A stretch of DNA of 64,000 bases, taken from Sinohyriopsis cumingii. Taxonomy: Eukaryota > Mollusca > Bivalvia > Unionida > Unionidae. Position 1 is the stretch's first letter. Every line of letters begins with the position of its first letter. This document shows, in pieces, positions 1 to 64,000 of this stretch. A program made the translations under genes and the position numbers. The notes beneath the pieces were generated by a model. It was not told the origin of the DNA. It saw nothing but the letters and a program-made list of their open reading frames with translations, and ran no database searches. The DNA lies in contig CM068839.1 in NCBI GenBank assembly GCA_028554795.2, positions 16,603,043 through 16,667,042 on the forward strand, given 5' to 3'.

Positions 1-881
1 ACTACTAAGGCAACAAACTGCTTCTGCTCATCATCTAAAATACCGTACAAAACAGTAATTGAATAATATAAAAGCCACGATCGGCATTCATGCTTCTTGG
101 TACTCTGCTGACAATGTTTGGTGGCTTAATTTTGAAGAGTCTTGCATCAGCTTTGTGTATATGCTTTGAAAATGAAATGCTTTTCTGATGAAAACTGAGA
201 TGCAAAACAGAGACTTAATAATCTTCTTACTATTCCAATGCAGGAAACAGTGCATATAGTCGACAGATGTCCCTCTAATTATATCAGGCTACAACAGAGA
301 AAACAAAACTGTTCCTTTTGTACCAAGTATTGTATTGCCTGTTTCAATAACTTCATGTGCATTTCTAATAGTTTTATCATGATATCTTCTTGGACCATCT
401 GGATCATTTTTAACAAATGGAAATACCCTGGTATGACATTTTCCAGCGTTAACAAGTTGTCCTTTCTGTTTACGTCTCAGACAGTTGTGTTTTCCATTAA
501 ATAGGTTCATGTTTAACATGGCATTTGGTAGGCAAATCACAGTTTCCACTCTGAAGCATTATTTTAACTTTAATTGTTTTCAGCACAGTGACAGCATTCT
601 ATAAATAAACCATCCCGATTCAATTCAATTGTTCAAGAGAAGGTACGAATTGATTGAGGTATATTTCAATTGCCTGTTTTCCTTCTCTAAACTATAAGCA
701 ACCAAATAGCAGACTTTTAGTAGTCTTTCTCTTATGGTAGGGCAACTCATTTATAGAGAAACACCTTTTGGCCAAATACTGACTTTTAATGATTTTAATA
801 AAGCCACTCCACTGTATACCACATCAGAGATATGCTGCTGTGATCTAAGAGAAAACGTCCTGGTTTTAAGTGTGTTCTATA
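1..881 (-). pseudogene. EnSpm/CACTA-like DDE transposase, C-terminal part (relic, runs off left edge)
   Basis: Reading the - strand from 881 down to 1, blocks of a large DDE transposase family appear in the expected order: a KVSIWP block (about 750), LPNAMLNMNLFNGKHNCLRR (about 500), HTRVFPF..NDPDGPRR, ETGNTILGTKG, IRGTSVDYMHC (about 255), then ARLFKIKPPNIVSRVPRS (about 120). The VDYMHC and KPP..SRVPRS signatures are typical of EnSpm-like transposases of invertebrates (family knowledge, from memory). In-frame stops interrupt it, for example a TAG between FSLL and PDIIRG, and small frame changes are needed between blocks, so it is a dead DNA transposon. It continues past position 1. On its N-terminal side it stops exactly where an LTR begins (882), and the missing N-terminal domain is found at 11441-11960. 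Confidence 0.7.
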
Positions 882-1200
882 TGTGACCCGGGACTTGCGT
901 CGTGTGCTAATGTGCGTGGTTGTTGTGAGTGAGTGAACGAGTGAGCGATCGATCGCGTTGCATGATTCCCGTGCGTCACGTGTATGAAAACCACCTCTCC
1001 GCGATACTAATAAAAGGCTAGGGAATTACTACTCGAGGCTAGAGAGAGAGTCATACAACACCTCAAGCAGTGCGGAGATTTGTCTTTCAAGCAAGTGAAA
1101 GACAAAGGGATTGAATATGTTAACATATTTCTGGAAAGTAGTACTCTTCGAGTATGGTAAGGGATTGTTTTTTATTTTTGTGATAAAATTATAAATGACG
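882..1200 (+). mobile_element. LTR copy, 5' part (Ty3/Gypsy fossil)
   Basis: Starts TGTGACCCGGGAC and carries the AATAAA-type signal (1008-1013), the GA-rich run and the CTTTCA/TGAAAG inverted motif shared with the LTRs at 4056, 9013 and 10406. It ends where an opposite-strand LTR piece begins. Confidence 0.8.
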
Positions 1201-1248
1201 GTGGGCGCCAGATGTGAGCTCTCACTCCTCTCGCAAAGAAATAAGTAC

Positions 1249-1282
<34 letters not shown>

Positions 1283-1420
1283 TACAACACGTCAAGCAGT
1301 GTGGAGATTTGTCTTTCACGCAAGTGAAAGACAAAGGAATTGAATACGTTAATATATTTCGGGAAAGTAATACTCTTCGAGTCTGGTTTTTTTATTGTAC
1401 CTCATACCGACTGTCATAAA
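1199..1420. mobile_element. Small LTR pieces in both orientations
   Basis: 1199-1250 is the reverse complement of an LTR 3' end plus primer-binding site (CGGTGGGCGCCAGA then TGTGAGCTC). A (GA)n run follows at 1251-1279, then about 1280-1420 is again + strand LTR sequence. The pieces are fossil remains of rearrangement between LTR copies. Confidence 0.75.
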
Positions 1421-2674
1421 TCCTGTCAACGACGAATGGACAATTGGAGCAATGTAAGGTTTCCAATCTTGTTTTTGCTCTTCCTCAAATGTCCCTAGCA
1501 TTTTTAGGAGCGTACCATTGAAACGTTCACAAGCACCATTCCCCTGTGGGTGGAACGGGGAGGAGCGAAACTTCTGTATGTTCGCTAATTTGCATAACTC
1601 CTTTATAACTCCACCCTCGAAATTACGTCCCTGATCGCTGTGTAGCCTTTCCGGAAAACTATAATATCGAAAGAAGTGTTCATAAAGGGCTTTAGCGGTA
1701 GTCTGAGCCGTCTGATTGCGGGAAGAAACGGCCTGAGCATACCTGGTGAAATGATCAGTTATCACCAGGTTATTCTCAAACCCTCCCTTAGATCGCTCAA
1801 GAGACAAAAAGTCTATGCAGACGAGTTCCATTGGGCGGGTGGTGTGAATCGGGGTTAATTTTGCCATTGCCTTAACCGGGGTCTTTCTGCGTATGCACCG
1901 TTCGCAAGACTCCACCTTGCGATTCACGCCCTTCTCCAGACCCGGCCAATAAAACCTTTGCCTAGCTAACCAGAGTGTCTTCTCTCTGCTTTGATGGCCC
2001 ATATCGTTGTGGATACCTTTCCAGGCAAGGCTCCGGTATGACTCTGGGATCACAAGCTGTTTGATTGATTGACCATCAAGAGAAGTGGTTCTGTATAGAA
2101 CGCCGTTTTCAACCACAAGGCGGTCCCATTCACGGAGAAATTTCCGAACCGACGCATTTTCTCTCCGGCGATCCCCCTCCCTGGGCCGACAACCTTTTGG
2201 TCAATAATTCTCGCTAGAGTTTTATCAGTCAACTGTTCCCTGTCCCACCTTAAGGTATTATACTGTTTAGACGCAAACACCTCATCGGCTGACTGAGGTG
2301 CTGGATTATCCGAAATACTCCCAATCAAGGGTGCAAAAACAGTGGCTGAATGGCAAATGGCTTCCACCACGTCTGGGAACATTTGTGGTAAACGCGAGAG
2401 ACCGTCGGCGTCAGCGTTATTTTTGCCAGCTCTATACCTGATGGAAAAATTGTAATTTGCCAGAGCCGCAACCCATCTACGCCCTGTAGCATCAGTTTTG
2501 CCGTCGAAAGGACGTATGTTAATGGGTTGCTGTCCATGATCACCTCGAAGGAAGAACCTAAGAGATAGTCCTGGAATTTATCCGTCATGGCCCATTTCAG
2601 CGCAAAAATTCGAGCTTGTGAGCTGGATAAATGGTTTATTTGTCGCTGGGTGATAACACGCAACACAAAATCTT
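1421..2674 (-). pseudogene. Ty3/Gypsy pol fragment: RNase H and integrase (fossil)
   Basis: About 2664-2330 on - shows RNase H-like sequence (IFALKWAMTDKFQDYLLG, then VIMDSNPLTYVL). About 2070-1430 shows an integrase: an H..H..C..C zinc-binding module (HNDMGHQSREKT, then CERC), and a catalytic core with CIDFLSLE, HSDQGRNFEGG and GNGACERFNG carrying the D, D and E positions of the family. These are the 3' domains of a Gypsy polyprotein, lying opposite to the + strand gag-RT block at 5688-9006. The fragment is broken. Confidence 0.8.
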
Positions 2675-2676
2675 AA

Positions 2677-2728
2677 CTTATTTCTTTGCGAGAGGAGTGA
2701 GAGCTCACATCTGGCGCCCACCGGGGGA
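2677..2728 (+). mobile_element. LTR 3' end with primer-binding site
   Basis: The sequence up to GAGCTCACA (2709) matches the 3' end of the other LTR copies. TGGCGCCCACCGGGGGA follows at 2712-2728, in the position and form of a tRNA primer-binding site. Confidence 0.75.
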
Positions 2729-3064
2729 CCCGTGGGATGGAGAGAAGATCTTATTTGACTGGTAAACCAGATCAAAGGGCTGCAAGCAAGGGATCCCAAA
2801 AAGGAGTCCACATTGGAGAGTGTAAGCGTACTGGAGGATGCTAGAGCGCGCCTCAAAATGATTTGGTAGGGTTCTTTTCTTGGCCCGAACAGGAAACATT
2901 TGTAGTACTTTCAACGTTCTTGGCAGATGAAAGTGAACTTTGACGACAGATGACGTCACGGTTATCTTCGCAGCTGATGACATTTAACTGTGCATATATA
3001 TAGGACGATGAGTAATGCGTGTTTTGTGTTACGTGTTATTCGTTTGATTAGTGATAGTTTCGAA
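2729..3064 (+). mobile_element. Retroelement leader copy with CRE-like and TATA-like motifs
   Basis: Near-identical to 4447-4785, so it is a second copy of the element's untranslated leader. It contains the palindromic octamer TGACGTCA (2951-2958; also 4669-4676) about 40 nt upstream of CATATATATA (2993-3002; also 4711-4720). That spacing would suit a promoter inside the leader, but this is only a sequence suggestion. Confidence 0.55.
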
Positions 3065-3762
3065 AGGATGTATATCAGGTGATTTCAATCCCCAATTTAG
3101 ATATACCTGTATACAAGGTAAAGAGGGTCGAGGGTTCGAAATTAAAATGCACATTGCATCGTAATATGCTTTTGCCATTTGACTACCTACCTTGTGATCC
3201 AGTCCCCATGAAACAGGTTCAGAATTAACCGGGTGTACCAAAGGCTACACTTTTGGAGTAGAGCTCTGAATCTTCGAGTTCTGACTCGGACTCCGACTGG
3301 TATGTTATACCACAAAGACGATCCGGATGGGCCAAAAGAGATAATGTTCAATTCCGTGAACACCCTATACGAACTGCCTCTGATAATAGATCTCACTCTA
3401 TTATCGATCCCCATATTAGCACGCCTCTTGAAAGCGTAAACTTTCAAACAAGCAGTTCTAGGCAATATAGCAGTAGTTTAGGTGAACCCACGAGTCATTT
3501 TTCTACTCCCTCTCACGTCTCACCCGGGAGTACTCAGTTCAGTTCCCCAGAGATATCTGCCGAAAGGTCAGTTCAAAGCACGACTAGATTAGAGGGAGAC
3601 CCAGACCGCCAGTCTGTGAGGTTGATCCTAAGCCCACCGGCGCCACAGGGGTCACAACAGGACGACTCGGGGCAGCAATCGCTGAGGCGTTCAACCAGAG
3701 ACCGAAAACCACCCGACCTGCTAGGCCAGTGGGTGTGTTCGCAAACAGTTTATTACGTGTGA
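3065..3762 (+). pseudogene. Ty3/Gypsy pol C-terminal tail (fossil)
   Basis: About 3480-3762 on + encodes a Ser/Pro-rich tail (HFSTPSHVSPGSTQFSSPE) followed by RRSTRDRKPPDLLGQWV. This is the R-S-x-R-x-R-K-P-P-D-R-L ending common to Gypsy polyproteins. The same tail is present on the - strand at about 10380-10058. Upstream (3065-3480) the sequence is probably the region after the integrase. Fossil, broken. Confidence 0.65.
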
Positions 3763-4055
3763 ATTACTGAGATCTATATATTTCAGGCGTGCTTCTAGCA
3801 GTGGATAGATGAAACAACGCAGTAGAGTCCCTTTCGTGTAAATTAAATACCGCAAGGCATTTGACGACGACGATTCAATTATAATTTTAAATTATTAATT
3901 AAAGCTCCGTATTTTTAATCATTTCGTATGTATGATAGGTCTTTTTGCTCTTTCCAGACTTAAAGGATGGTTCAAAATGGTGGTTGTAGTTATTGTATTT
4001 ATTTAAGCACACTCTTGCTAAATGTCGGGAGACATTTACCTGTAGGGAGGGAGTA
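3763..4055 (+). mobile_element. Retroelement 3' untranslated part with polypurine tract
   Basis: Shared, in reverse complement, with 9759-10050. Ends in a purine-rich run (GGGAGGGAG, 4045-4053) directly before an LTR, which is where Gypsy elements carry the polypurine tract. Confidence 0.7.
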
Positions 4056-4427
4056 TGTGACCCAGGACTTGCGTCGTGTGCTAATGTGCGTGGTTGTTGT
4101 AAGCGAGCGAACGAGTGAGCATTCGATCGCGGTGCATGATTCCCGAGCGTCACGTGTATGAAAACCACCTCTCCGCGATACTAATAAAAGGCTAGGGAAT
4201 TACTACTCGAGGCTAGAGAGAGAGAGAGAGTCATACAACACCTCGAGCAGTGCGGAGATTTGTCTATCACACAAGTGAAAGACAAAGGGATTGACTACGT
4301 TAATATATTTCGGGAAAGTAATACTCTTCGAGTCTGGTTTTTTTATTGTACCTCATACCAACTGTCATAAATTCCACAATCGACAACAAGAGTACTTATT
4401 TCTTTGCGAGAGGAGTGAGAGCTCGCA
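4056..4427 (+). mobile_element. LTR copy (372 bp)
   Basis: Begins TGTGACCCAGGAC right after the polypurine tract and ends GAGCTCGCA right before a primer-binding-site-like sequence (4430-4446). It is shorter than the 500-bp LTR at 10406. It sits between the 3' end of one element (3065-4055) and the 5' leader of another (4428 on), so two tandem elements share it. Confidence 0.8.
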
Positions 4428-5687
4428 TCTGGCCCCCACCGGGGGACCCGTGGGATGGAGAGAAGATCTTATCTGACTGGTAAACCAGACTGAAGGGTTG
4501 CAAGCAAGGGATCCCAAAAAGGAGTCCATATTGGAGAGTGTAAGCGTACTGGAGGATGCTAGAGCGCGCCTCAAAATGATTTGGTAGGGTTCTTTTCTTG
4601 GCCTGAACAGGAAACATTTGCAGTACTTTCAACGTTCTTGGCAGATGAAAGTGAACTTTGACGACAGATGACGTCACGGTTATCTTCACAGCTGATGACA
4701 TTTAACTGTGCATATATATAGGACGATGAGTAATGCGTGTTTTGTGTTACGTGTTATTCGTTTGATTAGTGATATTTTCGAAAGGAAGGATTCTTGGATT
4801 TGGAAATGATGTAAGTGTTATTTTCCATACGTTTGTTAGCTATTCAATATATTATTTGTCGTTTGCAAGTAATAGTAAGGACGTTCTAACTCTAGTTGTG
4901 CTTATCGCCAGCATTGCACGAACAATATTCGTTTAGTTCAACGCGTGGTAGCAGCAAGGTTTGACCCACTTGTTAGACGCTACATAGAAATCGCCGTGTC
5001 AAATCGAGGTTAAGGTCATTGTTGTGAATTCAGCCTGTTGACAGACTGGCTATAACGCACATGGCATAATCTTTAGCAGTTGCAAAGGACTTACTTGTTA
5101 CCTGAATATAATTTTGCGTTAATTCATTGGAGATTGCAATGACATTTATGACAATTACCATTATTTTGCATATGTTTATTTTCTGTTTACATTATTGTTA
5201 TAGCATATCAGTTTCGTTTATTCAGAAATACGTGTATACAGGTTGGTGTTGATTATTAGATTATCTGACCACCACATAAAAGAGGGTTTTATAGATCACT
5301 GCGTGAGGTGTTGTTGACTTAATGAGACAGCTTTGACTTCTTTATCTAATATACCACTATGCTTTAAACCCCACTCACAAAATTTTACAGCGCTCTAACA
5401 CCCGAGTGAAAGTTTCAGAATGCGAGGTGATAGTACTGTTTACGTTTGTTTTGGGGTTATACAAGTAACACCATTATGCGTTTATTATATGTATAAGCTT
5501 GCGCTTCATATTTTAAGGCGTACGAGACGGTTCCTATTTAGAATTTGTCAGCATATTTTGATAAAGTAATTTTGTAGTGATATTAATATCTACTTTGAAG
5601 ACTTACGCCTTTATTGATTTTTGGCGTTGGTAAATAGTTTCTTGACTGAATCGTGGTTATACAACCGATCGCTGTCGTACGATTTGT
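4428..5687 (+). mobile_element. Retroelement 5' leader
   Basis: Starts with a primer-binding-site-like sequence after the LTR and runs about 1.2 kb to the gag-like region. No coding sequence recognised. The first 340 bp are duplicated at 2729-3064. Confidence 0.6.
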
Positions 5688-6920
5688 TTGCAGTGTCAGA
5701 TATACGCGCGGTTTTTTTTAAGGGTTCTTTTCATGATGGCTACAAGTAAGAACCCAATGACAAATGAGGAAATGATACAGGCATTGAATGCCAGTGGGTA
5801 TGTGGTAATGCCCGTCGGGGCCTCACTTAAATCCACTGTAACCCCAGCCAGATCTGAGATACCTCAGTCTAGCCCATGGTCGCAAAGCACTCCAATGGCA
5901 GGAATTGGGAGGGGCTCGCTCATGCGGTTTGATATACAGAGTACGGATTCCAAGCCCAAGGTTCAAGTAGGTGCTTCAGCACTGTTTGGTGGTGCCCAGG
6001 GTACTTCCCCGGCAGCCAACGCAACCCCCACCACGTCCACTTCCGTCGTAGTACCTAAGATCCCTTTCTTTTCGGGTGATGACCCAACACAAAAAGGTGA
6101 CGTCACATATTACGAATGGAGATTCGAGGTAAAATTTCCTATACCTGAATATCCCCCAACGATCATGACACAGGCTGTCAGACGGTCTCTGCGGGGCAAA
6201 GCGAGACATACCGTTATAGCGAGAAAGCATCGATTGACGCCATATTAAGGCGCCTAGATACTGCCTTTGGAGATATGTCGACTGAAGGCATGATTATACA
6301 AGAGTTTTTCAACTCTTTCCAGAGAGAAGGGTAATCTGTGACTTCCTTTGGTTGCAGGCTGGAGATCCTTCTCCAAACTGCGATCGAAGCGGGACACATC
6401 AGAGAAGAGGATAAGATGGCCTCGTCAGACAGAAGTTTTGGTCTTCACTGAGGAGTGAACTCCTCAAGAGCCACACTCGCCATAAGTTCGACTCAATCAC
6501 TAACTATGACGAGTTACTTCGAGAAATTAGGATGGTCGACAAGCAGCTGAACTTGCCAAAGGACGCTAACCCAATTCCCCCCAAGAAATTAAACCACCAG
6601 CCCATGGTAGAAAGCGGCCACGAGCGATGCAAGATGGAGAAAGATTTCGACTTAAGAATCCAATAGACTGAGGAGAAACTAGGATTTCAAATCGACGCCC
6701 TTGCTAAACAGCTGCAAGAACAATCGCTACTCCTCAGAGAACTGTCTGGAACTAACAAAAGGAGGGATGACAGTAACAGGCAAGCCCAAAACTACAGCGA
6801 TGACAGCCGACACCACTATGGCAATAGGGGCCACCATTACCGAGGAAGTCGGGGGAACGGTTACAGAGTTAACGGTAACCGAGGGCGTGGTTATGGTGGG
6901 GGAGAGCAGAATTTAAAAGA
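5688..6920 (+). pseudogene. Gag-like region (Ty3/Gypsy fossil)
   Basis: The reading near 5734 begins MATSKNPMTNEEMIQALNAS. A low-complexity Ser/Thr/Pro/Ala stretch follows, then VPKIPFFSGDDPTQKGDVTY and AVRRSLRGKARH. That order resembles the PNMA/Gypsy capsid family (pattern: IP.FSG....KG.V.Y..W.FEV, then Q.IR.SL.G.AR). Further gag sequence follows to about 6640, then a basic/Gly/Asn-rich part to about 6915. Fossil, broken. Confidence 0.7.
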
Positions 6921-7407
6921 GTGACCGCCTCTGTAGATGGCCATACGGAGGCTGGTGACAAACCTAAAGGCCAGAATACGCTATTTCAGCGCTTTGTTGC
7001 TTCTTCCAACACTAGTATTGTTTATCTAAACAATGTTCCAGTTACTGCCCTTATTGACAGTGGATCCATGGTGACTACCGTATCAAATAGTTTTTATTTG
7101 TCGCTGGGTGATAAGCCGGTGCTTCACTCTCTGGAATCACTGAGTCTCAGGGTAACTATTGCAGACGGCTCTTTTTTGAGTTGTCTGGGATACAATGAGT
7201 ACCCCATTAGGATGCCGATTGTATCTGATTTTGAACTCAGTGTCCCCATTTTAGTTGTACCAGAGAGTCCAACCGCACTTGTCCTGTCGTTATTAGAACA
7301 AATGTCATTCGTTTTTGTAGGGATTACATAATTGATAATCCTCCTACAGATGGAATCCCAGATACATGGAAACTTCCTATTGAAATCATTGAGTGTAAGT
7401 CTTTACA
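6921..7407 (+). pseudogene. Retropepsin-like protease region (Ty3/Gypsy fossil)
   Basis: VTALIDSGSMVTTVS around 7040-7080 is the D-S/T-G active-site loop of retroviral-type aspartic proteases. The following strand pattern (LRVTIADGS, then VPILVVPESP) fits the fold. It lies in the usual place between gag and reverse transcriptase. Fossil. Confidence 0.7.
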
Positions 7408-9006
7408 GTGAGATCTACTAAAATGCATGCCGTAAATGTTGCGCCGTATGAAACCATTACTATCAACGGCATTGCCCGCAGTGTTGATGCTCATATAGCA
7501 GAAGCAGTTAAAGAGAACATGGGAAACTATAAACAGGTTACGGTCTGTCCAAGGGTGATCAGGTTTGATCACAAGGGATCATATTTCAGGGTTCAGCTCA
7601 GACTTTGCAATATGTCCGCCAAAGGGGTGACAATAAGACCCAAATCAGATATATGTCTTATAAGTGAAGTCAAAGTTGTGGACAACTTAGCTTGTAACTT
7701 CATCCCTGACATGTCCAAAGACAGTGGACATTCCGCTCTGGAAGATTTGAAAGTTAAGATTGGTGTTGAAAATCTGAACCCAGAGCAACGGGACAGACTT
7801 AGGCAAGTATTGAGCAGGTGGGATTCCATATTTTCAAAGGGCCCCACAGATTTGGGAAAAACTGATTTAGTCAAGCATAAGATTGTGCTTGATGACGATA
7901 AACCGTTCAAACAGCCATACAGGAGGATACCGCCGGGGATGTATGAGGAGGTGCGTCAGCACATTAGGGAAATGTTAGATGCTGTCGCAATTATGGAATC
8001 TGACAGTCCCTATTCCTCGAATGTTGTGTTAGACCGGAAACGCGATAACAGCTTACGTTTCTGTATAGACCACAGGTCCCTCAATGCAAGGACCCGGAAT
8101 GATGCTTATATGCTTCCACGGTTTGACGATACAGTCGATGTCTTACAAGGGGCCAGGTTCTTCTCTAAGCTGGACCTTAGGTCTGGTTATTGGCAAGTTG
8201 AGATAGAAGAACAACATAGGGAATATACAGCCTTCTCGGTGGGTCCGCTCGGGTTTTACGAGGCGAACCGAATGAGTTTTGGTCTGTGCAACGCTGGGGC
8301 TAATTTCCAGCGTCTCATGGAGAAATGCATGAGAGAAATGAACCTCAAAGAGTGCCTCATCTTCATAGATGGCATTCTCATATTCTCCAGAACATTCGAC
8401 GAGTACATAGAACGGTTAGAAGCTGTGTTCGCACGCTTACATCACCACGGTCTTAAGTTGAAACCCTCTAAGTGCGAATTGTTCATGTCGTCAGTCGCTT
8501 ATCTGGGCCATGTTATATCGGAGGAAGGTATCAAGACCGACCCGGAAAAGACCTCTGCGATTAGGAATTGGCCAAAACCTAAAAACATTAAGGAGCTACG
8601 TCAGTTTTTAGGGTTCGCAGGATACTATCGCCGCTTTGTCGAGAGATTCTCGCAAATAGCACAACCATTAAACGCTCTTTTAGAGGGCCATGACACGACC
8701 AAGGCATATCGAAAGAATAAGTCCAAAAACAAACAAGCAGCTCCTTTGACTTCGGGCAATGCTCAAGAAACCTCTTTTTTGAATCTTATAGATAAGTTGA
8801 CTTCTGCCCCTATCTTAGCGTTTGCCGACTATGCTAAACCATTCATAGTGCATACGGATGCTAGCGGCTTTGGTTTAGGCGCTGTCCTATATCAAGAGCA
8901 AGAGGGGGTGAAAAGAGTAATTCCATACGCCAGTCGGGGGTTGAGACCTAGCGAACGACGCTATCCAGCTCACAAGCTCGAATTTTTGACGCTGGATGGA
9001 CCGTGA
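7408..9006 (+). pseudogene. Reverse transcriptase and start of RNase H (Ty3/Gypsy fossil)
   Basis: About 530 residues readable. Recognisable RT blocks in order: PYRRIPPGMYEEVRQHI, DNSLRFCIDHRSLNART, FSKLDLRSGYWQVEI, MSFGLCNAGANFQRLM, KPSKCELFMSSVAYLGHVIS and LRQFLGFAGYYRRFV. RNase H begins with HTDASGFGLGAVLYQEQEG and RRYPAHKLEFL. This is a Gypsy-type RT-RNase H. It ends where the opposite-strand element at 9013 begins. Fossil. Confidence 0.85.
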
Positions 9007-9012
9007 CAGATA

Positions 9013-9758
9013 TGTGAGCTCTCACTCCTCTCGCAAAGAAATAAGTACTCCTGTTGTCGATTGTGGGATTTGTGACAGTTGGTATGATGTACAATACAAA
9101 ACCCTAAAACAATACAAAACACATACTTAGAATACACGACGAACATAATACATAATATAACAAATACAATACACATTATATAACCCACCCACCGACATTT
9201 ATAATTTTATCAAAAAAATAAAAACAATCCCTTACCAGACTCGAAGAGTATTACTTTCCCGAAATATATTAACGTAGTCAATCCCTTTGTCTTTCACTTG
9301 CGTGAAAGACAAATCTCCGCACAGTTGGTATGATGTACAATACAAAACCCTAAAACAATACAAAACACATACTTAGAATACACGACGAACATAATACATA
9401 ATATAACAAATACAATACACATTATATAACCCACACACCGACATTTATAATTTTATCAAAAAAATAAAAACAATCCCTTACCAGACTCGAAGAGTATTAC
9501 TTTCCCGAAATATATTAACGTAGTCAATCCCTTTGTCTTTCACTTGCGTGAAAGACAAATCTCCGCACTGCTCGAGGTGTCGTATGACTCTCTCTCTCTA
9601 GCCTCGAGTAGTAATTCCCTAGCCTTTTATTAGTATCGCGGAGAGGTGGTTTTCATACACGTGACGCACGGGAATCATGCACCGCGATCGATCGCTCACT
9701 CGTTCGCTCACTCACAACAACCACGCACATTAGCACACGACGCAAGTCCCGGGTCACA
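9013..9758 (-). mobile_element. LTR with internal 246-bp tandem duplication
   Basis: TGTGAGCTC at 9013 and GGGTCACA at 9758 are the two LTR ends. The segment starting AGTTGGTATGATG at 9077 is repeated at 9323, a period of 246 bp, almost unchanged. Net length without the duplication is about 500 bp, equal to the LTR at 10406. Confidence 0.8.
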
Positions 9759-10405
9759 TACTCCCTCCCTACAGGTAAATGTCTCCCGATATTTAGCAAG
9801 AGTGTGCTTTAAAAAAATACAATAACTACAAATACCATTTTGAACCATCCTTCAAGTCTGGAAAGAGCAAGAAAACCTATCATACATACGAAATGATTAA
9901 AAATACGGAGCTTTAATTAATAATTTGAAATTATAATTGAATCGTCGTCGTCAAATGCCTTGCGGTATTTAATTTACACGAAAGGGACTCTACTGCGTTG
10001 TTTCATCTATCCACTGCTAGAAGCAGGCCTGAAATCTATAGATCTCAGTAATTCACACGTAATAAACTGTTTGCGAACACACCCACTGGCCTAGCCGGTC
10101 GGGTGGTTTTCGGTCTCTGGTTGAACGCCACAGCGGTTGCTGCCCTGAGTCGTCCTGTTGTGACCCCTGTGGCGCCGGTGGGCTTAGGGTCAACCTCACA
10201 GACTGGCGGTCTGGTTCTCCCACTAATCTAGTCGTGCTTTGAACTGACCTTTCGGCAGATATCTCTGGGGAACTGAACTGAGTACTCTCGGGTGAGACAT
10301 GAGAGGGAGTAGAAAAATGACTCGTGGGTTCCTGATATACATCCCTGGACCACTTGTCGGCTGGTTGTATTTGTCGCCGGGTGATAAGCCACGGTGGGCG
10401 CCAGA
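9759..10405 (-). mobile_element. Internal part of the short element: pol tail and 3' untranslated part
   Basis: The - strand encodes HFSTPSHVSPESTQFSSPE followed by RSTRDRKPPDRLGQWV, the same tail as at 3480-3762 on +. Then come a 3' untranslated part and a pyrimidine-rich run (CTCCCTCCC, 9761-9769), the reverse complement of the polypurine tract. Confidence 0.7.
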
Positions 10406-10905
10406 TGTGAGCTCTCACTCCTCTCTCAAAGAAATAAGTACTCTTGTTGTCGATTGTGGGATTTATGACAGTTGGTATGAGGTACAATAAAAAAGACCTA
10501 AAACAATACAAAACACATACTTAGAATACACGACGAACAGAATATATAATATAACAAATACAATACACATTATATAACCCACCCACCGGCATTTATAATG
10601 TTATCAAAAAAATAAAAACAATCCCTTACCAGACTCGAAGAGTATTACTTTCCCGAAATATAGTAACGTAGTGAATCCCTTTGTCTTTCACTTGTGTGAA
10701 AGACAAATCTCCGCACTGCTCGAGGTGTTGTATGAATCTCTCTCTCTAGCCTCGAGTAGTAATTCCTTAGCCTTTCAGTAGTATCGCGGAGAGGTGGTTT
10801 TCATACACGTGACGCACGGGAATCATGCACCGCGATCGATCGCTCACTCGTTCGCTCACTCACAACAACCATGCGCATTAGCACACGACGCAAGTCCCGG
10901 GTCAC
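10406..10905 (-). mobile_element. LTR copy (about 500 bp)
   Basis: TGTGAGCTC at 10406, CCGGGTCAC at 10905. The complement of a primer-binding site (ACGGTGGGCGCCA) immediately precedes it at 10391-10403. This is the most regular LTR of the window. Confidence 0.8.
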
Positions 10906-10917
10906 TTATATACATGT

Positions 10918-10922
<5 letters not shown>

Positions 10923-10984
<62 letters not shown>
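10923..10984. repeat. (AT)n microsatellite
   Basis: About 31 uninterrupted AT dinucleotides between the short element and the old LTR. Confidence 0.98.
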
Positions 10985-10987
<3 letters not shown>

Positions 10988-11425
10988 AGGACTTGCTTCC
11001 TGTCCCAATGTGCATGGTTGTCATGAGTGAGCGAGCGAGTGATCGATCGCGGTGCATGATTCCCGTGCGTCAGGAGTATTACAATCAGTTCCCCGCCAAA
11101 CTGACAAATAACGTCAGTCATTCCTACTCTAGGCTGGAAACGGACAACACCTCGATGAGTGCGAGTTATGAAGAACACTGGTCTTTCACGCAAGTGAAAG
11201 ACAAGGAATTGAATATAATTTGGAAAAATTATACCTTTCGAGTCTGTAAGGGATAAGTAGTTTTTCTGTGAAAAATTACAAATGCAGGTGGGTGGGTTGC
11301 ATACTGAATATTGTATTTGTGTCTGTTATATTCTGTATTATATTTGTCTTGTATTCTAATTATGCGTCTTGTATTGTTTTAGGTTTACCTTGTACCATTT
11401 ATAAATCCAACAATCGACGAGTTAG
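10985..11425 (+). mobile_element. Older, diverged LTR copy
   Basis: Follows the LTR sequence in order (CCCAGGACTTGC, GATCGATCGCGGTGCATGAT, TCTTTCACGCAAGTGAAAGA, TTTCGAGTCTGTAAGGGAT, then ACAATCGAC). It has many more differences than the other copies and stops before the usual 3' end. Probably an earlier insertion of a related subfamily. Confidence 0.7.
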
Positions 11426-11440
11426 ACTTTTTATTTCAAC

Positions 11441-11960
11441 CCGAAATGACACGAAAGATAGCTCACATATATTTTCATTGCATTTTCTCTGTCGCTGAAA
11501 GCAATGGCACAAATCTGTGTGTAAACCTTCACGAATAAAACGTTTTTGCAGCTGATGTACCACTAAAATACTTCCTTAAAAGATACAAGAAAGTTCTACA
11601 AAGGTTTGGTGCAAGGCATTACTGAGAAATATGTTTTAGAAGATCAGAGAGACATTGTCCAGTCAGTCCTTGTCTGAATGCAAATGTAAGAATCAGCACC
11701 ATACTATGGTCTAGTTTCAGTGATGATCCACTATAAACTGGCTGTCCACCTTCATACTCTCTATCGTTTTCAACAGAAGCCTCATCCTTATGATCCATTT
11801 AATCAAACAGAGTCGATGTTAGTTGTTTCCTGCTTATATTTGGAACCATCAGCCCAATCCTTTTCCTCCCTTTCATCATCAGTAGTGTCAGATGAACAAC
11901 CTTCAGCTATATTTGATGATATATCAGCAATATTTGTAAATCAATTTTGTATTCAGTAGA
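11441..11960 (-). pseudogene. EnSpm/CACTA-like DDE transposase, N-terminal part (relic)
   Basis: On the - strand about 11740 to 11500 reads PVYSGSSLKLDHSMVLILTF, AFRQGLTGQCLSDLLKHIS, then APNLCRTFLYLLRKYFS. This matches the N-terminal domain of the same transposase family as the piece at 1-881 (pattern: YxGAxxxxxxSxxLILxFAxxxxLTGxxLxDLLxLI, then PNxxxxxxYxxxKxF). An acidic Ser/Asp-rich stretch precedes it (about 11960-11760). It has stops and is not functional. Orientation and domain order agree with one transposase gene running from about 11960 leftwards past position 1, interrupted by the retrotransposon complex in between. A short central stretch of the protein is not visible. Confidence 0.6.
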
Positions 11961-13977
11961 GACTTCTTTCCAGTCAGTGTATAAAACTTAACGTCAAGAT
12001 AAACATATACATACCTTGGCTTGCTCCATCTGTCATTTCAACAATTACAAACCATCTGTTTTTTTATATCATTACATTCAGGAAGATATAATTTCACCAT
12101 TTCCAATATCATACATTAAGCATTTCATACAGGTATAATTGTTTTGTGAATTTCTCCAGTATACTTTAATTGAAGGAAATATGTTACATGTATGTCGTTA
12201 GACTTTGAAATGCAAGTCAATGTATTCCTGAAGCAAAATATTCAGGAGTCATACAAAGCACAAAATGTATATGAAATGTGAAAGTTATAGGTTGTGTATC
12301 ATTTTCAAGACAGTAATTGCAAATGATTTTAACCCTTTAAAATAATTCTGTGGTCGTTACTGAAATGTTTTTCCTAAGTTTTTAGAACTCAAATAATATA
12401 TGAAGAGTCAAAAGAAACCCGCAACGTTACAAACAACAATTTTGCTAGAACTTTATTTAATTCAGTACATATCAGAATGAACAATTATGTTTAAGCCAAA
12501 CTTCACATTATTAAGTTCACATATATTGTTAAATTTCTTACCATTTAGGTAATGGTCATGTACAGTAGCAATGTTTTCATTATTTCCATGCAGAAACTCT
12601 TTGCCAGCTTGTGATCTGTCACAAAGTTCAACCCCAGTAATAAAGGAGAACTGTTACTTACAATATAATTTGGAAAAATTAAATAATGAATTGCTCTATT
12701 TCTTTAAAAATAAACTCCAAGTGAAATTAACAAGATATCGTGCACATTTTAGCTTTGACTAAATTTCAACATTAAATGTTGTACCATTTAATCATTACTG
12801 ATTGTTAATTTCAAGGAATCACTAAGAACAAGAAGAATGTAAAAATTCCGCTGCTGATCAGTATACACTTATATACAATCATTAAAAGTCTGAATCATCC
12901 TAATTGTATAATGATTATGCAAAAAATGTGACAACTTTGTACTAGCCTGGACAAAATTTTTACTAATCCGAACTGCAGTATACTTTCTGATGATTGTTTT
13001 TTTTACAAAGGTAAATTAAAGAAGTTCGACTAGGCTTGAAAATTAGACATGCAAAGAAAAATAATCACGTACATTCTCGTGATGGCAGCTCGCAAGCACT
13101 ATGAATCCCCTTTTTTCACCATCTACATTTAGCCTTATTAAGAGGATTGTACATTTATAATGTATGTCCCTCAATCTTGGAAAAGAAAACATGAGAGATA
13201 TTAAGCCCCACGATACCATAACACTCGGATATATGCTTACTTGTAAGTTCGTAACTGTTCTGTGATTCCCGTTCGATTCTCTCAATCGTTTCCTCGGTCG
13301 CCTTAATGTTGTTCTAGGTATCAAAGAGTCCTCTCTTTTGTACTGCTTTAATTAACCTTTCTTTCGCTTGCCATGTTTTCAAATTGTAAGCTTACGTATC
13401 ATGTTCGTACCTCGTACTTTATCGTAAATGTTTATTATCAATGCGATTGGATTGGATACGGTCGTGTACGTTTATCTCGGAACCAAAAAAGTATATATTA
13501 AAAAAATTAAAGTGCCTTTTTGAATAAGTATTTTATATAATATTTAAATATTGATCCCGAACAAAATAAATGGTTTACTAAACGAAAAGATCTTGCATTA
13601 AGAATGGAATTTTTTTTTCCAAACCGAGGGACAGCAGGGAAATGAATAAGGAAATGAATAAGGGAGCTTCGCAATTTTTCTCAATCCCATGCTGTATTTA
13701 GGGTTGGAAAAAAATACAAATGGCTTACATAGTCAGACAGGCTTTTTCTTACCAAACATTTGAACCTAATATTCTTAACCTTAGAAAATGTAAGAAATTT
13801 GGTGCAAGAAACTGGTTCCGTTTGATACCTCAATGGTATTACCTTTCCAATGTCAGTTGGAAGCTGAGGTCATTTTGCGCGGGTAAACGTACCTTATTTT
13901 GGCGGAATCACAAAGACATCTTATAGATTATCAGGAAAGAAATAAAATGGATCAGCGCTTTGTTTGTTGTTTTAGTA
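11961..13977. other. No gene recognised
   Basis: AT-rich sequence with only short, unrecognised ORFs and no convincing splice-flanked exon, RNA gene or repeat. Confidence 0.5.
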
Positions 13978-14124
13978 TGACGGGGAGAGGAATTTGTCTA
14001 TTCAGAACACCACAACAGTAGTGAAACCACGCAAAGAACCATATATATACAACGAGGGGAAACTTATGTTTGCGAAGGTCCAAGGCAAAACATATCGTGC
14101 AGCATTTGTGCATGTAAATGGTAA
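13978..14124 (+). CDS. Isolated exon-like ORF, unknown protein
   Basis: An open frame of 48 codons plus one base lies between an acceptor-like TTGTTGTTTTAG (ending 13977) and a good donor ATG|GTAAGT (14125). It begins YDGERNLSIQNTTTVVK and continues KEPYIYNEGKLMFAKVQGKT to VHVN, with normal protein-like composition. No family recognised. It might be a host exon of a neighbouring + strand gene, part of the fossil viral-type element just to the right, or chance. No partner exon was found nearby. Confidence 0.3.
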
Positions 14125-14477
14125 GTCATAGATCTATAACTTGTTAATTTTAAACACAATTTCAGCTGAGTGCGTATACCAGAGTATTGACTACTTTGCA
14201 CGTATGTTCCACTCATAGGCATCCACTGAATTTTTTTCACGGTGGGTGGGTGGTTGGGCAAATTCAGTATCAATGGGTCGAGCCTTCAATACACACACAC
14301 AAAAGAAGATACAGGGGGCGAGGGCTTGCTGACACCTATGGTTCCGCTCTTGGCTGTGCTATGTACGCAGATACATCATCGGTAGGAATATGAATTAGCA
14401 ACGAATTAATGTCTGTGTACAGCATCTTCCTCGAATCGTGGTAAAACGGTTAGATCTTTTCATAGTAAAGCTGCACA
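14125..14477. other. No gene recognised
   Basis: Spacer between the exon-like ORF and the polymerase fossil. Nothing supported. Confidence 0.5.
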
Positions 14478-16100
14478 TTAGTCCAACACGGACGATCCCA
14501 CATAGGTTGGTTTTGTCAGTTTGTGTTTTGCTTTTTTACTGTAAACGACAAAAAGTCCACCATCAAAGATTTTACTGGACTCAAAGGCTGGGTCCGCAAT
14601 GAACCTTTGAAGTCTGTCCTGCTTGTTATTGTCACTGACAAGATCGACGCAGATTTGTTTGCTCAGATTTTCGATGGTTTTCCCAAGCACAGCATTGTTC
14701 ATGAGCTTGAAAATATCTGTCTAAAAATGTTTGGTAGCCATTATACGTAGGTCCGTATTCATTTGACTACGGGACCATCCAAGCTTGCTGCATAAATTTG
14801 AGTGCTCGATGGATCTTCGCGACACGCAAGAACAATTGCATATTTCGCTGGTCCAGTATATAGCTTTGTTTGGTCCTGAGACTGTGTATTTGCGGCCAAG
14901 CTCATCAATGATTGATCACTAATACGGGGGCAACCACGAACCTGGTACATACAACACTTCTGGGTCCAGCTAATAATCGCTGTATGCCTTGTAATCTTGC
15001 ACGTCTTTTGTAGATCAATGTGCGCAGGATCGATCCACTGAAATCCACCAACTGGCAGAGGTTGAATCATGGCCCATTCATACAAATGTTTGGAATGGAT
15101 ATACATAATGTAAATGTTGGGGTCGGTGGGGTTATAACCGAAAATGTCACCTTAGGGTTGTTGGCAGGAGCTTATCTGTGACATGGCATGGACATTTCGT
15201 CGCGAAGTAATCGCTCAATAAACAGATCCTAATCAATGTCCGTAAGCAATTCCAGTTCGAGTTTGGTCTTGGACAACGGCATCTCAGCCCATACCAGGTG
15301 ATGAAAAGTAATGGGCAGGATCGAGCTTGTACGAGTGCATGGCGATGTCACGAAATGCATCAAACACGTACGTGCGCACATTCGGATCGTCATATTCGCC
15401 GAGATGTTCGCACCCAAAAATAGGCATAACTTTCTTTGCATGTTCGTAGTCTGCGGCGAAAATACCTTCGCATGACAACGATGAAGTGAACGCTTCGATA
15501 GGTGTCAGCTGAGTTTCGGCAAATTTTTCCAGTTTTTCATGTGCTCGTACTGGTACACATGATTTCTCGTGGTCAAGTTAATGTTGGATGGGCAATATCG
15601 ACGATTGATTTTGAAGTTCTCTGTCATTAGATTGCTCCATAACATCTCCTGGAATGAATTGATAATCTGGATCTAATCGATGAATTGCATTTGTCCCCGT
15701 CGAAACGAAATATATCTTTCCATGTTGTTGTGGATCACGCCTATCGGTGAGTCGGATGCCGTGGCAACTCCTTCCATGATCAAGTGGCCATAGTAACCAC
15801 GCAGGTTATGAAGCACCACATGAATTTTGGTTTTGTTGGGAATAATTCTCAGCTTTAAGTTACGCGCTTTGTGTGTGGCACCGCTGTACGTGACAGTGAT
15901 CACGAACTCTGGAACCAGTGCTTTTACTTTTATGACCGGCTGGATTTGCATTTTGTTAGTTAAAGTTTTTCACAAAGCCAGAAGTGTGTGGTTGCGGAGA
16001 ACTCACGAATGGTCTTACCCGCTTTGCTAAGCCTTCGCATCGATAGACAACATAACAAAACCCGCATTAAATTTGTTCAGTGACTTGCACGGTCTGTTCA
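14478..16100 (-). pseudogene. Polinton/Maverick-type DNA polymerase B (fossil)
   Basis: Reading - from about 16000 to 14478, blocks of a protein-primed family B polymerase occur in order: KIHVVLHNLRGYYGHLIMEG and IGVIHNNMERYISFRRGQMQ (exonuclease region, about 15850-15680), SYKLDPAHYFSSPGMG (about 15330-15285), TKLELELLTDID (about 15265-15230), YIHSKHLYEWAMIQPLPVGG (palm, about 15100-15045) and the palm end NNAVLGKTIENLSKQI..KPTYVGSSVLD (about 14700-14480). These match the Polinton polymerase pattern (LKLDPxHYxxxPGxxxDA, NNLYGWAMxQPLP, NSVFGKTMEN). It is broken, with several breaks. No capsid, integrase or terminal repeats of a Polinton were recognised with confidence. Confidence 0.75.
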
Positions 16101-18600
16101 ATATCAGACGCATTTATGCATTTGATCTCAGAGTTTCTTTGCAGTGCAACGTTCAGGCATTCAAAATCGCGTCGATGATATACGGGACTTTCATCTTTCG
16201 CTGCACGGCAGTAAATTAAACAGTATTTTTGCAAAGATCTGGTATGTTTGTGCGCTTTGGGTTTTCACTGATACCGTCAGAGTAAAAGCCGTGATTGGCG
16301 AGCATTTCCTGAGTGTTAAATACATGCATACAACGTCTGCACGCATATTTTTATATTTGCGCGCTTACTGTGACTTTAAACAGCTGGTTAAGATATTTTA
16401 TCCATACATAGTGCGATATCTATTCTGAGCCTTTCATTTTATTCAGTAGCAACAAATCAATTTGTGTTCGGCCTTTTAATCTCTTGTGAGATATTGCTGG
16501 CGATTAAAGCATTTGTTATACGTTAACACATTTACATCAATACCTGGGTTAAGTTTTTCAATTTTCTTCAGTTTGGTTTTGGTCACTATTACCAAAGATG
16601 AGTTTAACCACTTGTTGCCGATATTTCTGAGGCAGGTCTAGACTGCCACTGACTGGGTATAGCGCCAACAAAATCACCTATTCAAAACAAAGATTATAAA
16701 AGATGATTCGCATTGATCACTGACATGGGCGGAACCCAGTTTCATATTACTATATAATTTGATCCACGAAACGGATGATACGGAAAGAAATGCATCTCGA
16801 CTTGTCCACCCCGATCCTGCACTGGTGTATTTTGCAGCGTTTCCATAATTTTTTCTAAGCATCTGTCAATTTCATTGCTGTTGGCGCTGCTGTTCAGGGT
16901 CACGTGGGCAAAACTGAATCCAGGAGTATTACTTTTAAATCCATCCTTATCACGACCAAACGGTATAACCAGATGAACACTGAGAACAATGTCTGCTCTG
17001 ACTCCAGAGTGACTAAAATTTAAATTCAGGCACTTGTGATTAATGTGTTTTACAGGAACATACTCAGCCGCTTCGCTATCATAGCAGATGCGAGACGACG
17101 TTTTTGTTCTTTCTCAGCACGGAGACGGTTTTGTTCAGACGAGCATACTATCGCAAGGATGTCGGCTTTTCTTGCAGTTCTGGTTATTCAGATAGTTTGC
17201 TCGCATGCGAATTGTTTTAGTTGTTTCACCTTTGTTTTGTTGTTTGCTGTCGCAGTGGAAATGACAACCAGTGGCGGTTGTAATATTTATGGACTCAGCT
17301 CAAAGATGGATCTCAATAATTCAAGTATGTCTGCCTTTCTCATAGGACTTGATATTTGTATACCATGCTGCCTTGACAGATGTCTTAGCTGTGGTACTGT
17401 AGGCATGCTTATACTAAGGTGAGGACAAATCGTTTTGTGATTCGACATTTTTTCCATGGGTTGTTTTATTTATGGCATTTTGCCAGGATAAGAAATTGCA
17501 ATCCTTTCAGTCCTGTTGATTTTTTTAATGCATTTTTATGTGGGTATATGTTTGTGTTTGTACTTGGGAAGACACAGGGTGTTTGTGGTTTTGAATCTTG
17601 TATGCACAATTGATAGTACTACCGAACAAATCCACAAAGCTGGCAATGTTGCATACGTGACTTGACTCCGATTCAACATTTCAGGCACGGTCATGACCCT
17701 AGTCAGTCACGTAATATTGGCGTGTATATTCTACAGTAATCTAAGAGCATGCTCTTCAACGGGGTTTATATTTTGCAAGGCAGGCTGCTTTGCATTTGTT
17801 GCGTTCCAAGGCCATAGAGCTTTCTATTTACATAAATATGAGCATTTATCTAATGACAAAACACGGAAATATTTCAGGTGTGCCTCGTCGCCACATTTTA
17901 TTTATTTCTCCGCATCAGCTGGTACAGAGGTTAAGGCTAGGCGGGTGGTGAGCATCACAGACTCTGTTACGCAACGTTATCGTAAGTCGACATTTCAGGT
18001 GAGTGGTTTTTCAAAAACATTGGAGCATTCTTTTTGGAGTTTGCGAGCGTCAGTCGGTGTGCTCACGCGAAAAAAGATGAAGCTCAAAGTATCCGTCAGT
18101 GAGTACTACACCAGCTCGAATACGGCCAGACTTTATGCGCTTGTATGCAATTACAAGCGTTGGTAAAGTTCCTCAATCGTATTTGCGTCGTCACTTTTAG
18201 CAACAGATTAATTACATTTTTTCAGGTGCTTGCCTCTCTCGACTCTTCTGCATCTGTGTAATACTTTTTGGATATCCACTTAAGTGAAGTGAATTCAGGT
18301 GCCATCCTTATACTTTTGACCCCAAATCATTTGTTTAATTAACCGTCTTGGACGTCTTCATCATCATAGCTAGACAAGGTATCGCTAGAATAATCAAAAC
18401 GTTCAGACTCAGTGGGTGAATTAGTATCATTCTTCTTCTCTTGTGACTCTACGTTCTCACGCACAATCCTCTGCAATTTTTCTATTTTTCTACGCTCGTA
18501 AATCTGCCCCAATTTATTCTTATCCATTTCGAGGACCAATCCCAAGTTGACCAATTTATCAGTTTATTCGGAAACAATGTCGTAGAATGCATATAGCGTC
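16101..18600. other. Unassigned region next to the Polinton fossil
   Basis: Several short ORFs on both strands, none recognised. A - strand acidic reading at 18554-18339 (KIEKLQRIVRENVESQEKKN then SSYDDEDVQDG) and + strand readings at 17036-17422 and 17693-18166 are the longest. The region could contain further decayed parts of the same viral-type element, but I found no diagnostic motif. Confidence 0.35.
17693..18166 (+). other. Unrecognised 157-codon open frame
   Basis: Open for 157 codons starting MTLVSHVILACIFYS, with a hydrophobic N-terminus followed by a mixed, Arg/Lys/Ser-rich part ending YALVCNYKRW. No family recognised. It is long for this AT-rich DNA, so it may be a relic or a host ORF. 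Low confidence that it is translated. Confidence 0.2.
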
Positions 18601-19139
18601 TTCTGTGCGTCTTTAAAGAACTTATATGACCTTCAGACGATACATTTTTTTAAGTTTTTGTCCCACATCTCTGATAGTCCAGTCGTTTGGAAGAATAATT
18701 CCATTTTTAGAAACGGCCACAAACTAGTTCAGAATAACTTAGCAGACTATTCCTTGGGTATCAGACATTTGTATAAATAAATGCCTTCAGCGTGTTTCCA
18801 ATTCCCAATTATGCTTTCTTAGTGCATAGACATTGCTGTAAAATTAATAAATAGCCGCTGTTTTATATAGCTACAATTAATAATGTAGTCTTTGCAGATA
18901 AGCATGCATCATTTGTTTATTGATCACTTCCATAGAATTGCCTATCTGAGTCACTGCAGACTAGAGTAGTATGAAAGGGATTTTGCCTTATTCGTTACTC
19001 TCTGGGAACAGCGACAGCCATGCGAGACTCTTACTTCATAACTCATTCACGCTACGTGTGTGTTTGCACATGGAGGTTCTACCTCCAACGGGAGAAAAAA
19101 GTGAAACACAGACAACTATGTCTAATTCTGTTCATTCTA
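18601..19139. other. No gene recognised
   Basis: AT-rich spacer with no supported feature. Confidence 0.5.
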
Positions 19140-19430
19140 TTTAGAAATCATATTCATCTATAGTGTTATGTATATTTCATTTAATTTATATTTGATTTAA
19201 TTTAATTGTTTGTTAGTTTCAAATTGTTTTTATTCCATTACATGCTATTGTCATGTAACTTTATTTCTGGATTTGATATTTTCCAGAAATTCATTTTCCA
19301 GAAATTTAGTTCAGTTTGGCCTGACTGTTTTTCACAAATGCTAATGATATAAACTTTGTATCTAATGCTGACCTAGTTCCTGACCTTGATTCAGAAATCA
19401 GTGAGAGTTTAAGTAACAACTTTAAAAAAA
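19140..19430 (-). repeat. Inverted-repeat family, copy C (partial)
   Basis: Reverse complement of about 20240-20470: shared ATTACATGCTATTG core, AT-rich flank, TTTTCCAGAA and the downstream TGACTGTT block. It is a partial copy of the family described at 19510. Confidence 0.6.
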
Positions 19431-19509
19431 AAATCTTTCTCAGGGTAAAGATTCATAAAGTGAAATCGAGGGCATACTTGGAGTACGTGACAAATAACAC
19501 GTATTCCTA

Positions 19510-20470
19510 TGTTACGTGTTTAGGCCTGAATAAACAGTAACATAAGAAAGAGTGAAAACAAAAAGCTTTGAAAAATACAGTAATTTATTTCCCTGGAAAA
19601 ATTCTGGAAAAATGAAGTAAATATGACCTTATGGTTTTATAGAATCAAATCCAATTATAATCCAACAATAATCCAGGAATACAATTTTAGGAGTCCTAAT
19701 AACAAAATGTTCTAATGATTTAAAGTTCGCATCCCGACGAAGAATCCAAGATGGAAGACGATGATGTGTGCTGTAACCTGTAGTGTTGAAATCTACAGTT
19801 CCTTGTAAAACAAGAATTATCACTCCGGTTCTGGAAATCCAGAAAAAAATTGTAAAAACTTTCTTTGCTCGGGAATTTCATATGAGCGCGCTTATTTTCC
19901 AGGAAAATAACAGAATTAATCCTTTTGAATCCAAGTAATTTGAAATAAATCCAATCCAATTAATCTGAAGTAACTCCAAACAGCACAGCATACAACTTCC
20001 AGTGTATGAAAATCCCAGCTTCTATTGAGAATAACTCTCCAAAACAAAGGTAATATCGTCTTCTAAAGCGCTAAAAGGGGGTCACATGATCATGTTCCAG
20101 AACCCTGTAGAAATTATGTACTTGTTAAAGATCACGTACAGCCAGCGTGGCCCTGATGAAAAGTAATCATTTTACGCTAACAAATAAAATATTTAACAAA
20201 TGTTTACATATTAAACACGTAGTCCCATTATCACTTCGACAACAACCAAGGTCATGATCTAGATCAACACCTGGTTTGTTTACAAAACGAACAGTCAAGG
20301 TCAAATTATTTTCTGGAAAAAGTATCACCTTTAGTGAATAAATTTAAATTACAATAGCATGTAATGATAAATAATTTGAAATAATAAATTTACAATTAAA
20401 TTGAAATAAATATATATTAATTCAGATATAATTAAATAAAATATATATAACAGTATCAATTAGGTTTGTT
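19510..20470 (+). repeat. Inverted-repeat family, copy A
   Basis: Begins near CGTGTTTAGGCCT, then AAAGAGTGAAAACAAAAAGC, AATTTATTTCCCTGG, CGCATCCCGACGAAGAATCC, GATGGAAGACGATGAT and TTTACAAAACGAACAGTCAAGG. The same block order is found in copies B (inverted) and D (31140). No coding capacity, so probably a non-autonomous transposable element of unassigned class. Confidence 0.6.
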
Positions 20471-20479
20471 CCGTTTGAT

Positions 20480-21050
20480 TGACTCGCAGCCGGGCATCTG
20501 TTTTGCGCCGTAGGTAGATTTATGATTGATGTATTGAGAAAGAATATTCATTATTTGGCTTAACACTTGAGAAGTCAGAATCTTTTGTATTGCGACCAGT
20601 TTTTTGGGCTAATTATTTTGTTTTCTTCAAATTATTTGGATTCTAAAAGAGATTATATTCCCCTGGAAACACTTGTGGTCTAAATTAACTACTGGACAAG
20701 GACAGTTATTGAAATTTACAAAGAAATCAAACACTGGAATATTATTTTCTGTGATTCAACAATTAACGGTTGACACATCAGTACAACACTGACCACGTCA
20801 TATATTATCGCCTTCCATTTTGGATTTCATCGGGATTCGAACTCTGTTTCATTAGGACTTTTTATTACTAGGTCTTCTTTTTTAATTCTTGGATTATTCT
20901 TTCATTATTTTTGAATTTGATTAGTAAAACTGTTCAGTTCTTTTTTCATTTTCACTTTGTTTTCCTAGGGAAATAAATTATTTGCTAAATTCTACAAAGC
21001 TTGTTGTGTTCATTCTTTTCTTGTTGCATTTTGTAAGAGCCTAAACGTGA
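20480..21050 (-). repeat. Inverted-repeat family, copy B
   Basis: Read on - from 21050: CACGTTTAGGCTCTTAC, AAAGAATGAACACAACAAGC, AATTTATTTCCCTAGG, CGAATCCCGATGAAATCC and AATGGAAGGCGATAAT, matching copy A block by block. With copy A it forms a large inverted repeat. Confidence 0.6.
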
Positions 21051-22283
21051 CAATAACATGTCTGCTCCTAAAGAGGAGTTTATATTTTTTAATATATTTT
21101 ATTCAATACTACATACTTGAATTCAGTTAATTGTGAAGCTTTGTTTTTGCTTCATTATACCATACTTCAGTTCCTTTCACATGGAACAACAATGAGATGA
21201 AGAAAAGAACAAAATTTGTTAGTTGTCTACTTGTAATAGTATTACAGTAGTAGGTTTTTACAAAATATTTTTCATGTAATTTTTTGATTTTCCAGTATGA
21301 CTAAGCAAATTATCTGGTTTTATTATATGGTTTATATTATTAAGTTTTCAATTTTTTCATGCTGACTGAAACAGTAACATTTTTAAAAGATGTAAGAGCA
21401 TCCAGGTGTTTGTATGATGTTTTTATTCCTCTAAGTAGAAAAGTGCTTCCGTGTCAGACTGATTTTCTCATGTACACACAGAAAGGTATAATGTAATAAC
21501 TAAATAAAATACCCATCAGATACACGATGGAAGAGCAGTACATAAATCCAGGTCTACTATATTAAGTTGATAAAAAATGACTTATAAACATGTATCAACC
21601 ATGATTCATTTAATAGTGAATACTGATGTCAGAAGCAACATGCCCTACACTCCAACTATATTGTTCATAATTAATAAACATACTTATATTTCATATTCGT
21701 ATCCTGTTATTATATTCATATACGTATCCTACTATATTTTATTATACTTATTTAATGTCCCTTAAGTTCTTCCATTTAGCTTTGTTTCATCATCAATGGA
21801 ATGTGAACAAAACTTCCAAGACAATATAAACAACAGCTACATATCCCTGTTGTAGTTTCATTTTCCTTTAATTTCTGCTTTTATTATATTCTGAATTACG
21901 AATTCTTTCTATGCCATTACCCTTATATCATCTCTTGGTACTTTTCTAAAATATCAGTCTTATTCTGATGGCATCTAGGACCAAGAGTCCATATGACTTA
22001 GTATACATTCTTCCTGGTTTTGCGTAATCCTTGGATTGTCCGTTCTTGTACAAGTCGTTGCGTTGTCCCTCATTGTAGTAGTTAGTTGGTTATTTGCATG
22101 TAGTAGTTTTTGACAGTTAATCTTGTTATATATCATCTTTACTGGCATTCGTACACACGCTTTGTTTACCGTTTATAAACGAAGACACAATAAATGGAAC
22201 TTTAACAAAGTTTGATACTTTTATTTTCTGCAGACCACTATTTCCGTCGTCGTGTCATTGCTGCGCACGCATGGGGAAACAAG
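21051..22283. other. Region upstream of GOLGA2; no clear promoter
   Basis: AT-rich to about 22200, with short unrecognised ORFs only. An acceptor-like TTTTATTTTCTGCAG ends at 22233, 50 nt before the start codon. The first coding exon may therefore be preceded by an untranslated exon further left; otherwise transcription starts close to 22234. No TATA box or initiator could be assigned. Confidence 0.4.
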
Positions 22284-22300
22284 ATGGCAGATTCTGCTAA
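22271..22300 (+). other. Short upstream ORF overlapping the GOLGA2 start
   Basis: ATGGGGAAACAAG... encodes MGKQDGRFC and stops at TAA (22298-22300). It overlaps the main ATG (22284) in another frame. Its start has a weak context (C at -3, G at +4), whereas the main ATG has A at -3 and G at +4, so leaky scanning would be expected. Confidence 0.45.
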
Positions 22301-22331
22301 GAGAGAGAAGATAGCGGCAGCACGGAAAAAG
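22284..22331 (+). CDS. GOLGA2: GOLGA2 exon 1 (first coding exon)
   Basis: Encodes residues 1-16, MADSAKREKIAAARKK, then donor AAG|GTTTTT (phase 0). It matches the start of the p115-binding basic motif of GM130. ATG 22284 was chosen because it is in frame with that motif and has a good start context. The motif is completed by exon 2 about 8.5 kb away, so an essential motif is split across a very long intron. Confidence 0.85.
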
Positions 22332-24319
22332 GTTTTTGCCTTATCTTCTGTACTCTAGTCACACGTCACATGACACGTCCACTGGAAAAACGTAGAACTA
22401 ACTGCAGCTTAATATAAGAGTCTTAATTTTGGGCAGAATCCATTCTTTAAATCGCAAAGTTTACAACGATTGGCAGCAAATTGTGTCACTTTTCATCGTT
22501 ACGTCAACACAGCACTTATTTAACTGCAAGTAACCGCACACAGGCACACACGCAAAACATACGTCTTCGGACATATCGACAACAATATCAATCAGGCAGC
22601 ACCGTTTTTATGTAACAATATATACATTGATAAAGTATGGAATTGTTCTATGGTATGGACAATATTCCTAGGCGTCGATACAGCTATGCAAAGGGGTGGG
22701 GTTGGAATCAGCATTTTACTGCATGAACATGTTATGAAGTAGGAAGTCATTCAGCCTTGGTACTAGAGACCAAAGTTTCAGTAACGTAGCCAAGGAGTGT
22801 CACAGTCGGTTGAACTAGAGGTTAATTTTCTTTAGTGAAAAGGGCTTATCATTTTTGGTGACATTTTATCTGACATTTGTCTTATTAAAGAAAAAGGACC
22901 ACAAAGTAACCAACTGAAGTATTTCTTAATTATCATAAATTTTCAAACCGGCATATTGTACATTGATGTTAGGGATGACTGGACGAACAAGTTGTTCTCT
23001 GCCTTTTTTTGTGGACATGACTGGTGGCTAGTACTAATATTAGTACCCTTACTCCTACCGCGTGGACAGGGTACTAACATGAGCATATACGTGTCAATGG
23101 AGCAAGCCGGGTGTGATTCACACCAGGCACTCTTTTAGCTTAATATCAACAATTTGAACATATTCCTTGCATATAATCCAAAAATTTGAGTAGCCCTCTT
23201 ATTTAATACCAGAAGTATCGAAAATCATTGTAAATAGTTGTAAAATCTCGTTTACATTTTTTATCCGATATTTTCGTTTAGGTCGTCCGCCATATTAGTT
23301 CAAATAATGATTACTTCCATTCTCAGCCTCATTTGTCTGTGTGCCATATAAGGACATTGAGACCTTATTTGGAAACGTAAACAAATCATAGTAAAAATTT
23401 GGCGCGGTCCGAGTCAGAAATTCTGCTCATTAAAGTAAATACGGTTTATCTCCAACGTTGAAATTCCACCAAAAAGTCATTATTTGCCACTTGATTGATA
23501 ATAACTTAGGGTAGAATATCCAAATATGGTCTGGCAAGTCTTATGTAGAAAAGAGGTCACAGCGAGAGTCTCGCGTTATATGTTATGGCAGTTATGGTGA
23601 GGTAAGTGTAACTGTGCCAATTTATTTTATCGTTTAAGGGCTTTATAAATTCAAAAAAAGCCAAACTTTCACAACATGTTTATACTTATGTAGTAGATTT
23701 CTATACTGTTTGATTTTCTGACTTTAGTGATGATTTATTTTGCTCCATTACATGATATGGGACCAGTTCGTAGCCTTAACCACAACAAAATCAAGTTGAG
23801 GCTATGACATTTTAACTAGACTGGTGGCATATACAGTGGTGCTTGTTACGATTTGTGGTGGAACATCAGTGTTTTGATTTTGTGGACTATCAGGCTGCTC
23901 ATTAGTAATTTATAAATTCATTTTTCTGACCTTCATGTGTATAGTAAGTAAAATCACACTTCTTTTGAGCCATGGCATTGAATCACTCACCTTTTTTGGT
24001 ATTAATCCTTGTCAGAACAGAACACCTGTGTATCCATTAGTTATTGACCTGCAATTTAAATTTCTAATGCCTGTACGGAAGGCAGTGTCACCCAAAGGTA
24101 AGTGTAATATTAGCTCCACCCCAAGCATTAGTTTGGGTGATGCTGCATTCCACCCATACATCAGCAATTTAAGATGTTCCAACAGATCTCATACCTGAGG
24201 TCTGCTCCACCAGTATTGTCAGAAAAATAAAACAAGGCAGACAACAACTTACTGGTTGAAAGATCGACATATATTACATTGTAAAAGTAGCTCAGGACCA
24301 TGGACTTTTATGTCTTTGA
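22332..24319. other. GOLGA2 intron 1, first part: nothing recognised
   Basis: No exon, RNA gene or repeat supported. Short ORFs only. Confidence 0.5.
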
Positions 24320-24738
24320 TCCAGCTGTACCCATACATGGTCATGCTACCAGGTGAAGAGGGTGACAGTCACCGAAAATTTTAGCTTCGCCTTCTTCTGT
24401 TATTATTATGACTTTGCCCAGTGACTTTTTTAGACATAAACTGAGTGAAAGTTGTTTATGGCATTTGTAATACACCTTTAACCCACCTGAGTATTTCGTT
24501 GTGGCAAGACTAAGGCAAAATGCATTTGATCCATGCGTTGATATCAATTGCACCCACAAAACATACTTTTGCAGATGTAGCAGCATGTGTTTGACTATTA
24601 CCCTTTCCTCTGCAAGTTATCATTTGTTATCACTGCCTGATTTTCTCAAGCTATCATATAATAATAAAAACATTCCAACTTGTGTTTTAAAACTTGAAAC
24701 ATCAATATGTAAAGAATGTGTTTTAAGAAATAAATTTA

Positions 24739-24813
<75 letters not shown>

Positions 24814-25430
24814 GTACTTGTATTTTATTTGTTGGAAGAATACATACTCCCATTTCATAAATCATTCTAAGCCAGGGGTCAAGCTTCCAGCAAAGTGAGC
24901 AACCAAGTCACCTAAATAATGTAAACTTCACCTTCTTCTGTTAGGAAAGTGAGAACGATTTTGCCCTATGATTTTGTTTTAGAGGTACATTGACTATACT
25001 TTTTGAGATACCCCTTTGCCTTAGCCAGGTTAGTTAAAGTGTTGTGTTGAAGAGATGTATTTATCAAGCCATCAGTAGCTAGGCCTAGTTTTGATATCCA
25101 TTACACTGACAAACAAACTCTTGCACATTCACAGGTATGTGTTTTGATAGCTGATTGACCATTTACCCTTTCCCAAGTAAGTTAGCAACTATCACTGCCT
25201 GATATCCACATAGTATCCTTTGATGATTAAAACATACAAACTGTTTCAGAACTTTAACAATTGTATGTTAATAGCAATTTGTGTTTTAAGAATGGAATTG
25301 GTGATGGATATTTTATTTGCCTCTTGTACACTTTTTTGTTATAAAATTAGTTTGAAACTGTATGTAAACCAGGGCTAACTGGGAAATAATGGCAGACATC
25401 ACTTAGTAAATTGTCCGTTTTCATAAATCA
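24320..25430. repeat. Diverged tandem duplication, period about 560 bp
   Basis: CCTTCTTCTGTTA recurs at about 24392 and 24930, ACCCTTTCC with ATCACTGCCTGAT at about 24600 and 25165, and TTTCATAAATCAT at about 24853 and 25420. Two old tandem copies; the first carries the AT/GT microsatellite. Confidence 0.6.
24742..24815. repeat. (AT)n followed by (GT)n microsatellite
   Basis: About 28 AT units to 24797, then a GT run to 24815. Confidence 0.97.
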
Positions 25431-26287
25431 TCTGGCAGATATATTTAGAAAAATATACAATTCATAGAAAAGAAAGCCTTGGGAGTATGCTATTTAAAAT
25501 TTAACTTTAAAATACAATTATTTAGGTCAGAAATGTTTGGGATAGTGCTATGTTGTGGAATTCGCAAGAAATTCTGTAAGGTCAGAGTTGTTTTCTGTCT
25601 TAACTCATATTTGTGAAAATATGAGGAAAAAAGCGGCAAAGCAGATATTATTTAACCAATGCCTAAAATTACTATGAGTACGTAGACAAATAAACAAACC
25701 ATAAATTTGCAATCCTTTCAATGGACTATTATAATAAAGCTATATAAAGTGAGTGGTTAAATTACAATAAAAAAACTCCTAAAAAATAAATGCACTCACA
25801 TCTATGTTGACTTGGTTGGAAAGAAGGGTTTTGTTCATATACCGACTTTAAAGGAGCCATGTCTGTAATTTTATGCATTTTTACTGTGTTATGTATGAAC
25901 AGTTATGGTAATGTTTTAGCCGTAACAAAGAAATGAGGAATAACAATATGATCTGAAGACACATGCATTTGCCTTCATGTACATTGTAAAAGGGTTGTTT
26001 CAGATACATTTAGAAATCTTTGAAAGTGCCGTTATTGCAAACTTTTAAAAAATAAAATAAAAATTGATTAAGAGTAGTTGATGAAGCATTGTTACTAACT
26101 TGAAATTACAATAATGTAAGCTGGTTACTCAGTTAAAATTTGTTATAATGTAGTTTCAACTATTTGTCTTATGGACAGAATAACTCAATTTTGTTTAACT
26201 TGAAAATAAAGTATTGCTTAAATCTAATGTTAATTGCAAATATGAATATTGGGAAATAGAGGGCATAATTCAAATAAGAGAACACCG

Positions 26288-26291
<4 letters not shown>
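25431..26291. other. Intron 1 stretch: nothing recognised
   Basis: AT-rich, no supported feature. Confidence 0.5.

Positions 26292-26358
<67 letters not shown>
26292..26358. repeat. (AT)n then (AC)n microsatellite, left flank of TIR element
   Basis: AT run to 26347, then AC run up to the start of the terminal inverted repeat at 26359. Confidence 0.95.
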
Positions 26359-26360
<2 letters not shown>

Positions 26361-28662
26361 CGTATTTGTTGGGACACCATAAATTAATTTTAAAAGTATT
26401 TTTTGTCTGCACTGTATGTTCTGGGACACGTCGTTTTTTTCGAGTCGTAAGTTGTGGGACACCATTTAAATCATTCTAAAATTACATATCAGAAATTGCA
26501 CTCCAACTGAAATTTTATTTTAAAAATATAAAACTATACTTGACATAAAACTCTTTAATCCACTGCAGCAGCATCTCATCAACACAACCCTTATCCTGCA
26601 CACGTACGATCTATTCTTTTGGTACATGAATATATTTTTAGCTTTCTCATACGGTGAAAAAAAGTTAGAGACAACAGACCACCTGAAGCGGAAACTGCAA
26701 GGACAAAAGTCAGATGTTTTCAAACTTCACTAGTCTTGCTAATTCTCACACTTTTGACTCCCATCTTATAGTCAGTCCATCCAGGAATGCGATCAAAGTA
26801 CACGAGTTTTATCCATGTTAATGATCATATTGTTGGCGAAATGATCTATTCATCACGTGATTTTATTTTGCTCCAAATGTTCTGGATGATGCTGTGTCAT
26901 CGGTGTTCGCGCATGAAGCATTATATTGTAAACTTTAAAAGCTGTTCCATTGTTTCACTTTATTTTAAAAAATGTGTTTCACTTTATTTTAAAAAATGTC
27001 TTCAATACTGGTGAAAAGAAACCAAAGTTAGCTTCCATATCTTGGCCGTCTTTGTTTATTCGAAGCTAAGATATAAAAAATTGGCACACGTAAAAGAATC
27101 CAAGTCGGCTTCTGAAGTCAGCTTGCTTTGCAATAAAATAACCTTTGTATTGATATCCTTTAAAAAAAAATCGGCTTCCAAGTCCAAAGTCGGCTTCTGA
27201 CATCGGCTTGCTTTGTGATAAAAATAACCCTTTGTCTTTGGTGTCCTGTCGGTAAGTTCAAAGAAGAAGTTTACTGTTGGCTGCCAGCTGTGTTTATTTA
27301 CCACCAGGGCTTCTATGTGCTTGGCATTTTTTGTAGTAATTATTACAAAGGTGCACTGATGTCTGCAGATAAATAGTAATGATACTTTTGTAACCCACGC
27401 CGGCAAAAAGATTGTCAGTTGCACTCAGGTGAATGTGTTTTTAAATAATGATTTTTATTTGCAAGATACTGTCATACAGTCGACCTGGATATGAATTATT
27501 CTTGGCTATTTTGAACCTAACACCGTGCCATGCGTGAATGGCAATTGTCTTCAATATATCGGTTGATTATTTCCCTCTCATTTGCGAATTCATGGACATC
27601 TGTGCACAAAGCACTATATTGTGTCAAAATTTGTTCCATTGTTTCAATTTATTTTCAAAATTCCCGTGAATATAATTGAAAAGTAACCCAAGTTTGCTTC
27701 CATATCTTGGCCATCTTTGTATATTAAACAAAAATAATCGGCTCACTTCACAAAATACAGTCAGCTTCCAATGTGGGCTTGCTTTGCAATAAAATAACCT
27801 TTATATTGATATCCTTTACCCGCCCAAAAAAAGTAAACAAAGTCGGCTTCTAAGATCGGCTTGCTTTGTAATAAAAATCACCTTTTGTCTTTGATGTCCT
27901 CTCGGTAGGTTCAAAGAATGACTTAAGTTATTGCTGCCAGTCGTGTTTATTCACCACCAGGGCTTCTATGTTCTATGTTTTCGGCATCTGTGGTAACAAT
28001 TAATACAAAGGATCATTGACATCTGCGGGTAAATAGTAAGGATAATTTTGTAACCCAAGCTGGTGAAAAGATTGTCAATTACACTTAAGTGAATGTGTTT
28101 TCAAATGATCATTTTTATTTGCGACATACTGTCATACAGTAGACCTGGATATAGTTCAATCTTGATTATTTTGCACCCAACACCGTGTCATGCGTGAATG
28201 GCGTCTTCAAGATATCGGTTGACTATTTCCCTCTTGTTTGCGATTTTGTTGGCTCCAGTTTTCAGTCGGATAACATGTTCAAACCTTGGAGCACAACCAC
28301 ACACAGTTTCTTCTCAATGTTCATGTGAACAACGTGGTGTTTGGTATTGGACATTATTGATACACACTACAGTATGGAATCCTACGCTTATGGATTTCGT
28401 GGAAATATTTTATTCTTAAATGCTTATGTTGAAAAAAGAAATAAATCATATCAACACAAGGTTAGTTTCTTTCTTTTTATTATCAATTCAACGTTTTATT
28501 TATGTTTTATTGCATCATGCAGTGGGTGGGGGAAGCACAAATGCAATACAATTTTATTTCGTTTCTTAAGTCTTGGGACATATGACCAAAGTGAAAAAAT
28601 GTTTCACCATAAGTTCAGGGACAGGAAACAAATTAATTATTTTATCGTGTCCCAACACATAC

Positions 28663-28666
<4 letters not shown>
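26359..28666. mobile_element. 2.3-kb element with terminal inverted repeats, non-coding
   Basis: Left end ACCGTATTTGTTGGGACACC and right end (reverse complement) ACCGTATGTGTTGGGACACG agree over about 30 bp, continuing ATAAA..TAATT. No transposase ORF, so non-autonomous; superfamily not assigned. (AT)n tracts flank both ends (26292-26347 and 28665-28721), as expected for insertion into an AT microsatellite. A partial relative lies at 59444-59975. Confidence 0.65.
26880..28240. repeat. Internal tandem duplication of about 665 bp
   Basis: GCTTCCATATCTTGGCC occurs at 27031 and 27696; ATACTGTCATACAGT..GACCTGGATAT and CACCGTG.CATGCGTGAATGGC also recur once per unit. Two diverged copies, with the start of a third at about 28205. 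Each contains shorter repeats of TCGGCTTC..GCTTGCTTTG. Confidence 0.7.

Positions 28667-28721
<55 letters not shown>
28665..28721. repeat. (AT)n microsatellite, right flank of TIR element
   Basis: About 28 AT units directly after the right terminal repeat. Confidence 0.97.
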
Positions 28722-28724
<3 letters not shown>

Positions 28725-29080
28725 GTGACTGTGACCCACTTTTTTATGCTTTACCAACTTCGGTCTAATTCTGGATGTTCCTGCTAGAACTAGGGCAAAC
28801 AAAAAAATGTCTTGTTGTGGTAATCCAACTCTCTAGCCCATTAATTTTGCAGAAAAATAAAGGTAATTAAAAATTATTTAAATATTATGTAAGATATATA
28901 AATCTTTTTAAATAGCCAGGATTTATCCAGTGATGAAAACATGGGAAATTCCTTTTCTTTAAATTCCTAACCCTATGTAAAGTATGAAACTATAGGGCAT
29001 TTAATTTCCAGTTTTCCATTTACATGAGTCATAGCCCTAGTTTGCTTTCATTTTTTTTAGGGCTCACTTAGTATAATATG

Positions 29081-29323
29081 GGGGCCCCGAGTGGTCTAAA
29101 GCGCTCACCATTCCGGATCACTGCCATCTCACCTCTGTCAGCGTAGGTTTGAGTCCAAGGCTCGGCTAGCGTGGGTACGCCTGCCAGTAGCTTCTCGTGG
29201 GTCGGTGGTTTTTCCCTGGGTTTTCCAGGGTTCTTCCTTCACCAGTTATATTGACTGCCATGTATATCCTATCTTGTGCTGAAAAATGGTGTTAAAACCT
29301 AGAACAACAACAACAAAAAAAAA
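29081..29323 (+). mobile_element. tRNA-derived SINE, family 1, copy 1
   Basis: 5' GGGGCCCCGAGTGGTCTAAA is tRNA-like with an A-box, and GGTTTGAGTCC is a B-box, as in pol III promoters of Leu/Ser-type tRNA SINEs. The body ends ACAACAACAAC plus A-run. Perfect 10-bp target duplication GTATAATATG at 29071-29080 and 29324-29333. Confidence 0.9.
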
Positions 29324-29708
29324 GTATAATATGACTAAGCTTTTTGGGGGGATTTCAACCAGTCAGCTTTAGAGTGATTAGACTTTGAATATTCATTTTC
29401 AGGTATTTTACATTATTGTTTAGGAGAGCTATAGTCTCTGATTGCTGATGTACCAACATGTAATTTTACTTTTTACGGTATTACTTGCTATAGGAATATT
29501 GCTTATAAGTTAAAGTTATGACATACCTTTATTTTGATGAGACCTTGATTGAATTGGATTTCATGGTATTTAGAAGAGTTGTAGTCCTTGATTGCCTGTC
29601 TGTTCAAACTTATGGTTTTGCAGCATTATTTCTTCTATTAAAAGTCCTTCCAATCAAATTGTACAGAGTGGTTTCCTTCAGTAAGCATCCATTGCTGCTA
29701 GCAACAAC

Positions 29709-29757
29709 AACAAATATTATTATTATTATTATTTTTATTATTATTATTATTATAAAC
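29709..29757. repeat. (ATT)n microsatellite
   Basis: Imperfect ATT/TTA run. Confidence 0.9.
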
Positions 29758-29953
29758 TACACTACATGATTTTGATAACATTATAAGAATTCATCAAAGT
29801 CTTTCAGCACTCTGCTCTGTCCTTAGGGAGATTGACTTCTCCCTATTATGGATGCATAAGATAGTATCTTACAAGAGACAGAACAATATAATGTGTATGT
29901 GTAAAGTTAAATGTCTATAAGTAGTTCAGACCTGCAGATATATAGTTATAGAC

Positions 29954-30732
29954 CAGTGGTTCCCAAGCTTTTCAAGTAGAGGGCCATATCTACTATTTTC
30001 GGTAATTAAGCGGGCCACAATGTTACAAAATTATAAATGTTTATCAGTGTTCATAAAATTATAAAAGTCATGTAATATCAGTGTCGTTCCAGATTGTATT
30101 TTCCGTAACAGAAACACAAAATCTGCTGATTAAGCAAACCGGTTTACCACTACCACTAGGCACAAACATAAATTTCTCCATGCAATCTGCGTTGAATTCA
30201 CGACAAGCTATGTCCTCATATTTGCATTGTTTGATTCTGTGTTATTCACGTTCATGCTTATCAGCTTGAACAGATAATTTTTATTTGAAAAATCTAATTT
30301 CAATACCAAACTGCAGACTACTAAACAGTTGTAACAGATGACATCATGGCATCTTGTGCGCAGTCTGATTGGTCAGCAAGGCTGGGAAAAGGGAATTTCC
30401 AAACGCTTTGTTCGCAAACGCAACAGGTGCACTCGATAATTATATCCAAGCACAACAACCATGCACAGAGTGAATTTTCGAACGCCAATGGAGCTCTGAG
30501 TGCTTGACCAAAATAACAGACTTCTTAGACTTAGAAATAACATTCTAGACTCTAGAATACTGTAGATTGTGCATTATTGCAACTTTTGTTTAGTTGTTAC
30601 TTATTTATTTGAACATCAATAAATTTTTGAAATTATTAAAATACATTATAGTAAATATAGAGGCCCCACAGACCACTTTCTGAGAGCTGACAGGCCACAA
30701 GTTGACTGTGGGCCGTGGTTTGGGAACCTCTG
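29954..30732. mobile_element. hAT-type non-autonomous DNA transposon (779 bp)
   Basis: Ends CAGTGGTTCCCAAGC and (reverse complement) CAGAGGTTCCCAAACCACGG are typical hAT terminal inverted repeats. A perfect 8-bp target duplication TTATAGAC lies at 29946-29953 and 30733-30740, the hAT length. The sub-terminal GGGCCA/GGCCAC motifs match too. No transposase ORF. It lies 86 bp upstream of exon 2. Confidence 0.92.
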
Positions 30733-30818
30733 TTATAGACTGTCTGCCTTGTACAACAATAATATTAGATCATTAATTGTTGATAAGTCAATGAAGAAAA
30801 TGTTTTATCCTTTCCTAG

Positions 30819-31031
30819 TTGAAGAAGTTCCAGAAGGCCGGGGGAAGGTCTGCAAGTAAATCAAGGGAATCTACTAGTAGTCCAAAGCCCAAAGCATCAA
30901 AGACCAGTAGCAACAATTCTGACTACTCTGATGAAAAGAACACTGTGACACCAATCTTATCAAATAATTATAGTGAACACATCTCTTCAGACACTGAAGA
31001 AAAGGCAGTACATTTACAATCAGAATCTCAG
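30819..31031 (+). CDS. GOLGA2: GOLGA2 exon 2
   Basis: Acceptor TTTCCTAG|TTG. Encodes residues 17-87: LKKFQKAGGRSASKSRES finishes the basic N-terminal motif. A Ser/Lys/Asn-rich, probably disordered linker follows (SSPKPKASKTSSNNSDYSDE, then an acidic part). An S-P site in this basic stretch is at about the place of the mitotic Cdk1 site of vertebrate GM130 (inference). The donor is ambiguous: CAG|GTACAG (31032) or CAG|GTACTC (31038), both phase 0, the second adding Val-Gln. Confidence 0.85.
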
Positions 31032-31139
31032 GTACAGGTACTCATGTAATTTATTAGTTTACTGGATAAAGTGAATGTTAGATATCGCTTATTAGTTGTC
31101 TGATTTCAATATAAGTGTTGGATTTGAAGTCAGTAATGT

Positions 31140-31760
31140 TGTTATGAGTCTGTGCTCTTAAAATAAGTAATAGAAAAGAGTGAAGACAACAAGCTTTGTA
31201 AAATTTAACAAATAATTTATTTCCTTGAATACAGAGTGAAAATGAGAAAAAAAAGAACTTATGATATTGCGAATTAAATCCCAAAATAATCCAAGAATTA
31301 AAGACACAAGCCCTAGTAATTTAAAGTCCTGCATAAATTTCAGTAAAAGTCCTGAAGAGATCCAACACTGAAGGCGATGACATGTCTGTTAAAGCTTATG
31401 GAGTGCTGATGTGTCAACAGTCTTTTGTTAAATTGGAGTAATATAATTCCAGGTTTGAATATATTATAAATTCCAGTGAATGTCTTTATCCAAGAATTTT
31501 ATCAGACCACTTTTGTATTTCCAGAGAAAATAATCACTTGAATTCAATAATTTGAAGAATATAAAAGGACTTTCAAGTTGCCGTTACTAAAAATATAATT
31601 ATTTCTGAAAGTGTGCTCAACAGAATTTGACTGCATTTTGCAGAAATTATTATATAGAAGTCTTATATTTAGTTTTTACAAATGATGCTAATTGGTTACC
31701 AAACAACCAAAACAATGTTTTGTTTACAAAACACCTGTCACAGTTTGACCAAATATGACC
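31140..31760 (+). repeat. Inverted-repeat family, copy D
   Basis: AAGAGTGAAGACAACAAGC, AATAATTTATTTCCTTG, ATCCAAGAATTAAAGACA, GAAGGCGATGAC, CTGATGTGTCAACAG and TTTACAAAACACCTGTCA follow the block order of copies A and B (19510, 20480). Confidence 0.6.
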
Positions 31761-31789
31761 AAAAGCACTTACATGTAGTGTATTTAAAA

Positions 31790-32540
31790 TATTTTCAAAT
31801 GATGCCAATGTGCCAGTGCTAAAACATTGTCCAGAATCTGACCATATTTAACCCTAAGTTTCCTCTGATACAGAAATTTCAGATTTTTAAAATGATGCTA
31901 GTCTGATGTCAAATATGGCTGCAGATAGTGAAAATCAAAGTTTCCATTAAAAATCTTTTTCTGAAAAGTTATTTAACATAATTTCACCAAATTATTAGAA
32001 TCCTGGAGTAAAGGGTTTTTAAGTTTTTACAAATAATGCTTATCTAGCATCAGTACTGTTACTAAAATTTGAAATTAAAAGAAATCTGAGAGTTTGACAG
32101 CATCCTTACAGAAAAGTGTCAGTTTTGTACACATGATGTCAGTTTGAATATGACCACCATTATAAAAAATATAAAGACCTTTAAATAGAGTTGTCTCCAA
32201 AACTGCTTTTCCAAATTTTACCAAGAGCATCCGTGCATACAAGTGTTTTAGATTTTTTTAACAGATGATGCTGATCTGACATCAAATATGTCTGCCATTA
32301 GTTTTTTAAAGAAAGTTTTAAGAACTTTTTCTTGAAACTGATGAACAGAATTTGTCTAATTTGGACAGAAAGCATCCCAGCGTTACAGGCTTTTAATTTT
32401 ATACAATGCCGATCTGTCATTAAATACAGCAACTGCTACTAATTCTAGAAAACTTTGAAAGAAGGAATCCCGGCTTGAATGCCGTTCAATATTGGGACAA
32501 ATGATATTGATGTGCCATCAAATTTGGGTGAAGATACGGA
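31790..32540. repeat. Degenerate array of about 95-140 bp units
   Basis: AATGATGCxxATCTGxCATCA-like blocks recur at about 31798, 31890, 32032, 32130, 32264, 32405 and 32499. The CTGACATCAAATATG motif is shared with the array at 61790-62960, so both belong to one family. Confidence 0.5.
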
Positions 32541-33709
32541 ATACAGGAAATTTTAAATGTATTGAAAATTAAAATCAGCCTTTCTTTTCAGCAGTACACA
32601 AACAAAAGGCCTTTTAAAAGCTATCCATGAGGCAGAAGTAGCCCAAGTACACATATTCTTCCACTGACCAAATAAAGCTTTGGACTGTAATACTCATAAT
32701 GGACTTGTGATGATGCCGGAGTCTATTATTTGTTAAAAACACAAATAACAAACAGTTGAGAAAAAAATTAAATACACGTATTACTATGACTATACATCTG
32801 AATGACTCAAAAAATATTTTGCAGTCTTTTAATGGACAAAACATTAAACTGCTGTGTTGGCAACAAGTCCACCATTGAAATTAAAGTCCAATGCCACATT
32901 TGTTGAAGGTAGAATATGTGTATGTTACCTACACTTGCCTCATGAATTCAGGTAAGAAGACTTATGGAGTTGCATAGGTTAAAAGAAATACTAATCTGCA
33001 TGAATTCAGGTAAAAGGACTTTTGGAGTCACGTAGGTGAAAAGAATGGCTGATTGACAAGATAGATTAGTGATGGTCATACAAGTGACAGTACATTAAGT
33101 GTCTGTTACATTTGTATGTGTAGTGTTTCTTGTGATTTTGAGACAGAATGATGCTGTGAGACCTCAGTCAGATAAGGAGGAATGGTGATGTTTGTTTATT
33201 TATGTATGTGAAAGTGCAATTTATACATTTGATGGATGCCCTTAAAGTACTTTACTTTTTACATAGATGTGACAATTGTCACTTTTTCAGAATCAGTAAT
33301 ATACTAGTGCTTTTAAAGGTTACGAGTGAAGGTTATGTAATGATGCCAGTTCAGTTGTATATAATTTTGAACAATACTTCATACGTGGTTCAGTTAGAGA
33401 CTTGCAGATTTTGGATATGATTTGGTGACTTATCATCTGGAGATGTTACAGGTGGTTTTTGAATTTCAGTCTTTGCCTTGGTATCAGAGCTTGGGGATGA
33501 GAAGCTACAAATAAAACAATTAAAATAAGGGGAGTGGTACATGTGTAACCGAGATAAGAGGAAGATTATGCTTTGTTGCAGACATTTTTCATTGTTATTA
33601 TAAGTATTATTAGATGAAAATATAAAATAAAATAGTCAGCAATCAGACTATCTTTTGTAATGGTGTTTTGGTATTCTGGCATCTCATTTTGATTTTTATA
33701 TCTATACAG
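32541..33709. other. Intron 2, last part: little recognised
   Basis: Only a short two-copy repeat (CATGAATTCAGGTAAxAxGAC, 32940-33035) is visible. Confidence 0.5.
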
Positions 33710-33765
33710 GCACACATTTCCGCTCCAGATGGAAACGTTGATGGTATTCCTGAGGATACCATAAG
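33710..33765 (+). CDS. GOLGA2: GOLGA2 exon 3
   Basis: Acceptor TCTATACAG|GCA, donor ATAAG|GTAAAG. Encodes residues 88-105 (AHISAPDGNVDGIPEDTI) plus two bases of Arg106. It is a weakly conserved linker exon, supported by splice sites and by its phase fit with exon 4. Confidence 0.75.
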
Positions 33766-33789
33766 GTAAAGCATTTGAATGCAATTACC

Positions 33790-34200
33790 CCTCACTGCAA
33801 AACCCCTCATTATACAGTATATAACTTGGGCATGAATAGACCCCTTTGTACCTGATATAATTTGACTTGATAAGACTCCATTGTACCTTAAATAACTTGC
33901 ATATGGATAAGACCCCACTGTACCTTAAATGACTTGCATATGGATAAGACTCCATCGTACCTTAAATAACTTGCATATGGATAAGACCCCACTGTACCAT
34001 ATATAATTTAACCGGATAAGACTACATTGTAACTTAGTAATGGACAAGACCCCATTGTACCTTATATAAAGTTGACTGTACACAAGGCCCAATTGTACCT
34101 CATATAGCTTGACTATACATAAGGCCCCAGTGTACCTTATATAACTTGACTATACATAAGATCCATGTACCTTGGATAATTTAGATATTTATAAGACGCT
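33790..34200. repeat. Minisatellite, about 40-bp unit, about ten copies
   Basis: Repeats of GGATAAGACCCCACTGTACC followed by TTATATAACTTG-like sequence, starting 25 bp after the exon 3 donor. Units differ by several bases. Confidence 0.85.
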
Positions 34201-34204
34201 GTAC

Positions 34205-34500
34205 CTTACATGAAAGCATCTGCCTCAGATGCAAGAGGTTACGGGTTAGAATCCTGTCCAAGTCATACCAAAGACATAAAAATAGTACTAACAGCTGCCT
34301 CACTAGGCACTCAGCATTCAGAGGTTAGCGTAAGGACTGGTCGGCCTGGTGTCTGGATAATGTGATGGGGGTGGAGGCATGATACTAGACTGGTCGGCCT
34401 GGTGTCTGGATATTGTGATGGTTGGGGGAGGCATGATACTAGACTGGTCGGCCTGTCCATGGCAGCATGAGCCATACATACTGTTGTAATCGGCTGGGAA
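34205..34500 (+). mobile_element. tRNA-derived SINE, family 2, copy 1 (diverged)
   Basis: GCATCTGCCTCAGATGC, then GAGGTTACGGGTTAGAATCC (B-box), AGTCATACCAAAGACAT, and ACAGCTGCCTCACTAGGCAC as in the better copy at 52409. A CTAGACTGGTCGGCCTGGTG segment is repeated inside (34335-34455). Confidence 0.75.
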
Positions 34501-35084
34501 GTAATGTGGGTGGACACCTGACCTCCAATCATTTTGATTATGAAGATAATTAAGAAATGAGGTGTGCAGAGTGCAGTAGCTTTGATTACTCCACTAAGAT
34601 GAAACACCATGGATCAGTTATCTACTTGACTTAGTGACAGATGTACCCAGACAAGTCACAGTGATGTCCACTTTGCTCAAGCAGTTGAGATTGCCACTGA
34701 TCCATATTTGTTCAGAGAAACTAATTCATTCCTGGCTCTTTGTGCCAAAAAAGAAGTTTGGAGCATTTCCATGATATCACACCACTCCCATCACTCATTC
34801 AAGGATGCTGGTCCATGATCTATGTTTAGTCCTTATGAAAGAGATGCTTCTGGCTGCAGCAAGATAATCTCTGACTTCAAGTCCAGTTCTGAGATATCCA
34901 GATCTTGTTCACTCATATTATATAAGAGGAAACTTCTGGATGGCCCAACTCGTTTGAGCCATCATCTTCCACCATCACTAAAACAGCTATTATACATGAC
35001 TTGTAAGTTATGATAATGCTAACATGCAGTATGTGTGTGTGTGTGTGATTTGGATTTTTAAAATAGCTTTTAACAAATTTTCAG
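34501..35084. other. Intron 3 stretch: no gene recognised
   Basis: A (GT)n run at 35030-35047; otherwise unassigned. Confidence 0.45.
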
Positions 35085-35356
35085 TCACATCGCTAAGATT
35101 TCTGCAGTGTGGCAGTTTATAGTGATGTCTAGCGCTATGGCATCATGCCATGGACATGTAGCAAGATGTCTCAGCCAGTTACATTATCCTGACACCAGGC
35201 TGACTAGTCCTATCACTAACTCTTAATGTTGAGTGCCTAGTAAGGCAGCTGTTAGTACCATTTTTATAAGTCTTTGTTATGACTCAGCCAGGGTTCAAAC
35301 CTACAATCTCTGGTATCCACAGCAGATACTCTAACCACTAGGCCACTGGGACAGTC
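35085..35356 (-). mobile_element. tRNA-derived SINE, family 2, copy 2
   Basis: Reverse complement of family 2: CCACTAGGCCACTGG (A-box end, 35336-35350), GGTTCAAACC (B-box), AAGGCAGCTGTTAGTACC and AGCATGATG-type tail, all inverted. Confidence 0.75.
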
Positions 35357-36611
35357 TCAACATTAGAGTGAGTGAGCTATAATGATAACCATAGATGTGA
35401 ACTACATGCAGTTCTGATGGTTCAGAAGTTATAATGACACAGACTGGTTCCTTCCTGGGAACACGTTTTTGTCATTAGTCAACCAACAATAACTGTTCAT
35501 TGTCTCCTCTTGATTAGTCTCATGAGAGATGTTACCTAAGATACAAAGAATAAATCCACATAAACTGTAAAAGATGATTCCTACCAGTGAAGGCAGGAAT
35601 GCATGGTACAATCCCACAAGCACTGGGTTCATGGCTTTTAGGAAGTTGTTAAATCATTGTACTCTGAACTTTCACAGAATCAAGTACACTAATGAAGATT
35701 TCAGCTTACAAAATATGAGTGACTTGTTCTTGAATCTGGTCATGAATGTAATGTCACATATCAGGACATGGCAGTGTCAGCTGACTGGCACACCGATTCT
35801 AACTACATTAGCTTCCATTTGCATTAATGGCCTTGCTAAGGAGAGAAATTAATTTTGTTAGGTTAGTGAAAGCGGCACAGACAGACCACACCCATTCATG
35901 AAAGTGCAACCTTAGACCCAGACTTGAATTTGCCCCTTTCATTGGATTTGTCTGGAAACATTTGATGGTCAGATAATAATTTTGGAATCCCACAAGATCT
36001 CCCATGCACATGTATAAGCAAATTGTGTCTCAGTGTTCATCCACTTAGTAGACTCCTCATGCTCCTACTGGGTGCCACAGGAAGAGGTGGAATGCTCAGC
36101 ATTTCCTCCTTTTACCAATTAACCTGTTGTATTGTGATCAGGTAATGCATCTGACAGAAAAAATGAATGTTTATTTCTTCCATAATGCTTACCTGATCAT
36201 GAGACAAATCATCCCACCCACCTATCCTTGTAATGCAAACATTCTTTAAGGTTTTGCTCAAATAAACACTGTTACATATGGATATACTTAGAATGTAGAA
36301 GAGGATGTTAACCACTATGAGTTGCTTTTGGATTCAGAGATAACAGAAGTTATCCTAATGTAATGTGATCAGTTAAATGTTGTTGGAGAACATAATTTAC
36401 TGCAAATTTGCTTTTAGATTTATTCCAGTGGTTATTTATTTTATTTATGATATTGTATACATTGTCTTTTTATTAAAGAATGTCTTTGCAAGATAAGATT
36501 CAGAAGCAGTAGTTATCTCAATTTAATTCTATTGAAAACAGAAACTTGACTTTAGTAAATGTTATGTCCCAGAAACTCTTAAAGGATTGTCTTGGTATTT
36601 TTCTCTTTTAG
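35357..36611. other. Intron 3 stretch with a hairpin
   Basis: Mostly unassigned. TGATCAGGTAA (36135-36145) and TTACCTGATCA (36189-36199) form an 11-bp perfect stem with a loop of about 43 nt. The surrounding sequence resembles that of the hairpin at 57259-57343 in a DIRS-like fossil, so this may be a remnant end of the same kind of element. Confidence 0.4.
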
Positions 36612-36675
36612 AACAACAGCTTCCACTGAGAGTCTACAACAGTTGTCAAGACAAATAAATGGCCTACTAGCAGAG
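36612..36675 (+). CDS. GOLGA2: GOLGA2 exon 4
   Basis: Acceptor TCTTTTAG|AAC, donor GCAGAG|GTTTGT. Encodes Arg106 to Glu127: TTASTESLQQLSRQINGLLA then E, aligning with vertebrate FSSTESLRQLSQQLNGLV. This is a signature block of GM130. The last part of the exon and its donor are the source of the tandem array that follows immediately (36676-37380). Only the first donor keeps the frame, because the next codons read GTT TGT ATC TAC TGA. Confidence 0.9.
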
Positions 36676-37380
36676 GTTTGTATCTACTGATATAAATGGC
36701 CTAATAGCAGAGGATTGTATCTACTGATTTAAATGACCTACAAAGTTAAATGACCAACTCGCAGAGGATTGTATCAACTGATTTAAATGGCATAATAGCA
36801 GAGGATTGTATCTACTGATTTAAATGGCCTACTAGCAAAGGATTGTATCTACTGATTTAAATGGCCTACTAGCAGAGGATTGTATCTACCGATTTAAATG
36901 GCCTACTAGCAGAGGATTATATCTACTGATTTAAATGGCCTACTAGCAGAGGATTGTATCTACTGATTTAAATGGCCTACTAGCAGAGGTGTGTATCTGC
37001 TGATATAAATGGCCTAATACCAGAGCTTTGTATCTACTGATTTAAATGGCCTCATATCAAAGGTTTGTACCTACTGATTTGAATGGCCTACTAACAGAGG
37101 TTTGTATCTACTGATATAAATGGCCTACTAGCAGAGGTTTGTATCTACTGATTTAAATGGCCTACTAGCAGAGGTTTGTATCTTCTGATTTAAATGGCCT
37201 ACTAGCAGAGGTTTGTATCTACTGATTTAAATGGCCTACTAGCAGAGGTTTGTATCTACTGATATAAATGGCGTAATACCAGAGGTTTTTATCTACTGAA
37301 AAAGATGGCCTAATAGTAGAGGTTTGTATCTACTGTAATAAATGACCTACTGGCAGAGGTTTGTATCTATATATATAAAT
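36676..37380. repeat. Minisatellite built from the exon 4 splice donor (37-bp unit, about 19 copies)
   Basis: Starts at the exon 4-intron boundary. Each unit reads GTTTGTATCTACTGATTTAA, then ATGGCCTACTAGCAGAG; the second half is the 3' end of exon 4 and the first half begins with its GT donor. So every unit carries an exon-end/donor copy. Most copies keep CAGAG|GTTTGT or CAGAG|GATTGT. Confidence 0.95.
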
Positions 37381-38837
37381 GGCTTACACATATCTGTCAG
37401 CATTATCAGTAAAGTAATCAGTGTATCATACAACCAAATCTTGTCAACTTCCTAATGATGCCACATTTTTTATATGAAAATAAATTGTTTAAGAAAATAA
37501 TTGCCAGAAAAATCTCACTAAAGAATCCTCTTAAGCAGAGATGTGGATATGTATCATTTAACTTAAACAAGCTTGCATCAGCCAGGTCCATGTTCACTCT
37601 ACGTTATCAAATTTTTTCAACATTTACAGCAACTAAATGTCAGCAGTTTAAACGTGTAAACATTGCAGCCTTAACAAGAAATTGTTTTATTGCAGCCCAT
37701 TGAGTTAAAGTACTTTATGGCAGCCCATTGTGTTAGTCTTGTTTTATGATGGCCCATTGAGTTAAAGTCCTGTTTTATGGTTGCCTTTTGAGTTGAAGTC
37801 TTGTTTTATGGCAGCCCATTGAGTTAAAGTATTGTTTTATGGCAGCCCATTGAGTTAAAGTTCCCCCACATAAACAAGTATGGTCTAAACACATGGGTGT
37901 GTTTTATCAGTCCAGCTGTCAGCTGGCTGCTCCTTTTGTCTAGTGACGACTGATTGTCCACAATTAGTATGATTTATCATTCATGACATGATGTTTCCAT
38001 AGACTGTGTTGTAAACTGACCTGTGATAGTGAAACTGATGATGATAATGATGTTTCCCTTGCTTTGGTTCATGACACTTAATTGAGTTTTGAAATGAGGA
38101 TGTTTTTGGATATTGTTAATTTTGATAGTGACACTGATACACCTGTGATGCCAACAACTGAAATATAAATTTATTGTGCCATGAAGATGGTGTTTGTGAA
38201 ATTAGTGATCACCAAGAAACAACTGAGTTAATGAATAAAGACAGTTTCACATGAAAGGGATTTGATTGATTCACAAGCAAATATATGTACATGTACACTG
38301 ACACTTGTCCGGTTTTCTTTTCACTTCTTTTTCTAATCATGACAACCTGTATTTAAGCAACTGTATGCTGCTTGAAAATGCTGTTACCGCTACCTCTGAA
38401 TTCTGACAGTAATCATGCTCATATAAATTGTTTGCTACATGTATATCCAACCTCATCAATATTGACGAGCATTGCGCATTTTGAAAAATGTACAATTTGG
38501 ACATAATGTTTCTTGGTTATAATGTTTACAAAATCACAGACCCAGTGTTTACAAGTAATTGTTCAAATTATGCCCACAGTTTTGATATTTTGTGATATCA
38601 TTTGTATTATTGTTTAGTGGTCACTATTGCCAATAAACTTTTGTTTTGCTTTGTGGTGTCAGAATGTATTGTGATAGTTTGTTCCATTTATTGCAATAGT
38701 ATTCATTCCACAAGACATTGTTATATTCTTTATTGTTATATTCTAGAACAATCCCTGATAATATTGTTGATGGGTCGTCCTTTTTGATTTTACTGTATTC
38801 TTGTTGTGAATTATAACTTAATGTGTTTTTCTTTCAG
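37381..38837. other. Intron 4 remainder with a small tandem repeat
   Basis: 37684-37870 has about five copies of GTTTTATGGCAGCCCATTGA plus TTAAAGT (about 38 bp). The rest is unassigned. Confidence 0.6.
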
Positions 38838-38888
38838 ACAGATGCTGTAATGGATGATCAAGAAAATTCCAGTGTTGCTGAACTAGAG
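38838..38888 (+). CDS. GOLGA2: GOLGA2 exon 5
   Basis: Acceptor TTCTTTCAG|ACA, donor CTAGAG|GTACTC, phase 0 on both sides. Encodes residues 128-144, TDAVMDDQENSSVAELE, an acidic linker entering the first coiled coil (vertebrate SSANLKDLESRY region). Confidence 0.8.
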
Positions 38889-38980
38889 GTACTCCACCAT
38901 GTATCAAATATGTATTGCATACATAAGAGCAACTGTGAAGTTCCGGTCACTTTTGAACAATGATTGGGATTCTTTTATGT

Positions 38981-39215
38981 TGTTGTTATAGGGTTTAATG
39001 CCATTTTTCAGCACACAATAGGCTCTACATGGTGGCCAGTATTAATGGTGGAGGAAAAACCCGTGAAAATCCCAGAAAGAACCACCGACCCACGATAAGC
39101 TACTGGCAAGCTTTCTCACATACCGAATCGGAGACTCGAACCCACGCAGACAGAGGTGAGATGGCAGTGATCCATAACGGAGAGCGCTTTAAACCACTCG
39201 GCCACTCGGGGCCCC
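38981..39215 (-). mobile_element. tRNA-derived SINE, family 1, copy 2
   Basis: Inverted copy ending CACTCGGGGCCCC. B-box GAGACTCGAACCC and TGGAGGAA..ACCACCGACCCACG body are visible. Perfect 12-bp target duplication ATTCTTTTATGT at 38969-38980 and 39216-39227. Confidence 0.92.
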
Positions 39216-40844
39216 ATTCTTTTATGTATTAATTGATTAGGGTGGTGTATATTGTTTGATGCATATGATTCTATGATGTCATCTATACTAAATATCAGAA
39301 TGGCACATGCCACTTGAGTAGAGATATTTCATGTTAGATAGGAGAGGGGAATATTTCATTGGTATATAATGTATGCATGGAATAATTTATGGTGTTAGGA
39401 ATATAATCTTACAGCTTGTTTCATGAATATTTTTCCAGAGCAAATGGAAAGAATCAGTACCCTCTAGCTTTATTCTTGGGTGGGAAGTTTCCTTTATGCT
39501 GTGGCAGATGTATATGTACAGTCGACTTTGCATGATCCCTACAGACCATTTGTGAAAACTTACTATGTAAGACCAGAATCTGTAGGTATAGTTGGACTTT
39601 ATATACCAGATCACTGTATTAAAGTAAAATACACAGTGGAAAGTAAATTTGTGTACCCAGTGATGTATAGTACTTAAAGATCCCTTGCTCTAGCAATTTT
39701 CAAGGAAGTTGTATAGGTGTAAAGTTATCTTTATGAGGTGGCATTATACTGGGGTACATTACACATGGTATTACTATTACATAATATAATGGATTCCATC
39801 ATCATACCTGCCTTATAGTAATCTCTGACTATAACACTGTTCTTCTAAGCCATACCAATTTACAGTATTATACTGGGCTGCATTGAACTTGTTACTAATA
39901 CATTGTGGAAATGGGTTCATGACAATACCTGCCACATAAATAGGATGTTTCTTTAGTGAGGTGCCTTATTGCAAGAGACCACTGTTGTTGCCATTACGAT
40001 GTAGTGTTTTGCAGCAAGTCACCATATGGGTTACATTATACGTAATATTACTGACTAATTAAAAAAGGGTCCACATTGAAATAACATTTTATAGTGAGGG
40101 GCTATGGTATTTCTCACATTATATGGTGTAATTTAGATTAATGTACCCAAATAATAATGATCTCAGTCCTGCTTGGACACTTGATAGTGAATGCATTGGT
40201 GTTTGTATGTGTGTCCAGTTAGGTCATCCACGTGTCCATCCATACTCATTATTAAGCTCAGTATTACGGATTGTTTTATTGGTCCTCATTATTGAAGTTT
40301 GGGTGTGTGCTCATCATGTATGCTCGGCCAGCTTCTTGTTCTGTATGTAATACAATAACACCTCAGAAATTCACAAATGATAGTGTGACATTATGCACAG
40401 CAAAGGCTCCAAATGCAGATAAAAAGTTACTCCCCACCATTGTGGATTGTCAAGTTTGTATCCTCTGTCATGGGGGAAAATAGAATCTTAAACAAGAATT
40501 CATTTCAAAGCAAATTTACGAAACTCATTAAATAATTTAATTTTTTTCTAAAGCCTTTAGTGCTTGCAAAAGATAAATATTATTTGGATTTTGTTTGAAA
40601 TAAGCATGTATGTGAGATTCACAGTTTTTTTTTTGTCATCAGGATGTATTGAAATTAGAACAGTTGAATTTGTTAAATTAAATCTGAGAGTTTGCTAATA
40701 ATGATATTGTCTCTGCATTTTATCGAGACAAGAAAAACACATTTTAAATGTTCAGTATACAGTACAAGTATGAGTTTAAATTGATGGACCTATTTTTGGA
40801 AGTAAATGGTAATGATCTCATCATATGAATTATAATTCTATGAT
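39216..40844. other. Intron 5 stretch: nothing recognised
   Basis: Short ORFs only. Confidence 0.5.
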
Positions 40845-41100
40845 TGCTCAAAGCATGCACGGCTAGTTTGGTTTGCTGCAACACAAGTAGGGTTATTTAA
40901 TGCTGAGACAATTGGACCAAAGTGTCTTGCCCAAGGACATACTACTGAAGCCAACCTGGGCAGATACAGTTGGACATTGCGAATGGAGATGCCTCTATAA
41001 CCAGCCTCTGCTGATATGATTATTAAATTAAAAATGCATCCATTCATTTGCGAGTCGGTTGAGCTAACCATGTAGCTACAGGGGCTCTTTCCATAATCAG
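40845..41100 (-). mobile_element. Possible SINE-like repeat (third family)
   Basis: Contains CCAAAGTGTCTTGCCCAAGGACAT, a motif common in dispersed animal repeats, and on - a tRNA-like GTAGCTACATGGTTAGCTCA near 41085-41055. No clear target duplication was found. Confidence 0.4.
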
Positions 41101-41133
41101 TCATTACTTAAATATGCATAAGAGTGCATCATT

Positions 41134-41340
41134 CCTATTCTGTGTACGCAAGCCCACAGTGAGTATTGACAATAGACCTATTCTGTGTACCCACGCCCAC
41201 AGTGGGTATTGACAAAAGGCCTATTCTGTGTACCCAAGCCCACAGCGAGTATTGACAACAGACCTATTCTGTGTACCCAAGCCCACAGCGAGTATTGACA
41301 ACAGACCTATTCTGTGTACCACTGCGCATAGGGGGTATGC
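41134..41340. repeat. Minisatellite, about 43-bp unit, five copies
   Basis: Repeats starting CCTATTCTGTGTACCCAAGC, followed by CCACAGCGAGTATTGACAAC; the copies at about 41218 and 41261 are almost identical. Confidence 0.9.
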
Positions 41341-41591
41341 ACTCTAGGAACATGGCATATGAAAGTCCTATGGCACTACAGACTCTGTATTCACTGAACT
41401 TTGTTCTGTGTAGTTGCTTCTGATAGCATACTGGTAGACTTCTGTTTCATGCAGTTTTAAGTACAGTGTAGTTCCATTAGAAAAAATAGTAGAAGACAAA
41501 TTTTATCACATGAAGTTACCTTGCCTTGCAGTTTATGATTTTAAAATACAAGCTGACTTAATGTTGCAAATAATATTTGTCTCTTTTTCAG

Positions 41592-41672
41592 AGAAGAAAT
41601 AGAGAATTAGCTGCCCTCCTGGAAAGACATTCCCAAGCTAATGAACAACTTAACATTCAGGTTCAGCAATTG
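41592..41672 (+). CDS. GOLGA2: GOLGA2 exon 6
   Basis: Acceptor CTCTTTTTCAG|AGA, donor CAATTG|GTAAAT, phase 0. Encodes residues 145-171, RRNRELAALLERHSQANEQL then NIQVQQL. Heptad-like; corresponds to the vertebrate YQQLAVALDSSYVTNKQLN block. Confidence 0.85.
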
Positions 41673-42012
41673 GTAAATGTTTATTCTCTTTATTTTGAAT
41701 AATGTATGACATGCAAATTAAGTTAACTACACTTAAAATACATTGATGTTCAGATCTATACCTATGTTTGTGTGTGAAGAGAAATGGTGATTAAATAAAG
41801 GGTAATAATTAAACAAAATACATCAAAAGCTAAAGATTTAAGAGAGAAGCATGTGTCATGTCAAGCCTTTATTATGTAAACCCTGTTAATTTAATTGTAA
41901 ATTCTTGTTATATTGAAGTGATATTTAATTTGTTGGGGATAAGGTTGAAGAAAGTAGACTGAAATGACGTGTTTGTGATGTACAATTTAATTGCATCCTA
42001 TATTAATTTCAG
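41673..42012. other. Intron 6: nothing recognised
   Basis: 340 bp, AT-rich, no feature. Confidence 0.6.
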
Positions 42013-42114
42013 AGGGAACACACACAAGCCGTTCATCTGCAATTAGAAAAAGAAAGGGAGGTGTTAACAGAAAGGCTTAAGAAGGAAGTTGGCCCACTGA
42101 AAGAACAACTTCAG
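42013..42114 (+). CDS. GOLGA2: GOLGA2 exon 7
   Basis: Acceptor TTAATTTCAG|AGG, donor CTTCAG|GTGTGT, phase 0. Encodes residues 172-205, coiled coil: REHTQAVHLQLEKEREVL, then ERLKKEVGPLKEQLQ. The end joins VHIQTIGILV of exon 8, as in the vertebrate REQLQVHIQTIGILV. Confidence 0.9.
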
Positions 42115-42979
42115 GTGTGTTAAACCTTATTTGCATGAAGTTTGATTTTAGTTTTGTGAAAGGGCTTAGAAAGAACAATAATTGGTTGTGTAACAAAATG
42201 TCCCATGAAAAAGTTAAGTTTAGACCACTGGTTGGATTGAGAAAAAGGACCTACATTTGGAGGTGGTCCCATATTTTCTTCAGATAATCACCTGATTGTT
42301 GTATCGTAGGACTATGTCTACTGCCTTGCTGATGCAGTCCTCTCCGACTGAAAAAGAGGGTCATTCTTTTGACTTGTTTAAGCAGCCAACGTGCTAAAAG
42401 ATTGTCTACTTGTCAAGACGGAAGTCAGATTAGAATGGTCTTCTCTTTGATAAAATTATTGGCACCAATCCTATCATTATTTCCTGTTCAGCCCTAGTCA
42501 GCACACTTTATTGAGATTTCACAAATACTGATCCTCTTCATCCACTTAGTGATTCTTTGCAAAATTTCTCATTTCAGGGATGTGTATTCCATCTGTTTTC
42601 GATTCTAAATCTCCCTCTGTTGTCATTGTACTTTAATATTTTGCATATAAACTGTCTTTTTCATATACACGTATCAATGCCATCTTATTTGCCCTTCCAA
42701 TGGTCTATACACACAACTCTGTGCTCAGTCTTTTTTATTCTTCAATTAAATGACATGTTATAAGATCATTAGAGTATTTTGTTGACATTTATCCTACTTC
42801 ACTGCACCACTTAACAGTTCAGCATCATGCTTACCTGGTTAAACCTGTATATGCCATTGTCTTTTCTCTAATTATAGGAGTCATCAACACTGGGCATGAT
42901 TTGAACCATGCATGTGAGACATGCTTACATTGGTCAGTGGATGGGATGAGCATTTGAACCTGGCAGTCAAAAGAGAGCC
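42115..42979. other. Intron 7, first part: no gene recognised
   Basis: Possibly decayed retroelement sequence; nothing diagnostic. Confidence 0.4.
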
Positions 42980-45430
42980 AAGAAATGCACAAGCATGATG
43001 ATGTGGATGTCTTACTTTGTTGCCAATTTTCAGATATCTGAACCACTGCAGACAGAAAGATTGCTTATTCAGAGGAAAAGTCTGAAAGTGCTGCCATTGT
43101 GGGCTTCTTTTACAACCTCAGCCCCACTAAAGCTCCTGCTACCACAACCTGAATATATGATTACAACACAACCTATCAACCCATTACTGATAGGGCATCA
43201 TGCCCAACTGGACCAGTCATTGATATCTAGTTATCACAAGTAGATCCTGTTGCTGATGAGGGTGATCTTTCCTGGAATATTAGTGCTGGACTTCAGCTGC
43301 AGAAACCAGTTGTCCCAAGACTATGTGCACTTGAGCTCTGACAGTCTTGACTGATTCCTTCAACTACTGGGACTGATTATTGTGATCTGTTTTATCATTT
43401 TGTCTAATCCCATCCCAAAACATAGAAATCTGGCAACGGGTCACAAAAGTTCACAACCAGATCTGCCCACCCACCCAGCTTAACTTAATAATAATAGTCT
43501 GTTTTATGTAGGTGACACAATTGGTACAAAAAATAATCTTCCTTGTGGCCCTTAAAATTGCATGATGTTTGGTGAACCGTCACAAACAGTCAAAATTCTG
43601 GCCAATTTAAGTATCATAGATTGATACTGGACAGGTCAATCACTGATCCTGGTTATAGTGAAAACTTTCCATTCCTTCACACATGGTTCCAGTTCTAGAC
43701 AAGCGGTTAACACAGATGAATGATAAAGCCAGGAATTGCACAGTTGAGGGTGTTGATTCCATTAGTCTTGCCATCATCTTCTTTGACAATTTCTAGCTGG
43801 CTGAAACCTTGAAGGTGGAAAGTTTGCCCTTTCAGAAGAAAGTTCAGCAGTGCTGCTTATCACATTCTTCTTGCACAGCTGTAGCCCTGCCTCACCCTTA
43901 ATGCCACAAACCTGTGAACCTATGGGACCAGTGTGATATGGTGCAGAAGTCCATCTAGACCAGTCAAGGACATGCCATCACCACAGATTAAACCCAGTAC
44001 TGGTTATTGTGACCTGCCCAGGGATAAGTAGTAGTTGACTTGGGGTGCAAGATATCAGTTGGACCCTAACTATAGCCAATCACCTATAGCACAGCCTCAG
44101 CCTATGCCTGCAATTTTAGAACTGGTACAAAGATATATTTCTGATATACCACATCCTGGCTCCGTATCAGCAGCACTGATAACAACAGTTCCAGCCCATA
44201 ATCTTCCTGGATGCCCAGCATAATCAGCAGTCACAGTGAATCGTCTCATGCTACACAGTACTGGACCCATAACAGTGTATCATGGTTCATCACCTGACAT
44301 GTGTCCCAGCTACATCATATGAATGCTGGTTCCAGCTATGGCAATGTCCCATTTCCACTTTCCTGGGTACCAATATGAGACCATCAGTAATACAGTGAAC
44401 TTGGCTGTACCAGCATGGCTAAACCATGAACATAGCCTAAACCCTTTCATCATGAACCCTGCTGATGGTCACAGCTTAGTGTCATTCTCTTATATGGCTT
44501 GTGTGCTTTACAGGTCAGTCCAGCAGACCAGTACTCATTCTGCAGTGTTATAACTGCTTCTGCTAATCTACAGATTTCTTCTTATTTATCCATGTTCACT
44601 GTTATGAAAAACAGCCACAAAGCCATTGTTTGATCTCAGCAGAGATTAGGAAAATCCCTTCTCAAAGGCACAGTTTTCCTTCAAGAAGGGCCCCGAATGG
44701 TCTAAAGCGCTCTCCATTGCGGATCACTGCCATCTCACCTCTGTCTGTGTGGGTTCGAGTCCAAGGCTCGGCTAACGTTGGTACGTGGGAAAGCCTGCTG
44801 GTAGCTTCTTGTGGGTTGGTGGTTCTTCCCTGGGTTTTCCTGGGTTCTTCCTCCACCAGTTATACTGGCCATCATGTATAGCCTATTTTGTGCTGAAAAA
44901 TGGCATTAAACCCTAGAACAACAACATCAAGAAGGACCCAGTTTCCAAGGGCCACTGGTGTAAAGGCATTGGGAGATAATGATTGGCTTCAATTCATCTT
45001 CTCTCCCTATCAGCCTTCCTAAAGGAAATTATGCCTTGATCATGCAATCCTTTTCACCCTTTTCTAAAACCATAGTGAAGGTGGTAGAAGACTGCAACAC
45101 TTTGCCAATGAATAGAGATTCTCCCCTGATCATCTGTGGATACTGAAAATCATCTCACATTCTGTGCCCCTCCCTCATTCTCAAAGGCTTCCTTCACTAC
45201 AGTCATCCCAAGAGACCCTTACAAAGCTGATCTTATAAAGCAAAAACTCAACTCTCTCTTTAGGAAAAGGGTGTTTGAAATTCACAGCAAAAATTCACCT
45301 GGCTTTTATCCCAGACTTTACCTTGTTCCCAGATCTAATTTCAAGCTCCATCCAGTCATGAATACACAGAAAACCATATACTTTTTTGTTTTCAATGAAA
45401 TACAGAAAACTTGCACATATTGGTATTGAG
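42980..45430 (+). mobile_element. DIRS-like retrotransposon fossil 1
   Basis: Weak coding traces on +. Before 45130 a WGVKALGDNDWLQFIFSPYQ-like reading recalls the pre-RT stretch of DIRS elements. About 45235-45370 reads KQKLNSLFRKRVFEIHSKNS, PGFYPRLYLVPRSNFKLHPV, matching the DIRS/Ngaro RT start (pattern: GA/VxE...SPGFYSRLFLVPKK...RPVIDL). Pro/Gln-rich readings upstream could be gag. Heavily broken. A SINE inserted into it (44690-44926). Confidence 0.5.
44690..44926 (+). mobile_element. tRNA-derived SINE, family 1, copy 3
   Basis: GCCCCGAATGGTCTAAAGCG, B-box GGTTCGAGTCC, tail AGAACAACAACA. Target duplication TCAAGAAGG at 44681-44689 and 44927-44935. Confidence 0.92.
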
Positions 45431-45889
45431 GCAAAAAAGAAAATGTTCCACAGGTTATTTATATGTATTTTAAAATACTAACAGTGTTTTATTTTTTTCC
45501 TTTTGATAGGGTTCCTGCACCCTCCTGATTTTTAAGGACGTCATGGAACTGGAATTTGATTTTAGTGAAAATATCCTGGAAACATCCTTGAAAATTACTT
45601 TTTTCATAAAATGTTCTGGAATTTGATATTGGAAAGCTAAACTAATTTTTGTATATGCAGAAAATGCGTTATTTATCCACTGCAAGTTTGCGGTGAATGA
45701 TTTTGCAATGATTGCCATTTTTTATTGATAGTCATGGTTGAGTATAGTAACTAAAAGATTTTTGCACACATGCATTCAACTGTTGTATTGTACCTTTAAT
45801 CTAGTATCAGTCTTTAAAAATGACTCTTGGAATTTGTCATTTTCTCTGGAAAACTCCTGGAAAATAAAAATCACTTGGGTGCAGGAACC
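45431..45889. other. Intron 7 stretch: nothing recognised
   Basis: AT-rich. GGAACxxxTGGAAAA-like short repeats only. Confidence 0.5.
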
Positions 45890-46625
45890 ATGTCTAATCC
45901 TGTTTAATGTACCTTATTCGATGTTCATCCTTTGATCTTGTTTAATGTACCTTATTCAACGTTCATTGCTTTAATCCAGTTTAATGATTTTTAATCTATG
46001 TTCTTCACTTTGACCATGATTAATATACCATAGCTTTATTCATCTCTTTGATCCTGTTTAATATACCATATTTCATGTTTATCTTTTTGATCCTTTTTTA
46101 ATTACCATATTCCATGTCCAGCCCTTTGATTTGTAATGTACCATATTCGGTGTTCATTTCATTGATCCTGTTTAATGTACTTTGTTCTATTTTCATCTCT
46201 TTCTACCTCTTTAATGTACCTTATTCTATTTTTATCTCTTTGATCCTCTTTAATGTCTTTTATTCGGGGGCCCTGAGTAGCCGAGTGGTCTAAAGCGCTC
46301 TCCGTTACGGATCACTGCCATCTCACCTCTGTCTGTGTGGGTTTGGCCAATGTGGGTATGTGAGAAAGCTTGCCAGTAGCTTCTTGTGTGTCGGTTCTTC
46401 CTGGGGTTTTCTCGGGTTCTTCCTCCACCATTAATACTGGCTACCGTGAATAGCCTATCATGTGCTGAAAAATGGCGTTAAACCCCACAACAACAACAAC
46501 AATGTCTCTTATTCTAAGTCCATCACTTTGAGCCTGTTAATGTACCATATTCAGTGTTTATCTCATGGTCCTGTTTAATGTACCTTATTTTGTGTTCATC
46601 ATTTTGATCCAGTTTAATGTACCAG
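45890..46625. repeat. Minisatellite, about 40-bp unit, interrupted by a SINE
   Basis: Repeats of TTGATCCTGTTTAATGTACC plus TTATTCxATGTTCATCTCTT. About nine copies lie before 46265 and three after 46501, with a family 1 SINE in between. Confidence 0.85.
46266..46500 (+). mobile_element. tRNA-derived SINE, family 1, copy 4
   Basis: GGGGGCCCTGAGTAGCCGAG, GTGGTCTAAAGCGCTCTCC, tail CAACAACAACAAC. Target duplication AATGTCTTTTATTC (46252-46265) versus AATGTCTCTTATTC (46501-46514), one difference. Confidence 0.9.
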
Positions 46626-47449
46626 ATTTCCCAAATCTTTAAATTCATCAGAATTCTTATTGCTTTTATTTTATCATTTTTCGTGTCTTTCTTGTTTGAT
46701 ACAAGTTACAAAATACAAATAACTAACCAATACAAGTTTTGCCATGAATTACACTTCTGTCTGAAATTTTTTATTAGCAGCTTCAAGTACCAGGGAAAAT
46801 TGCTGCAAACCCATGAAAAATGATGTAAATGATATACATTAACAATCATTACACCTTATTTTCACGAAACTTCTTGCAAACTGTTAGCAAAAATATAATA
46901 TGCCAAGATATTATGAGAGCATGCTTTGTTTGTATAATCAGCTGTGTAGCTCAAAACACTGATGATTACATTATGACATCATCTGTATTATATCACTTAC
47001 TACCTAGGTGTAGTACTATGAGTTATGGGAAAGATTCGTTATAAAAATTATCATGTTTTTGACATATATTTTATTTAGTAACGAAAAAAAATAATTCTTG
47101 TACAGTTCTTAAGTGGATTATATTGTCTTCTTAAATATTTGTTCATCTATTACTTTAATGGAAAATATAGCCATTTGATACTTTTTCCCATTATACTTAA
47201 TTATATAATGACCCTTGGTACCCTGAGGACTCTGAGGGCATTTTCAATGTCCCAAGGACTGCACCACCTTTGTTATCTCTCTTGACACCTTGTGATGCCA
47301 ACCATTTTGCAGACTACAGGATACAGCTTGGTGGGCCGCATGCAGCCCATGTGCCACGTATTTTAGACCATGGTATACATTGTGTTAAAAGTATTGCATA
47401 AAAATGCTCACCAAGATACGTGACATTGTATAAATATTTTATTGATTTT
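46626..47449. other. Intron 7 stretch: nothing recognised
   Basis: No supported feature. Confidence 0.5.
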
Positions 47450-48265
47450 CAGGTGGCAAAACAAGATTCATGACACTATGCACTTTTGCTTGATTTTGAA
47501 CAGGCACAACAAGATACATGACATTGTACACTTATTTAATTCTGAACAGGCACACCAAGATACATGACATTATACACACATTTATTTAATTCTGAACAGG
47601 CACACCAAGATAAATGACATTGTACACACTTTTATTTAATTTTGGGCTGGCACAACAAGATACATGACATTGTACACTTATTTAATTCTGAACAGGCACA
47701 CAAAGATACATGACACTGTACACACACTTATTTAATTCTGAACAGGCACACCAAGATAAATGACATTGTACACACTTTTATTTAATTTTGGGCTGGCACA
47801 ACAAGATACATGACATTGTACACTTATTTAATTCTGAACAGGCACACAAAGATACATGACATTGTACACACACTTATTTAATTCTGAACAGGCACACCAA
47901 GATAAATGACATTGTACACACTTTTATTTAATTTTGGGCTGGCACAACAAGATACATGACATTGTACACTTATTTAATTCTGAACAGGCACACAAAGATA
48001 CATGACATTGTACACACATTTATTTAATTCTGAACAGGCACACCAAGATAAATGACATTGTACACACTTTTATTTAATTTTGGGCTGGCACAACAAGATA
48101 CATGACATTGTACACTTATTTAATTCTGAACAGGCACACAAAGATACATGACATTGTACACACACTTATTTAATTCTGAACAGGCACACCAAGATAAATG
48201 ACATTGTACACACTTTTATTTAATTTTGGGCTGGCACAACAAGATACATGACATTGTATACACTT
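47450..48265. repeat. Higher-order minisatellite: 146-bp units made of three about 48-bp subunits
   Basis: GGGCTGGCAC occurs at 47644, 47790, 47936, 48082 and 48228, exactly 146 bp apart. Each 146-bp unit holds three variants of a GGCACACxAAGATACATGAC plus ATTGTACAC..TTATTTAATTxTG subunit. The array ends about 125 bp before exon 8. Confidence 0.95.
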
Positions 48266-48391
48266 TTAATTGATTTTGGGTTGCTTAGACTATTGGACAT
48301 GCATGCATCATGAATGTACTGACTAATCAAGTTCTGTGGTATTCACTTGAAGTTGTGTCAAGATATTATTCATAACCTTGATGCATTACAG

Positions 48392-48485
48392 GTTCACATC
48401 CAGACTATTGGAATTTTGGTGGCAGAGAAAACAGAACTTCAATCACATCTTAGCCAGTCACAGAAAATTGCTGATGAAAGATTTA
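48392..48485 (+). CDS. GOLGA2: GOLGA2 exon 8
   Basis: Acceptor GCATTACAG|GTT, donor GATTTA|GTAAGT. Encodes residues 206-236 plus one base: [20 protein letters not shown] then SQSQKIADERF. This is the most conserved block seen and is diagnostic for GM130 (vertebrate [20 protein letters not shown]). Confidence 0.95.
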
Positions 48486-49329
48486 GTAAGTAAAGTAGTA
48501 CTTGCAGATAAACTGTCAGAATTTTAAGAAAAGTCAATGGCTGCCTGTCAATCTGAATGATTAGTTATACAGGTACTTTTTCAAAGGGAAATTATATTAA
48601 ATGTGAACTTGAACTGCTTTGTTTTAAGTGCATTCATGCCATCCCACCCCATCCCCATGAGGTATTAGCATAGTTATTACTACTTTAAATGGCATAAAAG
48701 CATAATCTGAGCAATAAAAGATATATCTTACTTGCCATAATTACAGAAAACCACATGCAAAATTTCACATTTATTTTTGCTACTTATCTGAATCTACATT
48801 TAGTTCAATTTCTTATCAAAAAATCAGCTAAATCCATGTTTATTAGTACACAAAACAAAATGATAAATTATTTATACACAACATTCACTTTAACTAGTCC
48901 AGATGTTTAACTTTTTTGCTAAATGGTTGTAAAGTGAAGTCCACGAATTCTGAATGATGTATTGCATCATTGTCGACTTTCTCTTTAAATTTTTTTAAAG
49001 CACTATATTTTTGTGATGCAGCATGTTCTTAGCTTTAAAAAATCCCTAAGATTATTCAGTTATCTACTAGTCTACTAGTCACATCGATAAAGCCCATTTT
49101 GCTTAATATTTGGTGCAATGTTTTTTAATCTTTTCAATATAGACTGGTCTTCTCTTAAAGTGTGTATCAAACTATAATGGATCTGTGATACATGGTTTCA
49201 AAATGAAACTCATAAATTTTCTTGGAAATGTGTTTATGCACTAACTTTAAATAGAAAATGAGGAAACTGTTTGATGTACTAACCAAATGGCAGCACACAT
49301 AAAAATATAAGATCAATAGACAGAGGTCT
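48486..49329. other. Intron 8, first part: nothing recognised
   Basis: AT-rich. Confidence 0.5.
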
Positions 49330-49615
49330 ACAACAGATAAACGTGCAGCAGCAAATAGTCGCAGGTTCAATTCCCGGACGAGTCATACCAGAGACTTTAA
49401 AAAATGGTTCTAACAGCTGCCACGCTTGGCGCTCAGCATTAAGAGGTTAGTGCTTGGACTGGTCAGCCTGGTATCAGGATAATGTGACTGGGTGAGTCAT
49501 CATGCTACATGTCTGCAGCATGATGCCCAAGTGCTAGACATCACAATAAACTGTCACACTCCAGAAATCATTGCGATATGACTGAAACATTGTTAAAGCT
49601 ATGTTAAACAATCCA
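49330..49615 (+). mobile_element. tRNA-derived SINE, family 2, copy 3
   Basis: GGTTCAATTCCCGGACGAGTCATACC, ACAGCTGCCACGCTTGGCGC, GGACTGGTCAGCCTGGTATC and CATGTCTGCAGCATGATGCC match the copy at 52409. The A-box end is diverged. Confidence 0.85.
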
Positions 49616-50403
49616 AATCTAGATATAATGATTGATCTGTACTTGTTTTTTTTTCTTCACTCAAATAAAATAGGTACCTAAAAGCTAATTTTATTACCCT
49701 GATAATTATGAACAGGTGGGTACCCGAGTACCCATGTACCCATTGACAGCTTTGCTTGCAGAGCAAGCACATTTTAAACTTTTTTCTCTAATGAATGTTG
49801 ATTGGAGCATATATCTTGTTTCTATCTCTGTAGATTGATCAGAGTATTAAAACAATTGAGGAAACAGGATTATTATGGTCAACATGAGTCCAGGATCTGA
49901 AATGTCAAGTTAGTCAACATGTCATGTTACTTGCTGGCCATTTGTCAGTCATTTCTAACAGATACCATGAATTTAGGATTTCTAAGATGGTCAAACATGC
50001 CATAATGGTCACCTGTGTCAAGAAGCCATCCATCATCGACAACCATCTCTTCAGTTATCCATAAATCAAATTATTGTATAAATTGATTGTTTTTAAACAA
50101 CACTTGTCTTAGAAAGTCACTTTAGTCACTTCTTGTAGGTGGCTGCTGAGGACAGGTTTGTCTGTATTGAGAATTGAGCTTTTTTGAAAAGGGTTGAATG
50201 TCATGAAGAACTGGAAATGAATTCCAAATTTTGTACTGTTTATTAAATACAGAATGATTTTTATTTTGAAAAGCTCAGAAAATATGGAGGATTTTGTATA
50301 GAATGTAGTGGATAATCAGTCAACATGAGAGTCAAATGCCTTGCATAACATAACACAGGCATTTGGCAATAGCTAGTCAGTATAATTCTTTCCACCTTTA
50401 CAG
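49616..50403. other. Intron 8, last part: nothing recognised
   Basis: No supported feature. Confidence 0.5.
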
Positions 50404-50501
50404 ATGAGATAGAGGAACTAAGTGGTCGGTTGAAAGCTTCCAGACAAAGACTTGGTGAGCTCGAGAGAAGTTTGTCTACCTCTGGTCAACAGTTTGAAAA
50501 G
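50404..50501 (+). CDS. GOLGA2: GOLGA2 exon 9
   Basis: Acceptor CTTTACAG|ATG, donor GAAAAG|GTAGAA. Encodes Asn237 (split codon) to Lys269: EIEELSGRLKASRQRLGELE then RSLSTSGQQFEK. It aligns with vertebrate LASRLQYSRRRVGELERALS. Confidence 0.9.
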
Positions 50502-50897
50502 GTAGAAATATCTTTTTTGTATCTGTCTCATGGCTTTATACTGTTTGTAGAAGTCTTGTTTGGTTAGTAATCAGTAGCATTGTTATTATGCAGGTAGCCA
50601 TCTTCAAAGATTTCTTAAATGGCATTTTAATATATTGTCATAAATTTGATTGTTAACTTTCATTAAGAATGAATTATTTTAGTCTTTGTCCCGTGGTCAT
50701 AAAGCTAAATGTTTATGTGAAGAAATAAGTTTCTAATAATAATTCAGTTTCAGTCATACAGTGTTAAATTGCAAATAAAATTTAAATTTCATTATGAAGG
50801 TAATTTACTTTTATTCAGTTATTTCAAGATTTAATTCCTTTTTTTGTTGCAAGCTTATTTCTGTGGTTACTTGTATTCACAAATGTTCTTTTTACAG
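50502..50897. other. Intron 9: nothing recognised
   Basis: 396 bp, AT-rich. Confidence 0.6.
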
Positions 50898-50956
50898 TCA
50901 AGTAAAGATAGTGCCAAAGAGGTGGACAGGTTAAAGTTGGAACTATACAAATCAAA
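50898..50956 (+). CDS. GOLGA2: GOLGA2 exon 10
   Basis: Acceptor TTTTTACAG|TCA, donor TCAAA|GTAAGT. Encodes residues 270-288, SSKDSAKEVDRLKLELYKS, plus two bases. Vertebrate equivalent: KERDALRLELYKN. Confidence 0.9.
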
Positions 50957-51224
50957 GTAAGTGCCTTTATATTATTCTTCTCTTGAGGGAGTTCGCTTCC
51001 TATAGTGTTTTTGGATTTGGTATAGTGCCTGAATCTAGTGCAAATGTACTAGTTTCCACCAGTTAACATTGTAGGAGGACTTTTCCCAAGAAAGGTGGAA
51101 GTAACAGATTTAGGATATTCCATGATATCACATGTCTTATAAAGTGTGCAGATGGCAATAGCGTCCAAAGCAACAGGTATAATTTCTGCAACAGGTATAA
51201 TTTCTGTAGTCACTTTTAGCATCA

Positions 51225-51457
51225 TGTTGTTGTTTTGGGTTTATTGCTTTTTTGAGCAAACGATAGGCTATACATGGCAGTTGGTATAACCTGTGGAGGA
51301 AGACTGTGGTTAGAACCACGGATCTATGGGAGGCTACTGGCAAGCTTTTTCAAACATCCACATTGGCCAAACCTAAGATTTGAGCATATGTGGAAAGAGG
51401 TGATACGGCTTTAATCAATAAAGGCAAATGCTTTAGACCACTTGGTCACATGGAACC
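51225..51457 (-). mobile_element. tRNA-derived SINE, family 1, copy 5 (diverged)
   Basis: TGTTGTTGTTTTGGGTTTAT, GAGCAAACGATAGGCTATAC, GTGGAGGAAGA, GCTACTGGCAAGCTTT and CTTTAGACCACTTGG match the inverted family 1 copy at 38981 with many changes. Confidence 0.75.
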
Positions 51458-52278
51458 ACTTTGCATCCTATAGGACAGGGTAATTGAATATTATTCTAAA
51501 ATATATTGCATAATTGAAACTCAACAATTTATCATGTGATGTACCAGTATATGTTAATATTGTAGAATGCATGCAGTCTTGTTGCATGGGGTTTTTTGAA
51601 GTCTCTTCAGACTTTCTTATGAAACACAGAATTAGTAATCCACCTTTTAATCCATGTCTGTTATTGTACCATTGTTTTTAACATCATGAAGAAAATTTAA
51701 AACTGTTATCTTAAAGGTTTGACATTTTCTCTTGTAACAAAAATATAGAGTTTTGGGATATTATGTATACAGCACCTGTTACAGTTCAGGATTTGATTAC
51801 ATTCTACCAGGTAACAGACACCATATGTGTGGTGATATTATACATGCCATATTAAAATGATGGAATGTTGCTGATTGCCTTAAAATAACTACATAGAAAA
51901 AAATAATTTTACTTTCAGTAGAAAACTACATACGGGTAACTTGTATGCAATAATGGGTGAACTTGCATTACTGCCAGAAAAAAAGAAAATACAACCTTTC
52001 TCCCATTAAAAGAAAATTGTATGCATTTATAGGCTTGACCCTGAAAGCATTTTCTTCATATTATGTTCATCATATTATAACTGTACTACAAGATGTGAAC
52101 AACGAAATCTCACTAATCTGGAATATTTTTCATTGATACCTACAATGGAATTTTTCTTAAAACCTAAGCTGTGCAGCACACTAATTTCATAATATTACGG
52201 TCTGATGGAATTTGATTAGTTGTGTCAGCCCTTCATCCAGTTTTATTTCGTATTAATTGCTATCCACTTTTTTCCCAG
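51458..52278. other. Intron 10, last part: nothing recognised
   Basis: AT-rich, no supported feature. Confidence 0.5.
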
Positions 52279-52339
52279 TAAATCCCTGGAAGAACTGAGG
52301 CAGCAGACATCAGAATTACAAGAAAAATTACAGTCAAAG
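52279..52339 (+). CDS. GOLGA2: GOLGA2 exon 11
   Basis: Acceptor TTTTTTCCCAG|TAA, donor TCAAAG|GTAAAA. Encodes Asn289 (split) to Lys309: KSLEELRQQTSELQEKLQSK (vertebrate SNEDLKQEKSELEEKL). Its last 15-20 bases plus donor are the source of the tandem array that follows (52340-54790). Confidence 0.9.
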
Positions 52340-52408
52340 GTAAAATGGGTTTTAATTATTTCATATAAATTACATTCAAAGGTAAAGGGATTTTCATTAT
52401 ACCATATA

Positions 52409-52722
52409 CCGCTCCAGTGGCCTAGTGGTTAGAGCATCCGCCTTGGATGCGGGAGGTCGTGGGTTCGATCCCCGTCCGAGTCATACCAAAGACTTACAAA
52501 AATGGTACTAACAGCTGCCTCGCTTGGCGCTCAGCATTAAGAGGTCAGTGTTAGGACTGGTCAGCCTGGTGTCAGAATAATGTGACTGGGTGGGACATCA
52601 TACTACATGTCTGCAGCATGATGCCCCAGTGCTAGACATCACTATAAACTGCCACACTGCAGACATCTTAGCAATATGACTGAAAAATTGTTAAAGCTAC
52701 ATTAAAAATTCACATCACGTCA
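52409..52722 (+). mobile_element. tRNA-derived SINE, family 2, copy 4 (best preserved)
   Basis: GGCCTAGTGGTTAGAGCATC (A-box), GGTTCGATCCC (B-box) and GTCCGAGTCATACC form a tRNA-like head. The body carries ACAGCTGCCTCGCTTGGCGC and CTGCAGCATGATGCC, and the tail CACATCACGTCA. Target duplication of 14 bp, CATTATACCATATA, at 52395-52408 and 52723-52736, inside the exon 11 minisatellite. Confidence 0.93.
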
Positions 52723-52811
52723 CATTATACCATATAAATTACATTCAAAGGTAGAGGGATTTTCATTAGACCATATAAATTACATTCAAAGGTAAAGGGA
52801 TTTTAATTATA

Positions 52812-54726
52812 CAGTGTGGCCCCGCTATAACACGGTAGTTGGGAGCCATAAAATCCAACTGCGTTATATACCGAATCATGTTATATGCAACCAAGTCAAT
52901 TAGCTGAAGAAAATGTTACCCTCCCCCCAAAAAAAAAAAAATTGTGGGGTGTGTGTGTGTGTGGGGGGGTAATAAATGCGGGTGGTAAAATATATGCTTC
53001 GTCGGCACAGTTACCATCTTGAATTGATGCATATTAAATGAGAAATACACCTGTAGTGAAAACAGAGAAGACATAATATAATAGTTTACTTTATTTAGAG
53101 AACCATGAATTGGTACATATACGTGAATCCTGTTTATATATAAATGTCTAATGTATAGCATGAATAGAGTATCAACACCGTGTATTCACCTGCGAACCTC
53201 ATCATATACATTGAATCCACAATATAAGTGATTCCATTGAAAATATGCACACACAGCTTTAAAATATTCATTAATTTTGTAACAGGTCATATTGGTCTGA
53301 ATTCATTAGAAAAACTTAGCACAATCATGTAACTAATGACGAAGCACATTTATTTTAAAGTACGTTCCAAGTCGGTAAAAATTGGTTTGAGTTTTAAGAT
53401 AAACTTTATGCCTACAAAAAGGAAACTTTCACAGCACAGTTAACGTGTTCCAGTCACGTTGGAAAATGCAAAATTCCATCAGATTCCATCACTTTTATTT
53501 ATATTTGGTACTGACTTCCTTTGAAGAAAAGTTCTTTGCTGTTATTAAAAGATGGTAGTCAGCTTTCTTTGATGACAGGTGCATGCGCTATTAAAGTCAC
53601 CATTAAAGGACAGCTTTGGAGAACCAAACGAATGCCCATTTCTTATTGTGGCGGCAACATAAAAAAACTGTATTGCATGATTGAGACTGGTATGTTTTCC
53701 ATTTGCCGAGTATGTTTTCATAATAGTCGGTGCTTCAAAGGTAATCATTTCCTTTGAAATTTCAGCAAACTATTTTATCTGCTGAATAAACCAATAAGTA
53801 AGATGTATTTTTTTCTTTTTTCTGTTAACATTTGTGGTAGTAGCATGATGCTGCCTTCCACGCTTGCATCTGAAAATTAACAAAGGGTCAACGGACGATA
53901 CAGACGTAGGTGTTCTGATGACAGGGATTATTACAGAAAATGTGAGCATTCTGAAGGATTTAATTCTGAGTGAAATGAAGAGGAATTTTACTTACCATCC
54001 ACATACAAATGACAGTCTTTGTAAATATATTAATTACTAGCGAGCGGCTGAAAATCCGATGAAAGATAGATTACGAGACAATGCCTCGTCCGGTTGATCT
54101 ACATTACCAGAAATGTAAACAACAAAAAAAGCGGATATTTCAAAACATACAGAACTCATGCTAGATGTCAGGATAAGCGGATTATGATACAACAATGCAC
54201 TGTTTAGATGGTTTGTCAGTATGGACAAAGAATTTGTTTATGTAACAATAGATAAATTTCAGTGCATTTTATATCCAGTTTGCGGCTTCCTTTCATGGTG
54301 CCTCTGAATTTCTGCACTCCAAACCAATGGTTGTATATCAAAGTTTAAACAGCCAACAATGTCGCCAACAAATAAAAAAAGCCACATGGTATGTTTTGCA
54401 GCCAATAGGGAAAAACAATCCAAGTTTGCAACATTGGCAAAGACCAACGCGATTCCAGAATAAACTTTTTATGCGTTTTTTCTTCTTACTTTTATATATA
54501 TAAAAAAATACTTTTTCATGTATGAGAAAATTTCAGGAGCCAAGCCACGATTGTCTTGTATTATTCATACGCGATCTCTTCCCCAAAAGGATAAGCAACT
54601 TTTTACGTTTTTTATCGTACTTTTTAAAAAAGGAATTTGTGCACAAGAAAAATACATGTATATGAAATTTCGGGAGCCATGCCATGATCGCGTTATATCG
54701 GAACGCGCTATAGCAGGGTCAGACTG
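52812..54726. mobile_element. 1.9-kb TIR element with TA target site (pogo/Tigger-like, non-autonomous)
   Basis: Left end CAGTGTGGCCCCGCTATAAC and right end (reverse complement) CAGTCTGACCCTGCTATAGC. TA flanks both ends (52810-52811, 54727-54728). A minisatellite unit is split precisely at the TA, which proves the boundaries. CAG ends plus TA target suit the pogo/Tigger branch of Tc1/mariner. No transposase recognised. A GGGAGCCAxGCCA block of the right end is duplicated (about 54535 and 54670). Confidence 0.85.
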
Positions 54727-54790
54727 TACCATATAAATTACATTCAAAGGTAAATGGGTTTTAATTATACCATAAAAATTACATTCTGAG

Positions 54791-55560
54791 TTAAAGGGAT
54801 TTGTAATTACACAACTTACAAAGACATGTCCCAACCATTGAAATTTCATTTCTGCTCACTAACATTAGAAGGACTGCATGGATTGTAACAAAATTTGATG
54901 AAAGGCTTTACATTAAAAAGACCAAGGCCAAAGGTGATTTTTCACCATTTTGTGACAATATTTAATGGAGTCATGACTTCTATTCAACTTAGAACATTGT
55001 GCTTTAAATTCATCAGAAGTCATATTGATCCATATCAAATTGCAAAATGTGTGATATCAGTGTATTGACAAATCAAAAAGGCAGTCAAGTATTATTTCAT
55101 TTTAAATTAATATACAGTGTAGATTGTAATTTACATATGATAAAGATATTAAATTCAATAGAAGCACCTGTCCAAAACGTTCTTCATCACCTTCATGTGG
55201 CATGCGTACATTGTGGGCAGAAAACATTTGGTCATTGTTGAGAAAAGGCAATTGAAGGTTCAAGATGAAAGGGCACAAAGTATTAGGCATTCATCCTAAT
55301 TCCAAGTCTTTGGTGAGTTGTATGTATGAACATTAAGATGACACCCCCATCTCCAACAAAGATATGTAAAACGGCAAACTGCAGTGACAGTTTGTCCTGA
55401 TGCCATTGAAGCTACACCACTCATGTATTGAATCCTGTATGATAGATGGACTACAACATTATCTGTAACAAGCTTTGTCATCAAGCTAATTGGATGAAAC
55501 CAAGACCATTCTTTATCCAGTATGGCAGTCCACTGTGAACAAGTTCCAAGCCCAGGACAT
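54791..55560. other. Intron 11 stretch: no gene recognised
   Basis: TxxAACATTxG-rich, unassigned; may be decayed repeat. Confidence 0.45.
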
Positions 55561-57365
55561 GCATGGACTTGAAGCCAGGCTTTCAGGATTACCTTCAGAA
55601 TTTGCCATCTGGAAGGGACTGTAATTCATTTATCATTCACTGTATGCTATCCTGTTTGCTAACTAACCATTCCAGCCATCCAACCAATCATTGTATGGTT
55701 TTAGTGGGCATGAATCATCTCAGACTGGCAAACTATCTCTTATGGCCATATCAATGGTGTACCAGAGACGGGATGATCATTGACAGAAAAACCACGGGGG
55801 TAACTCTCAGCAAAACCAGCAGTTTTCTTGTGGCTAGACAAATTATAGGTAGACACGAGAGTTTCTCCACCCCTAGTCCTCTTGCAAACCACCAGTGGCT
55901 CACCATCCCTCCAGCATGATGGTGACCTCCCTAGTGATGCGAGATTCCTTTTCTGCCAGGTATTCTTCTGATTTCTTTCACCCACCCCCTCCACTTCCAT
56001 TATCATTGTTAATGACAGAGATCCCAACAGATATCACAAAGGCAGACGAGTTACAGAAGGAGATAGAGCAGTTACTCATGAAGTCGTAGGGTGCAGGTAG
56101 TCCAAAAGCTAGTAGACTCATGTATTTATCCAGACTTTTCAGGTTACAAAAGCCAGAAAATTGAGACCTGTCATAGACTTGAGAAGACTCAGTTTCTTAC
56201 TGTGCCCAAGTGAAAGATGGATATGTCATGGTTGGTCTGTCTGTTTGTGTGACATGTTGAATATGTGATCAGTCTCAATATGTCGAATGCATATTTCCAT
56301 ATACCCTATTTTCACTGTCTCATGCAAGTGCCTTTGTGACAGCTACCATGAGGTAGTGTACCAATTCATGCTTCATTGGCAAGACCGGGAGTGGCTAGAA
56401 GTAGGAATACCTTTGGAAGACTTACACTAACTGAAGTAACTATGTTTACAGATGCCAGTTTTTTGTGGGGATGGGTGGACACTTGCTACCAGACTTTGTG
56501 ATGGTCAGTAGCAGGTGGATGCTGCAAGAGAAGACTGTTTACATAGTTATCCTGGAAAAGAAGGCCATACTTCTTGCCTCCCATTCCTGGTTTGATCACA
56601 TCTGAAACATGACAGTATTTCTGATGTTGGATAAATTTGGTCATAGTGAACTACCACTTAATATGGTGGTGGACTGGACCACTGCATTATGGTATGGATG
56701 TACCTTTGTTGGTGTACCAAGTATCATATAAACATACATGTGTGGTCAGACTCAGTGTCCTGGCCAATTCGTTATTGAGGCAAGGATCACTTCTTCATAT
56801 AGAATTTCCTTCCCATTCATCTCTTCATTCCTGGATTCAGTGGTATGGGTTGTTGATGCCCTTTCAGCTGGGAGGGTATATACTTGTTATGACTTGAAAA
56901 CTAATCCAGAAAATAAGGAGCAGGGCTTTCTCCAGCTGCTATTCATGAGGCATGGCCTCACAAAATAGGTATTTGTAGCTGCCCATACACTTAACACACT
57001 CCATTCAGGACAGCACAGCTTCAGTCCAGGTGTGACCTTGCAACATTAACTGGATTCTTATGGGAAATTTACATATGTAGTCAGGTGCAGGTTCCTACAA
57101 GGATTGCTGTCGCATATACATAATCTTAATGTGTGCTGCCTTAACATTAGGATAATTTCATCCATTCAGTAGAGCAGTCATCATGCTTCTACAGGGTGAT
57201 GTTGACAGAGGTTGAATGCTCAAGCATTTCTTCTTTCTCTTACCTTTCTCCTAATGTTAATGTCATCGGGTAATGTGTTTGATGGAGAAAGAAAATATTT
57301 TATTAAATTATGTTTTCTCTGAAAATACTTACCCAATGACATTATTGTCAATTCCATCCTTACAA
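55561..57365 (+). mobile_element. DIRS-like retrotransposon fossil 2
   Basis: On +: ELQKEIEQLLMKS near 56055, SRLFRLQKPENLRPVIDLRR near 56125-56190 (RT start), FTDASFLWGW near 56450 (RNase H) and LANSLLRQGSLLHIEFPSHS near 56765 (the LADxLSR...EW.LHP block of DIRS RNase H). A hairpin near the right end pairs AATGTCATCGGGTAA (57259-57273) with TTACCCAATGACATT (57329-57343). Heavily broken; no tyrosine recombinase recognised. Confidence 0.55.
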
Positions 57366-57399
57366 ATGCAATCATACTATTTTAAATTTGGCTCAAGCT

Positions 57400-57800
57400 T
57401 ATTTTGGAGCAGATATCCAAGAGACAATACTTTTGAGCTGTGGAAAATAGTAAATAACAAACATAAAGAACAATTTCATATCTTGCTAAAAATTGGCTAA
57501 GCTATCCATGTATGTGCCTCTTTAGATGGCAGAGTATGATTGGGGGGGGGGGTCTCAGCAACAAAAAATATTCACACACTGCCTAGGAACAGATTAAGTT
57601 CAAGAACAATAAACATTAATTGTGATACTGCTAGAGGGGACATTATTTGAAGATTTTGATTTAGATAGAGCCCAACCAGAGTGGAGCAGGAAGAAAGAGA
57701 GATGGATATTGAACTATTTATTTCCCTGCCCCCACCCCATTTTCCTACCTCCTGCCCTTATTTTGGTGATAAGGTGGGAAAAACAACCTTATTATAAAAT
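57400..57800. repeat. Low-copy dispersed repeat, copy 1
   Basis: ATATCCAAGAGACAATAC, AACATAAAGAACAATTTCAT, GCTATCCATGTATGTGCC, GTGGAGCAGGAAGAAAGAGA and ATAAAATCCTG recur at 57998-58100 and 58730-59370. Confidence 0.7.
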
Positions 57801-57809
57801 CCTGATTTA

Positions 57810-57966
57810 AGAGTGGTGATTGATTGCCATATACACATAAGAGTGGTGATTAATTTCCATATCCACATAATAGTGGTGATTAATTGCCATATCCACATTA
57901 TGAGAGGGGTGATTAATAACCAAATCCACATGATAGTGATTAATTGCCATTATCCACATTACGAGA
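57810..57966. repeat. Minisatellite, about 31-bp unit, five copies
   Basis: Repeats of GAGTGGTGATTAATTGCCAT plus ATCCACATAA. Confidence 0.9.
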
Positions 57967-57997
57967 GTGTCTAGTATACTTAAAGTATTTATGGTGA

Positions 57998-58100
57998 GAT
58001 CAGATATCCAAGAGACAATGCTTGAAAAAAAAAATAACAAACATAAAGAACAATTTCATAGCTTGCTGAAACTGGCAAAGCTAGCTATGTATGTGCCTCC
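57998..58100. repeat. Low-copy dispersed repeat, copy 2, next to the exon 12 acceptor
   Basis: Same order as copy 1 (GATATCCAAGAGACAATGC to GCTATGTATGTGCC), truncated. It ends 25 bp before exon 12. Confidence 0.7.
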
Positions 58101-58125
58101 AATAATGTCCACTGTATTTTTTCAG

Positions 58126-58299
58126 AGTACTGAATGTGCCAATTTACAGCAAACAAGCAATGACCTCAAAGGAAGACTTGAGTTGGCTGAGGTTTATGCT
58201 CAGCAGTTGTCAAATCAAAATGAACACAGTCAGGAATCCTTGCAGATAGTGGAAAAGTTACAGAGAGAACGAGACCAGTTATCATCACAAGTCCATCAG
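58126..58299 (+). CDS. GOLGA2: GOLGA2 exon 12
   Basis: Acceptor TATTTTTTCAG|AGT, donor CATCAG|GTGAGA, phase 0. Encodes residues 310-367, a 58-residue coiled coil: STECANLQQTSNDLKGRLEL, AEVYAQQLSNQNEHSQESLQ, then IVEKLQRERDQLSSQVHQ. Vertebrate counterpart: KLEMTELLLQQFSS then LQQAMEERAQLEAHLGQV. Confidence 0.88.
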
Positions 58300-58729
58300 G
58301 TGAGATATAAATATTTTAGTTCACTTTTCCTGCTACTGGAAATTTACTAATTACCATGGTTTTGGAAAAGTTGAATATTTAGCTCACATGACCATAAGGC
58401 CAAGTGTGCTTACAACTGCAGCCCTTTGCCCATTGTGTGCTTTCTATTGTGAGTGGTTTTCATGCTTCATCCATCATGTATCTCTATTGCTGCTGCCAGA
58501 GGATGAGAACAAGAGGAAAAAGGGAACCAAAATTCCATGACAGCTTCATAAGGAAAGAACCAAAAGGATGGATTTGTTGTGTTCCTGTCAAGAATATAAG
58601 AAATATAATCCATTTAGTATTTACCTGTTCAGCAAACTAAATTTGGTATGCAGATACCATATATATTTGTCAAAAAAGTGATACAAAGTGAATGAAAGCT
58701 TGTTTTAAATTAAGTATGCCTTCATCATT

Positions 58730-59370
58730 TTCCCCACCCCACCTCTATTGGTGTGGGGACCTTGCTATCTTTAGAAAATTCCTGACAGCGTCACTGCATT
58801 ATGGAGCAAATAAGAAATCTGACATAATAGTCACTGATTTAAGAAATTGGAACTTTGGCAGAGCTTATCGTAGTGAAAAATCCTGTTTTGGAGCAGAAGT
58901 ATGCAAAAGACAATACCTTTGAACTGTGGACAATTTTACATAACAGCCATGAAGAACAGTTGCTCAACTTGTGCAAGCTGGCTAAGCTAGCTTTGTATAT
59001 GCCCCTTCAGACAGCTGATTGTGACAGAGGAAGCTCAGCACAGAACAATATTCATACACAGATAGCGCACAGATTAATATTCATACACAGATAGGGAACA
59101 TAATAATATTCAGACATGCACAGATTGATTTCAGAAGGAATCAGCTGAAAAATGCTTATACCGGTAGAGGCGACTTTTCAAAAAGATTTTGATTTCAGTA
59201 GAGTTTTAACATAGTGGAGCAGGAAGAGAGATGGATATTGAAATGTTAGGTAAAAATGAACTCTAGCTGTTTCCTCCTCCCCCTCCATTTGATCTGCTTC
59301 CTCAATTTTATCATATGGGGAAGGGCTTCCACTTTAGATAAAATCCTGGCAGTATGACTGCACCCCATGT
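58730..59370. repeat. Low-copy dispersed repeat, copy 3
   Basis: GCAAAAGACAATACCTTTGA, CATGAAGAACAGTTG, GCTAGCTTTGTATATGCCCC, GTGGAGCAGGAAGAGAGATG, GATAAAATCCTGGCAGTATG. Its start (GACAGCGTCACTGCATTATG) also resembles its own end, so it is about one and a third units. Confidence 0.65.
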
Positions 59371-59443
59371 TACCATGTGGGAGCCAATATGGACACAATG
59401 GCAGCAATCTTGAAAAAGTTTTGTTATTGCGGTTACCATATTT

Positions 59444-59975
59444 ACCGTATATTTTGGGACATGATAAAATAAATGATTTATTTTCTTGTCCCAGAACATA
59501 TGATGAAACTTTTTTTCACTTTGATCATTTGTCTCAAGACTTAAAATGCATATTTCGTAATAAAATGAAAGAAACTAACCTTGTATTGTTATCATTTATT
59601 CCTTTTTTTCATGAGCATTTTATTAAAGACAGAAATATATCCATGAACTCTGTCTGTGTAGCATACATATCAATTCTGTAGCTTGTATCACTGATAACAC
59701 ACAACACAGTTTTAATTAATGTGAATATAGAGAAACTAATTGTATTTGGTTGTACTCAGGTTTGAATATGTTACCATACTGAAGACTGGATCAACCAAAT
59801 TGCAAATGAGAGTTAAATATCAAAATATCAATCGATTGCTTGGAAGCACCTGTCATTCACACATGACACAGTGTAATGTGCAAAATAACCAAGATTTTAA
59901 AATATCCAGGTTAACTAATTGACACTATCTTGCAAATAAAAATTGATTACTTGAAAATACATTCATGGTGAGTTG
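59444..59975. mobile_element. Partial copy of the 2.3-kb TIR element
   Basis: ACCGTATATTTTGGGACATG opens it. ATTCACACATGACACAGTGT, GTGCAAAATAACCAAGATTT and ATCTTGCAAATAAAAATTG match 28666-28085 read on the opposite strand. Confidence 0.65.
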
Positions 59976-60212
59976 AAAAAAGTATTATTAAGAATGTTAA
60001 TGCTGTGTACACTTTTTACCCTGCAGACAGACGTCAGTGCCTGTTTGTACCAATTATGATTACAGATGGCATACAAATAAAAGCCTTGGTGGTGAACTGG
60101 TGGCAAGCAATAAATTAATAGTTTGAACTTACTGGCAGCAGGATATCAGATACAAAGGTTATTATATTACAAATCTGACCCTGGAAGCCACTTTGTATTA
60201 TTGTAAGTTAGC

Positions 60213-60215
<3 letters not shown>

Positions 60216-60278
<63 letters not shown>
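60216..60278. repeat. (AT)n microsatellite
   Basis: About 31 AT units in intron 12. Confidence 0.97.
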
Positions 60279-60279
<1 letters not shown>

Positions 60280-60587
60280 GCACATGCACAGAAATTGGTC
60301 ATTTTGTTTAACCAGACCCATTATTGACCAAATCAGCTAATCATATCAGAATTATTTACATTTGCATTATACTACACTTTAAATCAATATTATGCAATCA
60401 GTGTAGGGTTTACTGTTTGTTCCTAACTTTCTCCTTATCTGGTTAGTTTTGTAAATTTTGATGTTTCACAGACTTAAAGAAATGCTAGATAGATTCTTTA
60501 AATTTCTGGAACTTAAATTTGTGGATTGAAAATGAATAAATTTATTCACTGAAACAAAAAGTGTGTAAATTTCGTTTCCTGTTGCAG

Positions 60588-60695
60588 CTTTCTGAGATAT
60601 TACAGCAGGTAACAGCAGAACGAGACCAAGTGTCATCACAATACAAAGACTACATGGAGCAACTTCAGTATCAAAATTCTCAGTTGTCACAACAG
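60588..60695 (+). CDS. GOLGA2: GOLGA2 exon 13
   Basis: Acceptor CCTGTTGCAG|CTT, donor CAACAG|GTAATG, phase 0. Encodes residues 368-403: LSEILQQVTAERDQVSSQYK then DYMEQLQYQNSQLSQQ, coiled coil. Vertebrate counterpart: RQLQMERDKYAENLKGE...WRQRMQQMSEQ. Confidence 0.88.
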
Positions 60696-61789
60696 GTAAT
60701 GCCTAGATAAGAGCATGTAAGAAACCACATAGTAAAATATATGTTACTGAGCAATAGGTGGAGCTTTAACAAGAAGTAATATTCCAGCTACTTTAATCTT
60801 TGACCCAATAATGATTGGACATAGCAGCAATGGTGGGGAGGGGGGTCAGATGTTTTTGTTTCCAAAAAATTTGAAATTTCTGTAGTCAGTTTATTAAAAT
60901 ATGTTCACATGAATGATATTTTTGGTTTTATAAGAACATATCACAATCTCTTTAAAAATCAGTCCCTGTATGTACAAAAATTCATCAGTGTACATTCACA
61001 TTCCATTTTTAATTTGTAATTAAGAAAATAATTATCATACAATAGTTTTAAATATTACAGTTTATAAAGTTTTTGACAGATGTTGAATGTGTTTTGTTTG
61101 TTTCCTAGCAAAATGTTCGTGATGGACACACAAAAATACTGAGTGCCATCAAGCTGAGGTATTTTATTAGGTAAGCCTGAAGAGTTATCAGTACACACAG
61201 TTTTATGACTTGGTCAATGAGGCAAGCTTCTCATTGATCAAGATTGCTTCATGCTTTGATTGTACTCAAAGCAAGAGAGATGTGAAGAATTAAAGAGTGA
61301 AAGTGACAAGACTGAAGTACTGAGAATTGAGAGGTTATAGAAAAATGAAAAAAGGTCACATGATCTCAACCCAGGGAACCCATAAGCGCCTTTCTTGGAA
61401 AGTTGGAGAAAATACTTTCATGGAGTAGTTAGGAGATATCAGAACATTATCATTTTTAAGATGTCACTCGATTTGTTTACCCACAATTCATTGTCCAGAT
61501 ATTTTCTCATGAAATTTGTAACTATCAAGATAAAGATCCATCCTTTATTAAATATGTGGAATTCTTGCTTGACAATATAAAGACTCATTGATATAATTTA
61601 AAAGGTTGATTTTAAATCCTATGCAAGTATTCCTGCAGTGAAATAATTCTAAAATTGTTACAGATATTATAGACAATTAATTAAAAATCTCACTTTTGAG
61701 GACAATTGTTTGCTCCTATAGTCACAAAAGACCAAAAGAACTAGCAGGATGGCTTGTTTTCCATCATCCAGCCATTCATTAGTACATGT
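60696..61789. other. Intron 13, first part: nothing supported
   Basis: A splice-like open stretch at 61110-61171 was rejected as an exon (see rejected list). Confidence 0.5.
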
Positions 61790-62960
61790 TTGTCATTGCT
61801 ACTCCTAGACTGTTCAGAATTTTGATGTGAAGGTTTACAAATACACATTTATCCCATGATCTAGGTGGTTCTGAATGAAAATGGTGCCATTTGGATGGAT
61901 GTCCAATATGGTTACACAACAATCATTCTAATAATCTTGCTGTTGCTATTCCTTCTGCATGGATGGTAATATCAATGTGGGATTTTCACTTAAGACTTAT
62001 TTTGATATATGATTTGTCCTAAAGAAAATTGTGTCAATCTGTCCATCATGGCCAAAATGGAACCATCTTGAAAATTAGAACATAATCAACATTTGGTTTT
62101 AACCAGACGACTTACAATATCTGGTAGATCATAAATGAAAATGGTGCTAAAAGACTTCTTATGATGAACTGGTTTTTAAACCAAAATACTGCAGCATGTG
62201 CATCCAATATGACATCCATATCAGCTATCTTGACAGTCTTCTTGCTATTCCTAAATGGAACGTCATATCAACATGAGATTTTTACTAAAAGATTTTTTAT
62301 GTCTACTTAGTCCCAAATGAAAACATTGACAATCTGACATCAAATATGGGCACCATGGTAGCCATCTTGAAAATCTTAATATCTCTACTTCTTCTGAATG
62401 GAAAGTCAGTTCAGCATGGGTTTTCACAGGAAGATTTAATTTGATGTTTGGTTGGTGTAAAACAAATATTGCTAATTTAACCTCCATTTGGGCCACCAGA
62501 TTGGCCATCTTGAAAACCTTGTTACAACTCTTCTTAAAGGGACGGTCATATCAACATGGAATTTGCACCAAGAGACTTTTTGCAATGTATGGTTGGTCCT
62601 AAATAAAACTGGTGCCAATCTGATATCCAGTATTGCCATCATGCCTGACATCTTGAAAGTATTTTATAATTTCTATGTCTTCTAAATAAAAGTCATACCT
62701 AAATGAGGTTTTCTTGAGAAAAGTTATTAGGATGTCTACTTGGTTCTGAATGAAGATGGTACCAGTCTGACATCCAGTATTGCCACAATGTCAGCCATCA
62801 TGACAATCGTCTTATTGCTGCTTGTTTTAAATGGGAAGTCTTATCAGCATGGGGGTTTTCAAAGGAAGACTTCCAAGAGTGTCTGGTTAGGTCTAAACAA
62901 AACTAATGATCTATCTGACATCCAACATGCCCACCATGGTGGCCAGATACTAGTGAATCA
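61790..62960. repeat. Degenerate tandem array, about 145-bp unit, about eight copies
   Basis: GCCATCTTGAAAA-like blocks recur at about 62062, 62224, 62362, 62504, 62647 and 62794. Each follows CTGACATCCAxTATTGCCA and precedes AAxTGGxxxGTCxxATCAxC and a GTxTACTTGGTCCxAAATGAA block. Confidence 0.75.
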
Positions 62961-63221
62961 GTCAGTAAGTTTGCTTTTTTATATTGGCTTGCCAGTTTAG
63001 GCCAGATACCAGTGAATCAGTCTCATAGCTGACTAGTTTATAATATTGTCCAGCTAGTTTTGTCTATTGTCGTGTTAACAGAATACTCATTGAAGTTTGT
63101 AAAAACCTGGGGGTAAAATACCCAATTTGTTAAATTCTTGTGTCGTGTTCTGATGATGTTTATTAATGACTGCATACAGTGAATTTGATAGCATCAGTTA
63201 CACACAGTTGTTCTGTTTCAG

Positions 63222-63309
63222 ATTTCAACCTTGACAGAAGAAAGGGAGCAACTAATCAATAGGCAACATGCACTTGAAAGTTCTGTACAAAAATTGCAAC
63301 AGCAGATAG
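63222..63309 (+). CDS. GOLGA2: GOLGA2 exon 14 (last exon in the window)
   Basis: Acceptor TGTTTCAG|ATT, donor GATAG|GTATGT (phase 1). Encodes residues 404-432: ISTLTEEREQLINRQHALES then SVQKLQQQI, coiled coil, like vertebrate VHTLREEKECSMSRVQELE. The gene continues beyond 64000. Confidence 0.88.
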
Positions 63310-63359
63310 GTATGTCAGTCATTTCACCGTAATCATTACCATAACTTGTTTTTATTGGC

Positions 63360-64000
63360 GTGTAATAATGTACATTGTTTGTTATAGGCTTATAATAATG
63401 TATGTAAAATTTGTGGTGGACTTGTAATAAAGTACATAAAGTTTGGGATAGGCTTGTAATGTACATAAAGTTTGTGATGGGCTTGTAATGTACATAAAGT
63501 TTGTGATAGGCTTGTAATAATGTACATAAAGTTTGTGATGGGCTTGTAATGTACATAAAGTTTGGGATAGGCTTGTTATAATGTACATAAAGTTTGGGAT
63601 AGGCTTGTAATGTACATAAAGTTTGGGATAGGCTTGTAATAATGTACGTAGAGTTTGTGACAGGCATGCAATATTGTACACAAATGTTTGTGATGGGCTT
63701 GTAATAATGCACACAAATGTTTGTGACAAGCATATACTCCTGTACATAAAGTTTGTGACAGGTTAGTAATAATGTACACAAAAGTTTGCAACAGGCTTGT
63801 AATAATTTACATAAAGTTTGTGATGCACTTGTAATAATGTACACAAGTGGTTGTGATGGGCTTGTAATAATTTACATAAAGTTTGTGACAGGCATGTAAT
63901 AATGTACACAAATGGTTGTGATGGGCTTGTAATAATGTACATAAAGTTTTGTGACAGGCTAGTAATAATGTACACAAAAGTTTGTGACAGGCTTGTAATA
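63360..64000. repeat. Minisatellite after exon 14, about 31-36-bp unit, runs off the edge
   Basis: About eighteen units of GTACATAAAGTTTGTGATGG plus GCTTGTAATAAT, starting about 50 bp after the exon 14 donor and continuing beyond 64000. Two lengths alternate, with and without an extra AATAAT. Confidence 0.95.

Follow-up and report, generated by a model that had tools for sequence, protein, structure and literature searches.

A minisatellite in the GOLGA2 gene of the bivalve Sinohyriopsis cumingii is built from tandem copies of the gene's own exon–intron junction. It comprises 19 full units of 37 bp on the forward strand (36655–37374), the first of which is the real exon end and intron start. 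Coordinates refer to the window, the whole analysed stretch of 64,000 nucleotides, unless another locus is given. The array is real, and it is a junction minisatellite of the mirage type, a kind that has already been described in amphioxus. It is quite probably a by-product of tandem duplication that is removed with the intron and tolerated, and not a switch. New beyond the 37-bp array are a second GOLGA2 donor array (at donor 52340) and, outside the window, a probable acceptor array as well as donor arrays at two junctions of what is probably a single myosin gene.

The GOLGA2 locus and its 37-bp array

The gene lies on the forward strand and runs from an apparent first coding exon (22284–22331, MADSAKREKIAAARKK) past the end of the window. 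By protein similarity it is GOLGA2, as an earlier note on this DNA had named it. The name rests on a search with the joined partial protein, which matched GOLGA2 of many animals (72 proteins reported) and was sensitive only to proteins of 0.55–1.75 times the query length, so that it may have missed full-length relatives. Molluscs provided the best named matches: GOLGA2 of Elysia marginata shares 53% identity across 96% of the query, and that of Dreissena polymorpha 53% across 65%; the brachiopod Lingula ranks after these two. A Pfam scan of a 203-residue spliced piece returned no family, and a PDB search with the spliced piece gave only two weak, unrelated matches (E 0.2 and 0.28). Exons are numbered as in the earlier note; no exon 3 was found, and other exons were possibly missed.

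The array starts within exon 4 (36612–36675, forward strand), which is 64 nt long, reads TTASTESLQQLSRQINGLLAE, and ends in phase 0. Its real 5′ splice site, GAG/GTTTGT, lies at 36676–36677; the following exon, also of phase 0 (38838–38888, forward strand, TDAVMDDQENSSVAELE), continues the reading frame. The splice sites of exon 4 and of the intron between the two exons (36676–38837) were read directly. Each 37-bp unit consists of the last 21 bases of the exon and the first 16 bases of the intron and thus spans donor 36676. The earlier note had correctly recognized that the unit joins exon end and intron start, but its division into 17–18 exon and about 19 intron bases has to be replaced by 21 and 16.

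Tandem Repeats Finder reports two rows of period 37 (36655–36740 and 36746–37387) and an overlapping row of period 91. Combined with an in-register reading, this gives the 19 full units, in agreement with the roughly 19 repeats that had been noted directly after the donor. The units start at 36655, at 36692, and then every 37 bp from 36746 through 37338; units 2 and 3 are separated by a 17-bp partial unit (36729–36745), and beyond 37374 the array ends in a short partial tail. Identity to unit 1 ranges from 84 to 100%, with unit 13 being identical to it. Chance is excluded for this array, since the best match among 200 shuffles of the unit in the surrounding 2 kb reached only 23/37.

The row of 5′ splice sites that had been described is present only in part, with GT retained at the junction in 11 of the 19 units, namely the real donor and 10 of the 18 downstream copies. 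The nearest seven copies, units 2–8, carry GA instead and form a single contiguous block (36692–36967, forward strand, including the 17-bp partial unit). Units 9–19 (36968–37374, forward strand) keep GT in 10 of 11 cases by donor scoring, the exception being unit 10 with CT.

The exon end that is repeated, INGLLAE, is conserved in the protein alignment (INGLLLE in Elysia, INGLLSQ in Lingula). The exon therefore predates the array, which arose from it. Searches of the 2.9-Gb genome (1138 contigs; one candidate place scored per search, very common words skipped) with units 1–2 plus flank and with units 14–16 gave nine matches each, all at the GOLGA2 locus. A better match to a dispersed satellite elsewhere, which the earlier note had named as grounds against an exonic origin, did not appear in these searches. 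With its exon end conserved and its unit found only at GOLGA2, the array grew from the exon junction, as that note had proposed.

Junction arrays elsewhere in GOLGA2 and at myosin junctions

Twenty-five junctions of the window (13 donors and 12 acceptors) were tested for local copies of the surrounding 60 bases. Donors 36676 and 52340 stood out with scores of 48 and 39, and the other 23 junctions scored 20 or lower. The maximum of 150 shuffled 60-mers was 24. A second control of 150 random window places gave a 90th percentile of 31 and a 95th of 47; random places score this high because about a tenth of the GOLGA2 gene (10.0%) is covered by tandem arrays, which tells against giving weight to the number of junction arrays. 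In a gapless version of the test, donor 36676 reached 36/36 and donor 52340 only 27/36, below the random-place 90th percentile of 29.1, because the first copy of the second array contains a one-base indel.

Donor 52340 ends a later GOLGA2 exon (labelled E11, 52279–52339, forward strand, splice sites read directly). The second array (52325–52408, forward strand), identified by Tandem Repeats Finder and the 60-base test, has a 41-bp unit of 15 exon and 26 intron bases, with a first copy of 42 bases. Its donor copy at 52382 is intact and scores 7.4, compared to 7.0 for the real donor; its use is predicted to add 14 codons in frame and no stop. Tandem Repeats Finder places further copies of the unit at 52723–52809, set apart from the first by a stretch with tRNA-like sequence, and the last copies at 54727–54809, set apart by an insert with 25-bp inverted ends (both forward strand). 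Three genome matches were found for the 41-bp unit, only in the GOLGA2 gene.

Two features of this intron were noted on the side. The tRNA-like sequence (GGCCTAGTGGTTAGAGCATCCGCC...GGTTCGATCCCCGTCCGAGTCATACC, about 52408–52722) is probably a SINE of a kind known from molluscs, and a similar start occurs near position 8448 of locus L012, the downstream part of GOLGA2 past the window. The insert (52810–54728) has inverted ends that are alike at 20 of 25 positions, TA included, and resembles a DNA transposon or a remnant of one.

Nine junctions past the window, three of them centred 1–3 bases off, were tested in addition. One acceptor scored 42 and the other eight 16 or lower, against a shuffle maximum of 27. 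The array at this probable acceptor is clear as a repeat, with 2.8 copies of a 63-bp unit (L012 8179–8355, G000:C16:16685179-16685355). It precedes an open stretch between AG and GT (8325–8398, TPSGSDKISRREYEQVKQAMEMIQ), which was compared with 12 relatives. It aligned best to a human isoform, in the position expected for it, but 19 of 300 shuffles did equally well. By this comparison, the stretch is no more than a probable GOLGA2 exon; the repeat would then be a third array of the gene, located at an acceptor. The middle copy of the 63-bp array also reads ATCAGTAAGTG, a donor-like word.

Tandem arrays are frequent in this genome, with 15 arrays of about three or more copies (unit 20–110 bp) in 15 random 10-kb stretches, and denser in the GOLGA2 span, at 2.16 such arrays per 10 kb compared to 1.0. 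Other minisatellites with units of 30–50 bp lie in this span at 33869–34160, 45897–46628, 47409–48275, and 63357–64000. If the 22 arrays of this 60-kb span had random starting points, founding units would be expected to cover 0.29 of 34 junctions. Leaving out the 37-bp array that drew attention, the chance of one further certain case is about 0.25 by the same formula, and two or more further cases, with the probable acceptor array counted, give p 0.035. On these two values, a bias of arrays toward junctions is not established.

Myosin genes provided a second family. Searching the genome for the myosin head returned 71 matches, of which 40, hand-chosen among those without internal stops, supplied 80 junction regions near match ends, which are putative junctions. 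Three of the first 40 regions exceeded the shuffled maximum of 15 (L033, L035, and L042), and four of the other 40 exceeded a maximum of 17 (L069, L067, L055, and L065). On inspection by eye and a retest, donor junction arrays are present in two of the 80 regions. In L033, the exon end CTATTACTATCTCACACAG is copied past the donor with a period of 19 bp, and the intact GT that results 19 nt past the real donor would shift the frame. L065 has a 51-bp unit in which 12 exon and 13 intron bases match at 23 of 25 positions. For both, 0 of 1000 shuffles were as good. They lie within 35 kb on one strand of contig C5 (G000:C5, about 155.74–155.78 Mb) and are probably parts of a single myosin gene. In GOLGA2 as in myosin, the unit of every donor junction array found is the junction at which that array lies.

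The remaining candidates were rejected. L042 is an AT run, and in L055, L067, and L069, inspection by eye shows an array next to the exon without the junction in it. In L035, the intron side is repeated including the AG, but the exon side does not rise above shuffles (anchored, 372 of 500 as good). In its 57-bp array (G000:C18, about 22.07 Mb), the unit stops precisely at the AG that forms the acceptor of a myosin exon.

Splicing of the array and competing explanations

Donor strength was scored with human donor frequencies. On this scale, the real donor 36676 reaches 4.6 bits, which is moderate among the donors of the GOLGA2 gene, and unit 9 carries the best donor-like site of the intron with 8.5 bits; unit 11 scores 5.4. 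Seven further downstream units equal the real donor. Scored unit by unit, as the earlier note had suggested, half of the downstream copies (9 of 18) thus match or surpass the real donor, while eight lack GT and unit 17 is weaker at 0.5. Sites of this strength are not rare, with 300 of the 3793 GT dinucleotides in the window scoring as high as the real donor. A second GT, four bases on in each unit, was discarded at −0.1 or lower in all units, and recursive splicing through the AG/GT of each unit was set aside on reading the sequence, as the AG lacks a preceding pyrimidine tract. Use of any of the 18 downstream donor positions would bring an in-frame TGA (36688–36690, forward strand) into the mRNA as the fifth inserted codon; the premature stop that had been predicted for later donors is borne out.

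The by-product reading would proceed as follows. A short tandem duplication probably happened to span the exon–intron boundary of GOLGA2, and the duplicated unit would then have expanded through ordinary minisatellite turnover. Only the intron side was open to growth, since any copy ahead of the real donor would alter the protein, and the intronic copies are most likely removed together with the intron. The first donor is probably the one used, on the principle of exon definition: it alone belongs to the 64-nt exon, and the first intact decoy lies 313 nt away and would produce an exon of 377 nt. Occasional use of a decoy would yield an early-stop mRNA, which is expected to be destroyed by nonsense-mediated decay (NMD), the established pathway that removes such messages, so that the array would be at most a slight cost. 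Donor strength does not explain correct splicing, since half of the downstream copies score at least as high. Position alone need not favor the first site either, since the choice between neighboring competing sites is also affected by factors bound just upstream: in human DOK7, SRSF1 bound immediately upstream is reported to suppress the intron-distal (upstream) donor (PMC5585400). Repeat units of human IFI6 are reported as used donors (PMC4526556), so use of the GOLGA2 copies is possible. We nevertheless infer normal splicing and no function for the array. Its anatomy, its origin from the junction, the in-frame stop, and the occurrence of further junction arrays in this genome are shown by the sequence.

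The copies themselves show no coding or splice constraint by divergence of their parts, codon position, or loss of GT. Compared with the consensus, units 2–19 differ at 7.9% of positions in the exon-derived part and at 7.6% in the intron-derived part. Changes in the exon part fall on codon positions 1, 2, and 3 in 21, 5, and 4 cases, so that an excess at third positions is absent, and GT is lost in 8 of the 18 downstream copies. A structural role as an RNA hairpin was rejected because the predicted stability is ordinary (z −0.09 for 789 nt with 20 shuffles; z 0.84 for 149 nt with 200 shuffles). The equal divergence of exon and intron parts and the ordinary folding point to neutral turnover.

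The contiguous GA block is not an obvious product of such turnover and could reflect selection against near decoys. An alternative built on it holds that the array is harmless only because selection keeps the nearest copies dead, with one intact donor, the real one, within about 310 nt; we consider this unlikely. The donor-killing T-to-A change is limited to units 2–8, which adjoin the real donor (longest-run permutation, p 0.0002; p 0.0014 for the complementary run of T in that column), and the frequent variants of three other tested columns are scattered in the same test (p 0.13 to 0.90). At the other 36 positions, the GA units differ from each other by a mean of 3.05 and from GT units 9 and 11–16 by 2.98; being no closer to each other than to the GT units, they are not marked as a separate lineage. 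The near decoy of the second array, intact yet harmless by its frame, would also fit. Against this, the pattern comes from one array and was examined post hoc, and the same picture would result if one consensus-like GA unit had expanded locally and its copies had then acquired private changes. The intact GT in myosin L033 would moreover shift the frame. It is similarly doubtful that a broader rule applies, by which junction minisatellites recur in this genome, several of them in some genes, with near decoys purged or kept in frame, and the GA block would be a trace of selection on splice-site choice.

The function proposed in the earlier note is somewhat less likely still. In a splicing decoy or NMD switch, the downstream donors would be in competition with the real donor; the fraction of mRNA carrying the early TGA would then determine the level of GOLGA2, with array length as the tuning element. 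The inclusion of the TGA from all 18 downstream positions fits this proposal, as does the number of decoys that match or exceed a real donor of only moderate strength (human frequencies). The reported donor use from the IFI6 repeat (PMC4526556) and the statement that mirage copies could serve as cryptic sites (PMC3087553) would also agree with it. The copies are unconstrained, however, and the seven nearest donors are dead. In the second array, the nearest decoy would give an in-frame insert of 14 residues, so a stop is not a common property of these arrays, and published mirages are reported to be spliced normally (PMC3087553, PMC3902484). Together with the ordinary RNA folding, this leaves the proposed switch unsupported. 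An insertion of a dispersed satellite or mobile repeat next to the exon, with the resemblance to the exon being secondary, is highly improbable despite the richness of this genome in minisatellites. Both genome searches, which skipped very common words, met only the GOLGA2 locus, the end of the exon codes for protein and is conserved in relatives, and the donor junction arrays found are each built from their own junction.

Known junction minisatellites and significance

The closest parallel to the GOLGA2 array is the mirages of amphioxus, minisatellites across exon–intron boundaries that are described for Adh3, the globins BflGb6 and BflGb9, troponin C, and PGBD5 (PMC3087553, PMC3902484). As in the mirages, the tandem copies of GOLGA2 span an exon–intron boundary, and the 37-bp unit falls within the 10–72 bp reported for Adh3 (PMC3087553). 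Globin mirage units are longer, at 150–160 bp according to the same report. AG/GT is described there in many but not all mirage copies, and the splice signal is likewise kept in many, but not all, of the GOLGA2 copies (GT in 11 of 19). Either boundary, 5′ or 3′, can carry a mirage (PMC3087553); in GOLGA2, donors 36676 and 52340 carry junction arrays at the 5′ boundary, and the 63-bp array lies ahead of a probable GOLGA2 exon. The GOLGA2 array differs in belonging to another gene and, by its molluscan protein matches, to another phylum. Mirages of amphioxus are further reported to have a homogenized center and less homogenized edges. This pattern is not clear in GOLGA2, where identity to unit 1 is 84–86% in units 17–19 at the far edge but equally low, at 84%, in units 3 and 11. 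Mirage length is reported to vary between haplotypes (PMC3087553) and even somatically. Data on Adh3 and RT-PCR are reported to suggest that regular splicing is undisturbed by mirages (PMC3087553, PMC3902484), although copies with AG/GT could nevertheless act as cryptic sites (PMC3087553).

Two other systems share single features with the array. Like the human IFI6 minisatellite, the GOLGA2 array carries a splice donor in its repeat unit, which places several donors in a row. Turri et al. reportedly described the multiple splice donor sites of IFI6 (6-16) in 1995. In that gene, two downstream repeat units are reported to serve as donors, giving three mRNAs (PMC4526556), whereas a downstream donor of GOLGA2, if used, would add a stop. 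The Rogers model explains intron gain through tandem duplication of AG/GT sites (PMC3087553), and a potato RdRp gene is reported as a case of intron gain by tandem duplication (PMC4974935). In GOLGA2, tandem duplication multiplies splice sites in the same way, but the copies lie inside an existing intron, and no new intron or exon has formed. A literature search found no mollusc report of junction minisatellites, which is thin evidence of absence.

The choice of the spliceosome among many identical donors is usually studied in minigenes. In GOLGA2, a conserved gene, 11 copies of a single junction with GT stand in one array, and the nearest copy of a second array in the gene is intact and in frame. 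RNA from this animal would allow the choice to be measured directly. The same structure outside amphioxus, found here in two sampled gene families of one genome, suggests that genomes rich in minisatellites yield such arrays as a by-product, and that they are not a peculiarity of amphioxus.
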